Below, piece by piece: positions 1 to 64,000 of a stretch of 64,000 bases of DNA (position 1 is its first letter; every line of letters starts with the position of its first letter). The stretch covers positions 23,664 to 87,663 of the forward strand of contig JAHFJP010000001.1 of the NCBI GenBank assembly GCA_023245765.1. Reading direction: 5' to 3'. The notes below the pieces were generated by a model that had not been told where the DNA came from, did no database searches, and saw only the letters and a program-made list of their open reading frames with translations. The stretch comes from Candidatus Peribacteria bacterium (GTDB taxonomy: Bacteria; Patescibacteriota; Gracilibacteria; Peribacterales; Peribacteraceae). Both the position numbers and the translations under genes were made by a program.

Positions 1-323
1 ACAACGCATGATGTCACTCCTGGAGCACCTGTGTCGCCTTTTAACCCCTGCAGTCCCGTTGCCCCCGTTCCACCCTTCGGTCCTACCGGCCCCTGCTGAC
101 CTTGAGGTCCCTGTGGTCCTTGCGGTCCTGGTATGAGTTGAATGCTATCGATGCGTTCCCGAAGATCGCAGACGAATGCGGTGATTCCTATCTGCTTTTT
201 CTTCGTGCAGTTCTGGTCAAAAAACTTTTGCGCATCAGATGCATAGTGATTCGCGAGCGCGACTCCTGAAACGAGAAACAGACAGATTCCCACGCCCCAT
301 GAAACGTACGTACGCGTTGTCAT
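1..323 (-). CDS. Exported collagen-like (Gly-X-Y repeat) protein, C-terminus cut by window edge
   Basis: Manual minus-strand translation from ATG at 323: MTTRTYVSWGVGICLFLVSGVALANHYASDAQKFFDQNC... followed by IPGPQGPQGPQGQQGPVGPKGGTGATGLQGLKGDTGAPGVT. Signal-peptide-like N-terminus plus Gly-X-Y repeats. Absent from the ORF track because it has no stop inside the window. Confidence 0.8.
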   Translation of the reverse strand, partial: MTTRTYVSWGVGICLFLVSGVALANHYASDAQKFFDQNCTKKKQIGITAFVCDLRERIDSIQLIPGPQGPQGPQGQQGPVGPKGGTGATGLQGLKGDTGAPGVTSCV

Positions 324-408
324 GACAACTAGACTGGACGTGGACAATATGGATGTCAATTGTCTCATTGAGAGACCTGCACAAAGTTGCTACCGTATGC
401 GGGTTCTC

Positions 409-485
409 GGGTCAGTAGCTCAGTCTGGTAGAGCAGTTGCCTCTTAAGCAATTGGCCGTGGGTTCAAATCCCACCTGACCCACCA
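409..485 (+). tRNA. tRNA-Lys (anticodon CTT), CCA encoded
   Basis: Acceptor GGGTCAG/CTGACCC, anticodon stem GTTGC/GCAAT with loop CTCTTAA, T-arm GTGGGTTCAAATCCCAC, terminal ACCA. Confidence 0.95.
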
Positions 486-541
486 TCCGGCTTCGCCCTG
501 CGGGGCTACGCCGAGATAGGTGAAGATTCCAGGCTAGCCAT

Positions 542-1051
542 ATGAAACGTCTGTCATTACTTTTCATCGCACTGACGATCTGCGCCTGCGTTCCATCGAA
601 GGAAGTACATCAGATGGAATATGGCTCAGGAATCGCTGTTGTTGATTCGTCGAATGTGTGGACGTACAAGATTGATGGAGTATCGACGGGCGTCCATCCG
701 TATCCATTCGATAATGGTCCTGACTATTTTGAAGAAGGACTTGCTCGTTTTGTGAAGAACAACAAATTCGGATTCTTTGATACGAAGGCAAGAATTGTCG
801 TTCCGGCAACGTACGACTTTGCTACACCATTCAAAGAAGGCCGTGCAGTAGTATGCAATGGATGCAAGCCATACACAGAAGGAGAATATATTTTGTACAA
901 GGGTGGCAAGTGGGGCTTTATTGATACCGCAGGCAAGGTCATCATTCCTCTACAATACGACAGCGCAGAAATGTTTCAGGGTGGTCGAGCGGTGGTCGTC
1001 CTTGATGGGAAAACGATGACGATTGATACGCGAGGAGTTGTCCAGAAATAA
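542..1051 (+). CDS. WG-repeat (KWG-like) lipoprotein
   Basis: Lipobox-like MKRLSLLFIALTICAC; repeats NNKFGFFDTKARIVVPATYDFATPFKEGRAVV and GGKWGFIDTAGKVIIPLQYDSAEMFQGGRAVV. Confidence 0.8.
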   Translation: MKRLSLLFIALTICACVPSKEVHQMEYGSGIAVVDSSNVWTYKIDGVSTGVHPYPFDNGPDYFEEGLARFVKNNKFGFFDTKARIVVPATYDFATPFKEGRAVVCNGCKPYTEGEYILYKGGKWGFIDTAGKVIIPLQYDSAEMFQGGRAVVVLDGKTMTIDTRGVVQK

Positions 1052-1283
1052 GACCAGAGCCGATTTGGCGTGTATATACGCAATTGTCGAAATTTTGACA
1101 GAAAAAGCAGCAGACGTTCGGCAGAAAATAGAAGGACTCGGTTTGAAGATTACTGAGGAGCAGGACAGTGATTATTAGTTCAAAGAGTTACGCCGCATGT
1201 ACGTCCTGATGACAGGAGTGCCAAGTCGCACTCATTTCGCTGAACGCGGAGAAGCGCGAGCGTGGGCCCGTGCACCCGACCCA

Positions 1284-1550
1284 CTATTCGTCCGATTGGT
1301 CATTCACCACTTTGTTCACAATCTCCAAGCCGTAGTGTTTTTTTAGGACATCTTCGACAAGAGTGGAGAAGCTTTCACTCATGACTCTCACTTCCCAGGT
1401 GCCATCGTCACGTTGAATCGGTGTTCCTTCGGGTGCGCAGAACATTGCGCCAAGCCGATTGACGTGCTGATCCACTCGTTTCATTGCCTCGGGAGTCGTG
1501 TAGCCGTTTCCTTCGGGCGCCTTCACATAGAGTTGAACCCATTTATCCAT
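1284..1550 (-). CDS. Hypothetical protein (88 aa)
   Basis: Open frame in a gene-sized gap; no recognised family. Confidence 0.5.
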   Translation of the reverse strand: MDKWVQLYVKAPEGNGYTTPEAMKRVDQHVNRLGAMFCAPEGTPIQRDDGTWEVRVMSESFSTLVEDVLKKHYGLEIVNKVVNDQSDE

Positions 1551-1575
1551 AAGAAATTTGTGGAAATTGTATACG

Positions 1576-2115
1576 TTATCTGCTTTTTTTAAAATGCCCT
1601 ATTCTCACTGCTTCCCGAACTGAAAATAAGGCAAAGAACACATTGAGCCAGAAGAAGATCCAGGTCGCGCTCAGGTAGCTGAAGGCGGCGATCAGGATGC
1701 TCCCGGCAATCAGGGCAATCTCACGCTTGACCGTGCCGCCTTTGAGTTCGTAGCCCAGCGCAATCCCGACGAGGCCGAGGATGAAGATCAGCGTCTCGGA
1801 TCCTTGGGAGAGAGAGAAGGACCAGATGATCAAGCCGAGTGCGGCAACAATCGTCACCGTCGAGTCGATCCGGTCGTCGATGTCGAGCATCATGAAGACA
1901 CTGCTGAGGATCACCAGCGCCTGCAGGAAGATGAAGAAGATCGGCCCGCCGGCGAGGTAGTTGAGGGTCGAATACGCGGCCATGAAGGCCGCTCCTATTG
2001 CAAAACACCAGTTCTTCGTTGACTGGTAGGGATGCTTTGCGCGGTGGTCCGGGAGGGCGGATCCGGTGACGAGGATCAATGAGCCGACGAGACCGAGGAG
2101 GAACGTTGGTGTCAT
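1576..2115 (-). CDS. Polytopic membrane protein, unknown function
   Basis: Several hydrophobic segments; 4-nt overlap with the next minus-strand gene. Confidence 0.7.
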   Translation of the reverse strand: MTPTFLLGLVGSLILVTGSALPDHRAKHPYQSTKNWCFAIGAAFMAAYSTLNYLAGGPIFFIFLQALVILSSVFMMLDIDDRIDSTVTIVAALGLIIWSFSLSQGSETLIFILGLVGIALGYELKGGTVKREIALIAGSILIAAFSYLSATWIFFWLNVFFALFSVREAVRIGHFKKSR

Positions 2116-2702
2116 GAGAGGGCTTCCATGCCGTTGCGCTGTATCGTCTTCCAGTCAAACGGCAGTTTGTAGGTTTCCATGGACCGGACGAGTGCGGCAA
2201 AGCACTGCCAGGCGTTTGGGCTCTCATAGAGGAATGCGTTGCCCGACTCCTGCACCGGGTCGTAGTTTTCGAGCAGCGGACAGGGGAGCGAGACGGGGAC
2301 GATGCCTGCGCTCAGACAGAGCGCCAGTTCCTTCATGGTGCGCGGGTCGCTCAAAAAAAGCGCCACATCGCAGGCGGTGTACATCGAGCGCAGGCCGTCA
2401 TCGGTATCGGGCATAATGTGGACGCGGTGACGGTGTTCTTTGCTGAGCTTGGTAAAGAGCGATCCGTACGACGCCGAGCCTTTGCCGACGACGAGCAGTT
2501 CCAGAGGGAGTGTGAGCAGACCGGGGAGGAGTTCCTCGAACACCGTGCCGCCGAGCTTTTCGCTCATCCCCGCGGGGAGGCAGACCATCGGCCGCTTGGG
2601 TTCTGCCGGCCAGCCAAAACTCTCCTGCAATTGTGCTTTGCTTTGCTGCTTCAGATCGAGCATTCCCGATGGTCGTTTTTGGCTCTGCATAGGCAGTTGC
2701 AT
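2112..2702 (-). CDS. Glycosyltransferase domain resembling only the C-terminal half of glycogen/starch synthase (GT5-like)
   Basis: LQESFGWPAE..., ELLVVGKGSASYGSLFTKLS, DTDDGLRSMYTACDVALFLSDPRTMKELALCLSAGIVPVSLP, GNAFLYES, W..IQRNGMEALS follow the order of GT5 C-terminal motifs. Confidence 0.55.
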   Translation of the reverse strand: MQLPMQSQKRPSGMLDLKQQSKAQLQESFGWPAEPKRPMVCLPAGMSEKLGGTVFEELLPGLLTLPLELLVVGKGSASYGSLFTKLSKEHRHRVHIMPDTDDGLRSMYTACDVALFLSDPRTMKELALCLSAGIVPVSLPCPLLENYDPVQESGNAFLYESPNAWQCFAALVRSMETYKLPFDWKTIQRNGMEALS

Positions 2703-2802
2703 GATGTTTGTGGTATCTCGTCAGTATAGCGGAAAAGCGTGTTTTTTGGGAGGGGGATGATGTTGATTATTCTTTACATTGGGATCTGATAGTCTGCTCA
2801 CC

Positions 2803-3762
2803 ATGGATCACTTGGTATTGGTCGATGGGCATCACCTTATGTACCGCGCATTCTATGCGATTCCTGCGACCCTGAAGACCTCAAAAGGGGAGCAGACGAA
2901 CGCCGTGTATGGGGTGGCGTCGATGCTGCTGGCGCTCCTCAAGGCCGAAGAACCGAGCCATCTTCTCTTCTGTTTCGATGCGGGGGAGGAGACCTTCCGG
3001 CATCAGGAGAACGCGACATATAAGGAGGGGAGAGCCGAGACGCCGGATGAGTTCTACCTCCAGATTCCGCGGATTCTGGAACTGATCGAAAGCTTCCCGG
3101 TCCAGCATCTCTCGGATCCCAAGTATGAGGCCGATGACCTGCTCTGTGCCTATGCGAAGGCCGGCGAAGCTGTAGGGATGCGTGTCACGATCGTCACAGG
3201 AGACCGGGATGCGTTTCAGCTGGCGACGGATAAGATCCGTATTGCCATTCCCCACAAGGGCTACCAGGCCCCCGAATATCTTGGTCCACAGCAGATTTTG
3301 GCCAAGTACGGCGTTCGGCCCGACCAGATTGCTGCGTATAAAGGGATCAGCGGCGATGCGTCGGATAACCTCCCCGGGGTCAAAGGAATCGGCCCCAAAG
3401 GTGCCGCGACCCTCCTCCAAAAGTACGACACACTCCAGGGAGTCTATGAGCATCTGGAGGAGATCAAAGGGTCCATGAAGGAGAAGTTGGCGCGTGACCG
3501 CGATCAGGCATTCTTCTGCGAGCGCATGGCCACACTCGTGTGCGACTTTCCGCTCGCGATCCCTCTTGAGACATTGGTGCTGCGTACGATTGCGACTGGT
3601 CGTGCCCAGACGTTCCTCCGGGATCTCGAATTCAATTCCCTCGGCAAGCGTCTGCAGGCGCTCTGCGAGACACCCTACGGCCGGGAGCATTTCGTGTGGG
3701 AAGGGGAGATGACGTCACAGAAAAAAATTGTAAAAGCGGAGGATCAGATGGCACTCTTTTAA
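2803..3762 (+). CDS. Standalone 5'-3' exonuclease (Pol I N-terminal domain-like)
   Basis: MDHLVLVDGHHLMYRAFYAIP...GEQTNAVYGVASMLL, KYEADDLLCAYA, VTGDRDAFQLAT, GISGDASDNLPGVKGIGPKGAATLLQKY. Confidence 0.9.
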   Translation: MDHLVLVDGHHLMYRAFYAIPATLKTSKGEQTNAVYGVASMLLALLKAEEPSHLLFCFDAGEETFRHQENATYKEGRAETPDEFYLQIPRILELIESFPVQHLSDPKYEADDLLCAYAKAGEAVGMRVTIVTGDRDAFQLATDKIRIAIPHKGYQAPEYLGPQQILAKYGVRPDQIAAYKGISGDASDNLPGVKGIGPKGAATLLQKYDTLQGVYEHLEEIKGSMKEKLARDRDQAFFCERMATLVCDFPLAIPLETLVLRTIATGRAQTFLRDLEFNSLGKRLQALCETPYGREHFVWEGEMTSQKKIVKAEDQMALF

Positions 3763-3773
3763 AACCCTCACCC

Positions 3774-3832
3774 GCCCCGCACCCTTGCGAAGCAAGGTGC
3801 GGGGCACCCTCTCCCACTGCGGTGGGAGAGGG
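3774..3832. repeat. Two adjacent hairpins (REP-like or terminator) after the exonuclease gene
   Basis: GCCCCGCACCCTTGC-GAA-GCAAGGTGCGGGGC (near perfect) and CCCTCTCCCAC-TGCG-GTGGGAGAGGG (perfect). Confidence 0.75.
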
Positions 3833-4141
3833 AGTGAATCCATGAGTGATTTTTTTCGATGAATGAAGACGAAAGAATGAGTACAATCTGTATTCAGCAT
3901 ATTTTAGTCATTTTTAGCATGAACTAATTTTTTATACTTTCATGTCCTCTAGCGGAAAAACATAGGTAAATTTTGTATTCACTTCATCAATGTCTGAATA
4001 CCAAAGGTAGTCGGTTTGAGGTTGCACACGGTCTTTCCGGCACATTAGACTGATCTCCGTTCTCCTGATTGTAAGGAGATGCGTGCCATGGATTTCCCCT
4101 TCGGTACGCCACAATTTTCATCTCCTTCATCTGTCCTGTTT

Positions 4142-5377
4142 ATGCCGAAAGAACGTGTCGTCGCCAGTCTAGATATCGGATCTGCCAAGATCCGCACTGT
4201 TATCGCCGTGGTCGATGGTGGCGACGGAGAGAGACGGACACCGAACGTCATCGGGGTCGGCATCAGTCCGTCACTCGGTATGCGCAAGGGGCATGTGATC
4301 GACGTGGAGGAACTCATCCATAACATCATTTCATCATTGGAAGATGCCGAGCGGATGGCGGGCGTACCGGTCAATCATGTCTTCGTCGGCATGAGCGGCA
4401 GCCACATTGAGGCGTTCGACAGCAGGGGCGTGATCGCGATCTCCGGATCCGAAATCACGATGGAGGATATCGGCCGCGTGCTCGATGCCGCCCAGGCCGT
4501 CTCGATCCCCCAGAACCGCCGCATCCTTCATATTGAACCAAAGGCATATGCCGTCGACGAGCAGAAGGGCATCAAGAACCCGCTCGGCATGACCGGCATC
4601 CGGCTCGAAGTCGAAGCGCACATCATCACCGGCCAGGTGCAGCATGTGAAGAATGTGGAAAAATGCATCGACCAGGCGGGCGTCGATATCGACGCGCTCG
4701 TCCCGGCAACCATTGCCGCTGCGGAGGCGACCCTCACCAAGCGTCAGAAGGAACTCGGCGTTGTCGTCATCGATATCGGCGCGGGCTGCACGAGCATCGC
4801 CGTCTTCGAGGAGGGGACGATCCTCCACTCCGTCTGCTTGCCTATTGCCGGCGAGAGCGTCACGAGCGATGTCGCGATCGGGCTGCGCACCTCCATTGAT
4901 ACCGCTGAGAAGATTAAGATCGAGTACGGATCGGTGCTGCCGGGAGAAATGAGCGAGCGCGAGATGATCGATCTCTCGTCGGTCAGCAAGGTCGACACCC
5001 AGACTGTCTCCAAGAAATACATGGCCGAGATCATGCAGGCGCGGTACTTCGAGATCTTCTCCCTTATTAAGGCGGAGCTCACCCGCATCGGCCGCAGCGG
5101 CATGCTCCCGGCTGGAGCGATCCTCACCGGTGGCGCCGTCAAAGCACCCGGTGTGCTCGATCTCGCGCGCGATGTCCTCGGACTGCCCGTGCAGATGGGC
5201 TTCCCGGTGGATATCGGCGGCGTCATCGAGAAGGTCGATGATCCCGCCTACGCCACGGCACTCGGCACCCTCGTCTGGGGCGTCCGGGAAGATGAGCAGG
5301 GCGGGTTCCGTGCCAACTTCCAAATGAAACGCGCTCTTGCCAGTGCTGGGTCCTGGATTCGTAGTCTCTTCCCCTGA
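4142..5377 (+). CDS. ftsA: Cell division protein FtsA
   Basis: MPKERVVASLDIGSAKIRTVIAVVDGG; GVVVIDIGAGCTSIAVFEEGTI; AGAILTGGAVKAPGVLDLARDVLGLPVQMG. Confidence 0.95.
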   Translation: MPKERVVASLDIGSAKIRTVIAVVDGGDGERRTPNVIGVGISPSLGMRKGHVIDVEELIHNIISSLEDAERMAGVPVNHVFVGMSGSHIEAFDSRGVIAISGSEITMEDIGRVLDAAQAVSIPQNRRILHIEPKAYAVDEQKGIKNPLGMTGIRLEVEAHIITGQVQHVKNVEKCIDQAGVDIDALVPATIAAAEATLTKRQKELGVVVIDIGAGCTSIAVFEEGTILHSVCLPIAGESVTSDVAIGLRTSIDTAEKIKIEYGSVLPGEMSEREMIDLSSVSKVDTQTVSKKYMAEIMQARYFEIFSLIKAELTRIGRSGMLPAGAILTGGAVKAPGVLDLARDVLGLPVQMGFPVDIGGVIEKVDDPAYATALGTLVWGVREDEQGGFRANFQMKRALASAGSWIRSLFP

Positions 5378-5403
5378 ACCACTCGCTTCGCTCGGGTTCA
5401 GGG
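5372..5403. repeat. Modular palindromic repeat overlapping the ftsA stop codon
   Basis: CCCTGAACC-ACTCGCTTCGCTCG-GGTTCAGGG. Confidence 0.75.
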
Positions 5404-5452
5404 CAAGCCATTCGGTTTCCTTCCTCTCCTCTAGCGTTTTCCCCTCCATTCT

Positions 5453-6709
5453 ATGTCTGATACATTCCGTTCTATTTTCTCCCGCGGCGGTACTGGTGCA
5501 TCCGGTTCCGGAACCGGTGGGACGCAGGGCGACGACACGACGGGTGGCCGCGAGGTTCGCCCCGACATGATCCCCGGAGCCACGATCCGCGTGCTCGGCG
5601 CGGGTGGCGGCGGCGGCAACGCCGTCAAGCGCATGGTGGAGGGCAAGCTCCAGGGCGTGGAGTTCATTGCCGTCAATACCGACGCGCAGGCGCTCTACCA
5701 TAACCCTGCGGCAAAGAAGATCACGATCGGCCGCGGCACGACGCGCGGTCTCGGTGCAGGCTCGAACCCCGAAATGGGTAAGCGCGCTGCGGAGGAGAGT
5801 TTGGAGGAGATCAAAGCCGCACTCGAAGGCACCGACATGCTCTTCATCACCGCCGGGCTCGGCGGAGGCACCGGCACGGGCGGTATCGTCCCCATTGCCG
5901 AGGCGGCCCGCAGCATGGGCATCCTGACGGTCGCGGTCGTCACCCGGCCGTTCAGCTTTGAAGGCTTCAAGCGGAAGAAGCAGGCCGACGAGGCGCTTGA
6001 GGCGCTCAAGGGCAAGGTGGATACGCTGATTACGATCCCGAACGACAAGATTCTTTCACTGATCGACAAAACCACGCCGCTCACCGAGGCCTTCCAGGTG
6101 GTCGACGAAGTGCTCAAGCACGCGATCGAGGGCATCTCTTCGCTCATCACTGTGCACGGACTTGTGAACGTCGACTTCGCGGACGTCAAAACGATCATGC
6201 AGGACGCCGGTACGGCTCTGATGGGCATCGGCTACGGTACGGGCGATAGCCGCGCCTCAGAGGCCGCGCGCGCCGCTGTGGATAGCCCATTGCTCGAGGC
6301 GAGCATCCACGGAGCGCAGGGCATTCTCTTCAACATCACCGGTGGCAACGACCTCAGCATGTTCGAAGTCGACGAAGCCGCCCGCATCATCACGGAGGCT
6401 GCCGCGCCGGAAGCCAACATCATCTTTGGCGCCGTCATCGACGAGCAGTTCACCGGTCAGGTCAAAGTGACCGTCATCGCGACGGGCTTCGACGACCAGA
6501 CGACCTCTGCCGCGCAGATGGCCAGCCCTGCCGCGCGCATCCTCAAGAGCAACTTCGGCCGCACGATCCTGCCTTCCGCCGCAACGACCGAGAAGACCGA
6601 CGGCCGCCGCGAGGCGGTCACGGACGCGACGCTCAAGTCCACCGCGATGGATCTGAACATGGAAGAGCTCGAAGTACCGGCGTTTATGCGGAAGCCGTTG
6701 TCGAAATGA
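5453..6709 (+). CDS. ftsZ: Cell division protein FtsZ
   Basis: GAGGGGGNAVKRM, GLGGGTGTGGIVPIAEAA, C-terminal peptide LEVPAFMRK. Confidence 0.97.
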   Translation: MSDTFRSIFSRGGTGASGSGTGGTQGDDTTGGREVRPDMIPGATIRVLGAGGGGGNAVKRMVEGKLQGVEFIAVNTDAQALYHNPAAKKITIGRGTTRGLGAGSNPEMGKRAAEESLEEIKAALEGTDMLFITAGLGGGTGTGGIVPIAEAARSMGILTVAVVTRPFSFEGFKRKKQADEALEALKGKVDTLITIPNDKILSLIDKTTPLTEAFQVVDEVLKHAIEGISSLITVHGLVNVDFADVKTIMQDAGTALMGIGYGTGDSRASEAARAAVDSPLLEASIHGAQGILFNITGGNDLSMFEVDEAARIITEAAAPEANIIFGAVIDEQFTGQVKVTVIATGFDDQTTSAAQMASPAARILKSNFGRTILPSAATTEKTDGRREAVTDATLKSTAMDLNMEELEVPAFMRKPLSK

Positions 6710-6710
6710 G

Positions 6711-6852
6711 GAGGGGACCGATGGGATCGACGTGACCGAGGGGACCAACGTGCATCAGCGAGAAACCGGGACCGGGGATCCCGGCTTCTCTGTAGGGAAA
6801 ATTCGGGAGATACCTCGGTCCCGTCGGTTCCCTCGGTGCCTTCGGTCCCTTT
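6711..6852. repeat. Inverted-arm short tandem repeat element A (9-bp period)
   Basis: Left arm 6711-6752 (ggaccgatg ggatcgacg tgaccgagg ggaccaacg); right arm 6812-6851 (ctcggtccc gtcggttcc ctcggtgcc ttcggtccc), opposite orientation. Confidence 0.85.
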
Positions 6853-7291
6853 AATGCGTCCCCGTACTCCCAAACCCCCCCCTTGTCTCCTTTCCATGAT
6901 CATCCACTTCGCTCCACTGCGCCTTCTCCACCTTCACGAATACCCCCTGCGCGATGCGTTCCCCGCGTTCGACGGTGACCGGCGCATCGCTGATGTTCTG
7001 GACCTGCACGAGCAGTTCATCCTTTGCTCCGTGGTAGTCGCAGTCGATGACGCCGATCGAATGCGGACAGACGAGCGCCTTTTTCCGCGGGAGCGACGAG
7101 CGGGGGATGATGAGCAGCGCGTAGCCCTCCGGGACCTTCACGATCACGTTTCCGGGCACCAGAGCGATCTTTCCAGGCTCGATGACGGTGGTCTCCCGCG
7201 TGATCAGGTCAAAGCCGACCGCTCCCGCTGATTCATATTTGGGGAGGGGCAGTGACGGGTCGACGCGTTGAAGAGAGACAAGCATCGTCAC
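6851..7291 (-). CDS. dut: dUTP diphosphatase
   Basis: SAGAVGFDL, IIPRSSLPRKKALVCPHSIGVIDCDYHG, GERIAQGVF (trimeric dUTPase motifs). Confidence 0.92.
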   Translation of the reverse strand: MTMLVSLQRVDPSLPLPKYESAGAVGFDLITRETTVIEPGKIALVPGNVIVKVPEGYALLIIPRSSLPRKKALVCPHSIGVIDCDYHGAKDELLVQVQNISDAPVTVERGERIAQGVFVKVEKAQWSEVDDHGKETRGGFGSTGTH

Positions 7292-7319
7292 AGAGGATGC
7301 ACGCCTGAGCCTCTACCGT

Positions 7320-10300
7320 CTAGTGGTGCCCTCCCGAGGGTACCACCATGAGTTCTCTGCGAGCGACGTCGCGGGCTTCGACCGCTGCTTTCACGTTCTC
7401 CAAACTGACTTGCCCGCTGCTGCCGCCTTCATCGAAGAATCCGTTCGCGTAGTCCGGATTATCTGCACCACTCGACAGTTTGTAATCTTTTGTAAAGTCC
7501 ATGAGCACTTCCTTGAGCACGTGAAGATTCTGCGGGAGCACTTCTTTGAGCGCCTGGACGAACGCTGGTGTGCCGTCGAACAGCTTGCGTCCGACAGTTG
7601 CATCTTTCTTGTCGATCTTCTTGCCTGCTACCACATCTTTGTCGGTTGCAATGTAGTCGCCGAGCAATCTGATCGGTTGCTCCTTCTCGTAATAATCCTG
7701 TGGCTCCCCGTTCGGGCCTTCTCTGGTTTTCTTGCCGCCGTCTTTCATCTTGTTCTGGCTGAGGTAGGTCTGCCAGTGGGATGATTGCTCGATTTTGTCC
7801 TTCAATCTCGTGACGAGCTTGATGACGAACTTGTTCATGTTCTCGCGGTACTTGGCGATCGTGTGCACCCCATCGCTGGAAGGGGAGTGGCTTGCAAGCT
7901 GGCTCAAACTCAGGGTCGGACGCGTTTCCGTGTTGTACCCGCGTCGGGCGAGAATGTTATCGACGTCGACGTATGCACCGAGTGCATCGGCGAGAATGCT
8001 CGCGTCTTCGGGTGTAAAGCGCTCTTCGCCGTTTTCTTCCAGCTGCGCCAGACGGCCGAAGATCTTGAACTTGGAACTGTAGCCGCAGTAGAGGTTTTTG
8101 AGCCCTTCCGGCGACATCTTCTGGCGGCTTCCACTGATGACGTCGGCCATGCCGCGGACGGCGTTGAAGTCGAGTTGCGGGAGGAAGAGCGGCACGTCTT
8201 CGTGGTCGATCGTCTCGGAACTCGTCCGTGACGTGCCCTTGCTCAGACGTTCCTGGACGCCTTTGTTGCGGACGAGGTCGAGCTGGATCCAGAGCGTGGT
8301 CTTGGCGCCGGGCCGGAACGTGTCGACTCCATCTTTCGTTTCCCGCAGACGGTTGCGGAGGGCCTGCACTTCCGGCAGGGTGTTGTTCTTCTTGTAGAAG
8401 TAGTCGATGAAGGGGAACTGGTTGAGCACGCCGCCTTCCTCACCGGCGAGCGTGCGCAGGCGATCGATACTCAGGAGGCCGTCGGCGACGCCGCGGATGA
8501 GGTAGTAGAACTTCTGCTCCATGGTCATTTTACCGTTCTCAATGGCGTAGTGAATGATCTTTTCGAAGAGATGTGGCTTGATGTCCTCGGGCGGTGTGGT
8601 TCCGGTGTGGTGTTTTTCTTCGTACGTTTTCCATTCGTTCCAGAGGCGCAACTGCTTGTTGAGTTCGCCCTCCATGCCGCCGCGGAGGTTACTGAGCTGG
8701 TCGACCCACGGCGTGAAGTGCTCTTTGCCGCTCTTGGTCTGACTGTCGTTCTCGGAGCGCCAGTGGTAGTAGAGTTCTTTGTCGTTCCAGATGTAACTGA
8801 TGATTTTTCTCAGCCACGTATCGCGCAGCACATCACTGCGGAGGCACGGCCGTTCCGGCATGTTGTAGCCCGAAATCGCATTGAGCGTTGTCCATGTGCC
8901 GGTGTCGTTCCAGTCCATTTCGCCACGACTGCAGAGGAGAGCGATGATACCGCGAACGGCGTCTTTGTTCTTCGTGGAGTGCAAAAAATGCTGCAGCGTG
9001 TGGCTGTCCTCGTTCTTCATGCCGTCTTTCCATTTGTTGGCCGCCTCTTCCTCCGTGCCCGAGTAGCGCCGCTGATGGTACGCGTGGAGCCCCGTCAGGT
9101 ACTTGCCTGCGCCGGGAATCTGTTTGAGCAGACTGCTATCTTGTAATGGCTTGGTGATGGCGTAGCCGATGTCTTTGAGAACGGCATCCTGGCGGCGTTT
9201 GTAGATGTCCTTGATGTCTTCCCACGTGTCGTTCCACAGCCGCACGACGTCATTGATGCTCGCAAGCCGCACGCCGCCCGTGAGGGCTTCCCAGATGCCC
9301 ACATCGCGGGCCTGCTTGGTGGTATCGAGTCTCTGATTGTCGTAGTTGACCACCACTGTTTCGAGCTTCTCAGCATAGGCGATGAGCTTTTTGCAGCGCT
9401 CCTGTTGCTCGTGATCATCTTCCGGTGGTGTCTGAGGATCACGCCACTGAGACTTCTCGCGGAATATTTTTTCGAGTTCGTTGAATTCGTCTTCGCCGTC
9501 CTGGTACTTGTCCTTGAGTTCCACAAACAGATCCGGCGGAAAATCTGGCGGTTCGGTGTAGGCGTAGATGAACTGCTTCACATTGCGCAGCGCACGGTCG
9601 GTATCGTTGAGCATTTCGCGCATGTTGAAGATTTCTTTCTGCTTTGGTGCCGCATCGGCATCGACCGTCATGCGTCTGCGGGTCGCGCGGCGAATGGGTT
9701 GGTCCTGCACCCGTCCCACCCGGTTGAGCCGTCGTCTGAAATCTTTTTCGATCGGACCGCTCTTCATCGGTGCACGGGGCTTGCGTTCCATCAGATCGAA
9801 CAGTGACTGTTCTGCATCCGAGAATGGCCGAGCGATTCTGCCCGCTTTGTAATCGGCAAAGCGGATAAGCAGCTCTTCCATGAGTTCCTCCCGTTCGATG
9901 TTTGGTTCGAGGTGTTCTTCTCTGATCGCTTTGTACGAACCCCAGTCGAGAAGAGAAAGTGCCTGGTCAAACGTCTGTCCGCTTGGTGTCGATCGCGTGC
10001 TGAACTCGTCGAGGGTCCCCTGGATGAGCCTGGGGAACAGTCCGGTTCTTGTCCGGAGAATATCGAGAATGGCATGCGCACGCTCATGTTCGACTTCGGG
10101 TCCGTTGCGGTCGACGCCCGGACGAATGGCGATGATCGGTCGTGGCTGATGATTTGGGCGATACTCCGCGGGAACGTTTTCCGGCAGATCATTGACTTCC
10201 TGGATGTTGTTGCGGACGTCATTGAGCATTCGCACGCACTGTTCGATCTTCTCGACCTCTGTCCGCTCTGCGTAGAGCGACCGAAGTTTGCCGATCCCAC

Positions 10301-12494
10301 TCTTGTTCTTGTCCTGCACCGCGGCATCCATCCTCTGCTCGATTTCCCGCTGTCTGCCGAGGAAAAAGTATCCGAGGTTCAGGTACTCGCTGATGCTGTG
10401 GCGCAGCGGCGGGTAGAGGCCGTTGCGCTCCGTGCGCTTGGGATCACCGGTTGTATCCGTATTCGCGCGCTCGGGGATGAGAATGCCGATGGCGGTCCGC
10501 AGGCGCCCGCGCGTCTGCTCGCGAATGTTAATGATTGCACTGTCCGTATCCAGATCCTTCGTTTCTGCATCGATCTGTGCGTCGATGGTTTTTACGTGTG
10601 CGACGGCACGTTCGAGCCGCGACGGATCGCGGAGGTATTCGAGACATTGGGAGATCCGTGTTTGCGTGTGGATCGGGAACCGCGTGGGCGTGACGCACTT
10701 GTTCAGTTGCGCGCGCAGCTGCTGCGGAGATTCCCCACCTGCGTAATTGCGGAGTCGCGCAAAGTAGTCTTTGAAGTCCGCAATGAACGCGTTTTTCTCC
10801 CCCTCGGGAATCGGCAGCAGCGACCGAATCATCTCGAGGCGCTCCGTCCAGGATTTTTGCGGAGCGGGCAGATTCTCGATCTCCCGGATTTTTTTCGCCA
10901 TCTCATGCGCCCACGTCTCGGTGGCGATCTGTTCATCGCGCAGCGCGATGATGTCGGGTTCCGCCTCGAGCATTGTGCCGTCGCCCGCTTCGCGGTTGAG
11001 ATCGTTCTCGCGCCTGTTCCAGACGGCGATGTCTTCTTTCGCGGAGATCAGGAAGTCCTGTTCGTCGTCTTTTTTCCGGTCCGGTGCGGGTGGCAACGTG
11101 TAGAACGGCTTGCCTTGTTCGTCCGTGTGGGCCGCTTCTCTGCACTGTCGCAGCGCCTGGGTCTGGACTTGTCCGTAGTCGTCGAGCAGGGGAATGATGC
11201 TGAAGCCGTGTTTGCCCAGGAACCGGCTTTCCAGATCTTGCGCTGCATGTTCCTCCTGCCGTGCGCGGCTCGGCGTCCAAGCGGGATTCCCGGACCGCGT
11301 GCGCGTGAGAAGAATCACCTCAGCCTTCTCGATTGTCAGTGCGGGGTCGACTGCGAGCAGCAGCTTCTCCAGCCGCGCCTTGTGCATCTTGAGCACCTCT
11401 TTGGCTCGTTCCTGCAGTTGTGCGTCGAGGACCAAACGCAATGCAAAGCTTTCGCCCTGCAGACGCTCCATCACGGCGTCGGGCTTCTCCACATCCTGAG
11501 ACTCTTTCGATGTCTGACTGCCGCCGAAGTTCCTCGCCTTGCGAATCTGCTTACGGACGTTTCCCATCATTCCCCGTCTGGCGTCGATACGGATATTGAG
11601 CTTTTCGTCCTTCGTCAGTTTCAATTCTTCAAAGTTCCCAGTGTAGGACTGAGATCTGATCGCGTCCGCTCTGCGTTGCCGGAAGATCTCGTCGAAGTAT
11701 CGCTCAAAGAGCGTGTCGAGGTCCGAGCTCGCGACCGTTGTTTTTGCGGCGTCTTTTGCACGATCTTCGATCGCATCGGCAATCTTTTTTTCTAGGTCAT
11801 CCTTGAGTTGCTCTTTCGTGTTCGCGTCCAGATTCTGCCGCTCAATCATGATGAACTGGTCTTCCAGTTCCGGAATACTTGGATCGATCTTCAAGGTGGC
11901 TCTGATCTTTTCCTGCAGATTCGCATACTGCGCGGCGCGATTTTCCATTTCGTGCGCGCAACGCAGCGTGATGGACGGATTTGCGCTGAGTTGTTCCATC
12001 ACGAGTGGACGCAGACGCGTGTTGAGCTCATCACGCTTGTCCGCACCTGTCTTGTCGATCAGTTGATCGAAGTACGATTTCCGCTTTTTTGCGTTAATGA
12101 CTTCTCTCGTGAATGACGGATCAATGGCCGGCTCCTCCAGGGTGATGCCAACAGACCGTGCGATCTCTTCCAGGGTTCTGTGACTGATTTGATTATCAAT
12201 CACGAGGTATCCTGCAGTCAGCATCGACCTGTACGCGTCGAAGAGATTTTGAGATTCCAGATAGTCCATCCCACTGAGCTCCCGGAGAACCGAATGTTGG
12301 ACGGATTTGATGGCGGAACCAACGCTGGCCACCGTTTCCGAATCTTTCGGAGTGCCTGCTTTCTCCGCATCTTTATCGGAGTCCGGCGCCGAACCTGGTG
12401 GCGGTGTCGGATTCGCAAACCGCGCCTCCCGCCGCTCCCGGGTGGGAGAGTGGTGAGGGGCAAGGTGGCCGGTGAGGAACCGGTCCAACTGCAT
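7320..12494 (-). CDS. Giant (1724 aa) protein of unknown function with an internal HEXXH motif
   Basis: Single long open frame, GC-rich coding character; forms a tight pair with the next minus-strand gene. HERAH at 10074-10088. Confidence 0.85.
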   Translation of the reverse strand: MQLDRFLTGHLAPHHSPTRERREARFANPTPPPGSAPDSDKDAEKAGTPKDSETVASVGSAIKSVQHSVLRELSGMDYLESQNLFDAYRSMLTAGYLVIDNQISHRTLEEIARSVGITLEEPAIDPSFTREVINAKKRKSYFDQLIDKTGADKRDELNTRLRPLVMEQLSANPSITLRCAHEMENRAAQYANLQEKIRATLKIDPSIPELEDQFIMIERQNLDANTKEQLKDDLEKKIADAIEDRAKDAAKTTVASSDLDTLFERYFDEIFRQRRADAIRSQSYTGNFEELKLTKDEKLNIRIDARRGMMGNVRKQIRKARNFGGSQTSKESQDVEKPDAVMERLQGESFALRLVLDAQLQERAKEVLKMHKARLEKLLLAVDPALTIEKAEVILLTRTRSGNPAWTPSRARQEEHAAQDLESRFLGKHGFSIIPLLDDYGQVQTQALRQCREAAHTDEQGKPFYTLPPAPDRKKDDEQDFLISAKEDIAVWNRRENDLNREAGDGTMLEAEPDIIALRDEQIATETWAHEMAKKIREIENLPAPQKSWTERLEMIRSLLPIPEGEKNAFIADFKDYFARLRNYAGGESPQQLRAQLNKCVTPTRFPIHTQTRISQCLEYLRDPSRLERAVAHVKTIDAQIDAETKDLDTDSAIINIREQTRGRLRTAIGILIPERANTDTTGDPKRTERNGLYPPLRHSISEYLNLGYFFLGRQREIEQRMDAAVQDKNKSGIGKLRSLYAERTEVEKIEQCVRMLNDVRNNIQEVNDLPENVPAEYRPNHQPRPIIAIRPGVDRNGPEVEHERAHAILDILRTRTGLFPRLIQGTLDEFSTRSTPSGQTFDQALSLLDWGSYKAIREEHLEPNIEREELMEELLIRFADYKAGRIARPFSDAEQSLFDLMERKPRAPMKSGPIEKDFRRRLNRVGRVQDQPIRRATRRRMTVDADAAPKQKEIFNMREMLNDTDRALRNVKQFIYAYTEPPDFPPDLFVELKDKYQDGEDEFNELEKIFREKSQWRDPQTPPEDDHEQQERCKKLIAYAEKLETVVVNYDNQRLDTTKQARDVGIWEALTGGVRLASINDVVRLWNDTWEDIKDIYKRRQDAVLKDIGYAITKPLQDSSLLKQIPGAGKYLTGLHAYHQRRYSGTEEEAANKWKDGMKNEDSHTLQHFLHSTKNKDAVRGIIALLCSRGEMDWNDTGTWTTLNAISGYNMPERPCLRSDVLRDTWLRKIISYIWNDKELYYHWRSENDSQTKSGKEHFTPWVDQLSNLRGGMEGELNKQLRLWNEWKTYEEKHHTGTTPPEDIKPHLFEKIIHYAIENGKMTMEQKFYYLIRGVADGLLSIDRLRTLAGEEGGVLNQFPFIDYFYKKNNTLPEVQALRNRLRETKDGVDTFRPGAKTTLWIQLDLVRNKGVQERLSKGTSRTSSETIDHEDVPLFLPQLDFNAVRGMADVISGSRQKMSPEGLKNLYCGYSSKFKIFGRLAQLEENGEERFTPEDASILADALGAYVDVDNILARRGYNTETRPTLSLSQLASHSPSSDGVHTIAKYRENMNKFVIKLVTRLKDKIEQSSHWQTYLSQNKMKDGGKKTREGPNGEPQDYYEKEQPIRLLGDYIATDKDVVAGKKIDKKDATVGRKLFDGTPAFVQALKEVLPQNLHVLKEVLMDFTKDYKLSSGADNPDYANGFFDEGGSSGQVSLENVKAAVEARDVARRELMVVPSGGHH

Positions 12495-13036
12495 TAGAGC
12501 TTACAGAGGCGGATAATGACGTCGAGGAAGTGTTCTTTTTGATCCGGCCGGAGGGGGATAAATTGGCTTAGGGTAGTGCGAATCAGGGTGGGGTCGATCT
12601 CGCCGGTCTGGATCCGGATATCACTCTGGAAGCGGGATTTTCGGATAATCTTGAGTTCCGTGAAGAGCGGCGTCTGCACCAGCCAGAAGTCTTTGCACTG
12701 GTCCCAGGGCGTGAACGAATCTTCAAATTGCACGCCGTCGATCTCGATCTGAATGCTCCGAAGCGGCGTCTTTTCGTTGCGGACCAGGAAGTACACACCG
12801 CCGAGCAGCAGCGACACGAGCGTCAGTGTCCATGCTCCACTGAGGATTCCGTAGGCCGCGACAATCAGCACGATTGCGCCGCCGGTCATGTACCAGCGCG
12901 GCGTGTGTTCGTGGTTAAAATGCGTCGCGGCGCTCCAGGCGAGGAGCACTTTTGGCACCCGCAGACCGGGTGTAGCGGTCGTCGAATTCTGCGCAGTATT
13001 CATGGCCGGAGGAGTGGTGGGTGTTTGTGTGTCCAA
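12494..13036 (-). CDS. Small membrane protein (two hydrophobic segments), unknown
   Basis: IVLIVAAYGILSGAWTLTLVSLLLGGVYFLV followed by a soluble tail; start could be TTG 13036 or ATG 13003. Confidence 0.75.
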   Translation of the reverse strand: MDTQTPTTPPAMNTAQNSTTATPGLRVPKVLLAWSAATHFNHEHTPRWYMTGGAIVLIVAAYGILSGAWTLTLVSLLLGGVYFLVRNEKTPLRSIQIEIDGVQFEDSFTPWDQCKDFWLVQTPLFTELKIIRKSRFQSDIRIQTGEIDPTLIRTTLSQFIPLRPDQKEHFLDVIIRLCKL

Positions 13037-13129
13037 ATCCTTATATTATAGCGGAAAAGTCGTGTTTTTAGTACGGGCGGATTCTTGATTATTGATAAAA
13101 GTATGGTTTTCTATATACTATAGAGAAAT

Positions 13130-13762
13130 ATGCATCAGGTAGATATTCTTGGCCCCGAGCAGACCAGACAGGAGTTCACGGATGACAGAGTCCGCTGCTT
13201 CGCGGAAACAATCATCGCGTACTACGAAAGGAAACAGGCGGAGGATCTCGCAGCGTCGCAATCACGGATAGAGCGGCATGCCGGTCGAATTCTGTCGGCA
13301 GCAACGCGACTCTTCAAAGGAAAAAAGAAGCGAGAGGGGGAAATTACAGAGATGCAGTCATTGCTGGCTGGTTCCCGTGATAATGGCCAGCTCTTCACTG
13401 CGAGGGTCGGAGAAAAAATTGTTGCTACGACCGGATACAGGCTCATCGGCAGCGATTCCAAAACACACAAGCCGGTGTGGGAAATCGTTCAGGTGTTTGT
13501 GTCCGATGAGCACCGTGGAAACAAACTGTCGTGGACGTTGATGGACGCCGCTGAGAATGCCATCAGAAAAGCTGATCCCATTGCAAATATCGTGATCGTA
13601 TCGGACCACAAAACCGTCCAAAATTGGGCGAAAGCCAGGCAATACGGAAACATTACTCTCAAGGACCACTGGGAGATCGAACATCCGTCGGAGACACTTC
13701 CGAATCAGAAGAAGGCTGAATTTCAGGGGAAGGCGAACACGCTACTGGCGTTCCGGAAGTGA
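13130..13762 (+). CDS. GNAT-family N-acetyltransferase
   Basis: EIVQVFVSDEHRGNKLSWTLMDAAENAIRK resembles the acetyl-CoA binding motif A. Confidence 0.65.
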   Translation: MHQVDILGPEQTRQEFTDDRVRCFAETIIAYYERKQAEDLAASQSRIERHAGRILSAATRLFKGKKKREGEITEMQSLLAGSRDNGQLFTARVGEKIVATTGYRLIGSDSKTHKPVWEIVQVFVSDEHRGNKLSWTLMDAAENAIRKADPIANIVIVSDHKTVQNWAKARQYGNITLKDHWEIEHPSETLPNQKKAEFQGKANTLLAFRK

Positions 13763-13763
13763 G

Positions 13764-14780
13764 TCATGTCATCGGAGAATTCTCGTCAGCAACCTGTCCG
13801 ATCTGGAACGCTGGCATTCTGCCGAGGTCCCGCGGCAGAGAGCGAATCCGCTCTGCATGGCGGAACAGAGAATGCTTTGCCGCTTCCAGACAACACTCAA
13901 AGACCACCGGGAATAATTCTGTTCCGGCGCAGCCCACATGAGGCTGGTGCAACTTGAGCGCAGGATCGCTCAGTCGATCCATGACGATTTCGCGGATGAG
14001 TGCGACGCTGTCTTCGCTCAGCAGCAGCGTGGATCCATCGAGCGCGAAATCTTCCGCATGGAAAGGCTGCCAGAAGAAGCGCACTTTCTGTTGCCCGTCA
14101 TTCTTTTCGTCATTTTCGGCATCCTGCGGCGTCCCGCGTCGAAGCACTCCATCGATCATGCGGAAGATTCCGTCGTGGGTCATAGCGGTTTCGAGCATTG
14201 TTGAGAGAACTGTTCTCGCGATCGTCAGATATTCCTCGGGCGTGGCATCCCGCCCGAACTCTGAATGGAATGCTTCCGGAATGACGTCGAAATATGAATA
14301 ACTCACTATCGCGACGTTCTCGATGCCGAAGTTGATGACTCCTTCGAGAATTCTCAATGCCTTCTCGTCATCATTCTCCCCCTCTGGGATAATGTTGGGA
14401 CGAATCGTGAGGATCCGATCTGCAAATTTCCGAAGTGCGGCGCGTGTTTGCTCTCCGACGGCATCCCGTGCAGCGGCAGCCCGGCGTACTGCACCTCTAT
14501 GGGCCTTCCGGACTTCGCTGAACGATGCGACGGTGATTCTCCGCAAGCAGTCGATGATGTCTCTGCGCGACGGCGCGTTGAGAATGACGGTATTCATGAG
14601 CTGTAGCGAGTGCTCTGGCACGCTGACGTCGTGTTCGCCGCAGAGCTTCACCAGAGCCTTTGCGTGCGGATGGAACCAGGTGATCGCCTTCGGCGTTTTG
14701 CCGTCATGTTTCTGCAGCCCTGGTACGTCTGCATGCAGCGCATCGATCCACTCTTTCGTCGGGATACCGCGTTTGGGCAT
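13764..14780 (-). CDS. Hypothetical protein
   Basis: Start placed at MPKRGIPTKEW (14780) because the longer ORF to 14849 runs into tRNA-Val. Confidence 0.65.
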   Translation of the reverse strand: MPKRGIPTKEWIDALHADVPGLQKHDGKTPKAITWFHPHAKALVKLCGEHDVSVPEHSLQLMNTVILNAPSRRDIIDCLRRITVASFSEVRKAHRGAVRRAAAARDAVGEQTRAALRKFADRILTIRPNIIPEGENDDEKALRILEGVINFGIENVAIVSYSYFDVIPEAFHSEFGRDATPEEYLTIARTVLSTMLETAMTHDGIFRMIDGVLRRGTPQDAENDEKNDGQQKVRFFWQPFHAEDFALDGSTLLLSEDSVALIREIVMDRLSDPALKLHQPHVGCAGTELFPVVFECCLEAAKHSLFRHAERIRSLPRDLGRMPAFQIGQVADENSPMT

Positions 14781-14843
14781 AGGAAATAGGATGAGGTGGA
14801 TTTCTGTGTGCGTCAAACTTCTGCTACGCTGCCCCGGCTCTTT

Positions 14844-14920
14844 GGGCAATTAGCTCAGCTGGTTAGAGCGCCACATTGACATTGTGGAGGTCACTGGTTC
14901 GAATCCAGTATTGCCCACCA
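14844..14920 (+). tRNA. tRNA-Val (anticodon GAC), CCA encoded
   Basis: Acceptor GGGCAAT/ATTGCCC, anticodon stem CCACA/TGTGG with loop TTGACAT, terminal ACCA. Confidence 0.95.
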
Positions 14921-14929
14921 GCTCAATTT

Positions 14930-15193
14930 TTATTCATAGTGCGTCCACATCCGGAGAACTTTGACGATGTGCTGTTTCTGCAAAACCTGATACACCAAGC
15001 GATGCTGAATGTTGATTCGGCGTGAATACGCTCCATACAAATCTCCTATCAGTTTTTCAAAAGGAGGGGGATTCTGAAAAGGATTTTCTTCAAGGATTGC
15101 CAAGAGTTCCTTCGCTTTTGCGGCAAGAGGGGTGCCTTTGAGTTTCTTCGCATCTTTCTGTGCCTGCTTCATATAGACCAGGCGATATCTCAC
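14930..15193 (-). CDS. yoeB: YoeB-family toxin
   Basis: YRLVYMKQAQKDAKKLKGTPLAAKAKELLAILEENPF...FEKLIGDLYGAYSRRINIQHRLVYQVL.....VLRMWTHYE. Confidence 0.9.
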   Translation of the reverse strand: MRYRLVYMKQAQKDAKKLKGTPLAAKAKELLAILEENPFQNPPPFEKLIGDLYGAYSRRINIQHRLVYQVLQKQHIVKVLRMWTHYE

Positions 15194-15429
15194 AGGTCGA
15201 TATGGCGGGAACCACGGGAAGCCGGTTCTTTCATCCCGCTCCGGATGGAATCGCGCATGCCGGGAATGGAGAGCAGATAGAGCGTTTCCTCGACGGCGCG
15301 CCAGTCATCTTCGGAAATGAGGACGGCATTCCCTTGCTTGCCGGTGATCACGATCGGTTCATTTCCGTCCTGCACGTTGGCGATCAGACGATAGAGCGTT
15401 GCGCGGGCTTTGGTGGCGGTCACTGTCAT
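15190..15429 (-). CDS. yefM: YefM/Phd-family antitoxin
   Basis: TATKARATLYRLIANVQDGNEPIVITGKQGNAVLISEDDWRAVEETLYLLSIPGMRDSIR; 4-nt overlap with the toxin gene. Confidence 0.9.
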   Translation of the reverse strand: MTVTATKARATLYRLIANVQDGNEPIVITGKQGNAVLISEDDWRAVEETLYLLSIPGMRDSIRSGMKEPASRGSRHIDL

Positions 15430-15455
15430 ATGTACATATCGTACGCTTTTGCGTA
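15427..15455 (-). promoter_or_regulatory. Candidate YefM operator region
   Basis: TATGTACATA (TGTACA core at 15431-15436) plus the inverted repeat CGTACGCTTTTGCGTACG, directly at the antitoxin start. Confidence 0.65.
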
Positions 15456-15488
15456 CGGTATTGCAACCTCTTTTTCTGCATCTTCAAA

Positions 15489-15512
15489 ACGTTCCACACC
15501 CCCATGGAACGT
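15489..15512. repeat. Palindromic element ACGTTCCA-N8-TGGAACGT
   Basis: Perfect 8-bp arms; a related copy lies at 59036-59059. Confidence 0.75.
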
Positions 15513-15607
15513 CTTTTAGGCCTTCTGGAAGCCAAGATAGACGACAGTCAAAAAGAATCTTTTCACAGAGGTCTTCCGTGATTTCTTGAAGAGCACAGGA
15601 TGGTTTC

Positions 15608-16246
15608 ATGTTTCTCACTCTCCTAGATTTCCTCTTCCCGCGCCGGTCGCTGACCGGTGAAGGCAGCGCGTGGGTCACGGATGACGAGCTGCGGCAGTTG
15701 CAGTCACGCCCAGTGATTCTGGAGACGGCGCAGTTGCGCGCGCAAGGGCTGGAGTGTGTGGATCGGATTGTTGCTGTGGCGGATTATGATTCTGTGCCGA
15801 TGCTGCATCAGGCAGTTCATCTGTTGAAGTATAAGAAGGTGCGGGGGGTATCTGAGGTGTTGGGAGGTTTGCTTGTGAGAGCTTCAGGAGAAGGAACTCG
15901 TTGCCCCACTCTCTGCCCGGTCCCACTTCATTGGATCCGGAGATTTTCGCGCGGATTCAATCAAGCAGAACTTCTTGCAGGCGTCGTCGGCCGCGAGAGG
16001 GGATGGGAGGTGCAGAATCTTTTGAAGAGAACTCGCTGGACCGGCTCGCAGGTGGGGCGGCATCGGAGAGAACGATTGATCGGCGTCAAAGATGCGTTCG
16101 CGATCCGGTCACGAATGCACATTCCGGCGCGCGTGATTCTCGTCGATGATTTGTCGACGACCGGAGCGACGTTGAACGAGTGCGCGCGAGCGTTGAAAAA
16201 AGCCGGAGTGAAAAACGTCGAGGGATTAGTGCTTGCGCTCGGATAA
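15608..16246 (+). CDS. ComF-family phosphoribosyltransferase
   Basis: LTLLDFLFPRR, VPLHWIRRFSRGFNQAELLA, TGSQVGRHRRERLIGVKDAF, VILVDDLSTTGATLNECARALKKAG. Confidence 0.9.
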   Translation: MFLTLLDFLFPRRSLTGEGSAWVTDDELRQLQSRPVILETAQLRAQGLECVDRIVAVADYDSVPMLHQAVHLLKYKKVRGVSEVLGGLLVRASGEGTRCPTLCPVPLHWIRRFSRGFNQAELLAGVVGRERGWEVQNLLKRTRWTGSQVGRHRRERLIGVKDAFAIRSRMHIPARVILVDDLSTTGATLNECARALKKAGVKNVEGLVLALG

Positions 16247-16311
16247 TCGTGAGCAGTTTTTGAGTTCATCGCATGGCAAAATTTTCCCTTCCAGAAGGCA
16301 AGACGAAGTGG

Positions 16312-16337
16312 TGTGGAAAACCTTTTTGTTTTCCACA
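16312..16337. promoter_or_regulatory. Inverted pair of DnaA-box-like 9-mers (TTTTCCACA)
   Basis: TGTGGAAAAC-CTTTTT-GTTTTCCACA, perfect 10-bp arms. Confidence 0.5.
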
Positions 16338-16360
16338 GCAGCCCGTACCATCGGCTTCCA

Positions 16361-17467
16361 ATGACTGTGCTGATTTCTGCACTGGCGTTTCTGTTGTTGC
16401 TGAGCTTCCTCGTGCTTATTCACGAGTGCGGACACTTTTTTGCCGCGCGATGGGCGGGTGTTGTCGTCGAAGAATTCGGATTCGGCCTCCCTCCTCGCGC
16501 CAAAACTCTTTTCCGTCGTGGCGGCACGCGGTTCTCGCTCAACTGGATTCCTTTCGGAGGGTTTGTCCGCCTGCAGGGCGAAAATGCGGCGTCCGAGCGC
16601 GAGCGCCGGACGACAGGGAGCTTTGCGCACGCGAGCATCCCCGCGCGCGTCGTGATTCTGGTCGCGGGAGTCTTTATGAACCTGCTCTTCGCGCTTGTCG
16701 TCTTCACCGTCGGATTCTCCGTCTGGCAGTGGGTTCCGACATACCTCTCTCTTGAGGAGATGAAGAGCGCATCGATGAGCGGCGAGATCACACTCAGTCC
16801 GGGCGTGCGGGTCGGGAGCGTGCAGGCGGGGGGCACGGCGGCGGGGGCAAAGGTGCCTTCTCCCAGCACGCTGCTCAAAGTCGACGATATTCCCGTGTAC
16901 GTTCCCGCCGATGTGGTGGAAGCGCAAAAGGGGAAGCAGTTCGTGAAGTACACGCTCATCAAAGAGGGTGCAGAGAAAGAATCCATCTACACCGTTCCCG
17001 TCCGCGATGGGAAGACCGGCATCGAGATCTCTTTTTCCCCGCACGTGTACTCCCCGCCGCGGTCGGTCCCCGCGGGATTCGTTCTGTCTCTGCGGGAAGT
17101 GAAGGTGACGACCGTGCAGACGATCATCGGAATTTCGCACCTGGTGCGGTCACTCGCGTGGCACGGGAGTGTGCCCGAGGGCATCACGGGCATCGTTGGC
17201 ATCGCCCAACTTACGCACAATTCCGTGCAGGAAGGTTGGGGTGCATACATTCGCCTGATGGCCGTTCTGAGTCTCAGTTTGGCGATTTTGAATATCCTCC
17301 CGTTCCCGTCCCTCGATGGCGGCCGGCTGATCTTCGTTCTCGTCGAAGGCATCGCGCAACGGCCTGCGCCGCGACGGTTTGAATTGATCACGAACACTGT
17401 CGGATTCCTCATCCTCATTTTGCTCATCGTGCTTGTGACATTTAACGACATCTGGAAGTTATTCTAG
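16361..17467 (+). CDS. rseP: Site-2 protease RseP-like, M50 family
   Basis: VLIHECGHFFAARWAGVVVEEFGFGLPPR, C-terminal LNILPFPSLDGGRLIFVLVE. Confidence 0.93.
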   Translation: MTVLISALAFLLLLSFLVLIHECGHFFAARWAGVVVEEFGFGLPPRAKTLFRRGGTRFSLNWIPFGGFVRLQGENAASERERRTTGSFAHASIPARVVILVAGVFMNLLFALVVFTVGFSVWQWVPTYLSLEEMKSASMSGEITLSPGVRVGSVQAGGTAAGAKVPSPSTLLKVDDIPVYVPADVVEAQKGKQFVKYTLIKEGAEKESIYTVPVRDGKTGIEISFSPHVYSPPRSVPAGFVLSLREVKVTTVQTIIGISHLVRSLAWHGSVPEGITGIVGIAQLTHNSVQEGWGAYIRLMAVLSLSLAILNILPFPSLDGGRLIFVLVEGIAQRPAPRRFELITNTVGFLILILLIVLVTFNDIWKLF

Positions 17468-17481
17468 TTTTTCGCCGCAAT

Positions 17482-17511
17482 TTTTCACTTTTCACTTTTC
17501 ATTTTTCACTT
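17482..17511 (+). repeat. 7-bp tandem repeat TTTTCAC upstream of dnaA
   Basis: ttttcac ttttcac ttttcat ttttcac. Confidence 0.75.
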
Positions 17512-18970
17512 GAATCCCACCGCCACTCTTTCCCCGGCTCCCACTTCTCCCGCTGTTTCGACGTCCGATCTGTGGCTGCGCATCCTCAAGATCATCGAAT
17601 CCAAGATCCAGCGCGGACAGTTCATCACGTGGTTTAAAGATACTGCCGTGCTCGGTTTGGAAGAGGGGAATCTCGTCGTCGGATTGCCGCTGCCGATGTT
17701 CCTCACCTGGCACATGCAGCACTACCGCACGATGACGCTCGAGGCGGCGCAGGAGATCGATCCCAGCATCCGGGAGATCGTCTACACGGTCGACGTCGGG
17801 CTCAAGGACAACCGCGAGCGCAGCACCGACCTGCTTGAGCATTTTCCCGAACTGAAGAAGCGCAAGGTGGCGGGGCGCCAGGAGGTGAAACTTGCTGAGG
17901 GCATCGTCAGTAAAATCCTCAGCCCCAAGTACATGATCGAGAACTTTATCGTGGGGACTAATAACCGCCTCGCGCATGCCGCCTGCATGGCCGTCGCCCG
18001 CGAACCGGGGGGCAAATACAATCCACTCTTCCTCTACGGCGGCGTCGGGCTTGGCAAAACGCATCTGCTGCAGGCGACGGGCAATGCGATCCTCAAAGCA
18101 CATCCGCGTTCGACCGTCGTCTACACCACGAGCGAGGACTTCACGAACCAGGTGGTCGAGGCGATCCAGCATCAGAAGATGGATCAGTTCAACCGCCGGT
18201 ACCGCACGGTCGATGTGCTGATCATCGACGATATCCAGTTCATTGCGAACAAGGACCGCACGCAGGAGATCTTCTTCCACACGTTCAATGCCCTCTACGA
18301 GGAGCGCAAGCAGGTGATCATCTCCGCCGACCGGCCGCCGCAGGAGCTTCAGTTGGAAGACCGTCTCATCTCCCGCTTCGCCCGCGGCATGATCGCCGAC
18401 GTCTCGCAGCCCGACTACGAAACACGCCTCGCGATCCTCAGTGAAAAAGCTGCCGAATACGAAATCTTCCTCGACCGCGCGGTGCTCGAATTCATCGCGC
18501 AGCATGTGACCAAAAACGTCCGCGAACTCGAAGGCATCCTGATGCAGGCGGTCGCGCTCTATGAGCTTGAGCAGCGGATGCCGACGGTGCGGTCCATTTC
18601 CGAAATCATGAGCAAGCTCAGCATGGATCCGCTCAAGGATGAGGAAACGGTTGGCTTCACGAAGGCCCCCAAGCGCAAGCCGACGTTTCAGGAAATCATG
18701 GAAGCGGTGAGCCGCTACTACTCGGTCAGTATTCAGGACATGGTCGGTGCCAGCCGCGTTCGCGAAGTGCTCCACCCGCGACAGGTTGCGATGCTCCTCG
18801 GCAAAAAACATCTCGACATGAGTTACGTCCGCCTCGGTGAAGTCTTCGGTGGGCGCGACCACACGACGGTGATGAACGCGCTTAAAAAAGTCGACGGACG
18901 GCAGCATAATGATCCGCAGTTGCTCAGGGAAATCCGGGCCGTGGAGGTGGAGTTGGGATTGGTGCAGTGA
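17510..18970 (+). CDS. dnaA: Chromosomal replication initiator DnaA
   Basis: NPLFLYGGVGLGKTHLLQATGN, DVLIIDDIQFIANKDRTQEIFFHTFN, LGKKHLDMSYVRLGEVFGGRDHTTVMNALKKV. TTG start. Confidence 0.97.
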   Translation: MNPTATLSPAPTSPAVSTSDLWLRILKIIESKIQRGQFITWFKDTAVLGLEEGNLVVGLPLPMFLTWHMQHYRTMTLEAAQEIDPSIREIVYTVDVGLKDNRERSTDLLEHFPELKKRKVAGRQEVKLAEGIVSKILSPKYMIENFIVGTNNRLAHAACMAVAREPGGKYNPLFLYGGVGLGKTHLLQATGNAILKAHPRSTVVYTTSEDFTNQVVEAIQHQKMDQFNRRYRTVDVLIIDDIQFIANKDRTQEIFFHTFNALYEERKQVIISADRPPQELQLEDRLISRFARGMIADVSQPDYETRLAILSEKAAEYEIFLDRAVLEFIAQHVTKNVRELEGILMQAVALYELEQRMPTVRSISEIMSKLSMDPLKDEETVGFTKAPKRKPTFQEIMEAVSRYYSVSIQDMVGASRVREVLHPRQVAMLLGKKHLDMSYVRLGEVFGGRDHTTVMNALKKVDGRQHNDPQLLREIRAVEVELGLVQ

Positions 18971-19020
18971 GTAGAGCGGAGAATATTGACTTCTTGTGAA
19001 AAACAGTATAAAAAGATATA

Positions 19021-19731
19021 GTGAATCAGGAGCCAATTCTCATCGAGCCTCTGTCGCCACTCAAGCCGATTTATCTGATGTCCGAACAAGGAGTGACCGA
19101 CGACCAGATGCGGGCTATTACCGAGGGTATTCATGCGGTGCTCAATGTGGCGCAACAGAAAATGCCAATTTATGACTTTGGTCATTGGCGTCATACGCAG
19201 TGGCGTGACAATGGACAATTGCGGCCGTTCCACAGTGTTGATTGGTATCTTGAACGAGCACAAGAAGAGAGCGATCGTGCAGAGCAACTAAACGCAGACA
19301 CCCTGCTCAATCTGCTCGCCATGGAACCCTGGCGCAATCCCGATGAGGGCGGTCAACGTCATTATGACGTCGTTGTTCTCCAGAGTGATCTGTATTCCGG
19401 AAGCGACAACAACCGTTTCATTATTGGAGGAGCGTATCCCGATCTGGGAGCGGCGATCTCCGTGAACAGATTTCAAGGATTGGAACCATCGTTGCAATTT
19501 GATTGCATCGTGACGGAGACCATCCACGAGATGGGCCATGTTTTCGGACTCATACCTCCTGGGCGTCAAAGGAATGTTGAAGAATCGTTGGGAAAGCACT
19601 GCACAAACGTCTGTAGTATGCGACAGGGGGTGAATGTGCCGATGGATTGGATTCGGTTTACCCGCGATCGTCTTCAGCAAGGACCATTCTGCACTGACTG
19701 TGAACAGGACCTGCGAGGGTTCTTTGCATAA
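19021..19731 (+). CDS. Archaemetzincin-like zinc metalloprotease (predicted)
   Basis: TETIHEMGHVFGLIPPGR...HCTNVCSM...CTDC matches the HEXXHXXG plus Cys-cluster/Met layout of archaemetzincins. GTG start. Confidence 0.65.
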   Translation: MNQEPILIEPLSPLKPIYLMSEQGVTDDQMRAITEGIHAVLNVAQQKMPIYDFGHWRHTQWRDNGQLRPFHSVDWYLERAQEESDRAEQLNADTLLNLLAMEPWRNPDEGGQRHYDVVVLQSDLYSGSDNNRFIIGGAYPDLGAAISVNRFQGLEPSLQFDCIVTETIHEMGHVFGLIPPGRQRNVEESLGKHCTNVCSMRQGVNVPMDWIRFTRDRLQQGPFCTDCEQDLRGFFA

Positions 19732-19898
19732 ATGATGCATTCTTTTTAAGCATGCTGTACACTCCGAGCGTGATCCGCTTCATCACCACGACCGCGACGA
19801 CCACGACCCTCCTGTAGGGATGGCTCTCGCGTGCGGTGAATCCCAGAGCCTCCCCCTACCGAGGTTCTTTTTTTTCCTGTACGTTTCCCCGTACCACC

Positions 19899-22235
19899 AT
19901 GCCGCTCGATACCTATTCCAAGCTGATTGAACTGCTCGATCAGCATAAAGCGAAGTACCGCCTGATCGATCACGAGCCCGAGGGCCGGACCGAAATCGTG
20001 AGCAAGATGCGCGGCAACAACGTCTCGCAGGCGGCGAACTGCATTGTCATGATGTTGAAGATTGGGAAGAAAGAGACGAAGTACGTCCTCGCTGTCTATC
20101 CCGCGGATAGGAAGCTTGATTTCAATGCAGTGAAAGCATTGTTCAATGGAACCTACGCGTCGTTCGCGACCAAGGAGAAAGCGGAAGAACTTGCGGGCAG
20201 CGTTCTTGGGACGGTGCTGCCGTTTTCCTTCAATGACGATCTCGAACTCATTGTCGATCCTCTTCTTCTGGAGAATGAGGAGATCTTCTTCAATGCCGCA
20301 CGGTTGGATCGTTCCATGGCGCTGAAAACGAAAGACTATGTCGCGATCACGAAACCGCGGCTCGAATCCATCGCGCAGTCAGCATCATCCGCATCAACCG
20401 GAGTCGCGGTTTCACCGGGCAAAAAGAAAGAAGGACCTGTCGTCGATGATCTCTACAAACTGCGCCACTCGCTCGCACACGTGCTCGCGCAGGCGGTGAC
20501 TAAACTCTGGCCCGCGACCAAGATCACGATTGGGCCGCCAATTGAGTACGGCTGTTACTACGATTTCCTCTTCGAGAAGCCAATTTCCGAGGAGCACTTC
20601 CCCGCGATCGAGAAGGAGATGAAGAAGATCATTCAACAAGGTCAGACCTTCCGATGCGATGAACTTTCCGCAGCCGATGCCAAGAAATTTTGGAAGGGTC
20701 GCAAGCAGCAGTTCAAAGTCGAACTCATTGAAGATCTGGAGAAGAACGACAAGGTCACGACCGTGACCAACTACGCCAACCTCGGTCCGAAAGGGGAGGA
20801 GACGTTCGTCGATCTCTGTCGTGGCGGCCATGTGGAGAATCTGAAGGAAATTCCCGTCGACGCATTCAAGATCATGACATTGGCCGGTGCCTACTGGAGA
20901 GGGGATGAGAAGCGCGAGCAGCTCACCCGGATTTATGTCGCCGCGTTCCCATCGAAAGCCGAACTCGATCAATATCTGCTGATTCTCGAAGAGGCCCGCA
21001 AGCGCGACCACCGCAAGCTTGGCAAGGAACTTGATCTCTTCACGTTCAGCGAACTCGTCGGGCCCGGACTTCCTTTATGGACTCCGCGGGGAACACTGCT
21101 GCGGAATTTATTGGATGGCTATGTGTGGGAACTGCGCAGCGCGAAAGGCTACGAGCGCGTGACGATCCCGCACATCACCAAAAAAGAACTCTACGAGACG
21201 TCCGGGCACTGGCAGAAATTCCAGAACGATCTGTTCCATGTGCGGACGCGTGAGGGGCATGACTTCTGCATGAAGCCGATGAACTGCCCGCACCACACGC
21301 AGATCTTCGCGAGCAATCAACGGAGTTACCGCGATATGCCGCAGCGGTACGCCGAAACCACGACCTGCTACCGCGACGAGCAGACGGGTGAACTGCACGG
21401 GCTCTCGCGCGTTCGGGCCTTTACGCAAGATGACGCGCACGTCTTCTGTCGTCCAAGTCAGGCGAAAGACGAGATCCTGAAGATCTGGGAGATCGTCGAT
21501 ACGTTCTACCAGACGGTCGGATTTGGAAAGCTCCGCGTACGTCTCTCACTGCACGATCCTGCTGCGTTTGAAAAATATCTCGGCACGCCCGCGATGTGGA
21601 AGAATGCGGAAGGGGAGCTCCGGAGTATCGCGGTCGATCGCAAGGCGGACTTCTTTGAAGCACCCGGTGAGGCGGCATTCTACGGTCCCAAAGTCGACTT
21701 CATTGCAAAAGATTCCATCGGACGCGAGTGGCAGGTGGCGACGATCCAGCTCGATATCAACATGCCCGAGCGGTTTGACCTCTTCTGCATCGATGAGAAG
21801 GGCAACCACGAACGCTGCGTGATGATCCATGCGGCGATCATGGGATCGCTCGAGCGCTTCCTCTCGATCTTCATCGAACATCATGCGGGCCTCTTCCCGC
21901 TCTGGGTCGCGCCTGTACAGGTGGGCCTCATCCCCGTTGCGGGAAGTCATGAAGATGCCGCCCGCGCGCTCGAGGCACAGCTCAAACAACACGGCATCCG
22001 GACGCAGTTCTTCGGTCATGAAGACTCACTGGGGAAGAGAATCCGTGATGGAGAGATGTGGAAGATTCCCTATCTGCTCGTGATGGGGGATAAGGAGGTG
22101 GAAGCGAAGAGTGTGACGGTCCGCAACGTCAAAACCAAGAAGCAGGTAACGGCGTCGATCCATGAGTTCCTCACCAAGACGATGGAGGACGTTCGGGACA
22201 GACGGTTGGAAGCGTCGATTGGAATACTAGAGTAA
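19899..22235 (+). CDS. thrS: Threonyl-tRNA synthetase with N-terminal YbaK/INS-like deacylase domain
   Basis: Residues ~1-165 YbaK-like (LDQHKAKYRLIDHEPEGRTEIVSKMRGNNVSQAANCIVMML...KYVLAVYPADRKLDFNAVK); then SAD domain LRHSLAHVLAQAV, DLCRGGHVENL, and the class II core. Confidence 0.9.
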   Translation: MPLDTYSKLIELLDQHKAKYRLIDHEPEGRTEIVSKMRGNNVSQAANCIVMMLKIGKKETKYVLAVYPADRKLDFNAVKALFNGTYASFATKEKAEELAGSVLGTVLPFSFNDDLELIVDPLLLENEEIFFNAARLDRSMALKTKDYVAITKPRLESIAQSASSASTGVAVSPGKKKEGPVVDDLYKLRHSLAHVLAQAVTKLWPATKITIGPPIEYGCYYDFLFEKPISEEHFPAIEKEMKKIIQQGQTFRCDELSAADAKKFWKGRKQQFKVELIEDLEKNDKVTTVTNYANLGPKGEETFVDLCRGGHVENLKEIPVDAFKIMTLAGAYWRGDEKREQLTRIYVAAFPSKAELDQYLLILEEARKRDHRKLGKELDLFTFSELVGPGLPLWTPRGTLLRNLLDGYVWELRSAKGYERVTIPHITKKELYETSGHWQKFQNDLFHVRTREGHDFCMKPMNCPHHTQIFASNQRSYRDMPQRYAETTTCYRDEQTGELHGLSRVRAFTQDDAHVFCRPSQAKDEILKIWEIVDTFYQTVGFGKLRVRLSLHDPAAFEKYLGTPAMWKNAEGELRSIAVDRKADFFEAPGEAAFYGPKVDFIAKDSIGREWQVATIQLDINMPERFDLFCIDEKGNHERCVMIHAAIMGSLERFLSIFIEHHAGLFPLWVAPVQVGLIPVAGSHEDAARALEAQLKQHGIRTQFFGHEDSLGKRIRDGEMWKIPYLLVMGDKEVEAKSVTVRNVKTKKQVTASIHEFLTKTMEDVRDRRLEASIGILE

Positions 22236-22317
22236 TAGAATATTAGGGCTTCGCAGTAAACGAGGTCAGCGCCCCCGGACGTCCCTAGTAGTCTAGTATT
22301 CTAGTACTCTACTATTC
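22221..22317. repeat. Inverted-arm short tandem repeat element B (8-bp period)
   Basis: Left arm aatactag agtaatag aatattag (overlaps thrS stop); right arm ctagtagt ctagtatt ctagtact ctactatt, 4 nt before lgt. Confidence 0.85.
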
Positions 22318-22321
22318 CCGC

Positions 22322-23245
22322 ATGTTTCAAGCCTTCGAAATCGGCCCCTTCCTGATCTGGACCCGCCTCATCTTCATCCTTGTCGGTATCTGGCTCAGTA
22401 CGGAGTTCTTTTTGCGCATTGCCGAGAGCGCCAATCTCAGCCTCCAGCATTTTCGCGATCACAGTCTGTGGTACGTGGTCGCGTTCGTGACCGGAGGCAG
22501 ATTTGTGGCCATCCTCGCCGATTACAAGGCGTACCTGCGCGAACCGCTGAGGACGTTCTTCCTGCACGACGGGAACTTCAGCTTCCTCGGCGGTGCAATC
22601 GGCATTGGCGTGGTTCTCTACATCGTCACACGCGGGCAGCGCACGACGTTCCTCCAGTGGCTGGATGCACTGCTGCCGGCTGCTACGCTCGGTCTTGTCT
22701 TCTCCTGGCTTGGATCCTTCTTCGCGGGGGATGCCTACGGCAAGCCGACCGACATGTTTTGGGGCGTCATCTACGACGCGAGCAATGTCCGTTACACGAT
22801 TCCGCTGCATCCCGTGCAGATGTACTACGCACTCTTTTACTTCCTGCTCACATTTCTGCTCCTGATTATCCGAAAGCGCAGTAAGCGCGTGGGGGCCGAG
22901 ACGCTCTTTGGCATCGTCGTGGCCTGCCTTGGAACGTTCCTGCTCGAAACGTATCGCGGGGACTTCAGCATTCCGGTCTTCGCCACGCTGTTCGATTTCA
23001 TCTTGCTGACGTTCCTCTTCGTGAGCCTTGGCGTGTTCGCGCTCATCGAAAATCGCATCAGCAAATCCGTCTCGCTCGGGTACGAAGCGGCGCTCTTCAC
23101 TGCCACGATTGCCTACATGTTCGCGCGTCCGTGGCTCGACTTCGAAACATATGAACTGCGCATCAGTCAGCTTCTCGCCGTACTGGCGCTGCTCGTGACC
23201 GTTGTGTATGTTGTGGTGGAACGACGGAGGTATCCGTACTTTTGA
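22322..23245 (+). CDS. lgt: Prolipoprotein diacylglyceryl transferase
   Basis: WYVVAFVTGGRFVAIL, GNFSFLGGAIGIG, GDAYGKPTD, PLHPVQMYYALFYF. Confidence 0.9.
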   Translation: MFQAFEIGPFLIWTRLIFILVGIWLSTEFFLRIAESANLSLQHFRDHSLWYVVAFVTGGRFVAILADYKAYLREPLRTFFLHDGNFSFLGGAIGIGVVLYIVTRGQRTTFLQWLDALLPAATLGLVFSWLGSFFAGDAYGKPTDMFWGVIYDASNVRYTIPLHPVQMYYALFYFLLTFLLLIIRKRSKRVGAETLFGIVVACLGTFLLETYRGDFSIPVFATLFDFILLTFLFVSLGVFALIENRISKSVSLGYEAALFTATIAYMFARPWLDFETYELRISQLLAVLALLVTVVYVVVERRRYPYF

Positions 23246-23251
23246 TTTTTT

Positions 23252-23288
23252 CGCGGCCTGCGGCCGCGTGCGCAGGTAGGAATACCTG
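23252..23288. terminator. Two tandem hairpins after lgt, possible terminator or repeat
   Basis: CGCGGCC-TGC-GGCCGCG and CAGGTA-GGAA-TACCTG. Confidence 0.4.
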
Positions 23289-23306
23289 TGCTGGGAACTT
23301 CATTCT

Positions 23307-23615
23307 ATGTCCTTCTTCTTTTCCCTCCTCACCGACAATCCTGCGATCAGGATGCTGCAGCTGTCGCTCCTGGGTGCGGCGGTCGTGGCGATTTATCTGG
23401 TCTTTTACACGACGCGCGATATCCTTTTGCGCACGCGGTCGTTTGTGTATCAACTCCTCTGCATTCTTCTCGTCGCCGTGCTTCCGGTCCTCGGCTTCTT
23501 CCTCTATCTTCTGATCCGGCCTGCGTCGACGGTGCGTGAGCGGGAAACGGAGAAGATGCTGAGAAAAATTCTGAAGAAAGAACTTTCCTCTTCACCTTCA
23601 CCACCCACCCCATGA
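23307..23615 (+). CDS. Small membrane protein
   Basis: Two hydrophobic segments; overlaps next gene by 4 nt. Confidence 0.7.
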   Translation: MSFFFSLLTDNPAIRMLQLSLLGAAVVAIYLVFYTTRDILLRTRSFVYQLLCILLVAVLPVLGFFLYLLIRPASTVRERETEKMLRKILKKELSSSPSPPTP

Positions 23616-24019
23616 TGAACATCCTCACGTACCTCTTCTATCCGAACCCGGGACACCTCACGTACGACAGCACTCAAACACTGATCGCGTTCGCCGTCTG
23701 CGGCGGACTTCTGCTCGTTGCGCTGCTGATCCGTTTCTGGCGGGCGCGACAGATCAATGCGATCACCAAAAAGCTCAGCCGCTCCTGGTCGGCCGTCAGT
23801 TTCTGGTTCGGCGTGATCGGGCTGGTGCTGATCGTGTCCCGCGTCGAGAAGATCCAGTTTGTCGCGATGCGCTTCCTCTGGGTGATCTGGGCGGTTTTGC
23901 TCGTTGCTCTCGTGCTGCTCCAATACAGGATCTACCGCATGCGACACTACGAGCTCATGCCCCGGAAGGTGGCACCCGACGATCCGCGCGCGAAATACCT
24001 GCCGGGAAAGAAGAAATAG
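23612..24019 (+). CDS. Membrane protein, unknown
   Basis: Four hydrophobic segments; ATGA coupling with previous gene. Confidence 0.75.
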   Translation: MMNILTYLFYPNPGHLTYDSTQTLIAFAVCGGLLLVALLIRFWRARQINAITKKLSRSWSAVSFWFGVIGLVLIVSRVEKIQFVAMRFLWVIWAVLLVALVLLQYRIYRMRHYELMPRKVAPDDPRAKYLPGKKK

Positions 24020-24080
24020 ACATTCGGCTACCCAATAATGAATTGACTTCGCCGCAAGGTACGACGAAAATGCTCCTCCT

Positions 24081-24920
24081 ATGCCGTTAAAGCATTTGAC
24101 GGAGACCGTTCTCGTCGTGCTGCTTGCGCTCGTGACGATCGTCACGGGTGTCGTCGTATCAACCCTCCCGCATATTCCCGAGGGCTTCTTCCCGTGGACC
24201 ATCATCTTCGTCGCGACGGTGCTCTTCCCCGCACTCGTGTACCCGCTTCTCAAGAACAACCGTGCCGATTACGCATTCCGCGCGCTGCATTTTGCGCCGG
24301 TGGCGATTACGATTGTCTGGATGTTCGTTGAGATTGCGATTCTCAAGCAGCCGCGCCTGGAAATCCTGCACCGGATCTACACCTGGGGCTGGAGCGCTCC
24401 GGCCGTCGCGCTCACGTTTCTGCTCCTTGCGGTCTTCTGCTTGCAGGTCATCCGCCGCCGCGTGCCGCGCATCACACTCCTGATTCTCTTCTTTGTGCCA
24501 TTCATCGCCAGCGCGTATGCCAGTGAGAACTACACGCACTGGAACACGCAGCTTGCGGCACTGCTGTGGGAAGCGAAGGAGCCCGTCATCATCGCGCAGA
24601 ACTCTTCGTCGAGCATGAGCTCGATGCTCTCGCAGAGCGCAAAGGGTGAAAAGAACCTGGCATCGTCCTCGGTGCCCGAAGAGGAAGCCTGGCGGCAGAA
24701 GCTCCGCGAGGTGGAAGAAGGCAAAACACATTCTTCCGTGACGGCCAAGGGTCCGCTCCAGGGCATTGAGGCTGCGGCGAGTCTCTCCGAGGGAAAGAAG
24801 ATCGTCGCCCACAAACGCACGAAACTCCCCAAATCCGGAGGGGAGATGGAGGCGATGGCAATTTTCATCATTGCTGCGTATGCAGCGGTGCTCCACAAGA
24901 GAGCAATGAACGTTGCGTAG
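24081..24920 (+). CDS. Membrane protein, unknown
   Basis: Multiple hydrophobic segments and a long cytoplasmic-like charged region. Confidence 0.75.
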   Translation: MPLKHLTETVLVVLLALVTIVTGVVVSTLPHIPEGFFPWTIIFVATVLFPALVYPLLKNNRADYAFRALHFAPVAITIVWMFVEIAILKQPRLEILHRIYTWGWSAPAVALTFLLLAVFCLQVIRRRVPRITLLILFFVPFIASAYASENYTHWNTQLAALLWEAKEPVIIAQNSSSSMSSMLSQSAKGEKNLASSSVPEEEAWRQKLREVEEGKTHSSVTAKGPLQGIEAAASLSEGKKIVAHKRTKLPKSGGEMEAMAIFIIAAYAAVLHKRAMNVA

Positions 24921-24951
24921 TGAAAAGTTGAAAGTGGAAAGTGAAAAGTGA
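24920..24951 (+). repeat. 7-bp tandem repeat GTGAAAA upstream of eno
   Basis: gtgaaaa gttgaaa gtggaaa gtgaaaa gtgaacc; reverse complement of the unit before dnaA. Confidence 0.75.
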
Positions 24952-24968
24952 ACCTGTATGATCTTGCC

Positions 24969-26246
24969 ATGTCTGCAATCAAGACTCTTCATGCGCGTCA
25001 GATATTAGATTCGCGGGGCACACCGACGGTTGAGGTGGATTGCCTGCTTGATGACGGCTCCTTCGGGCGTGCCGCAGTTCCGTCGGGTGCATCCACCGGC
25101 AGTCATGAGGCGCTGGAACTGCGGGACGGCAACAAGAAGGTCTACAACGGCAAGTCGGTGAGTAAGGCTGTTTCCAACGTCAATGACATCATCGCCAAGA
25201 AATTGAAAGGAACGCCGGTGTCGGATCAACGCACGCTGGATCAGATCATGATCGATCTCGACGGTGCGCCGAACAAATCCAGGCTGGGTGCAAATGCTAT
25301 TCTCGCAGTCTCGATGGCGGTCTGTCGTGCCCGGGCGGTGTCGGAGAAGGCACCGCTCTGGAAGTCGCTCGCAGATCAATTCGATGTGAAGCTCGAGAAG
25401 GACGTGAAGCTGCCCGTTCCGCTCATGAACGTGCTCAACGGTGGCGCCCATGCGGATTCGGGCCTCAGCTTCCAGGAATTCATGATCGTTCCAGTTGATT
25501 TTCCGTCATTTGCCGAAGCCCTCCGTGCCGGTGCCGAGGTGTTCTACGCGCTCAAGGACATGCTCAAGAAGTTCCAGTACGTGATCGCCGTGGGGGACGA
25601 AGGGGGATTCGCTCCGCACGTGGCCGATGCCGATCATGCGTTCTCGATCCTCACACACGCGATCGAGGATGCCGGTTACGCAGGCAAGGTCAAACTCGCG
25701 ATCGACTGCGCCGCGTCGGAGTTCTACAACGATGGAAAATACATCGCGGACCGCAAAACATTCACCTCTGCACAGCTGACGGACTATTACGCGCATCTGG
25801 CCGAGAAGTATCCGATCGTCAGCATTGAAGACAGCCATGCGGAAGATGACTGGGACGGTTTCATTCTGATGCAGAAAAAGATGGGGAAGGGGATGCAGCT
25901 TGTCGGCGACGATCTCTTTGTGACCAACACGCAGCGCATCACCGATGGCATCAAGAAGAACGCGGCCAATGCCGTCCTCATCAAGCTGAACCAGATCGGC
26001 ACGGTCAGTGAAACGGCCGATGCGATCCAAATGTCGCAGAAGAACGGCTGGAACAGCATCGCGAGCCACCGCAGCGGCGAAACCGAAGACACCTTCATCG
26101 CCCACCTCGCGGTCGGCCTCCAGACCGGACAGATTAAGACCGGCTCCCTGAGCCGCACCGACCGGATCTGCAAATACAACGAGCTGCTCAGGATTGAAGA
26201 AGAACTCGGTAAAAAGGCTGTCTACAAGAGTCCTTTCGGAGTATGA
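24969..26246 (+). CDS. eno: Enolase
   Basis: IKTLHARQILDSRGTPTVEVDC, VPLMNVLNGGAHADSGLSFQEFMIVP, LIKLNQIGTVSET, SHRSGETEDTFIAHLAVG. Confidence 0.97.
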   Translation: MSAIKTLHARQILDSRGTPTVEVDCLLDDGSFGRAAVPSGASTGSHEALELRDGNKKVYNGKSVSKAVSNVNDIIAKKLKGTPVSDQRTLDQIMIDLDGAPNKSRLGANAILAVSMAVCRARAVSEKAPLWKSLADQFDVKLEKDVKLPVPLMNVLNGGAHADSGLSFQEFMIVPVDFPSFAEALRAGAEVFYALKDMLKKFQYVIAVGDEGGFAPHVADADHAFSILTHAIEDAGYAGKVKLAIDCAASEFYNDGKYIADRKTFTSAQLTDYYAHLAEKYPIVSIEDSHAEDDWDGFILMQKKMGKGMQLVGDDLFVTNTQRITDGIKKNAANAVLIKLNQIGTVSETADAIQMSQKNGWNSIASHRSGETEDTFIAHLAVGLQTGQIKTGSLSRTDRICKYNELLRIEEELGKKAVYKSPFGV

Positions 26247-26253
26247 TGTGGAT

Positions 26254-26511
26254 ATGAAGAAGAAGCGCTTCGTTAGCAGGAAGAACCAGCCAGCACGCTC
26301 TCTGCCCGTTCTTATCGAACGAGACGAGGGAGGGATGTACATCGTTGAATGTCCCATTCTCTCAGGGTGTTATTCGCAGGGAAAAACACTTGATGACGCA
26401 CTGAAGAATATCCAGGAAGTCATTGCACTTGTGAGCGAAGAAGAGCCGAATCGGGCTATTCTCCGCGATTACCTGCCACGTGAAATCAGCTTCCATACGA
26501 TCACGATCTGA
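26254..26511 (+). CDS. hicB: HicB-like antitoxin
   Basis: LPVLIERDEGGMYIVECPILSGCYSQGKTLDDALKNIQEVIAL. Confidence 0.85.
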   Translation: MKKKRFVSRKNQPARSLPVLIERDEGGMYIVECPILSGCYSQGKTLDDALKNIQEVIALVSEEEPNRAILRDYLPREISFHTITI

Positions 26512-26513
26512 GA

Positions 26514-26741
26514 ATGACAATCTTTCCCATCGTTTCCGGACGGGAAGCGGTGAAGTGTTTTCTGCGTCTCGGATATGTTCTTGTGAGGCAACGCGGGAGT
26601 CACATGCGTTTAACTCATCCTTCGGATAGGAACAGGAAGTCTCTCACTATTCCCGATCACCGAGAGTTGGGAAAAGGACTGCTCAGAAAGTTGCTGCGTG
26701 ACGCTCAGATCACTGTCGATGATTTTTTGAAGTTGCTGTAA
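26514..26741 (+). CDS. hicA: HicA-like toxin
   Basis: SGREAVKCFLRLGYVLVRQRGSHMRLTHPSDRNRKSLTIPDHRELGKGLLRKLLRDAQI. Confidence 0.9.
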   Translation: MTIFPIVSGREAVKCFLRLGYVLVRQRGSHMRLTHPSDRNRKSLTIPDHRELGKGLLRKLLRDAQITVDDFLKLL

Positions 26742-26979
26742 TCCAGAACCGTTTCAACCACGGCAGCGTCAGCGTCGAGAAGACGTACGAGATCGTTGGA
26801 ATGAGTGAGAGCAACAGAAAACGTTCTTCACCAATCAGCCAGAGCAGGAGTACTGCGGTGAGGTACGTCAGCAGAGCGAGAAAAGCCCGCCGCGTGAAAC
26901 TGACCTCCCACGCTTTCTCCGCTTCGACGCGACGATTTCGTTCAAGAATCAATTCCAGTGACCGTTCAAGATTTGTCAT
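26710..26979 (-). CDS. Small two-TM membrane protein
   Basis: MTNLERSLELILERNRRVEAEKAWEVSFTRRAFLALLTYLTAVLLLWLIG...; shorter start chosen at 26979. Confidence 0.7.
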   Translation of the reverse strand: MTNLERSLELILERNRRVEAEKAWEVSFTRRAFLALLTYLTAVLLLWLIGEERFLLLSLIPTISYVFSTLTLPWLKRFWITATSKNHRQ

Positions 26980-27000
26980 ACAAGTTATGAATGAATTTCG

Positions 27001-27038
27001 TGGCCCCGCACAACTCGCTGCGCTCGTATGCGGGGCCA
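27001..27038. repeat. Modular palindromic repeat
   Basis: TGGCCCCGCA-...ACTCGCTGCGCTCG...-TGCGGGGCCA; inner core nearly identical to that of the repeat at 5372-5403. Confidence 0.75.
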
Positions 27039-27094
27039 AAGATCTTCGGCTTCACGCTTCGCCCTTCGGGCTCGCGTTCAGCTCGAATTCACTT

Positions 27095-27171
27095 TGGTCG
27101 GGACGACAGGACTTGAACCTGCGACCTCATGCACCCCATGCATGCGCTCTAGCCAACTGAGCTACGTCCCG
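27095..27171 (-). tRNA. tRNA-Pro (anticodon GGG), CCA encoded
   Basis: Reverse complement CGGGACGTAGCTCAGTTGGCTAGAGCGCATGCATGGGGTGCATGAGGTCGCAGGTTCAAGTCCTGTCGTCCCGACCA. Confidence 0.95.
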
Positions 27172-27291
27172 ATTGTGAAGGATCCTACAGCATGCATGAA
27201 CGGCGTGACAGCCGCTCCCGTTTGTCAAAATATCCAGCTTTAGACCATTGAATTCCGAGGGTCGCGAGACTAGACTGGGCCATCAAAATTT

Positions 27292-28860
27292 ATGGGGAAA
27301 CCCCCTCCATCCACATCTTCCATTGAATCAACGCTCCAGGCTCTCCGCGAAGCCATCTGGTCGCGGCGACCGATCCTGGGGGATATCATGCGTAAGCACG
27401 GCGACATGCAGCTGTTTGAGTACGCGCAGGACTTCATGGACGTCAACGACGCGCCCGTTCTTGACCCGTACAAGCCTGAGATCATCGATACGCTGTGTGA
27501 TTTGATCGGTCAGCGTTTGGGGCCGGATGTGGCAACTCGCGCCCGAAAGCAGCTCAAGAAATTCGCCCTCGTCTCCACCGCCGATCACCATTCCACGATC
27601 GATCATCCGTTCTGGGTGAACGCCAACATTATTTCGGGTCTGCCGTTCCTCGAGAAGCCCGATCCCGATGTGTTCTCGCTCGTCGTGCTGTCGTTTGCCA
27701 GTGTCTCGCTAAACAATGCGTCGGGATTCGCACGGGGAATTCTCTTCCATGGCGGCATGGGCAATTCCAGCAATCTCATCCGCCTGCCGGTGCTGCCGGA
27801 TAAGGAGAAGATGGGAATCGTGTACAGCAGCCGTGCATTCACGCGTGAGGATCTTGACCGCGCGCAGCAGTCACTGCACGAAAAGGAGAGGGCAGGGGAG
27901 ATCACGCCGCAACGTCGCGCGGGGATCGCGGGATTTCTGGAGGACTATTACGGAGCCAAAGACGTCCTCGATTCTCCCGATCTTTCCACGCAGATCACCA
28001 AGATCAACTTCCGTTTCTGGCCCAAGCTCTTCCATCCGGCTAAAGGCGAAGAGCCCGGACGGCGCATGCTCGATCTGATTTACTTCGAGATCGAGACGCT
28101 CGTGACCGAACTGCTGCTGCGTCGTCACCTGACGGAGAATACACTGATCAACCGGCTGCTGTTCCGCGATGACTACCGCAAGCTTGTCCTGGAGTGTTTC
28201 GACGGCATCGCCGGCGCGTTTTCTCACAAGAAAGGATGGGGGACCTACATGTTCTGGGCGATCGATGCCAATCACCACCGTGTGCGTTTGGAGCTCGACG
28301 GAAACAGGCTGGTCTCCAAAACCCAGCCGGATCTCTCGGTCGACTTTACCCCGGATGCGATTGCGCAGGCGCTCAAAGACCGTCGCATCTATCCGAGCAT
28401 GCTCCTCTGCTACATCATGGTGTCGCTCTACTACGGCATGAAGTGCCTGGGCGGGTTTTGCCAGGTGCATGATCTGACAGTGACGAAGGAGGCGTGGGGC
28501 AAGATGCTCCGAGCGGTCGGCGAGAGCAAAGAAGCCGATGCGCTGACGCCGATCCAGACCAAAGAGCTCGGCGGCGACGGTATGGTGCTCGCGTACTCGC
28601 GCTCGGCATCGGGCACGGAAATGTTCCCCGCGACGGGCATCGACATGTACCTGAGCGAAAAAGATACGGGTGTGGAGAAGTACCTCAACCGGTCAAAGGA
28701 AGTGACGATGCAGGAGATGATGAATCCGATGCTGCCCGAGATGTATACGGTGCTCTTTACCGCCGATGAGCGCGATCCCGAACTTCTCAAAATCTCCCCG
28801 GAGGCGATCCTGCGGGAAACGGGTCTGCAGGAGAAACTCGCTGCGGAGGCGAGGAAGTGA
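27292..28860 (+). CDS. Unknown protein (522 aa) with HH-x4-HPFW motif
   Basis: Long open frame with coherent protein features (STADHHSTIDHPFWVNANIISGLPF); no family recognised. Confidence 0.85.
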   Translation: MGKPPPSTSSIESTLQALREAIWSRRPILGDIMRKHGDMQLFEYAQDFMDVNDAPVLDPYKPEIIDTLCDLIGQRLGPDVATRARKQLKKFALVSTADHHSTIDHPFWVNANIISGLPFLEKPDPDVFSLVVLSFASVSLNNASGFARGILFHGGMGNSSNLIRLPVLPDKEKMGIVYSSRAFTREDLDRAQQSLHEKERAGEITPQRRAGIAGFLEDYYGAKDVLDSPDLSTQITKINFRFWPKLFHPAKGEEPGRRMLDLIYFEIETLVTELLLRRHLTENTLINRLLFRDDYRKLVLECFDGIAGAFSHKKGWGTYMFWAIDANHHRVRLELDGNRLVSKTQPDLSVDFTPDAIAQALKDRRIYPSMLLCYIMVSLYYGMKCLGGFCQVHDLTVTKEAWGKMLRAVGESKEADALTPIQTKELGGDGMVLAYSRSASGTEMFPATGIDMYLSEKDTGVEKYLNRSKEVTMQEMMNPMLPEMYTVLFTADERDPELLKISPEAILRETGLQEKLAAEARK

Positions 28861-28869
28861 TGACGGTGT

Positions 28870-29148
28870 CTATCCCACGAGTTCCTCCGTATCCGGATAG
28901 ATTGTTGACCGGTGGCCGAACAATTCAATACGAACGACGTTTTCCATGATTCTGTACACGACGCGGTATTCACCAACCCGCAGACTCCATAGTCCGTGCA
29001 GAGGATGGCGCAGGGGTTTTCCGAATAGAGATGGCTCTCTTGTGAGTTTCTCTTCAATCATGAGGCGAATGCGCTCTTTCACATTGTTCGGCAAACGCCG
29101 GAATTTTTTCCAGTCGATGTTCGGCCCGTATTCAATGTGATAGGTCAT
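28870..29148 (-). CDS. RelE/ParE-family toxin
   Basis: WKKFRRLPNNVKERIRLMIEEKLTREPSLFGKPLRHPLHGLWSLRVGEYRVVYRIMENVVRIELFGHRSTIY. Confidence 0.9.
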   Translation of the reverse strand: MTYHIEYGPNIDWKKFRRLPNNVKERIRLMIEEKLTREPSLFGKPLRHPLHGLWSLRVGEYRVVYRIMENVVRIELFGHRSTIYPDTEELVG

Positions 29149-29375
29149 GAAACCTTCTTCCAGAACTCCTCATGAGATATATATTTTCCTCCTTTCGCTA
29201 TGCGCTCAGCGGCTATAGTTGCGAAGTAATCGTCCTCCGCGAGTTCCAGAGCGTTCTCGATCAATTGAAGGGCTTTTTCCGATTGAGACATCTCATCCCG
29301 AACGGCGATCTTCTGGAGATAGACCGCGATGTGTTTCGGCAATGTGAGATTGAGCCTCTTCTTCTTTGTCGGCAT
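29145..29375 (-). CDS. RHH/RelB-like antitoxin
   Basis: KKKRLNLTLPKHIAVYLQKIAVRDEMSQSEKALQLIENALELAED; 4-nt overlap with the toxin gene. Confidence 0.85.
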   Translation of the reverse strand: MPTKKKRLNLTLPKHIAVYLQKIAVRDEMSQSEKALQLIENALELAEDDYFATIAAERIAKGGKYISHEEFWKKVS

Positions 29376-29382
29376 GTATTTA

Positions 29383-29402
29383 GTGTAACACTGGTGTTAC
29401 AC
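29383..29402. promoter_or_regulatory. Operator-like palindrome upstream of antitoxin
   Basis: GTGTAACAC-TG-GTGTTACAC, perfect 9-bp arms. Confidence 0.75.
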
Positions 29403-29484
29403 CTTGCGCAAGGCGGATGCTATCAAAATCTTCCTTGTCCTTTGGCTAAGATTCTGCTTCCATAATCGCTATTTGGCATGGTAC

Positions 29485-29513
29485 TTGCATATTTAATTAA
29501 ATTATGTTATAGT
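29485..29513 (+). promoter_or_regulatory. Sigma70-type promoter
   Basis: TTGCAT-N17-TATAGT. Confidence 0.6.
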
Positions 29514-29560
29514 ATTCAGTTCGCTAACGCTCACTGCTAACCGTCCTTCCTATCTAGTCC

Positions 29561-30913
29561 ATGAGCCTCAATCCCAAAGATCTATCGGCCGCAACGGGTG
29601 CGATCAATGAGCATCAGCGTCTGCTCGTGATCCCCCACGCGAACGTCGACCCCGACGGGCTGAGTTCGGCGCTTTCGTGCTACCAGATGTTCAAAAGCAT
29701 CGGGAAAGACGTCACCGTGATCTGCCCCGATACGCCGCCGGAGTCACTGCGGTTCCTCCCCGGCTTCGAAAAGCTCGAAGGCGAGATCGCCGAGAGCCAG
29801 AACTTCGTCGTGACGATCAATCTGGAGGACGGCGTGGAGGTCGATAAGCTCCGCTACACCGTCGAAGATCACAAGGTGAACATCATCGTGGTGCCGAAGA
29901 AAGGGAAGATCGGCAGTCGCGCCGTCACGTTTGCCGAAGGACCGCGTCACTACGATCTCATCGTCATGGTCGATACCGCCGATCTCGCGTTGCTTGGGAG
30001 CCTCCACACCGATCACATGGATCTCTTTTCACAGGTCCCCATCCTCAATATTGATCATCACATCAGCAACATGCGCTACGGTCAGCTGCATTTGATCGAC
30101 CCCACCGCGGCCTCGGCCACCGAAGTCCTCTACAACTGGTTCCTCCAGGTGCCCGACTGGGCCGGGAAGATCACGCCGGATATCGCCACGCTGCTACTCA
30201 CCGGGCTTATCACGGATACAAGAAGTTTCCAGAACCCCAATACCACGCCGCGGTCACTGGAAGTCGCCGCCGAACTCCTGGAGCGCGGTGCCCGTCAGCA
30301 GGAAATCATCCAGCACATCTACAAAACGAAGCCGCTCAGTACTCTCAAGATCTGGGGCCGTGCTCTCAACCGCATCCAGATGGACGCCCAGGCGGGCATC
30401 GTGTGGTCGAGCATCAGCCGCGAAGATCTGCAGGAGATGGAAGCATCGTCCAAGGAAACCCATGGCATTCTCGACGAACTGATCTCGACGATTCCGAATG
30501 CCGATATCCATGTGCTCTTCACGGAGGTCGAAGAGGGCGGGCTCAAAGCGAGCATGCGCAGTTCCGCGATGATCGACTGTTCACGCCTCGCTGCCGAAAC
30601 GTACGGGGGCGGCGGACACCCGAGAGCGTCGGGATTCCGCGTCAAGAACTACGACAACTTCCAGCTGCAGGTCCTGGAGTCGGTCAAGAAACTGAAGGAG
30701 GGGATGGTGAGGCAGCGGAGGGAGGGAGATGAGCCACGAGTGGTGCGGGCGGTCGTGACTCCTCAGGCGACGAAAGGAACCAAGGCAACCGAGGGGACCA
30801 AGGTGTCCGAGGCGCCCAAAAAGAAGCACAAAGGAAAAGATGTTGTTCGCGGTCTTCAGAATGGCAAAGACAACGGAGGTGGAACGGATATCGTTGGAAA
30901 AATCACGCAATAA
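29561..30913 (+). CDS. DHH/DHHA1 phosphoesterase (NrnA-like)
   Basis: IPHANVDPDGLSSALSCYQMF, ILNIDHHISNMRYG, TGLITDTRSFQNPNTTPRSLEVAAEL, GGGGHPRASGFRV. Confidence 0.9.
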   Translation: MSLNPKDLSAATGAINEHQRLLVIPHANVDPDGLSSALSCYQMFKSIGKDVTVICPDTPPESLRFLPGFEKLEGEIAESQNFVVTINLEDGVEVDKLRYTVEDHKVNIIVVPKKGKIGSRAVTFAEGPRHYDLIVMVDTADLALLGSLHTDHMDLFSQVPILNIDHHISNMRYGQLHLIDPTAASATEVLYNWFLQVPDWAGKITPDIATLLLTGLITDTRSFQNPNTTPRSLEVAAELLERGARQQEIIQHIYKTKPLSTLKIWGRALNRIQMDAQAGIVWSSISREDLQEMEASSKETHGILDELISTIPNADIHVLFTEVEEGGLKASMRSSAMIDCSRLAAETYGGGGHPRASGFRVKNYDNFQLQVLESVKKLKEGMVRQRREGDEPRVVRAVVTPQATKGTKATEGTKVSEAPKKKHKGKDVVRGLQNGKDNGGGTDIVGKITQ

Positions 30914-30985
30914 CCTCGGCCCGCCCATATCGAACAACGTTCGGTCAGGTCACCTCGGCACCGTCGGTCCCCTCGGTGCCCTTTC
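30768..30985. repeat. Inverted-arm short tandem repeat element C (9-bp period)
   Basis: Left arm gaaaggaac caaggcaac cgaggggac caaggtgtc cgaggcgcc lies in the 3' coding end of the DHH gene; right arm gtcacctcg gcaccgtcg gtcccctcg gtgcccttt at 30949-30985. Confidence 0.8.
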
Positions 30986-31040
30986 ATGCGCCCGGAATAC
31001 CTGATAGAGTTCTTCCGGTCATTATCTCAATCCGTATCCC

Positions 31041-33323
31041 ATGCGCCTCGTCCAAGTCGCAAAAATCTTAGGCATGACAGGACAGGAACTCCGCCACGAG
31101 CTCACGCAGGTGAACTTCGGCGTCAAGCCGACGGACCGTGAGGTGCCCGAGTCGCTCGCCAAGGGCATCATCCGGTTTGTCGCACAGAAGAAGGGCCTCA
31201 CGATTGATCTGGAGAATATCGGTCTGATGAAGGATGACGGTGAGGAGGAATCGTCCGATGAATCGTCCGCGTCCGCCCAGGAGGCTGCGCCAGCCCAGGC
31301 GGCAGCAGCTCAGCCCGCGGCGCCCACCGGTGTTGCTCCCCGCACGGGAGGCGGTGACAGCTTCACCGTCATGCGCAAGCTGACGCTGGAAGACGTTCCC
31401 AAGGAAGCGATTGCGCGGCAGGAGCAGCAGCTGAAGAAGCTCACCAAAGAGGAGCGCGAAGAGCAGGCACGTGAGCAGCGCAAGACGGCCGCGCTCGCAC
31501 GATCAAAAACCTCTGCGGCGCAGCGCGACCAGGAACAGATCAAGAGCAAGGAAGGTCCGGTGACGATTCCCGACATGATCACGGTAAAGGAGCTCAGCGA
31601 AAAAATGGGCGTTCAAGTTCCCAAGGTCATCGCGGCGCTCATGAAGAACGGCGTGATGGCGACGATCACGCAATCGATCGATTTCGATACGGCGGCGATT
31701 GTCGCAACCGAGCTCGGCGTCACGTTGGAGCGTGAGGAGCGCAGCGCCACGGCCGAGCAATTGATTGCGCGCAACCTCAAGGAACTCATCAAGGATGACC
31801 AGGAGAACTTGAGCCCACGCCCGCCCATCGTCGTGGTGATGGGCCATGTCGATCACGGAAAAACCGCGCTCCTCGATGCCATCCGCTCAACCGACGTCGT
31901 CTCGCAGGAGGCCGGCGGCATCACCCAGCACATCGGCGCGTATCAGGTGGAGCACGAATCGTCCCTCGTCGGCCGCCGCGCGATCACGTTCCTCGATACG
32001 CCGGGCCACGAAGCGTTTACCGCAATGCGCGCACGGGGGGCCCAGGTGACCGACATCGTCATTCTGGTTGTTTCCGCGGAGGAAGGCGTCAAGCCGACGA
32101 CGATCGAAGCCATCGACCATGCCAAGGACGCCGGCGTGCCGATCCTCGTCGCGCTCACAAAGATCGACAAGGAACGGGCCGATCTCGATCGTGTCAAAGG
32201 CGAACTGGCCGCGCACGAGCTCCAGCCGGAGGAATGGGGCGGCAAGACGCCGATGGTGCCGTGTTCGGCGGTCACCAAACAGGGCATTCCCGATCTGCTC
32301 GATCATCTGCTGCTCATGGCTGACGAACTCAAGCTCACCGCAAATCCCAATCGCTCGGCTATCGCAACCGTCATCGAAAGTCATCTGGATACCTCCATGG
32401 GGCCGCTCGCGACGGTGATCGTGAATACCGGGACGCTGCGTGTGGGTGATATTTGCGTCTGCGGCAAGATCACGGGGAGAGTGAAAGCACTGATCGACGC
32501 GCATGGAAAACGGCTCAACGAAGTTCGCCCTTCCGGTGCCGCGCGGATGTCAGGGCTCGAGAGTGTGCCGACCGTCGGCGATATTCTGCAGATCGTCGCA
32601 TCCGACCGGGAAGCGCGTGGGCTCCAGGAAGCGTTCAGCGAGCATGCGGGCCGGGTGCAGAAGCACACCTTCGCCGATCTCGTCTCGCGCCTGAGTGCCG
32701 GCAAACTCAAGCAGCTCAAAGTCGTGCTCAAAGTCGATACCCAGGGCTCTCTTGAGGCCATCAAAGAAGCGCTCAGCAAGCTCGCCACGCCGGACCGCGA
32801 TGTCACGGTGAAAGTGATTCACGGAGCGATCGGCGCCGTCTCCGAGAGTGATGTGATGATGGCCTCGGCGAGCGAAGGCATCGTCCTCTCGTTCCACGTA
32901 CCCGTGCCGCCGGACGTCAACCGCACCGCCGAACGCGAGGGCGTCAAAATCCGCCAGTATGAGATCCTCTACGAAATGCTCGACGAGGTCGAAAAACTCC
33001 TCAAGGGCCTGGTCGAACCGGTGGAAGAAGAGAAGATCCTCGGCCATCTGGAGGTCCGCGGTATCTTCCTCAACAAGAAGAGCGAGCAGATCATCGGCGG
33101 CAAGGTGACCGACGGCATCCTCAAGCGCGTGACGTTTCGGCTCATCAGAGAAGAGGCAGTGGTCGGCACCGGCCGCATCACCTCGCTCAAGCACGTCGAC
33201 AAAGACATCAAGGAAGCCAAAGAGGGCCAGGAGTGCGGCATGCGTGTCGAAAGCACCGTCCCCGTGCAGGAGGGGGATAGATTGGAGGCGTACGTGCGAG
33301 AGCTCAAGCGCAAAGAGGAGTAA
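31041..33323 (+). CDS. infB: Translation initiation factor IF-2
   Basis: [56 protein letters not shown]. Confidence 0.97.
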
Positions 33324-33363
33324 CCAGCGCACGTCTTCGACGTGCGGTGAATGACATCATTTT

Positions 33364-34539
33364 TCAGACAACCGTCACCCCCGGTCGCGGTACGGGCGCT
33401 CCACCCGGCCCCGGCGGTCCCTGAATGTGCCCCAGCACTGCGCGCTGGGCAAAGGGCATCGTTGCATGATTGAGTTCATTGGCGAAGTTCCGAAAATCCG
33501 TGCCGAGGCCACCGTCGGTATCGAGCATCTCCTGGATGCGCGGCTGAATCCTCGACGGTGCGAATCCGAGGATCGCCGCATGCTGGTCTTTGAGCTGCTG
33601 TTCATCGCGATTGCGGTGCGTGGGGTTGAGGTGATTGCTCCCGTTCATGTAGGCGAGCAGGAGCTGATTATTATCTCGGCGTGCCTCGTAGTAGTCACGG
33701 ACGAAGGCCATCCAGTCGGGTCCACGAATGTTGTAGCGGTTACGCAGATCGCGAAACGCGGTTCCCCGGAGGAAGTCCAGCTGGGTACCGATGCGGTCTG
33801 CTCCGCTCTGCGTGAGCCGGTCGTAGCCCATGATTGCCGCCGTCGCGACGCCGTAGGCCAATGGAAGCGTCCAGTTCGCTTCCTCGTCCTTCGCAAAGAA
33901 CGCGAGGAGGCTCGTGCCGATCACGCCGGCCGCTCCGGCAATAGCAAGGCCCGTCTGGAGGAGCTGCCCCTCGCGCGTGCGGCCCGTGGGCTGGCTCGTT
34001 TCGTAGACGGGATCGGGCATAATCAGCGACGGATGTGGCGGCTCCACTGCCTGTGCGTACGCAGAAAACACGTTTTCAATGTTCGTGACAGCGGTCGCAA
34101 ACCCCGCATCTTCCGGAGAATTGCGCGACGCGTTTGCGAGTGTGCGTAGTTGCTGTAGCTCCGGCCGGATGCTCCTGGTGAGTCGTACCATTGCGACGGG
34201 ATCGCCGGTACTTTCCGTGGGGGGCGTGGTCGAACGATCGCGAACCGTGCGCTCCGCGGCGCGCTTGAGTCCACTCAGGTGATTCGTCCATCGCATCTGG
34301 ACGGTCGGTTCCAGCTGGCCGAGCGTTCCTTCGGCAATGGCGAGGCTGGCGGCAAGCTGCGGATTGGCCATGCGCTTCTGTGCGCCGGTGATCCAGTCTC
34401 GGAGTGTTTTCTCCATCCGTTGCAGCTCAATCTCGGATTGCATGCCTGCAAGCTTGTTGCGGGTCTCGCTGCGGATCGCACGCATTTTGACTCCCTCCTG
34501 GAAGTTCTGTTTATCCGGTGATTGTCCAAGACCGCTCAT
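33364..34539 (-). CDS. Membrane-associated protein, unknown
   Basis: Coherent open frame with one or two hydrophobic segments; adjacent to the VirB6/TrbL-like gene. Confidence 0.75.
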   Translation of the reverse strand: MSGLGQSPDKQNFQEGVKMRAIRSETRNKLAGMQSEIELQRMEKTLRDWITGAQKRMANPQLAASLAIAEGTLGQLEPTVQMRWTNHLSGLKRAAERTVRDRSTTPPTESTGDPVAMVRLTRSIRPELQQLRTLANASRNSPEDAGFATAVTNIENVFSAYAQAVEPPHPSLIMPDPVYETSQPTGRTREGQLLQTGLAIAGAAGVIGTSLLAFFAKDEEANWTLPLAYGVATAAIMGYDRLTQSGADRIGTQLDFLRGTAFRDLRNRYNIRGPDWMAFVRDYYEARRDNNQLLLAYMNGSNHLNPTHRNRDEQQLKDQHAAILGFAPSRIQPRIQEMLDTDGGLGTDFRNFANELNHATMPFAQRAVLGHIQGPPGPGGAPVPRPGVTVV

Positions 34540-34572
34540 AGGGGAGATGAATTAGGAAGAATCAAAAGTGCA

Positions 34573-36486
34573 TCAGGGCGGGGGCGGGGGTGCAGGCGGG
34601 GTCGGTGCGGGTGCGGGAGGTGTGGCGCCCGGCGTGAAGTTGCCAATGTTGTTCTGCCGGCGCGTATCGGTGAGGAACTTCTGCAGTTGATCGTGGCGTG
34701 CCCGGTCGATTCTTCCCGCATTGAGCAGGTGTGTGACGATCTGGCTGTCGGTCTGGTTGTTGAGTGTCGAGAATTGCGATCGTAGTTGCGTAAAGCCCGT
34801 GTTGAGCTGTGCGTGGGCATTGGCGTTGTTTGCTCCGGGGTTGGTGAGCGCCTGCGTAAAGTTCGTTTCGTTGATGTTGGTGACGAACTTCTGATTGTTG
34901 TTGATTTGTTTGATCGCCGCGTCGTTTGCCGGCCCTCCCTGCAGACGCGCTGTTCTGCCGAAGGTACCACGGTCGAGGCGTCCGGTCGCTTCCAGATCCT
35001 GACGGATAGCCCGCGGGTCGATGCCGCGGAGTCCCTGCTGGATCGACATGAATTCCTGTTTGCCTTCGGCGTTTCTGCGGCCCGGCACGGGGATCAGTGG
35101 CAAGCTCATCGGCCACTGAGCGGCGATCGAACCAAGACTGGAACCAATGCCCTGGATGCGTTCGGTGAAGTGACCCATGAAGCCCGCCTTGTCGGCCTTG
35201 AGCGCGTCGAAGCTGTACTTCCAGATGATGAAGAGCGCGATGCCCATCCACAAAAACTGCCACATGTCGCGAATACCAACAAAAACAGGAAGAATCGGGA
35301 AGTTGCCCAGGTTATCCGGTGGCGGCAATTGCGCGCCGGCGTTGAGCATGATGAAGCCGATGACAAACGGCACGGCGACTTTTGCGGGCAGGAAGACGGC
35401 CTGCAAAAAGTGCTCCTGCCATTTCCAGAAGAGATCGCCGTATTCGCCCTCGCGGAGCTTGGGGAACGCGAATCCCAGCGCCACCAGCGGCATAAAGGCG
35501 ATACTGACCCAGATCACCGGGATCCGGATGAAGAATGCCGCCGCCATGGCGAGCAGCGGAAAGACGATCGCGATCTGGATGATCAGCACGAAGACCAGCT
35601 TGATCAAGGTCCCGGAGAGCCGCATGAACGTTGTCGTGAGCCGCTCCCCTGGTCGCTCACTCACTTCAAATGCCGCCGGCTGAATCTGTCCGAGCCACTG
35701 CAGCCGCGCGTGGTTCACCACAAGGCCCTGGAAGATCTTCGTCGGCAGGCGTACCTGTGCGTCGGCCTCGTTGATCGGCACTTTCTGGACGCAGACAAGG
35801 CCCCGCATGGGGCAACGCCAACCGGTTGAACCGTCTCTGGTATCACGGAAGCTCCCGTCTGGTTCGGCGACCGTCCCGATGCGGTCCGCTTCGCTGAGGA
35901 AGCGGAACTGTGTCACGATTTCGCACCGTCGTGGCTCCGTATCACCGGGCTGTGCCGGCATCACGCAGTTATCGGCACCGAGCAGAGAGGGGAGCTGGTA
36001 GATGGTGTACGTGAGGACCTGGGACGCATCGAAGATCACGCGTGGGATGAACCACGAGAAGTTCACGAGGACGAGTCCGATGACGAACTTAAAGAGATGC
36101 TCCTTCATCTTCGTGCCGTCGGCGGTGACAATCATGATCACCGCGCCGATGATGAGCGCGAGAGCGAAGCCCAGGTTTACGAGATCGCGCGTAAACTGCC
36201 ATATTTCACGCAGCATGTTGACGAGGTTCATGTTGAGCTCGCCGTTACTCTGCATGTTCATGCCGAACATGAACTGCGGGTCCATGAGCAGCTCGAGGAC
36301 GGAGAGCAAGAACCAGGAGAGGAATTGCAGAACCGAAAAGAGCACCGCAGCAATCTGCGTCGCACCCGAGACTGTCGATGTCGAGAGGCTCGGCGTCTGG
36401 GCAAAAACCGGGTGGGGAAGAATCACACAGAAAACCGCAATAACGACCAGGGAAAGTAGGCCTCTGAGGAGTTTTCGGGCAGACAT
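34573..36486 (-). CDS. Polytopic membrane protein, VirB6/TrbL-like organisation, proline-rich C-terminus
   Basis: Signal peptide (LLSLVVIAVFCVILPHPVFAQ), multiple TM segments, long soluble tail ending APTPPAPPPPP. Confidence 0.65.
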   Translation of the reverse strand: MSARKLLRGLLSLVVIAVFCVILPHPVFAQTPSLSTSTVSGATQIAAVLFSVLQFLSWFLLSVLELLMDPQFMFGMNMQSNGELNMNLVNMLREIWQFTRDLVNLGFALALIIGAVIMIVTADGTKMKEHLFKFVIGLVLVNFSWFIPRVIFDASQVLTYTIYQLPSLLGADNCVMPAQPGDTEPRRCEIVTQFRFLSEADRIGTVAEPDGSFRDTRDGSTGWRCPMRGLVCVQKVPINEADAQVRLPTKIFQGLVVNHARLQWLGQIQPAAFEVSERPGERLTTTFMRLSGTLIKLVFVLIIQIAIVFPLLAMAAAFFIRIPVIWVSIAFMPLVALGFAFPKLREGEYGDLFWKWQEHFLQAVFLPAKVAVPFVIGFIMLNAGAQLPPPDNLGNFPILPVFVGIRDMWQFLWMGIALFIIWKYSFDALKADKAGFMGHFTERIQGIGSSLGSIAAQWPMSLPLIPVPGRRNAEGKQEFMSIQQGLRGIDPRAIRQDLEATGRLDRGTFGRTARLQGGPANDAAIKQINNNQKFVTNINETNFTQALTNPGANNANAHAQLNTGFTQLRSQFSTLNNQTDSQIVTHLLNAGRIDRARHDQLQKFLTDTRRQNNIGNFTPGATPPAPAPTPPAPPPPP

Positions 36487-36765
36487 AAATCCAAGAAGTA
36501 TACCAGTTTTTCGTGTTCTTTGCCATCTACAGTTGGAGCATCAGGATGCGCAAAGATGCAGTTTTTTTCAGAGAAATGCCGATCGTGTGAATAGGGTGGG
36601 GAGAGGACTAGTACGGCGCCATAATTAGGAAATTTCGTGACTCTATTTTGTGTTCAACAATGATGAATAAATTTAACAAAAATGATCATATTAAGCTATT
36701 TGAAGCCAAAATATGTGAATAATATATATGTTCATTATGTCGTATACTTTTCTTGCGCTATCCAT

Positions 36766-36779
36766 GTACTCATGAGTAC
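36766..36779. promoter_or_regulatory. Perfect 14-bp palindrome upstream of HTH gene
   Basis: GTACTCATGAGTAC. Confidence 0.6.
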
Positions 36780-36784
36780 TGTTT

Positions 36785-37381
36785 GTGATCAGCATGTCCT
36801 CATCCACTCTCAAAGCACTGTTTTCGTCGCAGACGCGGGTCAAACTGCTCTCGACGTTCCTGCTCCATCCGGATAGTGAATATTTCATCCGTGAGCTCAC
36901 ACGACTCCTCGGCGAGCAAATTAACTCCATCCGTCGTGAACTCGAAAATCTCCGCCGCGTGGGACTCGTGAAGGCACGGCATCGCAACCGCAAGAAGTAC
37001 TACCGCGTCGATACCGAGTTTCCGCTCTACCAGGATCTGCGCAATCTCTTCAGCAAGGAGGTACAGGCCGAAAGCCCGATCGTTGCGAGTCTCAAGAACA
37101 TGCCGAATATTGCACTGATCGTCCTCGCGGGATCCTTTGCAGGGACCGAGAGCAAGGTCGATCTGCTCATCGTCGGTACGGTCAAAAAGGAACTCATCGA
37201 AGCGCTGCTGCTCCAGGATCCGGAGATGAAACACGTGAAGTATTCGATTTTCCCGGAGGCGGACTTCCTCTACCGCCTGAGCCTGAAGGACCGCTTCATT
37301 CTCGAGATTCTCAACGATCCCCGGCATATCACGGTGCTGAATACGATTGGCGAGAAGATCGCAGAGGCGCAGGGAAAATAG
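36785..37381 (+). CDS. Winged-helix regulator with C-terminal nucleotidyltransferase-like domain
   Basis: SQTRVKLLSTFLLHPDSEYFIRELTRLLGEQINSIRRELENLRRVGLVKARHRNRKKYYRVD; downstream VLAGSFAGTESKVDLLIVG. GTG 36785 or ATG 36794. Confidence 0.75.
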   Translation: MISMSSSTLKALFSSQTRVKLLSTFLLHPDSEYFIRELTRLLGEQINSIRRELENLRRVGLVKARHRNRKKYYRVDTEFPLYQDLRNLFSKEVQAESPIVASLKNMPNIALIVLAGSFAGTESKVDLLIVGTVKKELIEALLLQDPEMKHVKYSIFPEADFLYRLSLKDRFILEILNDPRHITVLNTIGEKIAEAQGK

Positions 37382-37480
37382 GAGGGCTGCGAAGGGTAAA
37401 AAGGGTTGAGAGGGTTGAGAGGATTTTGGGTTTTTCCTTTTCCGCCCTCTTTACCGTCGTAGCCCTCGCTCGCCCTCCTC
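37382..37480. repeat. Inverted-arm short tandem repeat element D (9-bp period)
   Basis: Left arm gagggctgc gaagggtaa aaagggttg agagggttg agagg; right arm cgccctctt taccgtcgt agccctcgc tcgccctcc. Confidence 0.75.
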
Positions 37481-37517
37481 TTGCGGCTACCGAAAACTCG
37501 TGTAACCTGTTCCGGCT

Positions 37518-37967
37518 ATGACTTCGCAATTGCTTCATACGCAGGCCAAGAAATACCTCCGCAAAGTCCCTGACGTTGCGCCGGGCAACACCGTGCGTGT
37601 GCATGAGCGGGTCAAGGAAGGCGAAAAAGAGCGGACCCAGATCTTCGAAGGACTGATCATCGGCATTCATCGCGGTCACTCGCAAACCGACGCGTCCTTT
37701 ACCGTGCGCCGGATCGTCTCGGGCGTGGGTGTCGAAAAGGTCTTCCCGATGCATTCGCCGGTCGTAGAGAAGATCGAGGTGAAGAAAATTGCGAAGGTTC
37801 GCCGCGCGCGCCTCAACTTCCTCCGCGGTCGAAAGGGCAAAGCGGCGAGGATGAGTGAGCGGTTCACGACCTCAGAAGAGTTCGGTCAGGCAGTGGCGGA
37901 TGAGCCGGTTGTTGCAAAAGAAGAAGTGAAGGCAGAGGCCGAAGTGGTCGCGGAAAAGAAGGCGTAG
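37518..37967 (+). CDS. rplS: Ribosomal protein bL19
   Basis: VAPGNTVRVHERVKEGEKERTQIFEGLIIGIHRGHSQTDASFTVRRIVSGVGVEKVFPMHSPVVEKIEV. Confidence 0.97.
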   Translation: MTSQLLHTQAKKYLRKVPDVAPGNTVRVHERVKEGEKERTQIFEGLIIGIHRGHSQTDASFTVRRIVSGVGVEKVFPMHSPVVEKIEVKKIAKVRRARLNFLRGRKGKAARMSERFTTSEEFGQAVADEPVVAKEEVKAEAEVVAEKKA

Positions 37968-37976
37968 TTTAGCGCT

Positions 37977-38624
37977 TCAGTATCCCAGGATTTCCATCAG
38001 ATCTTCAATTTTGTCGATCACGAAATCTGCCCCCACAGTCGCTCCTTCAGGAGTTTCTTTTGTCGTCAGAAGACAGGCGGACATATGAGCGCGTTTCGCC
38101 GCCTGAACATCAACATGTTGATCGCCGACATACATGCATGCTGTGGGCGCGATGCCGATGCGCTCCGCAAGCAACAAGAGGCCATACGGATCGGGCTTCA
38201 TCTTCGTTCCCGTGTCATCGCGCGTCACGATGGTCGCGAAGAGTGATGAGAGGTGGAGTCGTTCGTCCATTGCGTCAACGAAGCGCCGTCGCGATCCCGT
38301 CATCATGCCGAGCGGTCCGAGTGCTGCGCAGCGTTGCAGTGTCTTCTGTGCTCCTCCGGTCCACTGCACGTGTTCACGCAGGAGGCTGGCAAAACGGTTA
38401 TCACGATCATGATAAAAGTGCTCGTTCTCCTGAGGGTCGGCTCCGCATTGTTCAAGGATGCCTTCGTAGTGCAGGCCGGCGTGATAGAAGTCCGTGAGGA
38501 ACCTCTCGGCGTCCATGACGACGCCCAGCGGTGCCAATGCCCGGAGATTCGCCTTTATCCACAGCGGCACGCTATCGACCAGCGTTCCATCAAGATCGAA
38601 GAGAATCGCTTTCGGTTGGGGCAT
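37977..38624 (-). CDS. HAD-superfamily hydrolase
   Basis: AILFDLDGTLVDSVPLW, GMMTGSRRRFV, KPDPYGLLLLAERIG, MYVGDQHVDVQAAKRA. Confidence 0.92.
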   Translation of the reverse strand: MPQPKAILFDLDGTLVDSVPLWIKANLRALAPLGVVMDAERFLTDFYHAGLHYEGILEQCGADPQENEHFYHDRDNRFASLLREHVQWTGGAQKTLQRCAALGPLGMMTGSRRRFVDAMDERLHLSSLFATIVTRDDTGTKMKPDPYGLLLLAERIGIAPTACMYVGDQHVDVQAAKRAHMSACLLTTKETPEGATVGADFVIDKIEDLMEILGY

Positions 38625-38660
38625 GCGGATAGTGTAGCGCTCTATGCGTATACTCTCTCC

Positions 38661-39647
38661 ATGCGCTGTCTTCTCATCGGCAACTACGGCGTGGGGAACT
38701 TGGGCGACGAAGCACTCAAAGACTATTTTCTGACGCGCTTTCCGGATATTGAATGGACGGTCCTCTCCGCGTCTCCCAGGACGTCGTCAGACGTTCCCCG
38801 GCTGCCCTTTGGCCTGCGATCACTCTTCACGCCATGGTGGAACACGCTCCGCGCGTTTAGAGCCTCTGACGCGGTCGTATTCGGCGGCGGGTCGCTCTTC
38901 ACGGATGTCGAGTCTGTGTACGCGTGTATGCTCTGGTGGTGGCATGCACGAATCGCGAGATTATTCGGCAAGCCCGTCATCCTCGCATTCCAGGGTATTG
39001 GTCCATTCAAGACGAGCGTGGGGGAGTGGTGCGCGAGGGACGTCATTTCCCGGGCGGCATTCGTGTCGGTGAGGGATGAAGAGAGCGGGGAGAGAGTGAA
39101 GAAGTGGACCCGCCTTCGCCAAGGCTTCGGTGGGCAAGAAGTGGAAAGTGGAAAGTGGACGGAAGTTTTCCTGACGGCTGATCCGGTGTTGAGTCTTCTT
39201 GAAGGCTCGTCGCAGACGTCAGGTCTTGCCATTGCGCTGATTCCACGGGCGAATTCAGGTGATGACTTTTTGGCGCAGGCAATGAGCGTTGTGGAGCGCG
39301 ACCCATCATCCGTGGTGATTATCTCCATGCAGGTGGACTCGTCTGACGAGCGTTCCTTCTGTCTCTCGCTGAAGGAAGCCATCGGTGTGAGAGCAGCGAT
39401 TCATGTAGTCCAATCACTCCATGAGCTTTCGGCCCAGCTCTCGCGGAGCTCACGGGTGGTCACGGCGCGGTACCATGGTGCACTCGCGGCGCTCGCTCTG
39501 GGGATCCCTGTCGATATCATTGCCCAGCATCCGGGTGACAAGCTCGATGCACTTAGGACGATTCAGGGAACCACGGGTATTGAGGAGCTGCAGCGGCTTG
39601 TACAGGATGGTGAGCGGGAATTGCTAAAATATTTAAATATGTTATAA
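38661..39647 (+). CDS. csaB: Polysaccharide pyruvyl transferase CsaB-like
   Basis: LLIGNYGVGNLGDEALKDYFL, FGGGSLFTDVES, VTARYHGALAALALGIPV; start moved to 38661. Confidence 0.88.
   Translation: MRCLLIGNYGVGNLGDEALKDYFLTRFPDIEWTVLSASPRTSSDVPRLPFGLRSLFTPWWNTLRAFRASDAVVFGGGSLFTDVESVYACMLWWWHARIARLFGKPVILAFQGIGPFKTSVGEWCARDVISRAAFVSVRDEESGERVKKWTRLRQGFGGQEVESGKWTEVFLTADPVLSLLEGSSQTSGLAIALIPRANSGDDFLAQAMSVVERDPSSVVIISMQVDSSDERSFCLSLKEAIGVRAAIHVVQSLHELSAQLSRSSRVVTARYHGALAALALGIPVDIIAQHPGDKLDALRTIQGTTGIEELQRLVQDGERELLKYLNML
39109..39135. repeat. Intragenic palindromic element encoding LRQGFGGQ
   Basis: CCCGCCTTCGCCAAGGCTTCGGTGGGC inside csaB; inverse copy at 49624-49652. Confidence 0.8.
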
Positions 39648-39648
39648 T
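39621..39648 (+). promoter_or_regulatory. Sigma70-type promoter at the csaB 3' end
   Basis: TTGCTA-N16-TATAAT, -10 ends 9 nt before the ATG at 39658. Confidence 0.6.
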
Positions 39649-39657
39649 AGCAACAAC

Positions 39658-40236
39658 ATGCACATCACTCAACGACGACTCAAATCGTTCGCCATCGCGC
39701 ACGACTCGCTCCCGGCGTTCCATGCGGGCTATCTGGCCGTGACGGTGCTTATTGCAGCGCTGCTCAATGTCGGCGCATTTGCCCTGCTCATCGCTGCGCA
39801 CGCTGCGCTCGATTTCGTGAAGTACCGCGAGGTGCACGGGCGGTCCTGGCACCAGACACTCCTCTCGACGTTGCGTGAAAGTCTTCTCGATCTCTTCCTG
39901 CTCTTCGGGGCACTGGTGCTTGCCGTCTACCTCCATCATGGGAGTTCGCTCATCGCGCTGAGCGGCCTCGCGCGTGCGGAAGCCTCGTTTTTCCGTGGGA
40001 TTATTCTTCTCGCGCCTCGCGTCGAAATCCTCTGGAACGGCGTGTGGATTTTTTCGAATTTCAAGCAGCACCTCTTCGTCTCTCTTGAAGCATCGGGACC
40101 ATGGAAGAGATCCGAGCGGCTCTTTGTGCTGGGAGTTGCCGTTTCGCTCTTGCTGATTGCACTGTCATTCCAGTTCTTCGATACGGAGGGGGTCGTCAAG
40201 ATTCTGGATAATCAACTGGTGCCGTGGAGAATCTAA
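39658..40236 (+). CDS. Membrane protein, unknown
   Basis: Several hydrophobic segments. Confidence 0.75.
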   Translation: MHITQRRLKSFAIAHDSLPAFHAGYLAVTVLIAALLNVGAFALLIAAHAALDFVKYREVHGRSWHQTLLSTLRESLLDLFLLFGALVLAVYLHHGSSLIALSGLARAEASFFRGIILLAPRVEILWNGVWIFSNFKQHLFVSLEASGPWKRSERLFVLGVAVSLLLIALSFQFFDTEGVVKILDNQLVPWRI

Positions 40237-41300
40237 AACGGCGGTCCATCCGGAAACAGTTGCCTCTCCACGTCCTTCACCTGCGCATACCATCGTTTGT
40301 GCTCTTCGCTGATGGTGCCGTTGCCATACCGCTCCGCAAAATCCGCGAAGCGCTCCTCCAGGCTTACGACCGTGTCGAGCATCACGCGCTTGTCGGCGTA
40401 GAAGAGAATTTTTTGCTCGATCGTTCCATCGGCTGCCGGCGGACGCTTGAGACCATGAAAGAACACGATGGACCCGAGGACGGGGAATTCCCGCTCGCTC
40501 AGGAAGGCAGTGCAGGCTTCTTCGTGATGCATGCCGGGGTAGCGTTTACGGACGGATTCCCACACGCTCTCATGGTCCGGGCTGTGATGGATCCCGCTGG
40601 GGTGGCCGCCCAGGCGGAAGTCGAGAAAACGGAAAAGGTCGTGCACGCGGGCTGCCCGCATGAGCGCCTGCGGCCGGATGATCCTGCCCTGGCGCATCAG
40701 ATACTCCGCATATCGCCCACAGAGTGCTGCGACTGCTTCGCAGTGATCAATGATGTGCTCGGGAAGAAGAACGTCATGGCGCCATGCTGCTATTGCTTCA
40801 TCGGACGGAAGTGCAGCGTCATGAAAGGCGCAGGCAACGGTTCTTGATCCCGCCGTATCTTCGGCAACATCGAGGTGAATCACATGCCCCGATGCGATCA
40901 GGCGATCCAGAGACACACGATCGGACCATTCGATGGCGCGTATGCCGGCAAAGTGCTCCGATCCGCGCAGGAGATCTGCCGACTGTTCGGGTGTCAGCCG
41001 GTACAAATCCAGATGAATAAATTCGTTTTGCAGGGGCGATTCGCGAATCGCCCGTACAGGATTCGTGATCATATAGCGTTGTTCCAGCGCGTAGGTAGGG
41101 CTCGTCAGATTGTCCTGAATGCCCAGTGCGGATGCCAGTCCCTGGAGCAGCGTCGTCTTGCCGGCGCCGAGTTCCCCGGTCAGGGCAATCGTGACCGGAC
41201 GCTCGTAGAGTGTGGATAGTAAAGAAATGCCAATAGAACGCATTTCTAACGCGTTCTGTGCCGTTACTGTGCATTTGTCATACATTGATAATTTGGTCAA
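40233..41300 (-). CDS. tsaE: TsaE (t6A biosynthesis ATPase) fused to C-terminal HD-domain phosphohydrolase
   Basis: TsaE: VTIALTGELGAGKTTLLQGLASALGI...SPTYALEQRY...FIHLDLYRL...IEWSDR; HD part: ALMRAARVHDLFRFLDFR...GIHHSPDHESVWE. Start may be internal. Confidence 0.85.
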   Translation of the reverse strand: MTKLSMYDKCTVTAQNALEMRSIGISLLSTLYERPVTIALTGELGAGKTTLLQGLASALGIQDNLTSPTYALEQRYMITNPVRAIRESPLQNEFIHLDLYRLTPEQSADLLRGSEHFAGIRAIEWSDRVSLDRLIASGHVIHLDVAEDTAGSRTVACAFHDAALPSDEAIAAWRHDVLLPEHIIDHCEAVAALCGRYAEYLMRQGRIIRPQALMRAARVHDLFRFLDFRLGGHPSGIHHSPDHESVWESVRKRYPGMHHEEACTAFLSEREFPVLGSIVFFHGLKRPPAADGTIEQKILFYADKRVMLDTVVSLEERFADFAERYGNGTISEEHKRWYAQVKDVERQLFPDGPPF

Positions 41301-41313
41301 ATAATTGTATAAT
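41285..41313 (+). promoter_or_regulatory. Near-consensus sigma70 promoter
   Basis: TTGATA-N17-TATAAT. Confidence 0.75.
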
Positions 41314-41337
41314 AGACATGTACATCAATATCAGTCT

Positions 41338-42744
41338 ATGACAATTGTATCGAAGCGGAAGTTCGGCTTCACATCGAGTTCCGTGTATCGCCGGAAAGAG
41401 CCTCATGCGTTCGCGTACCTCTCCGAGCGCGCGACGTTCTGGATCGCCGTGCTCTCCATTTTCGCGTTCGTCACCGGCAACATGGTCGGGCAGAACGGGT
41501 GGCACGTCTTCTGGAAATCCGTGCTGGGGGAGGGGGGCGACTCGATGATCGTCTTCACGGGGATGGTGCCGCCGGTCCCCAAAATTCCCGATTATGACAA
41601 ATGGGCGAAACTCGGCGGGTCGCCGCGCACCAATACTTTCCGCCAGGTTCCGGTCGATCTTCTGGTGGCGATGCCTACCTACATCCGGTACGGAGACGAC
41701 ACCAAATCCAACCCCGGCCTGCGCCGGACGTACTTCGTCGAACACCTCGGAACGTACGAGACGGGCCGTGGGAAGGGGAGCCACGTGGGCGAAGATATCT
41801 CGCTCCCCGAGGGGACGCCGATCCAGTCGGTGGCAAACGGTATCGTCGATAAGGTCGGAAATGATCCGGGAGGCTACGGCAATTACGTGCTCATCCGGCA
41901 TCCGAACGTCCCGGACGTGGAGGAAAAGGGGAAGAAATCGACGATTTACTCGGTCTACGCGCACCTTAGTACCGTGCTCGTGCAGGAGAACATGGTTGTT
42001 CTAAAAGGCGATCAGATCGCCCTGAGCGGCATGACGGGCAACGCCTCTGCTCCGCACCTGCACTTCCAGATGGACCGGTCGGACGCGCCATTTCATCCAT
42101 ACTGGCCGTTCAGTTCCGCCGACCAGCGCAGTGCGCACATGAACTTTGTCCAGGCGATCGATGCCGGTCTCAAGCGCGAGAACGGCGTGCAGTACACGCT
42201 CGATCCGATGCTCACGGTGCAGGCCTATGAGACCTACGCAGGGCCGGTGGTTGCCGATGCCTCGGCCGCGTCGTCCGCGCAGGCCAGTTCTTCCAGTCGC
42301 GCGCGATTGACGATGGAAGAGCGCAGGCAGCAACGGGTGATCAAGCTCGCCGCGCAGAAGACGACGCTCGTTGCGTATAACGACAACACGCCGATCGTGG
42401 CGATCCCCGCAGCCGCATCGTCTTCGGCGAAACCCGGTGAGGGAACCGTTGCCAGTGTTCGGTTCCTCCATAGCGGTTCGTTCCAGGATCGCGGCTGGCA
42501 GACGCTCACCATCACACTGCTCGATGCGGCCGGTGACACGATTCAAACGCCGGTGACGGGTGACGGGAAGATCCATCTCTCCACAGCCTTCGGACGCGCG
42601 GATTTCGACCCGCAGGACGTTCCATTCTCCTCGTTCAAGAACGGCGTCTACCGTGCGAAGATTCTTCCGCACGAAGGGCAGACGGTGGTGGTCCGCGAAG
42701 AACTGACCGGTTCGATGAGCCAGCCGATGAAGTACGTGCGATAA
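41338..42744 (+). CDS. M23-family (LytM-like) peptidase
   Basis: GSHVGEDISLPEGTPIQSVANGIVDKV, YAHLSTVLVQENMVVLKGDQIALSGMTGNASAPHLHFQM; start placed after the promoter. Confidence 0.9.
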   Translation: MTIVSKRKFGFTSSSVYRRKEPHAFAYLSERATFWIAVLSIFAFVTGNMVGQNGWHVFWKSVLGEGGDSMIVFTGMVPPVPKIPDYDKWAKLGGSPRTNTFRQVPVDLLVAMPTYIRYGDDTKSNPGLRRTYFVEHLGTYETGRGKGSHVGEDISLPEGTPIQSVANGIVDKVGNDPGGYGNYVLIRHPNVPDVEEKGKKSTIYSVYAHLSTVLVQENMVVLKGDQIALSGMTGNASAPHLHFQMDRSDAPFHPYWPFSSADQRSAHMNFVQAIDAGLKRENGVQYTLDPMLTVQAYETYAGPVVADASAASSAQASSSSRARLTMEERRQQRVIKLAAQKTTLVAYNDNTPIVAIPAAASSSAKPGEGTVASVRFLHSGSFQDRGWQTLTITLLDAAGDTIQTPVTGDGKIHLSTAFGRADFDPQDVPFSSFKNGVYRAKILPHEGQTVVVREELTGSMSQPMKYVR

Positions 42745-42764
42745 AGGATGTCTTCAAGTAATCA

Positions 42765-43091
42765 TCATGGTTCCTCGACCATCGGCAGAATGTGAATCGC
42801 CGGCTCCTCATACGGATGAGCTTTTCTGACGGCTTTCAGAAGAGCAATCAGGTCCACGCCGTCGGGAATGACGACTTCGATCCGTTCTTCCTCCACTTCT
42901 TCAATCTTCCCCACGGAGCCGATATGCGGCTCCGCTCCCTTCAAGGGCCGGAAGCGGCCGATGCCCCGGCAGCTAAAGGAGCAGCTGTCGTAGTTGCCGA
43001 TGCGGCCTGTTCCGCTGGAAGCGAGAGCGACGCGGACTGCCTGTGCATGTGTCAGAGGAACGTAGATGATGAGGTGGTGGCGCATAGTCAT
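42765..43091 (-). CDS. NIF3/YqfO-associated (CutA-like) domain protein
   Basis: HLIIYVPLTHAQAVRVALASSGTGRIGNYDSCSFSCRGIGRFRPLKGAEPHIG...KAHPYEEPAIHILPM; start trimmed from the longer ORF. Confidence 0.8.
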   Translation of the reverse strand: MTMRHHLIIYVPLTHAQAVRVALASSGTGRIGNYDSCSFSCRGIGRFRPLKGAEPHIGSVGKIEEVEEERIEVVIPDGVDLIALLKAVRKAHPYEEPAIHILPMVEEP

Positions 43092-44149
43092 TTTTTTTCC
43101 GAATACCAAGATAGTCCCACCATCACGAGGAACAAGAGAACCCCCGCGATCACCTTCCCTCCCGTACTGAGGAACAGCGCGGTGATGCCGAAGGCAGCGC
43201 CGATAGCCGCGGTGAGGAGGATCACCTGGCGGGGCGAGAAGCCTTTGTTGAGGAGCCGGTGATGCAGATGCTGGTCGGTCGCGTTGCCCTTCCACGGTGC
43301 CTGGCCGCTACGCAGCCGCCGGACGATCACAAAGAGCACGTCGATCAGCGGCACGCCAAGGACGAGGAACGCCGTCGCCACTTTGCCTCCGGACGAGATG
43401 GTGAGCACGCCGATCATGAGCCCAAAGAACATCGCGCCCGTGTCGCCCATCAGGAGTTTGGGCGGGGGAAAATCAAACAGCAGGGCACCGAGAGCGATTC
43501 CCGCAAGGATGAATGCGAGTAGCGCGAGTGACGGCTGATTTACACGATCACTCACGGCCAGGAAGCCGATCGTCAGAAACGCGATGACGCTGAGCATGCT
43601 CACCTGTCCGGGAATGCCGTCGAACCAGTTGAGTGCGTTGATTGTGAAGAGCAGCCACACGACGGTGAAGACTGCGCTCAACGCGAGCGCCCAACCGCTA
43701 CTCAGAACGAGGCTGGAGGCGTCACTGAGGACGCCCGGCAGGGGATTGGTCACGGCATCAATGCGAATGCCGCCCGAGACCAGGAGAATCGCCACGAAAG
43801 CCTGAACAGAGAAGCGCAGAATCGGAGAGAGAGGAGCGCGGTCGTCGATGAAACTTGTCGTTGCGAGGATCAGAATTCCTGCCATCAGCGACGTGTTTTC
43901 GGTCGAAAATTCTGAGCGAATGCTGAGGAGCAACAGAAAGGCTGCAACGGCGAGAATGCCTGTGGGGTAGGGGATTGGGGTTCGGGAGAGTCCGTAGCGC
44001 TCGGGAAAATCGAGCAGACCCACGCGTGGAAAAACCTGCAACGCGACGGCATGCACTATCACCGAGATCCCGAATGCCAATAGGGGAGTGATCAGCAGGG
44101 GAGTTGACACGGGATCAATCATACAAGTTTTGTGTCGACCATGCTTCAT
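43088..44149 (-). CDS. Undecaprenyl-phosphate glycosyl-1-phosphate transferase (WecA/MraY-like)
   Basis: FIDDRAPLSPILRFSVQ, NALNWFDGIPG, LLMGDTGAMFFGLMIG, HLHHRLLNKGFSPRQ. Confidence 0.88.
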   Translation of the reverse strand: MKHGRHKTCMIDPVSTPLLITPLLAFGISVIVHAVALQVFPRVGLLDFPERYGLSRTPIPYPTGILAVAAFLLLLSIRSEFSTENTSLMAGILILATTSFIDDRAPLSPILRFSVQAFVAILLVSGGIRIDAVTNPLPGVLSDASSLVLSSGWALALSAVFTVVWLLFTINALNWFDGIPGQVSMLSVIAFLTIGFLAVSDRVNQPSLALLAFILAGIALGALLFDFPPPKLLMGDTGAMFFGLMIGVLTISSGGKVATAFLVLGVPLIDVLFVIVRRLRSGQAPWKGNATDQHLHHRLLNKGFSPRQVILLTAAIGAAFGITALFLSTGGKVIAGVLLFLVMVGLSWYSEKK

Positions 44150-44165
44150 GCTTTATAGTCGGGTC

Positions 44166-45368
44166 ATGACTGCAGGGAAGATTCATTCACTCACCGAAGC
44201 GTCACTCAAGGGAAAACGCGTGCTGCTGCGCGCCGGATTTGACGTGAGCATTGAAAATGGGAAAGTGATGGATACGGAACGCATCGAAGCATTGCTCCCG
44301 ACAATGCGCCATATCCTTACGGGCGGAGCGTCGCTCATCATCCTCAGCCACCAGGGACGTCCCAAGGGCAAGCCGCTCCCTGAATTCAGTCAGAAGCCGA
44401 TTGTGCCTGTTCTCGAAAAACTGCTCGGTACGACAGTCGCATTTGCAGCGTCCTGCCGAGGGCCGGTTGCGGAGGCTGCGGCGAAAGCAGTGAAGCCCGG
44501 CGAGGTGCTCTTCCTCGAAAATCTGCGGTATGAACCTGGTGAAGAGAAAAATGATCCGGAGCTCGCAAAAGATCTCGCAAAACTCGGCGACGTGTATGTC
44601 AACGATGCGTTCACGAACTGTCATCGCAATCACGCGAGCATGGTGGCACTCGCGAGACTTCTTCCCTCCTTTGCCGGACTCCAGCTTCAGAAGGAGATCG
44701 ATTCGCTGTCGCATGTCGTCGAAGATCCAAAGAAGCCGCTCGTACTGATCGTCAGTGGCGCAAAAATGGAAACGAAAGTGCCGATCATCCAGCACTTCCT
44801 CACCAAGGGTGATGAGATTCTCCTGGGGGGCTGTATCGCCAATACCTTCATCGCGGCGCGGGGGTTTGACGTCGGCGGATCAAAGTATGAACAGGAACAT
44901 GTGGAGAAAGCGCAGGAGATCATGCTGGAATCGGAGAAGAAGGGCCGTGCGGTGATTCATGTGCCGCGGGATGTGATCGTCGCCACAGAGCCCAAGGACG
45001 GCGCCGAGAAGCTGTGCCTGCCCGTCGAAGACATCGAGGGCGATATGAGTATCTTCGATATCGGAAAACTCACCATCGAGCGGTATAAAGAAGCAATCGC
45101 GAAGGCCAAAACGATCGTCTGGAACGGACCGCTGGGACTCTACGAGATCAACCGCTTCTCGCACGCGAGCAAGCGCATTGCTGAGGCTGTCGCGGAAGCG
45201 ACCAAGAAGGGCGCATACTCGGTGATCGGCGGCGGCGACACGATTGATTTCCACATCCGCTACAACCATCCGCTCGACGCGTACAGTTTTGTCAGTACAG
45301 GCGGGGGCGCGATGCTCGAGTTCATCGGTGGGAAGAAGTTGCCGGCGATAGAAGCGTTAAAGAGGTGA
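44166..45368 (+). CDS. pgk: Phosphoglycerate kinase
   Basis: KGKRVLLRAGFDVSI, SHQGRPKG, LENLRYEPGEEKNDPELAKDLAKLGDVYVNDAFTNCHRNHAS, VIGGGDT, STGGGAMLEFIGGKKLPAIEAL. Confidence 0.96.
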   Translation: MTAGKIHSLTEASLKGKRVLLRAGFDVSIENGKVMDTERIEALLPTMRHILTGGASLIILSHQGRPKGKPLPEFSQKPIVPVLEKLLGTTVAFAASCRGPVAEAAAKAVKPGEVLFLENLRYEPGEEKNDPELAKDLAKLGDVYVNDAFTNCHRNHASMVALARLLPSFAGLQLQKEIDSLSHVVEDPKKPLVLIVSGAKMETKVPIIQHFLTKGDEILLGGCIANTFIAARGFDVGGSKYEQEHVEKAQEIMLESEKKGRAVIHVPRDVIVATEPKDGAEKLCLPVEDIEGDMSIFDIGKLTIERYKEAIAKAKTIVWNGPLGLYEINRFSHASKRIAEAVAEATKKGAYSVIGGGDTIDFHIRYNHPLDAYSFVSTGGGAMLEFIGGKKLPAIEALKR

Positions 45369-45467
45369 CCGAAGGGACCGAAGGCACCGAAGTTACCGAG
45401 GTGGTCTCACGTTTTTTATTGCGCTACGTCGGTCCCCTCGGTCCCGTCGGTACCGTCGGTGCCCTTC
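45364..45467. repeat. Inverted-arm short tandem repeat element E (9-bp period)
   Basis: Left arm ggtgaccga agggaccga aggcaccga agttaccga gg (overlaps pgk stop); right arm gtcggtccc ctcggtccc gtcggtacc gtcggtgcc. Confidence 0.88.
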
Positions 45468-45498
45468 TTCCGCTACTCTCTTTTCCGACGCGGCTTCC

Positions 45499-47112
45499 GT
45501 GTTTCCTATGCAACAGAAATTGACTGTCCTTTGGCGTTCCGATGAAGAATCGTGGAATGCCTTTGCCAGACGCATCCGCGAAACGGATGGCGACATGATC
45601 GTCGTGCTCTCGAGCGCGGATAACACGTATCTTCTGCAGGAAGAAGCGCGTGGGCCGTTCCTCGAGGAACTGGCCAAAATCCGCTACAGACTGCGACTGG
45701 CCAGCAAAGAGCCGATTGTCGTCGCACGGGCGCGCAAGCACGGCATCCGCGTGATCGACCGCACGCGTAAATTGCGCTCGCTGCTCGCGGGCCATCCGCA
45801 GGTAGGCGAAGCACTGCGGTTCTTTTCGCCGAGCCTCTGGCGCCAGCAGTGGCGGTCGCGTCTGCAGACCGTCGGACTGCTCTCGGTCCCGAAGGTCCGC
45901 ATCTGGGTACTGGTCCTGCTCAGTGTCGGCCTGTTCGCGTTCGTCATCTTCCGTCTGCTGCCGTCCGCCGAGGTCCGGATCTGGCCGCGGTCGGATCTTG
46001 TGACACAGACGATGAATGTCACGCTCGTCGCGACGGGTGCGAAATTGCAGCTTTCTGAAAAAGTGCGCGTGCAGCCGCTGGAGAAGCTCACCGTCCGTGT
46101 CCGCAAATCCATCACGTTCGACGACATCAGTCCCGAATTCACGGGGACCGACGCGAAGGTCGAGATGACCGTGATCAACAAGTCGACTGAGACGTATTCG
46201 CTCAGGGCGGGGACGCGGCTCCTCAACCAGGCGGGCATGGTCTTCAAGCTCGGCGCGCCGGTGATCGTTGCCCCCGGAGGCAGGGTGACCGTGCCCTCCG
46301 TCGCCGATCATGTGGATCTCTACGGGAAGATCATCGGCAAGCGGGGAAACGTTCCCGCGGGCCTGCAGTGGGAGATTCCGGGCCTCCCGGTAGACGAGCG
46401 CAAGCTGGTCTATACGCAGAACGAGAAGGCCGCGACGGGAGGGGATACCTCGCAGCGCACGGTGCTCCAGCAGAGGGATATCGATGCTGGTCGCAAGCGC
46501 CTGCAGCAGGAACTTCTCGTCACGGCAAAACAGCTGATCGAGGAGGAGCGGCAGCTCCGCAGCGCGGATCCAAAAACGAGGCTGGAGCTGCTCGCCAAAG
46601 ATGACGTGATTTCAACGACCTACAGCGGCTTCATTCTGCCGACGGAGTTTCTCGGTCAGCCCGTGATCTCGGTGCCGATTGAAGGAGAGCTTGTCTACAC
46701 CGTTCCCGCGTACAATTTGCAGGGTCTCCAGGAGACGTACAGCAGCGAGCTCCAGGCACATACCAGCGAAGGCAGGCGCCTGGTCCCCGAATCCGTCCAC
46801 ATCGATCCCGATAAGGTGATCATCATCGAATACGGAGATGACGAGACCGAGAAGCACCTGTTCACGGGCGACTGGCTCAAGATCACGGCCGATGTCGCGG
46901 GGACCGAGCAGTTCGTCATCGATCCGCTCACGCCGACAGGCGCGAAGTTCGGGCGCAAGGTGCGCGATGCGATTGCGGGGCTGCCGGTCCATGATGCGCA
47001 ACGCATCCTGCGCAATTTCCCCGAAGTCGAACGCGTCGATATCCGTCTGTGGCCGCCGTGGAGCTCGGCGCTGCCGGAGATTCCAAGTAACATCACTATT
47101 TCCCCGCAGTAG
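45499..47112 (+). CDS. Membrane-anchored protein, possibly baseplate J-like
   Basis: One TM segment, then a long extracellular-like beta-rich region; family assignment tentative. Confidence 0.5.
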   Translation: MFPMQQKLTVLWRSDEESWNAFARRIRETDGDMIVVLSSADNTYLLQEEARGPFLEELAKIRYRLRLASKEPIVVARARKHGIRVIDRTRKLRSLLAGHPQVGEALRFFSPSLWRQQWRSRLQTVGLLSVPKVRIWVLVLLSVGLFAFVIFRLLPSAEVRIWPRSDLVTQTMNVTLVATGAKLQLSEKVRVQPLEKLTVRVRKSITFDDISPEFTGTDAKVEMTVINKSTETYSLRAGTRLLNQAGMVFKLGAPVIVAPGGRVTVPSVADHVDLYGKIIGKRGNVPAGLQWEIPGLPVDERKLVYTQNEKAATGGDTSQRTVLQQRDIDAGRKRLQQELLVTAKQLIEEERQLRSADPKTRLELLAKDDVISTTYSGFILPTEFLGQPVISVPIEGELVYTVPAYNLQGLQETYSSELQAHTSEGRRLVPESVHIDPDKVIIIEYGDDETEKHLFTGDWLKITADVAGTEQFVIDPLTPTGAKFGRKVRDAIAGLPVHDAQRILRNFPEVERVDIRLWPPWSSALPEIPSNITISPQ

Positions 47113-47149
47113 GCAGAAGGAATACAATTCACACCTTTAATCCACATGT

Positions 47150-47560
47150 ATGGATTTACTGCAAAAAACAGTTCTCGTTGCAGAAGACAGCAAACGGCAG
47201 CGTATGGCACGCGTCCAATTATTGGAAACCAATGGTTACGGTGTTCACCAGGCCAGTGATGGGGCAGAGGCACTGCGTATTTTTATTTCAACCAATATTC
47301 ACAGAGCAGTGGATGAAATAAAAGCGAGAGTGGATGTCGTCGTCACTGATTTTAAAATGCCCAATATGAACGGCCTCACTCTTGCGAAGGAAATTCAGAA
47401 ATTGGATCAAACAATCCCTGTCATTGTTCTGTCACACGAAGAACTGGAGAAACTGCAGAGGATGGCGGAAAATATGAAGTTTGATCCGCTGCCGCAGATA
47501 CTTTCGAAAGGAGAAGACAAGGAAGCACTGCTCGCTATGGTTCGGAAGTCTTTGGTATAA
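47150..47560 (+). CDS. Standalone response-regulator receiver domain
   Basis: TVLVAEDSKRQRMARVQLLETNGYGVHQASDGAEALRIF, VVVTDFKMPNMNGLTLAKEI, ILSKGED. Confidence 0.88.
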   Translation: MDLLQKTVLVAEDSKRQRMARVQLLETNGYGVHQASDGAEALRIFISTNIHRAVDEIKARVDVVVTDFKMPNMNGLTLAKEIQKLDQTIPVIVLSHEELEKLQRMAENMKFDPLPQILSKGEDKEALLAMVRKSLV

Positions 47561-47602
47561 GGGAAGATGCGCTGAGAGCGATCTTCACTGTATACTTCTC
47601 TC

Positions 47603-48223
47603 ATGAAGCGTTTCGTCTTCCGCTGGTTTCGTCGTGGCATTCTGATCGCTTTGCCCATTGTCATTTTCTACGCATGCACCGTCTACTACGTCTATGACCG
47701 GATGGATGGTAACGCCAAGCTCCCTGCCGAGTGTGGCATCGTTTTCGGCACGGCTGTTTGGCCCGTGTACAACGCGGACGGAAAGGTTATCAATGCGGTT
47801 GCAGGGCCGGGAATTCGTCGGCGGGTCTCGGCGGCTGCAGAGCTCTACCGGGAGGGGAATCTCAAAAAACTCTTCCTCACCGGGGGCAAAGGGGAGGGGA
47901 ACCGGACAAGTGAAGGACAGGTGATGGGGGAATATGCGCAGTCACTGGGAATTCCCCGTGGGGACATGACGGTTGAAGATCGTTCACGGAGCACCTGGGA
48001 GAATCTGCTGTACACCCGCCCCTTGACATCCGGCTGTAAGTCGATTGTCGCGATCAGTGACGGATACCATCTGGCGCGGATCGAATTGCAGGCGCATCTG
48101 CAGGGAATATCGCTCTCCACATACTCTGCTATCGAGATTGATTCGAAGTTGTTCACCTTCAGAAATCTGCTACGGGAAGCCATAGGCATCGATTTGCTTG
48201 TGCTCTCTTCATTATCAAGATAA
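47603..48223 (+). CDS. YdcF/SanA-like DUF218 protein
   Basis: CGIVFGTAVWP, LFLTGGKGEGNRTSEGQVMGEYAQSLGIPRGDMTVEDRSRSTWENL, SDGYHLAR. Confidence 0.85.
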   Translation: MKRFVFRWFRRGILIALPIVIFYACTVYYVYDRMDGNAKLPAECGIVFGTAVWPVYNADGKVINAVAGPGIRRRVSAAAELYREGNLKKLFLTGGKGEGNRTSEGQVMGEYAQSLGIPRGDMTVEDRSRSTWENLLYTRPLTSGCKSIVAISDGYHLARIELQAHLQGISLSTYSAIEIDSKLFTFRNLLREAIGIDLLVLSSLSR

Positions 48224-48240
48224 AATGCATTATCTTGACT
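48213..48240 (+). other. Candidate dif-like Xer recombination site
   Basis: TATCAAGATAA-AATGCA-TTATCTTGACT: 11-6-11 layout with near-symmetric arms, about 70 bp upstream of the xer gene. Confidence 0.4.
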
Positions 48241-48261
48241 AGTAACAACTGTGGAAAACTT

Positions 48262-48282
48262 GCCCTGAGCTTGCCGAAGGGC
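48262..48282. repeat. Palindromic repeat GCCCTGAGCTTGCCGAAGGGC
   Basis: Imperfect hairpin between ydcF-like and xer genes. Confidence 0.65.
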
Positions 48283-48311
48283 CCCTCCCCTCACCCAGGA
48301 TTATCCTGATC

Positions 48312-49259
48312 ATGCACATGGCGACGACATCAGTGGATACACCGCTGGCCAAGGCAATCGAGCGTTATCTTACCTTCCTCAAAGCGGAGGAAAACAAATC
48401 CGCGCTTACGATCAAAGCGTATCGCGAGAGTTTAAAACTCCTTTCAACACTCTCCGACATCGATGACCCGCGCAGGTTCGATAAGAGCTCCATCCGGGTC
48501 TACAAGTCCGCCTTGCACTCGTTTCGGGCCAGGAGCGGCAAAGAGCTCACGGTACGCTCGAAAAACCACCATCTGACGATCCTGCGGGCATTCCTCAAGT
48601 ATTTGATTCGTGAAGAAGAGATGGACGTCTACCCGCCGGACCGGGTCACGCGTCTCAAGGAAGAGTCCCGGAAGGTAAAGGTGATGTTCACCGATGAACT
48701 GGAACGCCTCCTGACGGCTCCGAATACGTCCACAAAGGAGGGGAAGCGCGACGCTGCGATCCTGCACCTGTTCTTCTCGACCGGCCTGCGTCTCGCGGAG
48801 CTGCGGGGCCTCAACCGAAAAGATCTCAATTACGATACGCGGGAGATCTCCGTCCGTGGAAAGCGGGGGAAGATCCGGGTGGTCTTTGTGAGTGACCGGG
48901 CGGCCGATGCCCTCCGGGAATACATCGACTGCCGTTTGGATCATCTCAGTCCCCTGTTTGTCCGCAATCACCAAAAAGCATCGACTGCGATGCCGCCGGG
49001 CGACGAGTTCCGGATTTCGAGTAACGGCATCTACAAAATGGTGAAAAAATACGCGCGGGAGGCGGGGATCGTCAGCGACCCCTCGCCGCACACACTCCGT
49101 CACTCCTTTGCGACGAATCTGCTCCAGAATGGCGCCGATCTGCGGTCCGTGCAGGAAATGCTCGGCCACAAAGACCTCGGAACCACCCAGATCTACACCC
49201 ATGTGACCAATCCCCAACTGAAGGAGGTCCATAGGAAGTTTCACGGAAAGAAGCATTGA
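48312..49259 (+). CDS. Tyrosine recombinase, XerC/XerD-like
   Basis: STGLRLAELRGLNRKDLN, HTLRHSFATNLLQNGADLRSVQEMLGHKDLGTTQIYTHV. Confidence 0.93.
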   Translation: MHMATTSVDTPLAKAIERYLTFLKAEENKSALTIKAYRESLKLLSTLSDIDDPRRFDKSSIRVYKSALHSFRARSGKELTVRSKNHHLTILRAFLKYLIREEEMDVYPPDRVTRLKEESRKVKVMFTDELERLLTAPNTSTKEGKRDAAILHLFFSTGLRLAELRGLNRKDLNYDTREISVRGKRGKIRVVFVSDRAADALREYIDCRLDHLSPLFVRNHQKASTAMPPGDEFRISSNGIYKMVKKYAREAGIVSDPSPHTLRHSFATNLLQNGADLRSVQEMLGHKDLGTTQIYTHVTNPQLKEVHRKFHGKKH

Positions 49260-49347
49260 TTCAGGTTTGTCATCCTGAGCGTAGCGAAGGGGCCGTAAGA
49301 ATCCCCTGCTACGAACGTCTTAGTGGCATTCCTTCCCACCTTTTTCT

Positions 49348-49575
49348 ATGGCTGACGTTCACTATGTCCACGATGACAGCGCCGCCAGCGCGAGCATGAC
49401 CATGATGGTCGCAGTCTTCCTGATTATCGCCATCATGGCGGTTCTCGGATTCCTCGCGTACAACGGCAATCTCTTCCGTGCAGCGGTTCCCGCCGATCAG
49501 CCGACGAATATCACGGTCGAAGGTGATGTGAATCTGCCGCCGTCGAATACGACGACGCCGGGGTCGGGGTATTAG
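49348..49575 (+). CDS. Small single-TM protein
   Basis: MTMMVAVFLIIAIMAVLGFLAY hydrophobic core. Confidence 0.6.
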   Translation: MADVHYVHDDSAASASMTMMVAVFLIIAIMAVLGFLAYNGNLFRAAVPADQPTNITVEGDVNLPPSNTTTPGSGY

Positions 49576-49588
49576 CGCTGAGAGGATT

Positions 49589-49996
49589 TTAGAGTGACAT
49601 CGAAATCCCGTGAATCCGGGCTTGCCCACCGAAGCCTCGGCGAAGGTGGGGCCGTTTGTTCACTCGTGTCCCGAACGCCCTCTCCACATGCTCCTGCAGG
49701 TTCTTCGCCTTCACCATCGCTTCGAGCAGCAGGATTTCGTCGTCATCGGCAATCCCCTGTTTTTTCCCCGATTCATACGCGCCCCGCAGTCCCGTCATCA
49801 AACGATCCATGGATCGCATCATCCCCTCCTCAATCGCCTGCGGCGTGATTGGTTCGCGCTTCATCTCGGTGAGACGGTCGCCCTTGCAGCACATCGTGCA
49901 CGTGGGCGCATCAAGATCCGACCGCGCAAAGTCCCAGGTGCAGCGGGAACAGAAATAGGTGATGAGCGTGGTGGGGGTGGGCTTCTTCGATGGCAT
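49589..49996 (-). CDS. Zinc-ribbon-like protein
   Basis: FCSRCTWDFARSDLDAPTCTMCC (two CxxC). Confidence 0.7.
   Translation of the reverse strand: MPSKKPTPTTLITYFCSRCTWDFARSDLDAPTCTMCCKGDRLTEMKREPITPQAIEEGMMRSMDRLMTGLRGAYESGKKQGIADDDEILLLEAMVKAKNLQEHVERAFGTRVNKRPHLRRGFGGQARIHGISMSL
49624..49652. repeat. Intragenic palindromic element encoding LRRGFGGQ
   Basis: GCCCACCGAAGCCTCGGCGAAGGTGGGGC. Confidence 0.8.
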
Positions 49997-50026
49997 TGAT
50001 CAATGGGAAGTAAGATTGTGAGATAT

Positions 50027-50263
50027 TCAGCGTACCAGTTCCCGTCCTTTATGAAACCTCAGTCGAATCGATTCTATCGGATCTTGAATGGGTACCGCCG
50101 TAACGAAAATATCGTGTTTGAGTATTTCATCTAAAGCATTTTGAATGGGAAAAACGACTTCCGGAATTTGTTGCCCGCTCCGGAGATTAACCATAACAAG
50201 ATCATCAAATCCTCTTTTCTTAATTCGGGGAGCCATTTTTTCGGCCTGTTGCCAAGCATCCAT
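50027..50263 (-). CDS. Hypothetical protein (78 aa)
   Basis: Open frame in intergenic space upstream of tyrS end; no family recognised. Confidence 0.5.
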   Translation of the reverse strand: MDAWQQAEKMAPRIKKRGFDDLVMVNLRSGQQIPEVVFPIQNALDEILKHDIFVTAVPIQDPIESIRLRFHKGRELVR

Positions 50264-50292
50264 GAATATATAATAGCAGATAATTTTGCTGT

Positions 50293-51459
50293 TTATGCAA
50301 GTGTTATCTTCACAAACTTCCTCTTCCCCACCTTCAGAATCCCCTGTTCCACCTTCGCCTCAATCGAAGTCACTTTTTTGTCGTTCAGATGGACTCCGCC
50401 CTGTTCGATCAACCTCTTCGCTTCTGATTTTGACGGCGCCAGTTTCTCTTTCACCATCAGGTCAACCAGACCACTCCCCTTCTGTGCTTTCACTTCTTTG
50501 ATGTCGTCCGGGACGCCGTGATCGCTGAAAATATTCGTGAATTCTTTTTCGGAATCATCAGCCGCGGATTTGCCGTGATAGAGCGTGACGACTTCACGCG
50601 CGAGGCGCATCTTCGCGTCCTTCGGATTTGATTTTCCTTTGAGTGATTTCTCAATCTCTTTGATTTCAGCCATCGGTAATTCGGTCACGCACTCCAGGTA
50701 CGGCACGATCAGCTCGTCTTTCACGCTCATCAGTTTGCCGTACATATCCTTCGCCGAATCCTCCAACCAGATGCAGTTATCGTAGGTTTTACTCATCTTG
50801 CGGCCATCAGTGCCGTCGATCAGTTTGGTCGTGAGAACGAACTTGTTGCGCTTGCCGTAGGCCTTCTGGAGCGCGCGGCCGCAGAGCATGTTGAAGAGCT
50901 GATCATTGCCGCCGATCTCGCAGTCGACATCCAGCATCACGGAGTCGTAGCCCTGCATGAGGGGGTAGAAGAATTCGTTGGGGCTCAGATCCTCGCCGCG
51001 CTTCATCCGTTCTTTGAACATGTCGCGTTGCAGCATCTGCTGCACGGTAAAGTGCGATGAAATCCGCAGCAGATCTTCAAACTTGAGCTGCCCATGCCAT
51101 TCGTGGTTGTATCGAAGTTCGATTTTGTCGAAGTCGAGAATCTTGGCCGCCTGCGCTTTGTAGGTCTCGAAGTTCTTCATCACCTGCTCGCGTGTGAGCG
51201 GTTCACGCAGCGTATCGCGGCCGGAGGGATCTCCGATCATCGCGGTAAAGCTGCCGATCAGGAAGATCACGTGATGCCCGGCGTCCGCGAAGGCTTTGAG
51301 CTTCCGCAACGGGACGGAGTGACCCAGATGGAGCTTCGCACCGGTCGGATCGATGCCCAGGTACAGGCGCAGCGGCTGCCCGGACTTCAATTTTTCCTCG
51401 GCAAGATCGCGCGGAACAACGTCGGCGACGGCGCGAGTGAGGAGGTCAGAGGGGGCCAT
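50293..51459 (-). CDS. tyrS: Tyrosyl-tRNA synthetase with C-terminal S4 domain
   Basis: LYLGIDPTGAKLHLGHSVPLRKL, GSFTAMIGDPSGR, KMSKTYDNCIWL, S4-like SKSEAKRLIEQGGVHLNDKKV. Confidence 0.95.
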   Translation of the reverse strand: MAPSDLLTRAVADVVPRDLAEEKLKSGQPLRLYLGIDPTGAKLHLGHSVPLRKLKAFADAGHHVIFLIGSFTAMIGDPSGRDTLREPLTREQVMKNFETYKAQAAKILDFDKIELRYNHEWHGQLKFEDLLRISSHFTVQQMLQRDMFKERMKRGEDLSPNEFFYPLMQGYDSVMLDVDCEIGGNDQLFNMLCGRALQKAYGKRNKFVLTTKLIDGTDGRKMSKTYDNCIWLEDSAKDMYGKLMSVKDELIVPYLECVTELPMAEIKEIEKSLKGKSNPKDAKMRLAREVVTLYHGKSAADDSEKEFTNIFSDHGVPDDIKEVKAQKGSGLVDLMVKEKLAPSKSEAKRLIEQGGVHLNDKKVTSIEAKVEQGILKVGKRKFVKITLA

Positions 51460-51658
51460 TGGGATTAGTGTATAGCATTTCAAAAAATCCCAGAGGCGCA
51501 ATAAGACGCGCGCCTCTGGGGGGCTGAATCAGCAGAGGTTTCGGCCTCTTCACCTGATGATGAAGATGAATCCTCCACTGATCTGATTTAGATTATAAAC
51601 GAAAAAATTGAGTCAGCAACGGCCACCGCAGCGTCCATTTTCAGCGTAGAATCACTGC

Positions 51659-52609
51659 ATGCCCTCCTGGATCGTTGCCCTTCCGGACAGACTCGATGCG
51701 TTCCTCGGCAGTGACGGGCGCATGCTCAGCCGCGCCAAAGCGCAGAAGGCAATTGAGGATGGGCTGGTCATGGTGAACGACGATGTCGTCACCAAAGCGG
51801 CACACCGGGTGCAGGAGGGGGACAAAGTGAGTCTGGAGTCACTCGGTGAGGAAAAAGAATCAGAGATTGATCCGTGTGACCTGAAACTCACGGTCCTGTA
51901 CGAAGACGCCGCCTGCTTCGTGATCAACAAACCTGCCGGCATTGCCGTGCATCCGGGTGCGGGAATGATGGCTGGGGAGAAAACACTCCTGCACGGCATT
52001 GCCTATCTGTACAAGAAAAAGGGACTCCCCTTCTCCGGAGAATCCGTTCTGGTCCACCGTCTCGATAAAGATACGACGGGGTGTCTCTTGATTGCGAAGA
52101 CGCCGGCAGCGCACCTGTTTCTGCAGCAGCAATTTGAAACCCGGACCGTCCAGAAGACGTACCTTGCACTCGTCGCCGGCGTCCCGGAGCTTGCCACGGC
52201 GACGGTCGACGCACCGATTGGCAGGAGCGTCGGCAACCGCACGAAGATGTCGGTGAATGCGTCGTTCACCAGCCGCGAGGCGCAGACGACATACAGAGTC
52301 ATCGCGTCATCGACCCCTTCGGCCGGCTCAGGGGTCGCGCTGCTCGAGTGCGATCTGCATACCGGGCGGACGCACCAAATCCGCGTGCACCTCCATTCCA
52401 TCGGTCATCCGGTGCTTGGGGACAGTGCGTATGTGAACGCGCTCAGTGAACGGCTGACGCAGGAATTCGATATCCGCAGCGTCTGTCTGCACGCGTGGAA
52501 GCTTACATTCACGTCGCCAGAGGATCAGAAAGAGCATGCGGTAATGGCGCCAGCGCCGCAGACGTTGTTGCGAGCGATAGAGGCGGCGGGGATTGAATGG
52601 AAACAATAG
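51659..52609 (+). CDS. RluA/RluD-family pseudouridine synthase
   Basis: VINKPAGIAVHPGAGM, LVHRLDKDTTGCLLIAKT, LLECDLHTGRTHQIRVHLHSIGHPVLGD. Confidence 0.94.
   Translation: MPSWIVALPDRLDAFLGSDGRMLSRAKAQKAIEDGLVMVNDDVVTKAAHRVQEGDKVSLESLGEEKESEIDPCDLKLTVLYEDAACFVINKPAGIAVHPGAGMMAGEKTLLHGIAYLYKKKGLPFSGESVLVHRLDKDTTGCLLIAKTPAAHLFLQQQFETRTVQKTYLALVAGVPELATATVDAPIGRSVGNRTKMSVNASFTSREAQTTYRVIASSTPSAGSGVALLECDLHTGRTHQIRVHLHSIGHPVLGDSAYVNALSERLTQEFDIRSVCLHAWKLTFTSPEDQKEHAVMAPAPQTLLRAIEAAGIEWKQ
52312..52336. repeat. Intragenic palindromic element GACCCCTTCGGCCGGCTCAGGGGTC
   Basis: Encodes STPSAGSGV inside the RluD-like protein. Confidence 0.65.
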
Positions 52610-52625
52610 GGGTGTTGTCCCTCGT

Positions 52626-52850
52626 TCATCCCTCGTACGAAATCGCTGCGGCGATTTCTACTCGGGATGACAACCGAATGAATCAGGAGCTCCTCGTTAC
52701 GAAAACCGCTCGGCGGTTTTCTACTCGGAGCCCTTCTCTTAACGAGTGTCGCCGAGTAGCTCCGCAGCAGCGGAGCGTATCGAGGCGTTGCTTCAAAAAG
52801 CGTGTTGTCATCCCGAGTAGCTCGCCCGCAGGCGAGCGTACGAGGGATCA
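52626..52850. repeat. Cluster of four modular hairpins
   Basis: Hairpins at 52626-52670, 52689-52731, 52749-52788, 52808-52850 share linkers CGTACGA/CGAGTAG (or reverse complement) with different inner stems. Confidence 0.88.
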
Positions 52851-54560
52851 CTTCGGTTGATACTCCACCGTATACGTCAGCGTATCCAAGATCTCCCCCG
52901 CCTTGTTCCGCGCGACGATCTTGTACGTGTTCTTGCCTTTGCGGAGATTGTTGATCGCCACGTCGACGATGTAGTTCCAGACCGGCTTGCCCGGTTTGTA
53001 GAGCTGCAGCGTGTAGTCGTTGACCGAGATTGTCGCGGTCTGTGGCGATGTGGCGCCGATCAAGAGGAACCCCGTGCCGGTTTCGGTGTGCGAGGTGCCG
53101 GCAGTGGGCAGCTCAATTTTGAGGGAGCCCGGGAGGAGCGGAGCGTTGCTGGGGAGTGTTCCCGGTGCTGTTGACGCAGCGCTGGAGGAGCCCGTGCTGA
53201 CGACGCCGTCGCCACCCTCTCCACCTTGGATGATCGTCAGGCGCGCGGCGGGGCTCTTTTTGCCGGCAGCGTCGAGCGCGAAGACGTCGTAGACGTTGCT
53301 GCCTTCCACCATGTTGCGCAGGCGCAGGCTTGCCACGTAGCTCCACTCCCCTTTCGTCGGCTCAAAAAGTTGCAGCTTGTAATCGTTGACCATCACCCCC
53401 TGCGTTCCCGCAGGCGCTCCGCCACGCAAAATCAACTCCTCGGCGTGTGTGCGGTACACATCCCCCGCGTGCGCCGGGGTGGTGATGGTGGGGGCAGCGA
53501 GTGGTGCGGGTGGCGCGCGCTTGACCGTGCGATGCGCTTCGGCCAGCACGATGCGACCGTCATCGAGCGCCTGGACGGTGATATCAAAGTCGACCTGCCC
53601 ATCCGGTGGTGCCACTTCCTGCGCGAACGTTCGTTTGACCGTATCGAGCAGCGCGGGGTAGCCGTTGACCATGATGCGCGTGACGCTGGCGCCGACCGTG
53701 CCACGGACCATGATGGTTGGGGTGGTGAGAGTGGTGCGGTTCTCCGGTGCGGTGATCGTCAGAATCTCGCCGTTTTCTCCCGCCGACGGAGATGCCGAGG
53801 AGCGGGATGTTCCCGGTCGTGCGGCGAGGAGCAGCGTGCGGCTGTCGGTCACGAATGCCGATCGTGACGCGAGCGGATCGATCGGCGACCGATAAGCGTA
53901 GACGTCGTTGACCTGCGCGTTTGCCGGCAGCAGCCACTGCTGGCCTTCGCTGATCACGAAGGGGTCATGGCCGGAGAGAGTCACGCCGATGCCGTCGCTG
54001 TCGCTGCTGAAGACCGTCACGGATGTCGGCGAAAGTTCGGCTTCTGTTCCTGCTGAAACGGAAAACTCGAGTGTCGGTGACGTGACCGTCCACGCGACAC
54101 TTCCGGTGTAGCTTTTAGGCCCTGCGGTGGCGACCCACAGATTGCCTTGCTGCAGATCGAGCGTGATGCGTGAACTCCTGCTGCCGCGTCCACTCTCGGT
54201 GATGGCGAGTGTCGTTCCGTCATTGAGTCGCACCCGGGATCCGTCGAAAAACTGCAGTGATGCGTGAGCATTCGGCCCCGTACTGACGCTCTCGCCGGGG
54301 AACACCATCATGCCGTTCTCGGCATGCTGCTGCTTGCCATCAATCGAGATGCTCACCGTGCCCCGCTCTTCCACCGCCAAAAACGCCCCGGCGCGTTCGG
54401 TCGAGAACGACACGCCGAGCAGTCGCAAAAACAAGGTCCAGAGAAGGTAGCTCACGAAGAACAGTGCTCCGAGGACGAGCAGGAGCCGCAGCCACCGCGG
54501 GAGTGAATGTTCTTGCGCGAGCGGATACGCGCCGCGCCGGTGGCGGGGACGGAGATACAT
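52848..54560 (-). CDS. FecR-domain membrane protein with repeated Ig-like/Big-type extracellular domains
   Basis: TM segment, then GTVSISIDGKQQHAENGMMVFPGESVSTGPNAHASLQFFDGSRVRLNDGTTLAI (FecR-like). Confidence 0.75.
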   Translation of the reverse strand: MYLRPRHRRGAYPLAQEHSLPRWLRLLLVLGALFFVSYLLWTLFLRLLGVSFSTERAGAFLAVEERGTVSISIDGKQQHAENGMMVFPGESVSTGPNAHASLQFFDGSRVRLNDGTTLAITESGRGSRSSRITLDLQQGNLWVATAGPKSYTGSVAWTVTSPTLEFSVSAGTEAELSPTSVTVFSSDSDGIGVTLSGHDPFVISEGQQWLLPANAQVNDVYAYRSPIDPLASRSAFVTDSRTLLLAARPGTSRSSASPSAGENGEILTITAPENRTTLTTPTIMVRGTVGASVTRIMVNGYPALLDTVKRTFAQEVAPPDGQVDFDITVQALDDGRIVLAEAHRTVKRAPPAPLAAPTITTPAHAGDVYRTHAEELILRGGAPAGTQGVMVNDYKLQLFEPTKGEWSYVASLRLRNMVEGSNVYDVFALDAAGKKSPAARLTIIQGGEGGDGVVSTGSSSAASTAPGTLPSNAPLLPGSLKIELPTAGTSHTETGTGFLLIGATSPQTATISVNDYTLQLYKPGKPVWNYIVDVAINNLRKGKNTYKIVARNKAGEILDTLTYTVEYQPK

Positions 54561-54632
54561 GGAAGTACATCATACTACGGAGTGAACGGGGGCAAGGGCA
54601 AGGTCTTGTGAAGTGGAGTATGCTGCTTTGCT

Positions 54633-55241
54633 ATGCCCCTATCTCGTAGTGAGCTCAAAGAATCGGCAAAAGAGATACCGATCGATCTTCGAGCGTGGGA
54701 GCATGACTGTGCGGAGTTTCAGCGGACATTCTTGCCGGAAGCGGCTGAAGCGATCGACGACGCAGCGACTGAAGATTCCCCTCAGGCGAAAAAGATGGCG
54801 CGAGGTTTCCACGAAGAAGGTCATGAAGTTGTTCCAGCGGAAATGGCCAATATGCTTTCGGACATCGCTGCCAAACTCGTGGATACGAGTAGAGACCGTA
54901 TTCATCTCGTCCTGGTATCGAGAATCGCTGCACAGCAAGATGACGATGAAGGGCCGACGTTGCAAAATATCGACTTGGAGACGGTGTACAAGCATTCGGA
55001 TACAGCAATACTCCTCGGAGAACTTGAATCTCTGCAACAGAAGACAATTTGGGAGATGATTATCGGCTCACTGTGCACGATTGCTGTTCGACAAGCGGCG
55101 AATATTCTCAATTTGAGCGAGCAGGCAGAATCATCGAAGCATGCGCTTCAGTTGAGACGCATTGTCGCAGACGAACTCAAGAAAGAAGTGATCGATGCGC
55201 AGGGCATCACGATTCTGCAAGAGAATGGGACTGGCCAATAA
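54633..55241 (+). CDS. Hypothetical protein
   Basis: Coherent open frame of 202 aa. Confidence 0.65.
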   Translation: MPLSRSELKESAKEIPIDLRAWEHDCAEFQRTFLPEAAEAIDDAATEDSPQAKKMARGFHEEGHEVVPAEMANMLSDIAAKLVDTSRDRIHLVLVSRIAAQQDDDEGPTLQNIDLETVYKHSDTAILLGELESLQQKTIWEMIIGSLCTIAVRQAANILNLSEQAESSKHALQLRRIVADELKKEVIDAQGITILQENGTGQ

Positions 55242-55250
55242 TCCTCGTCT

Positions 55251-56354
55251 TCATCCCGTCACCCGCGCAACTTCCTCCCTCGTCGTCTTCTTCCCCTTCA
55301 CCGCCTCCTCCCCCCACTCCTTCATCGTCTTGAATCCCTCTTTTTTGGCCTGCGTCTCGATGACCGAGGCATCCGAGAGATTCAGTACCAGCTGTTCAAT
55401 CGCCGGTGTGACCATCAGGAGTTCCGGGAGCGCCATCTGGCCGCCGTACGTGCTATGTGCGCCGGGGTCGCATGCTTTGGAGCCCGATTTGCATTCAGGC
55501 GTGAGCGTGCGCACGAGCCGTTGTGCGAGCACCGCGCGGAGGGCCGGTGCAAACGTGTAGGGGCTTACACCCATCGAGAGAAGCCGCGGGATCGCTTCGA
55601 CGGCGGAGTTCGTGTGCAGCGTCGAAAGCACAAGGTGGCCGGTCAGTGCGGCATTGATTGCCGTCTGTGCGGTCTCCAGGTCGCGGATTTCGCCCACGAG
55701 GATGACGTCCGGGTCATGGCGAAGGATGCTGCGCAGGCCCGAGGCGAACGTGAAGTCGTGATCGGTATCGATCTGGCTCTGGATGATGCCGGGTAGTTCG
55801 TACTCCACCGGATCTTCGAGCGTGATGATATTGCGCTCTTTGCCGATGATCGTGTTAAGGAGCGCGTACAGCGTCGTCGTTTTCCCGGATCCCGTCGGGC
55901 CGGTGACGAGGATGAGGCCGTTTGGAACCTCCACCAGTTCCTTGAGCGTCTTGACGATCGATTCCGGAAAACCAATTTCTTGCAGCGGCCGGATCCCATG
56001 CTCGGGATCAAGCAGACGCAGCGTAATCGCTTCACCGAAGCGTGAGGGAAGAGTCGCGACACGAACATTGATCATCCGATTCTGCGACGCGAACGTGTAC
56101 TGTCCATCCTGTGGAATGTTGGTGATGTTCAGCTTGAGTTTGCTTAAGAACTTTACGCGCCGCAGTAAATCCACGTACACGGTATTGGGGACCATCGCGA
56201 GCGTCAGAAGAATTCCGTGGAGACGCCATTCGAGCCGCACCCCGTCTTTTTGCGGCGAAAGGTGAAGGTCGGACACGTGCTGCAGGGCGGCTTCCTCCTG
56301 CAGTGCTGTCAGCAGATGTTCTCCGTCGAGCTTGGTGAAGTCGATCTGGGGCAT
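55251..56354 (-). CDS. GspE/PilB/PilT-type secretion ATPase, short form
   Basis: GLILVTGPTGSGKTTTLYALLNTI, IITLEDPVEYELPGIIQSQID, ILRHDPDVILVGEIRDLETAQTAINAALTGHLVLSTLHTN. Confidence 0.93.
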   Translation of the reverse strand: MPQIDFTKLDGEHLLTALQEEAALQHVSDLHLSPQKDGVRLEWRLHGILLTLAMVPNTVYVDLLRRVKFLSKLKLNITNIPQDGQYTFASQNRMINVRVATLPSRFGEAITLRLLDPEHGIRPLQEIGFPESIVKTLKELVEVPNGLILVTGPTGSGKTTTLYALLNTIIGKERNIITLEDPVEYELPGIIQSQIDTDHDFTFASGLRSILRHDPDVILVGEIRDLETAQTAINAALTGHLVLSTLHTNSAVEAIPRLLSMGVSPYTFAPALRAVLAQRLVRTLTPECKSGSKACDPGAHSTYGGQMALPELLMVTPAIEQLVLNLSDASVIETQAKKEGFKTMKEWGEEAVKGKKTTREEVARVTG

Positions 56355-56384
56355 TCCTCTTATTATAGCAGAAAAAGCCATGCT

Positions 56385-56451
56385 CGTTAACTGGTTAATT
56401 AGTTGATTGGAGCGCGTTCATTACCAATGAACCAGTGAACCAATTAACAAA
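56385..56451. repeat. Inverted-arm short tandem repeat element F (8-bp period)
   Basis: Left arm gttaactg gttaatta gttgattg; right arm ccaatgaa ccagtgaa ccaattaa c; lies between divergent genes. Confidence 0.83.
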
Positions 56452-56465
56452 TTTTCATTGCCGCC

Positions 56466-59033
56466 ATGGTATTCTGCAGTGCCTCCGTCCGAGGCCTCCG
56501 CATGGCCTTCAACCCCCACAGAACATCGTCCGAAACCCAGAAACGCCGCTCCCTGCACCAGCGGATGATTATCGTGTACGGCGCATTTCTGATTGCCCTG
56601 CTGATCATCGTCGCGCGGTTACTGGAGCTCCAGATCATCCGTGGAAACGAGTTTCGCTCTGAGGCCCAGCGTCAGCACTTCGGCGGCGTGCGGCTCCCCG
56701 CGAAGCGCGGCGAAATCCTTGCGCGCGACAGCCGCACGGGTGAACTCAACATTCTCGCGACCAATGTGACGCTCGATCTGCTCTACGTCGATCCGCTGAT
56801 CACCGATGATCCCCTCTTTGTCGCCCGCACGTTGAGTACGCTCATTTTGACCGACACTGTCCATGACGACTGCTCGCACGGGCGGGAAACCTGCGCGCGT
56901 GAGTTCATCCCCTTTTATGCGTCGGCGTTCGATCCGCTCACACGGCAGCGAATTTTGGGATCCGGCGCACTGCTTGAGCCGCTCCCCGTGGGCGCGCCGC
57001 TGCCTCCGCAACTCCTGCCACTTCCGACCCTCACACAAGCACGCGATGAGCTGACTGCCGACATTGAGCGGCGCATCTCGCAGAAGAAAGTCACATTCGC
57101 CCCTCTCAAGTACGGCGCGTCGAAAATCGAGATGCAGGAGGTCGCCGATCTGCATGTGCCGGGTGTCCAGGTCTCGGTCGAGCAGAACCTGATCTATGCG
57201 AATCCCGAAGAGATGAATCAGGCGCTCATTGATTCGTTTGCCCGCAAGCTCGCGCAGATTCTTGGCAGCGACGTGAATGTCGTTGCCGAGTCGCTGCGGT
57301 CCCGCGAACTGCGCTACGTCCCGATTCTGCGGCGTGTCCCGCGGTCACTGTCGCTCCAGATCCTCCAGGCGAAAGCGGCGTCGGCGAAGGAAACGCTCGA
57401 CCGTCTCAAGAACGAGAAGAAAAAGGAGAGTGGTGCGGAGCTCCAGTATCCACTGCGCAGCGTCGCACTGATTTCCGAGCACTGGCGCTTTTACCCCGAT
57501 ACAACACTCGCGTCGCATGTGATCGGATTCCTCAACACCAAGCAGGAGCCGCAGTATGGGGTGGAGCGGACATTCGATCCGCAACTTCGCGGACTGGAAG
57601 GGCTCATCACGACCGTGAGCGATGTCAGCAAAAACCAAATCCTCGGTGCCGGGCAGACCATCCGCGACCCCAAGGACGGCGATACTGTGGTTCTGACAAT
57701 CGACCGCACGATCCAGAAGCAGCTCGAAACCACCCTCCAGGCGGCGGTCGACCGCTACCAGGCCGACAGCGGCCAGGCGATCGTGATGGATCCGTTCTCC
57801 GGCCGCATTCTCGCGATGGTCAACGCGCCGCTGTTCGACAGCAACAAGTACGCCGACGTCTCCATGAAGGAGCCGATTCCCATCAGTCCCGAAGGCCGTA
57901 AAAAAATCGTCGTCGAAATTTTCGATCCCGAGAGCAACACCCGCGTTGTCCGCGATTACATCGACGGCGTCTTCACCGCGTCGGGCCGATCGCTGATGAG
58001 CGAAAAGATCCGCAAGCCTCTCGAGGAACTCGAAAAGAAATACGACCTGCACGACCTTGCGCGCTACTACCTTTTGATCGGCGAATATCTACGCCGCGAA
58101 ATTTTCCCCACCAAGGACCCCGCGGTGTGGATGAAGTACAAAAACAATATCGGTCTCGGCGCCTACCTCAACCGTACGGTCCAGGAAATCTACGAACCGG
58201 GCTCCGTTCTCAAACCGATCACGATGGCCATCGCGATCGACCAGGGCGAGGTGACGCCGACCGATACCTACGACGACACCGGCCCGGTGCTCGTCGATGA
58301 GTACAAGATCAACAACAACGACTTTCACCATTACGGCAAAGTCACCATGACCAACTGCCTCGAGCTCTCGATCAACACCTGCATGACGAGCGTCTCGTTC
58401 AAACTTGGCGCCAAGCTCTTCCACGGCGCGCTCGATCGCTTCGGCTTCGGAAAGATCATCGGCATTGAGCTCGAAGACGAGCTCCCCGGCGAAATGCGCC
58501 CCTGGCGCGAATGGTCCAGGACGCTTTTGGCCACCACGGCGTTCGGCCAGGGACTTTCCGCGACGCCGCTCCAGGTGATCACCGCGTGGTCGGCGCTGGC
58601 AAACGGCGGCAGGCTGCTCAAACCGATCATTATCGATTCGGTGGTGCACCCCGACGGATCGGCCGACGTGACGCAGCCGAGAGTGCTGGAGCAAGTCATT
58701 ACCCGCCAGACGTCCGAAACGATCACGGCGATGCTGATCAGTTCCGGTACAAAAGGGTTTGCGAAGTCGGGCAAGAACAAGGGGTATCGGATCGCCGGCA
58801 AAACCGGCACCAGTCAGATCGCCGGTCCCGGCGGCAAGTACGAAACAGGCACGGGCTCGACCGTCGCGACTTACGCCGGCTTCGCTCCCGTCGACCACCC
58901 CAAGTTCGTCATCCTCGTCAAAATCGACCGACCCAAGAACGTCATCCACGGCGCCACGGCGGCCGCCCCGGTCTTTAAAGAAATCTCGGCGTTCTTGTTC
59001 AAGTATTACGGAATTCCGCCGGATGAGAAGTAG
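56466..59033 (+). CDS. Class B penicillin-binding protein (FtsI/PBP2-like)
   Basis: YEPGSVLKP (SxxK), SINTC (SxN), AGKTGTSQIAG (KTG). Confidence 0.93.
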   Translation: MVFCSASVRGLRMAFNPHRTSSETQKRRSLHQRMIIVYGAFLIALLIIVARLLELQIIRGNEFRSEAQRQHFGGVRLPAKRGEILARDSRTGELNILATNVTLDLLYVDPLITDDPLFVARTLSTLILTDTVHDDCSHGRETCAREFIPFYASAFDPLTRQRILGSGALLEPLPVGAPLPPQLLPLPTLTQARDELTADIERRISQKKVTFAPLKYGASKIEMQEVADLHVPGVQVSVEQNLIYANPEEMNQALIDSFARKLAQILGSDVNVVAESLRSRELRYVPILRRVPRSLSLQILQAKAASAKETLDRLKNEKKKESGAELQYPLRSVALISEHWRFYPDTTLASHVIGFLNTKQEPQYGVERTFDPQLRGLEGLITTVSDVSKNQILGAGQTIRDPKDGDTVVLTIDRTIQKQLETTLQAAVDRYQADSGQAIVMDPFSGRILAMVNAPLFDSNKYADVSMKEPIPISPEGRKKIVVEIFDPESNTRVVRDYIDGVFTASGRSLMSEKIRKPLEELEKKYDLHDLARYYLLIGEYLRREIFPTKDPAVWMKYKNNIGLGAYLNRTVQEIYEPGSVLKPITMAIAIDQGEVTPTDTYDDTGPVLVDEYKINNNDFHHYGKVTMTNCLELSINTCMTSVSFKLGAKLFHGALDRFGFGKIIGIELEDELPGEMRPWREWSRTLLATTAFGQGLSATPLQVITAWSALANGGRLLKPIIIDSVVHPDGSADVTQPRVLEQVITRQTSETITAMLISSGTKGFAKSGKNKGYRIAGKTGTSQIAGPGGKYETGTGSTVATYAGFAPVDHPKFVILVKIDRPKNVIHGATAAAPVFKEISAFLFKYYGIPPDEK

Positions 59034-59035
59034 GA

Positions 59036-59059
59036 ATGTTCCACGGGGGCGTGGAACGT
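59036..59059. repeat. Palindromic element GTTCCAC-GGGGGC-GTGGAAC
   Basis: Between PBP stop and RAYT; related to 15489-15512. Confidence 0.75.
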
Positions 59060-59438
59060 CAAAGATGGCTTTCTGATAAGGAAAATTCATCATCGTTAAA
59101 AGAAAATGTTCTGAGAAGTCTCGACCTTCGATTATTCATGCATACGCTCACGGTATGCATCGCAATATTGAGAACATTCACCATCGGCGGTCGATTCGGT
59201 TGCGTGGGAGAGATTACGCGGAGCCTGGCATGTATTTTGTGACCATTTGCACGGCAAAAACGGGAGACGTGTTCGGCAATGTGCAACGAGGAGAAATGAT
59301 TCTCAACGCGTACGGCATCATTGCAGATGAATGTTGGCGGGTCATACCCGATCATTTTCCGTGGGTTGCCCTCGACGCGTTTGTCATTATGCCGGATCAC
59401 ATGCATGGGATTGTGGAAATCCTTCCGATGCGGGCATG

Positions 59439-59464
59439 TAGGGGCGTTGCATGCAACGCCCCTA
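59439..59464. repeat. Perfect 26-bp palindrome inside RAYT
   Basis: TAGGGGCGTTGCATGCAACGCCCCTA. Confidence 0.95.
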
Positions 59465-59485
59465 GCAAAAATGTCGGGTTCAACG

Positions 59486-59513
59486 GTAGGGGCCGAGCAT
59501 GCTCGGCCCCTAC
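59486..59513. repeat. Perfect 28-bp palindrome inside RAYT
   Basis: GTAGGGGCCGAGCATGCTCGGCCCCTAC. Confidence 0.95.
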
Positions 59514-59795
59514 ATTCCCGAATGGGAATGCAATGCCTCACGGACCAGAGCCACATTCGTTAGGTGCAATCATCCGGTCGTTTAAATCCGCCGTTACCCA
59601 TCGAGTGAATGATCTTCAGGGTGTTTCTGGTCAACAATTTTGGCAACGCAATTATTACGATCGCATTATCCGTTCTCACGATTTGGATGGTGTTCGGCGC
59701 TATATCATGGAAAATCCGAAACGTTGGACGCAAGCTTCAGGTGCTTCGAGCGTTCCAGTTTAAATACTATGGGATTTCGCCGGCATGACTTGGTT

Positions 59796-60290
59796 CTACT
59801 GAGGTTTTTCTTCCACGGCAGGCTCATTACTCACAACTCTCAACTGAAATCCATCATTGCGAACTGCATCGATGACGATGTAGGGCTCAACAACATTCCG
59901 AAGCTCTGTGATCCGAGCATTCAACGAATTTTTTGCATTTTCTTTGCCCCATCCTTCCATGGATAGTTCTTTTTGGGTCACTACTCTTTGTTGATTGTTG
60001 AACAACAGCATCAGGAGTTTGCCTTTTCTATTGCTCAAACGTCTCAGTGTTCCTTTTTGGAGGACTTTGAATATAGGTGCGTCATCAGCTAATGATTCTA
60101 AGAAAGGTTGCGGACCACGTCTTCTTCCCGCTGCTGCTAATGTTCTTTGAGACAGTTTTGCTATTTTTTTGCTTAGATCAGTTATGCGTTCCCGAGCCTT
60201 TTCGGCTTCTGAAGCTTCTAGAACTTTCGCCTGTTCAAGAAGAGATACAGCCACCAATAATTGACCAAGCTGAGCTTCCGATTTTACCAT
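59796..60290 (-). CDS. Winged-helix (OmpR C-terminal-like) DNA-binding protein with N-terminal coiled region
   Basis: RRLSNRKGKLLMLLFNNQQRVVTQKELSMEGWGKENAKNSLNARITELRNVVEPYIVIDAVRNDGFQLRV. Confidence 0.7.
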   Translation of the reverse strand: MVKSEAQLGQLLVAVSLLEQAKVLEASEAEKARERITDLSKKIAKLSQRTLAAAGRRRGPQPFLESLADDAPIFKVLQKGTLRRLSNRKGKLLMLLFNNQQRVVTQKELSMEGWGKENAKNSLNARITELRNVVEPYIVIDAVRNDGFQLRVVSNEPAVEEKPQ

Positions 60291-60336
60291 AATGCTATAT
60301 TTAATCTTTTAATATATTTAGTCAAGCTCCATGATT

Positions 60337-62112
60337 TCATTTTACAGTGACTGACTTCGCCAGGTTGCGTGGCATATCCGGATTCTTCCCTCTCTTCACC
60401 GCCAGGAAGTACGCGAGCACCTGGATCGGGATGATGTTCATGATCGCCTGCGCGGTGCTGGCTTCCGGTGCCTTGATCCATTCGTCAAACACATCGTGGC
60501 GCTTGGGTCCGATGCCGATGATCATCGCGCCGCGGGCTTTGAGCTCCTGCGCGTTACTGAGGATATCCAGGAGCACTTCGTCATTGCCGGTCAGGACGAT
60601 GCACGGACTCCCCTTCTCGATCAGGGCAATCGGTCCGTGCTTCAACTCACCCGCGGCAAATCCTTCCGCGTGCACGTAGCTCACTTCCTGAATCTTGATC
60701 GCGCTCTCGAGGGCCATCGGATAGTTCCAGCCTTTGCCGATGATGAAGAGGTTTTCCTCTTCGTGAATTTTCTCCGCGAGTGTCTCCAGGCGTTCGACGA
60801 ACCGGGGGTTCAACATATCGTTGATCGCTGCGGCTGTTTCCAGGAGCAGCGTCTTTCCTTCCTTGAGCCGCTCGGCGAGGGCGTACGCAATCAGCAGCAG
60901 CACCGCGAGCTGGCCGGTGAGTGCCTTTGTGGATGCAACCGCGCGCTCCGGGCCGGCGTTGATGAGGAGCGTGTAATCGGCTTCGCGGTCGATGGTGGAG
61001 CCTTCCACGTTCACGATCGCGAGAACTTTTGCTCCTTTATCGCGCGCGACGCGTATGGCCTCCAGCACATCGGCCGTCTCCCCGCTCTGGCTGACGACGA
61101 TCACAAGACTTTCGGGTTTGAGGAAGTGATGGAAGAGTTTGAATTCGCTCGCATGCGCAAAGTTCACGTGATGCTCGGCCACGACGGAGAAGAAGTACTC
61201 CGCGGCCATGCAGGCCTTTGCCGCCGTGCCGCAGCCGACGAGGAACGTCCCCTTCGCACGACGAATCGCTTCTGCAATCGTTCTGATTTCCCCTTCATCT
61301 TGATTCACCGCGCGCGCGACACTGTCCTTCTGGTCCATGATCTCCTTGAGCATGAAGTGCTCGAAGTCGCCCTTCTGTGCCTGTTCGATGTGATACGTGA
61401 TCGGAATCTCGCGCTTGGGGCGCGTCTCGCCGGTTTTGATGTCGCTGAAGGTGATCGACTTTCCATCGGTGGCAACCATCTCGCCGTCATCCAGATACTG
61501 AACGGTGCGGGTGTGCTTCATGAACGCGGGGATATCCGAAGCGATGAAGTACCCGCTCCCCTTCTCTACTCCAACAATGAGGGGTGATCCGGTCCGAGCA
61601 GCAACCAACATATTGGACTGGGTGTGCAGCGCGAGGATCGCATAGCGACCTTCAAAGTGCAGACATGCGGCACGGACGGCCTCGGCGAAGTCGCCAGTCT
61701 TCTTCAGCTCCTCTTCTATAAGGTGCGGGATCACTTCGGTGTCAGTCTCGGATTGGAACGTGTGTCCTTTTGCTTTGAGGTCTTTGCGCAGCTCCAGATA
61801 GTTTTCGACGATGCCGTTATGGACGACGGCGATATTGCGATCCTCGCTCAGGTGCGGGTGGGCGTTGCGCTGCGTCACTCCTCCATGTGTTGCCCAACGC
61901 GTGTGGGCGATACTGAGAGAGCAGGGAGCAGTGAACTCCTGGCTATCGATCTCCCCGATCGGCCCGATGTCTTTTTTGACGTGCAATTCGCTTCCGTTCT
62001 TGCAGGCGATCCCCCACGAGTCATATCCCCGGTATTCCAGGTTCTTGAGCCCCTCGATGGCGATCACGCCGGCGTCGGTGCGCTTTCCCACGTATCCGAA
62101 GATTCCACACAT
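60337..62112 (-). CDS. glmS: Glutamine-fructose-6-phosphate aminotransferase
   Basis: MCGIFGYVGKRTDAGVIAIEGLKNLEYRGYDSWGIA, SQSGETADVLEAIR, AEGFAAGELKHGPIALIE, C-terminal PRNLAKSVTVK. Confidence 0.97.
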   Translation of the reverse strand: MCGIFGYVGKRTDAGVIAIEGLKNLEYRGYDSWGIACKNGSELHVKKDIGPIGEIDSQEFTAPCSLSIAHTRWATHGGVTQRNAHPHLSEDRNIAVVHNGIVENYLELRKDLKAKGHTFQSETDTEVIPHLIEEELKKTGDFAEAVRAACLHFEGRYAILALHTQSNMLVAARTGSPLIVGVEKGSGYFIASDIPAFMKHTRTVQYLDDGEMVATDGKSITFSDIKTGETRPKREIPITYHIEQAQKGDFEHFMLKEIMDQKDSVARAVNQDEGEIRTIAEAIRRAKGTFLVGCGTAAKACMAAEYFFSVVAEHHVNFAHASEFKLFHHFLKPESLVIVVSQSGETADVLEAIRVARDKGAKVLAIVNVEGSTIDREADYTLLINAGPERAVASTKALTGQLAVLLLIAYALAERLKEGKTLLLETAAAINDMLNPRFVERLETLAEKIHEEENLFIIGKGWNYPMALESAIKIQEVSYVHAEGFAAGELKHGPIALIEKGSPCIVLTGNDEVLLDILSNAQELKARGAMIIGIGPKRHDVFDEWIKAPEASTAQAIMNIIPIQVLAYFLAVKRGKNPDMPRNLAKSVTVK

Positions 62113-62259
62113 GGTGGGAGTTTAGCGGCGCGGGGAGGCCGGTGCTACCGCTCTTTTCTTAATGATTAAGGGCGGCGAAAGGGCTGGAGATGAGGCTATG
62201 GATAGGATTTTGTGCAATTTTGGATTCACACTTTGAAAGCTAAACCACCTCCAATTCTT

Positions 62260-63093
62260 CTACAATGCAGATTTAAAAATAAGCGTTCCATCAATATTGT
62301 CATACCAAAAAATAAAATCTGAATTTGGTGCAGGTACTTCTTTTTTTACTCTCAATACTCTGTAACGACACAATTGTTCTTTATTTAAAATGTCTACACC
62401 ATACGTTTCATGATAATAGGCTTTAACAGGATCGGGGACCTGTTTATCGAAAAGTACGAGAGAATCAGCTTGGTAACTTGGTAAAAATCCTCCAAGATGT
62501 GTGATAACGTCATTCGGTTGCACTGCCAGTAGATTAACGATTTCTGCTTTTAGTGCACCATTCGGTTCTGTGTGCCCTAATAGATCAGCAGCCTTTTGTC
62601 TTTGTCGAGAGAGTAAATCAGGGAGAATTCGTGTTGTTCCATGATCATTTATAAGAATCAAGGCATCACGTAATCGTTGCGCGATTGCTCTGTGATTAAT
62701 ATGCGCAAGATATTGAGGCTCAGTACTAGTAAGCGCTTCGACTCCGCTATTCAGTTGTCCTTTGTCATATGAGGGTAAATCTACTGCTAAGCACAAATCA
62801 GCCATCACGTCTTGTATTGCTTTCCAGGCTATAGTTGTTTTAGGCGCAAACACTTTTAGTTTAGGAAAATTCACCCCTGTGGCCCAATATAAATATCCAT
62901 TTTCATATTGAAGAGATGCATACAATCCATCAGGAACACCTTTATTTTCTAAGAGTAGCGCGTGAATAATTCTTTGATTAACAAGACCGAGAAACAAGGC
63001 ACGGGACTGTTCATCTATTTGGGTCAAAAATTCAGGTGCATGGAGTACCCTATTTGCAGGTGGTTCCAAATTTTGTTCATCGAATTCGCTCAT
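62260..63093 (-). CDS. Hypothetical protein, AT-rich gene
   Basis: Coherent 277-aa frame from MSEFDEQNLEPP; clearly lower GC than its neighbours. Confidence 0.7.
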   Translation of the reverse strand: MSEFDEQNLEPPANRVLHAPEFLTQIDEQSRALFLGLVNQRIIHALLLENKGVPDGLYASLQYENGYLYWATGVNFPKLKVFAPKTTIAWKAIQDVMADLCLAVDLPSYDKGQLNSGVEALTSTEPQYLAHINHRAIAQRLRDALILINDHGTTRILPDLLSRQRQKAADLLGHTEPNGALKAEIVNLLAVQPNDVITHLGGFLPSYQADSLVLFDKQVPDPVKAYYHETYGVDILNKEQLCRYRVLRVKKEVPAPNSDFIFWYDNIDGTLIFKSAL

Positions 63094-63250
63094 AATGTTT
63101 ATTATATCGATAATTATTATAACATAAAATGATATTTTAATCAAATATAGCATTATCCTGCACTTCGTTTTGCTCTACAGGGAACCCTTTACATCCCCTC
63201 CCCTTCTCCCTACGCTCTCCCAGCTCTACTTGTAGTGAGTCTATCGAACT

Positions 63251-63511
63251 ATGCCGATCACCTCCTCCGCCATCAAAGCCGCACGACAGACGATCAAGCG
63301 CAATGCGCTCCGTCAGCCGTTCAAGACGCAGATGAAGACGATGATCCGCAACTTCACCGATCTTGTGACGGCAAAGAAGATCGCCGAAGCCAAGGCCCTG
63401 ATGCCAAAGGTCCAGAAGGCGATTGATACGGCTGCGAAGAAGAACATCATTCACAGGAATAACGCTGCCAGGAAGAAATCGTTGCTGGCGAGAATGGTTG
63501 GTTCGAAGTGA
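63251..63511 (+). CDS. rpsT: Ribosomal protein bS20
   Basis: SSAIKAARQTIKRNALRQPFKTQMKTMIRNF...KGAIDTAAKKNIIHRNNAARKKSLLARMV pattern typical of S20. Confidence 0.92.
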   Translation: MPITSSAIKAARQTIKRNALRQPFKTQMKTMIRNFTDLVTAKKIAEAKALMPKVQKAIDTAAKKNIIHRNNAARKKSLLARMVGSK

Positions 63512-63516
63512 GTGTA

Positions 63517-63612
63517 TTTAGCTTTTTAGCTGCTTAGCTGTAAAGCTGTTTAGCTTCACAACGATATTTTGAAAAAGCTAAACAGCTAAAAAGCTAAACA
63601 GCTAGTAAGCTA
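63517..63612. repeat. Inverted-arm short tandem repeat element G (8-bp period)
   Basis: Left arm agcttttt agctgctt agctgtaa agctgttt agcttc; right arm aaaaagct aaacagct aaaaagct aaacagct agtaagct. Confidence 0.9.
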
Positions 63613-63617
63613 CCTTC

Positions 63618-64000
63618 ATGCGCTACCTCTCTCTCGACGTTGGAACTCGAAGAACCGGTGTCGCGTATTTGGATTCGGACACTGGTATCCCTCTCCCCCT
63701 CGATACCCTCACACACCTTTCGGAGAATGAACTTGTCGAAGCGGTGATGGAGATTCTGCGCCTGCGGAAGATTGATCGCGTGATCGTCGGACTTCCTTTA
63801 CTCCCGTCCGGTGACGAAGGTGCGCAGACGAGCGTCAGTCGCAGCATCGGAGACGCGATCGCCGCGAAAGGTGTTGCTGTGCAGTACAGAGATGAGCGAT
63901 ACACGACGGCGAGCGGAAAGGCCCATAAACATACGGTCTCCCAGAGCGAATTTGACGGGGACGCAGCAGCAGCTTGTGAACTGTTAAATGGACTAAAAAC
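63618..64000 (+). CDS. ruvX: Holliday junction resolvase-like RuvX/YqgF, 3' end cut by window
   Basis: Manual translation MRYLSLDVGTRRTGVAYLDSDTGIPLPL...IDRVIVGLPLLPSGDEGAQTSVSRSIG...VQYRDERYTTASG. Not in the ORF track because it has no stop inside the window. Confidence 0.9.
   Translation, partial: MRYLSLDVGTRRTGVAYLDSDTGIPLPLDTLTHLSENELVEAVMEILRLRKIDRVIVGLPLLPSGDEGAQTSVSRSIGDAIAAKGVAVQYRDERYTTASGKAHKHTVSQSEFDGDAAAACELLNGLK

Follow-up and report, generated by a model that had tools for sequence, protein, structure and literature searches.

Four hairpins, whose joints are constant and whose stems vary but still pair, occupy positions 52628-52848 of the window (the whole 64,000-nucleotide stretch of DNA analyzed, which comes from a genome, G000, of the Candidatus Peribacteraceae, tiny bacteria without cultured members). 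They are probably one copy of a non-autonomous mobile unit that belongs with the TGTC/CGTC-tagged repeats, and a UPF0213-type GIY-YIG nuclease, encoded beside such repeats, is proposed to process and spread them. The features of the locus are listed in Table 1.

Table 1. Hairpins, neighboring genes and the RAYT-like gene (window positions)
Feature	Position	Strand or orientation	Composition and evidence
Hairpin 1 (outer unit)	52628-52672	-	TGTC tag; outer stem ATCCC/GGGAT; joint GAGTAG/CGTACGA; inner stem AAATCGC/GCGATTT; covariance-model match G000:C40:76289-76333; folding vs shuffles
Hairpin 2 (inner unit)	52689-52731	-	without TGTC tag; outer stem GCTCC/GGAGC; joint with extra base CGTAACGA; inner stem AAAACCGC/GCGGTTTT; covariance-model match C40:76350-76396; folding vs shuffles
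Hairpin 3 (inner unit)	52750-52787	+	without TGTC tag; outer stem CGCC/GGCG; joint CGTATCGA; inner stem CTCCGC/GCGGAG; covariance-model match C40:76410-76453; folding vs shuffles
Hairpin 4 (outer unit)	52806-52848	+	TGTC tag; ATCCC/GGGAT; joint CGTACGA; inner stem CTCGCC/GGCGAG; covariance-model match C40:76471-76513; folding vs shuffles
Whole four-hairpin unit	52628-52848	- - + +	pitch about 62 bp; recurs in genus
17-nt perfect inverted repeat, left arm	52658-52674		CTACTCGGGATGACAAC; partner 52804-52820
17-nt perfect inverted repeat, right arm	52804-52820		
RluA-family pseudouridine synthase gene (left neighbor)	51659-52609	+	stop at 52609
FecR-domain protein gene (right neighbor, convergent)	52848-54560	-	stop at 52848-52850
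RAYT-like Y1 transposase gene	59155-59763	+	own GTAG palindromes at 59438-59464 and 59486-59513

Hairpin family and covariation of its stems

The first-pass annotation had described four hairpins with constant linkers and differing, self-complementary inner stems, two in each orientation between convergent rluD-like and FecR genes; all four were confirmed, as was their placement by the gene positions. Folded as single-stranded DNA, each hairpin surpassed its dinucleotide shuffles (z from -3.2 to -4.7), and the stop codon of the FecR gene shares one base with the 3' end of hairpin 4. A lone TGTCATCCTGAGCGTAGCGAAGG at window 49268-49290, directly after an integrase-like gene, is a short TGTC-tagged palindrome without a variable inner stem.

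The exact core pattern occurred 14 times in the same genome, compared with 0 occurrences of the reversed pattern. A covariance model (R1) was built from copies of equal length, because the MAFFT alignment had misplaced short stems, and its genome-wide search, a check proposed in the first-pass annotation, revealed further copies, with 34 matches in G000. When 59 relatives were searched, genomes of the same genus yielded at least 104 (G001, where 104 candidates were scored), 44 (G002) and 10 (G003) matches and other genera of the family 0-5, and none came from other members of the class. A GTDB-wide scan for the exact core, whose hits were estimated to be mostly chance at that collection size, was used to choose genomes of other phyla.

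In an alignment of seven equal-length copies from G000, which was compared with shuffles and slid controls, 100% of the cells of the inner and outer helices were paired, with 23 double-change cells and a covariation of 0.857 (6.7 and 0.27 in shuffles, respectively). Among 135 distinct copies with flanks, 63 different inner stems were found, nearly all of them fully paired; the earlier interpretation of the differing but paired stems as covariation is thus borne out. Variation and covariation extend to the outer two base pairs, yCC/GGr (C-G in 87, T-A in 28 and G-C in 18 copies for the first of them), whereas the joint is constant and asymmetric, with 5' GAGTAG opposite 3' CGTA(N)CGA. CGTC/TGTC-tagged REPs are characterized by complementary A and T at the first two stem positions; at the start of the outer stem here, T-A was found at the second position in 91 of the 135 copies, and A-T and A-C at the first position in 43 and 52, respectively. 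The GAGTAG strand carried 41 G.T pairs versus 4 A.C mismatches, and it is therefore the folded strand; this strand-specific wobble fits RNA as well as single-stranded DNA.

The layout of the outer units was TGTCA-tyCC-GAGTAG-stem-CGTA(N)CGA-GGrA. The leading T and the G of the TGTCA preceding them were present in 100 and 101 of 101 units, respectively, and only these two letters count as independent evidence of a tag, since the outer units were defined by a TCA ending. The middle two hairpins of each four-hairpin unit have no TGTC tag. Two further observations concern individual copies. In one hairpin of G000:C41 (L178, 776-834), another short palindrome (TTTATCCCGAGCGAAGCGAGG) is nested in the loop of the inner stem, so repeats can insert into one another's loops. 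Just beyond an outer hairpin, part of the end sequence (CGTACGAGGGAT or CCCTCGT) is repeated in L168, L171, L163, L160 and the window (52619-52639), possibly through slippage or as a trace of the insertion process.

Recurrence, gain or loss and inversion of the unit

Both the - - + + units and - + doublets are found repeatedly, with their spacing conserved. The four-hairpin unit was seen again in G000 and numerous times in G001, where many arrays have the order seen in the window and hairpins about 62 bp apart. Inverted repeat units thus recur as one block, as in BIMEs and REPINs, and the REP/BIME-like organization claimed at first pass holds for a dispersed family with covarying stems. The orthologous rluD/FecR junction contains the unit in G000 and G001 and no insert in G002; consequently, the unit has been gained or lost at this site. 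In the G001 unit, the outer hairpins keep their stems in place, whereas the core matches that of the window with 88% identity in reverse and 71% in forward orientation, and the core has therefore been inverted. The core of the window unit is bracketed by the perfect 17-nt inverted repeat, a candidate site for this inversion. The spacers diverge both here and at the suf site of Azospirillum described below, which obscured any target-site duplications.

These data also bear on the possibility that the hairpins are structured RNA elements, namely, terminators or stabilizers of mRNA 3' ends, under selection at gene ends. With gene positions taken from ORFs called by codon scoring, only 4 of 77 copies were called within genes (one or more of the four being a chance match to the pattern), the outer ends of copies frequently lie a few bases from stop codons, and convergent junctions were somewhat over-represented (20 of 65 classified copies versus 59 of 285 in the background); the wobble bias suits RNA equally. 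Nevertheless, selection against insertion into genes would also yield such positions, most stems have no T run, and an Rfam scan of the window returned tRNAs only, leaving the hairpins without a match, while the genus-restricted bursts of near-identical units, the empty orthologous sites and the core inversion argue for mobility. Selection for an RNA function is thus improbable as the main explanation, although an RNA role could be a secondary effect compatible with mobility.

RAYT genes and GIY-YIG nuclease genes beside the repeats

The first pass pointed to a RAYT gene 6 kb away, and the hairpins could accordingly be GTAG REPs mobilized by a RAYT: this gene was confirmed, GTAG stands immediately before the variable stem, and one RAYT can serve many REPs. 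Against this, the GTAG is part of the joint that separates the outer from the inner stem, the tag at the terminus is TGTC, and sister families of the same layout have no GTAG. The hairpin family was absent from the RAYTs examined (window 59155-59763, C54 and the RAYT loci of G001 and G002), and clustering of copies near RAYT genes, for which a test was suggested at first pass, was therefore not seen at the RAYTs of G000, G001 or G002, none of which is flanked by the repeats. The TGTCA tag pattern was found zero times within 200 bp of 21 RAYT loci, the number of tag sites in 36 genomes of the family was unrelated to RAYT presence (p = 0.63), and no RAYT was detected in G003, which has 10 copies, though this genome is 81% complete. 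Both RAYT genes of G000 contain a different GTAG palindrome family inside their reading frames, and the palindrome of the second differs again. Thus, the reported RAYT gene is real, but its link to the hairpins was dropped after the flank and co-occurrence tests, and mobilization by a RAYT is very improbable.

The RAYT genes have palindromes of their own. The in-frame palindromes have the form GTAGGGGC...GCCCCTAC and GTAGAGAC...GTCTCTAC (the two window positions given in Table 1; L016:1699-1727). Many RAYT homologues align as two pieces, residues about 7-89 and 132-193, and therefore, judging by these alignments, in-frame insertion of palindromes at one site of the RAYT protein may be common. 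A separate palindrome, GTTCCACgggggcGTGGAAC, and its variants occur upstream of the RAYT gene (window 59037-59058) and within GIY-YIG cassettes (L177, L179).

A small gene that encodes a GIY-YIG domain is bracketed by the hairpins in G001 and G002. Overall, the hairpins adjoin a standalone gene of the UPF0213-type GIY-YIG family in four genomes, namely, G001 (with two such genes), G002, G005 and G012; the latter two genomes have only 3 and 2 R1 matches, respectively, one of which in each adjoins the GIY-YIG gene. Other GIY-YIG homologues of the Peribacteraceae are flanked by other TGTC-tagged palindromes, and this applies to the closest homologue in G000 itself (C26), which is flanked by a different TGTC palindrome rather than by the exact hairpin family. 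The tag density around the Peribacteraceae GIY-YIG genes was about 3.6 per kb within 200 bp and at most 0.26 beyond 300 bp, and the nuclease was essentially the sole gene shared by 14 Peribacteraceae loci. Counts of TGTCANNYYGAG in 36 genomes of the family were higher where the GIY-YIG subfamily was present (p = 3e-5; p = 2.5e-4 with the genus of G000 left out), these p-values being only indicative because genomes of one family are not independent; G028 and G032 have many tag sites and no member of this subfamily. The nuclease scored 54.6 bits against the Pfam GIY-YIG profile (cut-off 22.6), matched UPF0213 structures (1zg2, E = 7e-12) and had the invariant residues Y6, Y16, G18, R26, H30 and E64; judged from its sequence, it has a GIY-YIG domain with catalytic-type residues. 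In the nuclease cassette L177 (G001:C112), the order is ++ gene --, a polarity opposite to that of the - - + + unit, which looks as if two cassette ends had been joined directly, as at the junction of a tandem or a circle.

The linkage of tagged repeats to the nuclease gene is found across phyla. The 66 standalone GIY-YIG genes sampled came from the 14 Peribacteraceae loci, from 15 records of a plasmid collection and from 20 genomes outside the family, chiefly Sphingomonas and further Alphaproteobacteria, along with Planctomycetota, Chloroflexota, Bacteroidota and Actinomycetota. For comparison, uvrC, long GIY-YIG ORFs, RAYTs and shifted positions were examined. Of the 66 genes, 25 had a tag site on each of their two sides at a distance of up to 250 bp, compared with 1 of 39 control genes (p = 2e-5) and 3 of 126 shifted positions (p = 1e-10), and 43 had one on at least one side, compared with 7 of 39 and 25 of 126, respectively; about a third of the genes (23/66) had no tag site by the strict pattern. 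A strict palindrome test with a 7-nt arm gave a weaker signal (both sides, 13/66 versus 0/39 and 5/126), and the tag motif was used afterwards, because interrupted outer stems suit that test poorly.

Named records with a tag-flanked gene included Azospirillum, Neisseria, Shinella, Planktothrix, Spirosoma, Rhizobium, Aeromonas and others, and many of the flanking sites were textbook CGTC REPs, for example, CGTCATCCCCGCGAAGGCGGGGATCCA in Azospirillum and CGTCATTCCCGCGCAGGCGGGAATC in Neisseria. In Azospirillum lipoferum 4B, the GIY-YIG gene and two REP pairs are located between sufB and sufC, which have no insert in close Azospirillum relatives. A Planctomycetota genome contained 285 copies of TGTCATCCTGAG-[stem]-CGAAGGATC, most of the copies listed having palindromic stems, of several sequences, and therefore the hairpin layout is not peculiar to the Peribacteraceae. 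In total, the repeat-linked nuclease gene was seen in Patescibacteria, Alpha-, Beta- and Gammaproteobacteria, Planctomycetota, Bacteroidota and Cyanobacteria. A search of the open-access literature turned up no paper that connects GIY-YIG nucleases with REPs.

The linkage could also come from the nuclease gene inserting into or beside existing repeats. According to this main rival explanation, the GIY-YIG gene is a selfish passenger that lands safely in tagged palindromes, and the repeats spread otherwise. GIY-YIG domains are common among homing endonucleases, and the repeats also occur in genomes in which no close GIY-YIG homologue was found; moreover, insertion sequences are described as targeting REPs (PMC1525189). 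At the same time, complete repeat pairs, not split halves, flank the gene on both sides in the named records, and within the family the repeat number rises with the presence of the gene. A passenger gene is thus possible but doubtful, and processing of the repeats by the nuclease is preferred.

Proposed mechanism and comparison with known systems

We infer that the GIY-YIG nuclease binds, cleaves and mobilizes the repeats. The tagged strand would fold into a hairpin in single-stranded or supercoiled DNA, and three features would be recognized by the nuclease in combination: this fold, the constant tag and the joint, which is constant and asymmetric. Recognition of this kind would leave the stems free to change while pairing is kept, which would account for stems that vary but stay paired. 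Cleavage would make it possible for the unit to be copied or recombined into new intergenic sites, and the nuclease gene may sometimes be carried between two groups of repeats. According to a broader proposition, small GIY-YIG nucleases that read hairpin shape and tag would operate a mobile system made up of the TGTC/CGTC-tagged palindromic repeats of bacteria in general. Such a system would be a counterpart of RAYT/REP on an unrelated nuclease family, with stems that diversify under a pairing constraint; our confidence in it is about even.

Di Nocera et al. (2013) reported that CGTC elements have no dedicated transposase and that no RAYT gene is flanked by them, and listed the missing transposase as an open question (PMC3733652). 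The linkage suggests a missing partner enzyme for this repeat class, and, with a repeat-linked gene available in several phyla, the question can be addressed with a single protein and a handful of oligonucleotides. If the proposal is correct, it would add a second nuclease family to REP biology, explain the drift of stems with pairing kept and suggest a plausible function for a gene that is very common but carries no annotation beyond GIY-YIG nuclease family protein.

By sequence, the nuclease belongs to the same fold family as UPF0213/YhbQ-type GIY-YIG proteins and SLX1 (URI domain) and has the same conserved residues. SLX1, a related URI-domain enzyme, cuts branched DNA by structure (PMC8287910); unlike in the present proposal, no role in palindromic repeats was found for these proteins in the open-access literature searched.

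On account of the TGTC tag, the repeats are placed with the CGTC/TGTC-tagged REPs, including Rickettsia RPEs and Neisseria dRS3 (PMC3733652). As in those elements, a short palindrome carries a terminal C/TGTC tag (at one end of the outer units here), the many copies are dispersed, mostly extragenic and often dimers in inverted pairs, subfamilies differ by complementary stem changes, and RAYTs are not flanked. The window family differs from them in having a long inner stem that varies freely and lies behind a joint that is constant and asymmetric, as well as in its recurring four-hairpin unit and its inward-pointing tags, and a partner nuclease gene is proposed here, whereas no dedicated transposase was reported for the CGTC REPs (PMC3733652).

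The likeness to GTAG REPs with RAYT/TnpAREP (REPtrons, BIMEs and REPINs) lies in hairpin repeats, inverted pairs moving as units, the folding of one strand and a single-domain nuclease gene flanked by repeats. Unlike in those systems, the nuclease is of the GIY-YIG rather than the HUH/Y1 type, the tag is TGTC, and GTAG is internal and missing in sister families.

What the first reader, a model, noticed from the sequence alone, without database searches (positions are those of the whole stretch)
59439..59513. Two perfect palindromes with shared arms embedded in-frame inside the RAYT gene
TAGGGGC-GTTGCATGCAAC-GCCCCTA and GTAGGGGC-CGAGCATGCTCG-GCCCCTAC have the same outer arm and different inner stems, and sit in the loop between the HUH region and the SFKS helix of the transposase. 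The transposase gene apparently carries its own REP-type hairpins as coding sequence (peptide RACRGVACNAPSK...GRGRACSAPTF).
Basis: partly seen in the sequence, partly recalled or inferred. Interest (0 to 1): 0.72.

Follow-up and report, generated by a model that had tools for sequence, protein, structure and literature searches.

The report
Transposase gene carrying its own REPs
A REP-associated transposase gene carries, in frame in a floppy loop, a pair of the short palindromes it is thought to act on; this was already described for this transposase subclass, but comparison with about 150 relatives shows the palindrome is kept at the DNA level and follows the transposase lineage.

Summary
Two palindromes, GTAGGGGC-GTTGCATGCAAC-GCCCCTAG and GTAGGGGC-CGAGCATGCTCG-GCCCCTAC, lie in frame inside a RAYT gene (59155-59763), in the low-confidence loop between the HUH strand and the next helix. 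They are REPs: 17 perfect core copies exist in the genome, some in pairs, several in frame inside other genes (recG twice, murC). The genome's second RAYT carries a different palindrome in the same loop.

Among 149 homologues, 111 carry a strong palindrome in this loop (55/70 in the window's class, 56/79 in other phyla); 3 have one elsewhere in the core. Sequences differ but stay palindromic through two-sided changes, and synonymous shuffles rarely reproduce them. The palindrome matches copies flanking the same gene and follows the transposase lineage rather than the host phylum.

The phenomenon is published: Quentin et al. 2018 (PMC6006769) report predominant in-frame REP insertions between HuH and Y in TnpAREP subclass 2.4, with 'double foot' GTAG...CTAC REPs. 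So this is a new member of a known kind. Added here: the in-gene REP pair, the covariation, the lineage tracking, and an in-frame REP insertion in recG shown against relatives lacking it. Whether the in-gene copy has a function is untested.

The parts
59155..59763 (+). RAYT / TnpAREP gene (HUH Y1 transposase), 202 aa
   Evidence: Pfam Y1_Tnp 26.3 bits, above cut-off; NCBIfam REP_Tyr_transpos E 2e-16 but 60 bits, below its cut-off of 80; best fold match is PDB 4ER8
59389..59409 (+). HUH motif MPDHMHG (residues 79-85)
   Evidence: M, P, both H and G invariant in alignment A2
59438..59465 (+). In-gene REP 1: GTAGGGGC-GTTGCATGCAAC-GCCCCTAG, encodes about residues 95-104
59466..59485 (+). 20-nt spacer between the two REPs; the intergenic pairs on contigs C47, C52 and C40 have spacers of 16-18 nt
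59486..59513 (+). In-gene REP 2: GTAGGGGC-CGAGCATGCTCG-GCCCCTAC, encodes about residues 111-120
59701..59703 (+). Codon of the presumed catalytic tyrosine (Y183 in YIMENP)
   Evidence: invariant in A2
59039..59056 (.). Separate hairpin TTCCACG-GGGG-CGTGGAA upstream of the gene; 9 copies in the genome, also upstream of the second RAYT

Best explanation
The gene is a RAYT (TnpAREP) of the subclass 2.4 / group 4 type that carries a pair of its own cognate 'double foot' REPs in frame in the variable loop between strand beta3 and the next helix. The loop lies outside the folded core, so the peptide is tolerated as long as GTAG does not fall in the frame that reads TAG. Likely mechanism: the enzyme recognises a GTAG-footed hairpin in single-stranded DNA and cuts and rejoins next to it, as shown for other TnpAREPs in the literature (PMC8266576), and so spreads REPs; one REP unit sits in the gene itself and is inherited with it. 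Shown here: position, covariation, match to flanking and dispersed copies, tracking of the transposase lineage, and an in-frame REP insertion in recG. Inferred: enzyme activity, that this enzyme acts on this REP, and whether the in-gene copy is kept because it is useful or because it keeps being rewritten.
For: The same loop carries a palindrome scoring >= 10 in 55/70 class relatives and 56/79 genes of other phyla, versus 0 and 3 in about three times as much core DNA. Observed in 82/107 genes versus 42/2140 synonymous-codon shuffles. GTAGRG is found in the loops of 85/107 genes and 69 of these 85 continue as paired arms, chosen without requiring a palindrome; inner pairs use all four Watson-Crick types. 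Pairs of related genes show 796 two-sided compensated differences versus 212 one-sided. A cognate copy lies within 1.5 kb of its own gene in 36/81 versus 15/405 swapped. Inner-stem similarity is 0.61 for different-phylum pairs with close transposases and 0.37 for same-phylum pairs with distant ones. Own genome: 17 perfect cores. Known subclass feature: PMC6006769.
Against: No binding or cleavage data for this enzyme. NCBIfam score is below its cut-off. The exact-pattern searches show no REP copy right beside the window gene. About a quarter of homologues lack a strong loop palindrome, and a few (L058, L066) have a short loop with none, so the in-gene REP is not strictly required. Gene pairs counted are not independent events, and palindromes there were picked as palindromes.
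Confidence: 0.82

Rival explanations
1. Tolerated insertion only: REPs land all over the genome, and those in this disordered loop survive because they do no harm; the in-gene copy has no role of its own.
For: The same REP sits in frame in recG (two sites), murC and others. The loop is low-confidence in the model. Quentin et al. favour tolerance.
Against: High frequency across phyla, in-gene copies more common than close flanking ones (82/107 versus 36/81), frame conserved within clades more than by chance (14 changes versus at least 17 in 1000 shuffles), and two-sided compensation in loops of equal length.
Confidence: 0.45
2. The palindrome is conserved for the peptide it encodes, not for the DNA.
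For: The insert is always in frame, and some lineages share peptides such as VETxxxxVST.
Against: Peptides differ widely between lineages and frames (CRGxACxAPT, VETxxxxVST, VGAGLxPSPT) while palindromy is kept; synonymous shuffles do not reproduce it.
Confidence: 0.03
3. An mRNA hairpin that tunes expression of the transposase.
For: Very stable hairpins in the strand that matches the transcript (DNA parameters).
Against: Does not by itself explain the match to flanking and dispersed copies or the GTAG foot; it does not exclude the main reading.
Confidence: 0.15

Closest known systems
TnpAREP subclass 2.4 / RAYT group 4 with REPs inserted in the tnpAREP gene (Quentin et al. 2018, PMC6006769)
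   Same: REP in frame between HuH and Y, variable loop between beta3 and alphaC, double-foot GTAG...CTAC REPs, WQ motif
   Different: Our gene holds two REPs; HuH reads DHMH rather than NH[IFV]H and the Y motif YIMENP rather than YIxNNP; that paper treats the insertions as tolerated and, in the parts read, gives no covariation or lineage test
GTAG-tagged REPs and intragenic REPs (Di Nocera et al. 2013, PMC3733652)
   Same: GTAG foot, palindromic stem, dimers, REPs inside repair genes
   Different: The sections read (15, 16) do not mention REPs inside RAYT genes
E. coli RAYT (rayT b0228, PDB 4ER8)
   Same: HUH Y1 fold, best structural match
   Different: Lacks the loop insert and has no in-gene hairpin of score 7 or more
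Rickettsia palindromic elements (RPE)
   Same: Palindromic elements in frame in many proteins (as cited in PMC3733652)
   Different: Not compared by sequence here

Membership tests
RAYT / TnpAREP | HUH motif and catalytic Y of the Y1 transposase fold | tested here: met
RAYT / TnpAREP | Association with GTAG-footed REP hairpins dispersed in the same genome | tested here: met
RAYT / TnpAREP | Score above NCBIfam REP_Tyr_transpos curated cut-off (an annotation rule, not a biological definition) | tested here: not met
   60.1 bits against 80, E 2e-16, match in two stretches on either side of the loop; Pfam Y1_Tnp is above its cut-off
RAYT / TnpAREP | Binding and cleavage of cognate REP | not testable with these tools
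   needs purified protein
TnpAREP subclass 2.4 | Variable insert between beta3 and alphaC | tested here: met
TnpAREP subclass 2.4 | REP inserted in frame between HuH and Y | tested here: met
TnpAREP subclass 2.4 | Double-foot REP (GTAG...CTAC) | tested here: met
   second copy exact; first copy ends CTAG
TnpAREP subclass 2.4 | Motifs NH[IFV]H, WQ, YIxNNP | tested here: inconclusive
   DHMH, WQ, YIMENP: WQ fits, the other two differ by one or two residues (table; sequence)
TnpAREP subclass 2.4 | Placement in a tree with the published subclass 2.4 sequences | not tested
   those sequences were not at hand
REPIN | Two REPs in inverted orientation, mobile as a unit | tested here: inconclusive
   pairs with similar spacing recur, but each copy is a near-perfect palindrome, so orientation cannot be read

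The most novel reading that the evidence does not exclude
The in-gene REP is a selected cis element: the transposase gene carries its own recognition site, so that enzyme and site specificity travel and change together, and a new REP type can be founded wherever the gene arrives.
Probability: 0.3. Interest if true: 0.7.

Novelty: new member of a known kind. Interest (0 to 1): 0.42.

Why it matters
How REPs and RAYTs persist without transposing as a unit is an open question. A REP inside the coding sequence ties enzyme and site together, and makes the question testable by synonymous recoding. The covariation and lineage data argue that in-gene REPs are more than tolerated debris, but do not prove it.

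Tried and rejected
Sequence search of the window protein alone against the PDB gave nothing useful; the profile and the fold search gave 4ER8. A control set of other RAYT subclasses could not be centred on a genome outside the class; only E. coli rayT was used, so the claim that in-gene REPs are confined to this subclass rests on the literature. Protein-level conservation was rejected. A search for the second RAYT's palindrome type GAGACGCA-N-TGCGTCTC found only its in-gene copy, so dispersed cognate copies are not universal.

Full report
Observation. Shuffles never give the pattern. The first copy has the left GTAG foot but ends CTAG.

The protein. Pfam gives Y1_Tnp above its cut-off; NCBIfam REP_Tyr_transpos matches with E 2e-16 but below its cut-off. 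The AlphaFold2 model (mean pLDDT 77.8) has a confident core, and residues 106-121, within the palindrome-coded loop, fall below 50. The best fold match is the E. coli REP transposase 4ER8, which lacks the loop insert.

The REP family in this genome. Full-length copies with up to 3 mismatches number 14; perfect cores GGGCNNNGCATGCNNNGCCC number 17. Reversed control patterns gave zero. Pairs with similar spacing occur on C47, C52 and C40, so the gene carries what looks like a whole two-REP unit. The second RAYT (C54) carries another palindrome, GTAGAGACGCAAAATTTTGCGTCTCTAC, in the same loop.

Relatives. In 70 genes from the window's class and 79 from other phyla, 55 and 56 carry a loop palindrome of score 10 or more; outside the loop the counts are 0 and 3. 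An earlier set of 107 genes gave 82, against 42 of 2140 synonymous shuffles. Selecting loops by the GTAG foot alone, 69 of 85 continue as paired arms and the inner pairs vary through all Watson-Crick types. Near relatives differ mostly by two-sided compensated changes, for example L192/L169 (76% identical cores, equal loop length, three compensated pairs) and L056/L049; pair counts are not independent.

Cognacy and descent. The loop palindrome recurs within 1.5 kb of its own gene in 36 of 81 cases, against 15 of 405 swapped; in G049 and G058 the same palindromes are also dispersed in the genome. The inner stem follows transposase distance rather than host phylum, and the reading frame changes 14 times on the tree against a shuffled mean of 23 and minimum of 17. 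The tree is poorly resolved. This fits inheritance with the gene plus occasional renewal.

Mobility. recG of this genome carries two REPs in frame; at the second, 11 relatives, one of them 80% identical, lack 5-7 of the residues. murC and an N-terminal extension of ribosomal protein S10 carry others.

Prior art. Quentin et al. 2018 state that predominant in-frame REP insertions within tnpAREP genes, generally between HuH and Y, are a unique feature of subclass 2.4, with double-foot REPs. Di Nocera et al. 2013 describe GTAG REPs and intragenic REPs. Searches of the held library found no later treatment of in-gene REPs; subscription papers and Additional files were not read.

Verdict. Added here are the in-gene pair, the tests for DNA-level maintenance, and the recG comparison. 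Whether the in-gene copy has a function is open.

Noticed in passing
G000 contig C22 (L212, L220): recG: Two REPs in frame in recG; at the second, 11 relatives lack 5-7 of the residues.
   Followed up: yes
G000 contigs C54:55098, C54:29871, C67:24213, C69:9958, C68:40584: Same REP in frame in murC, a TPR membrane protein, a guanylate kinase-like protein, an N-terminal extension of ribosomal protein S10 and a protein without Pfam match.
   Followed up: partly
window 59039-59056 and 8 other sites in the genome: Hairpin GTTCCACG-GGGK-CGTGGAAC, upstream of both RAYTs and of a RAYT in genome G002; another dispersed repeat of unknown nature.
   Followed up: partly
window 59796-60290, minus strand: ORF with a Trans_reg_C winged-helix domain next to the RAYT.
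   Followed up: no
L012 (G002), near the N-terminus of its RAYT ORF: A second copy of the loop palindrome lies in or just before the start of the ORF.
   Followed up: no
L058, L066 (Pseudanabaena): RAYTs with a short loop and no palindrome: natural insert-free comparators.
   Followed up: partly
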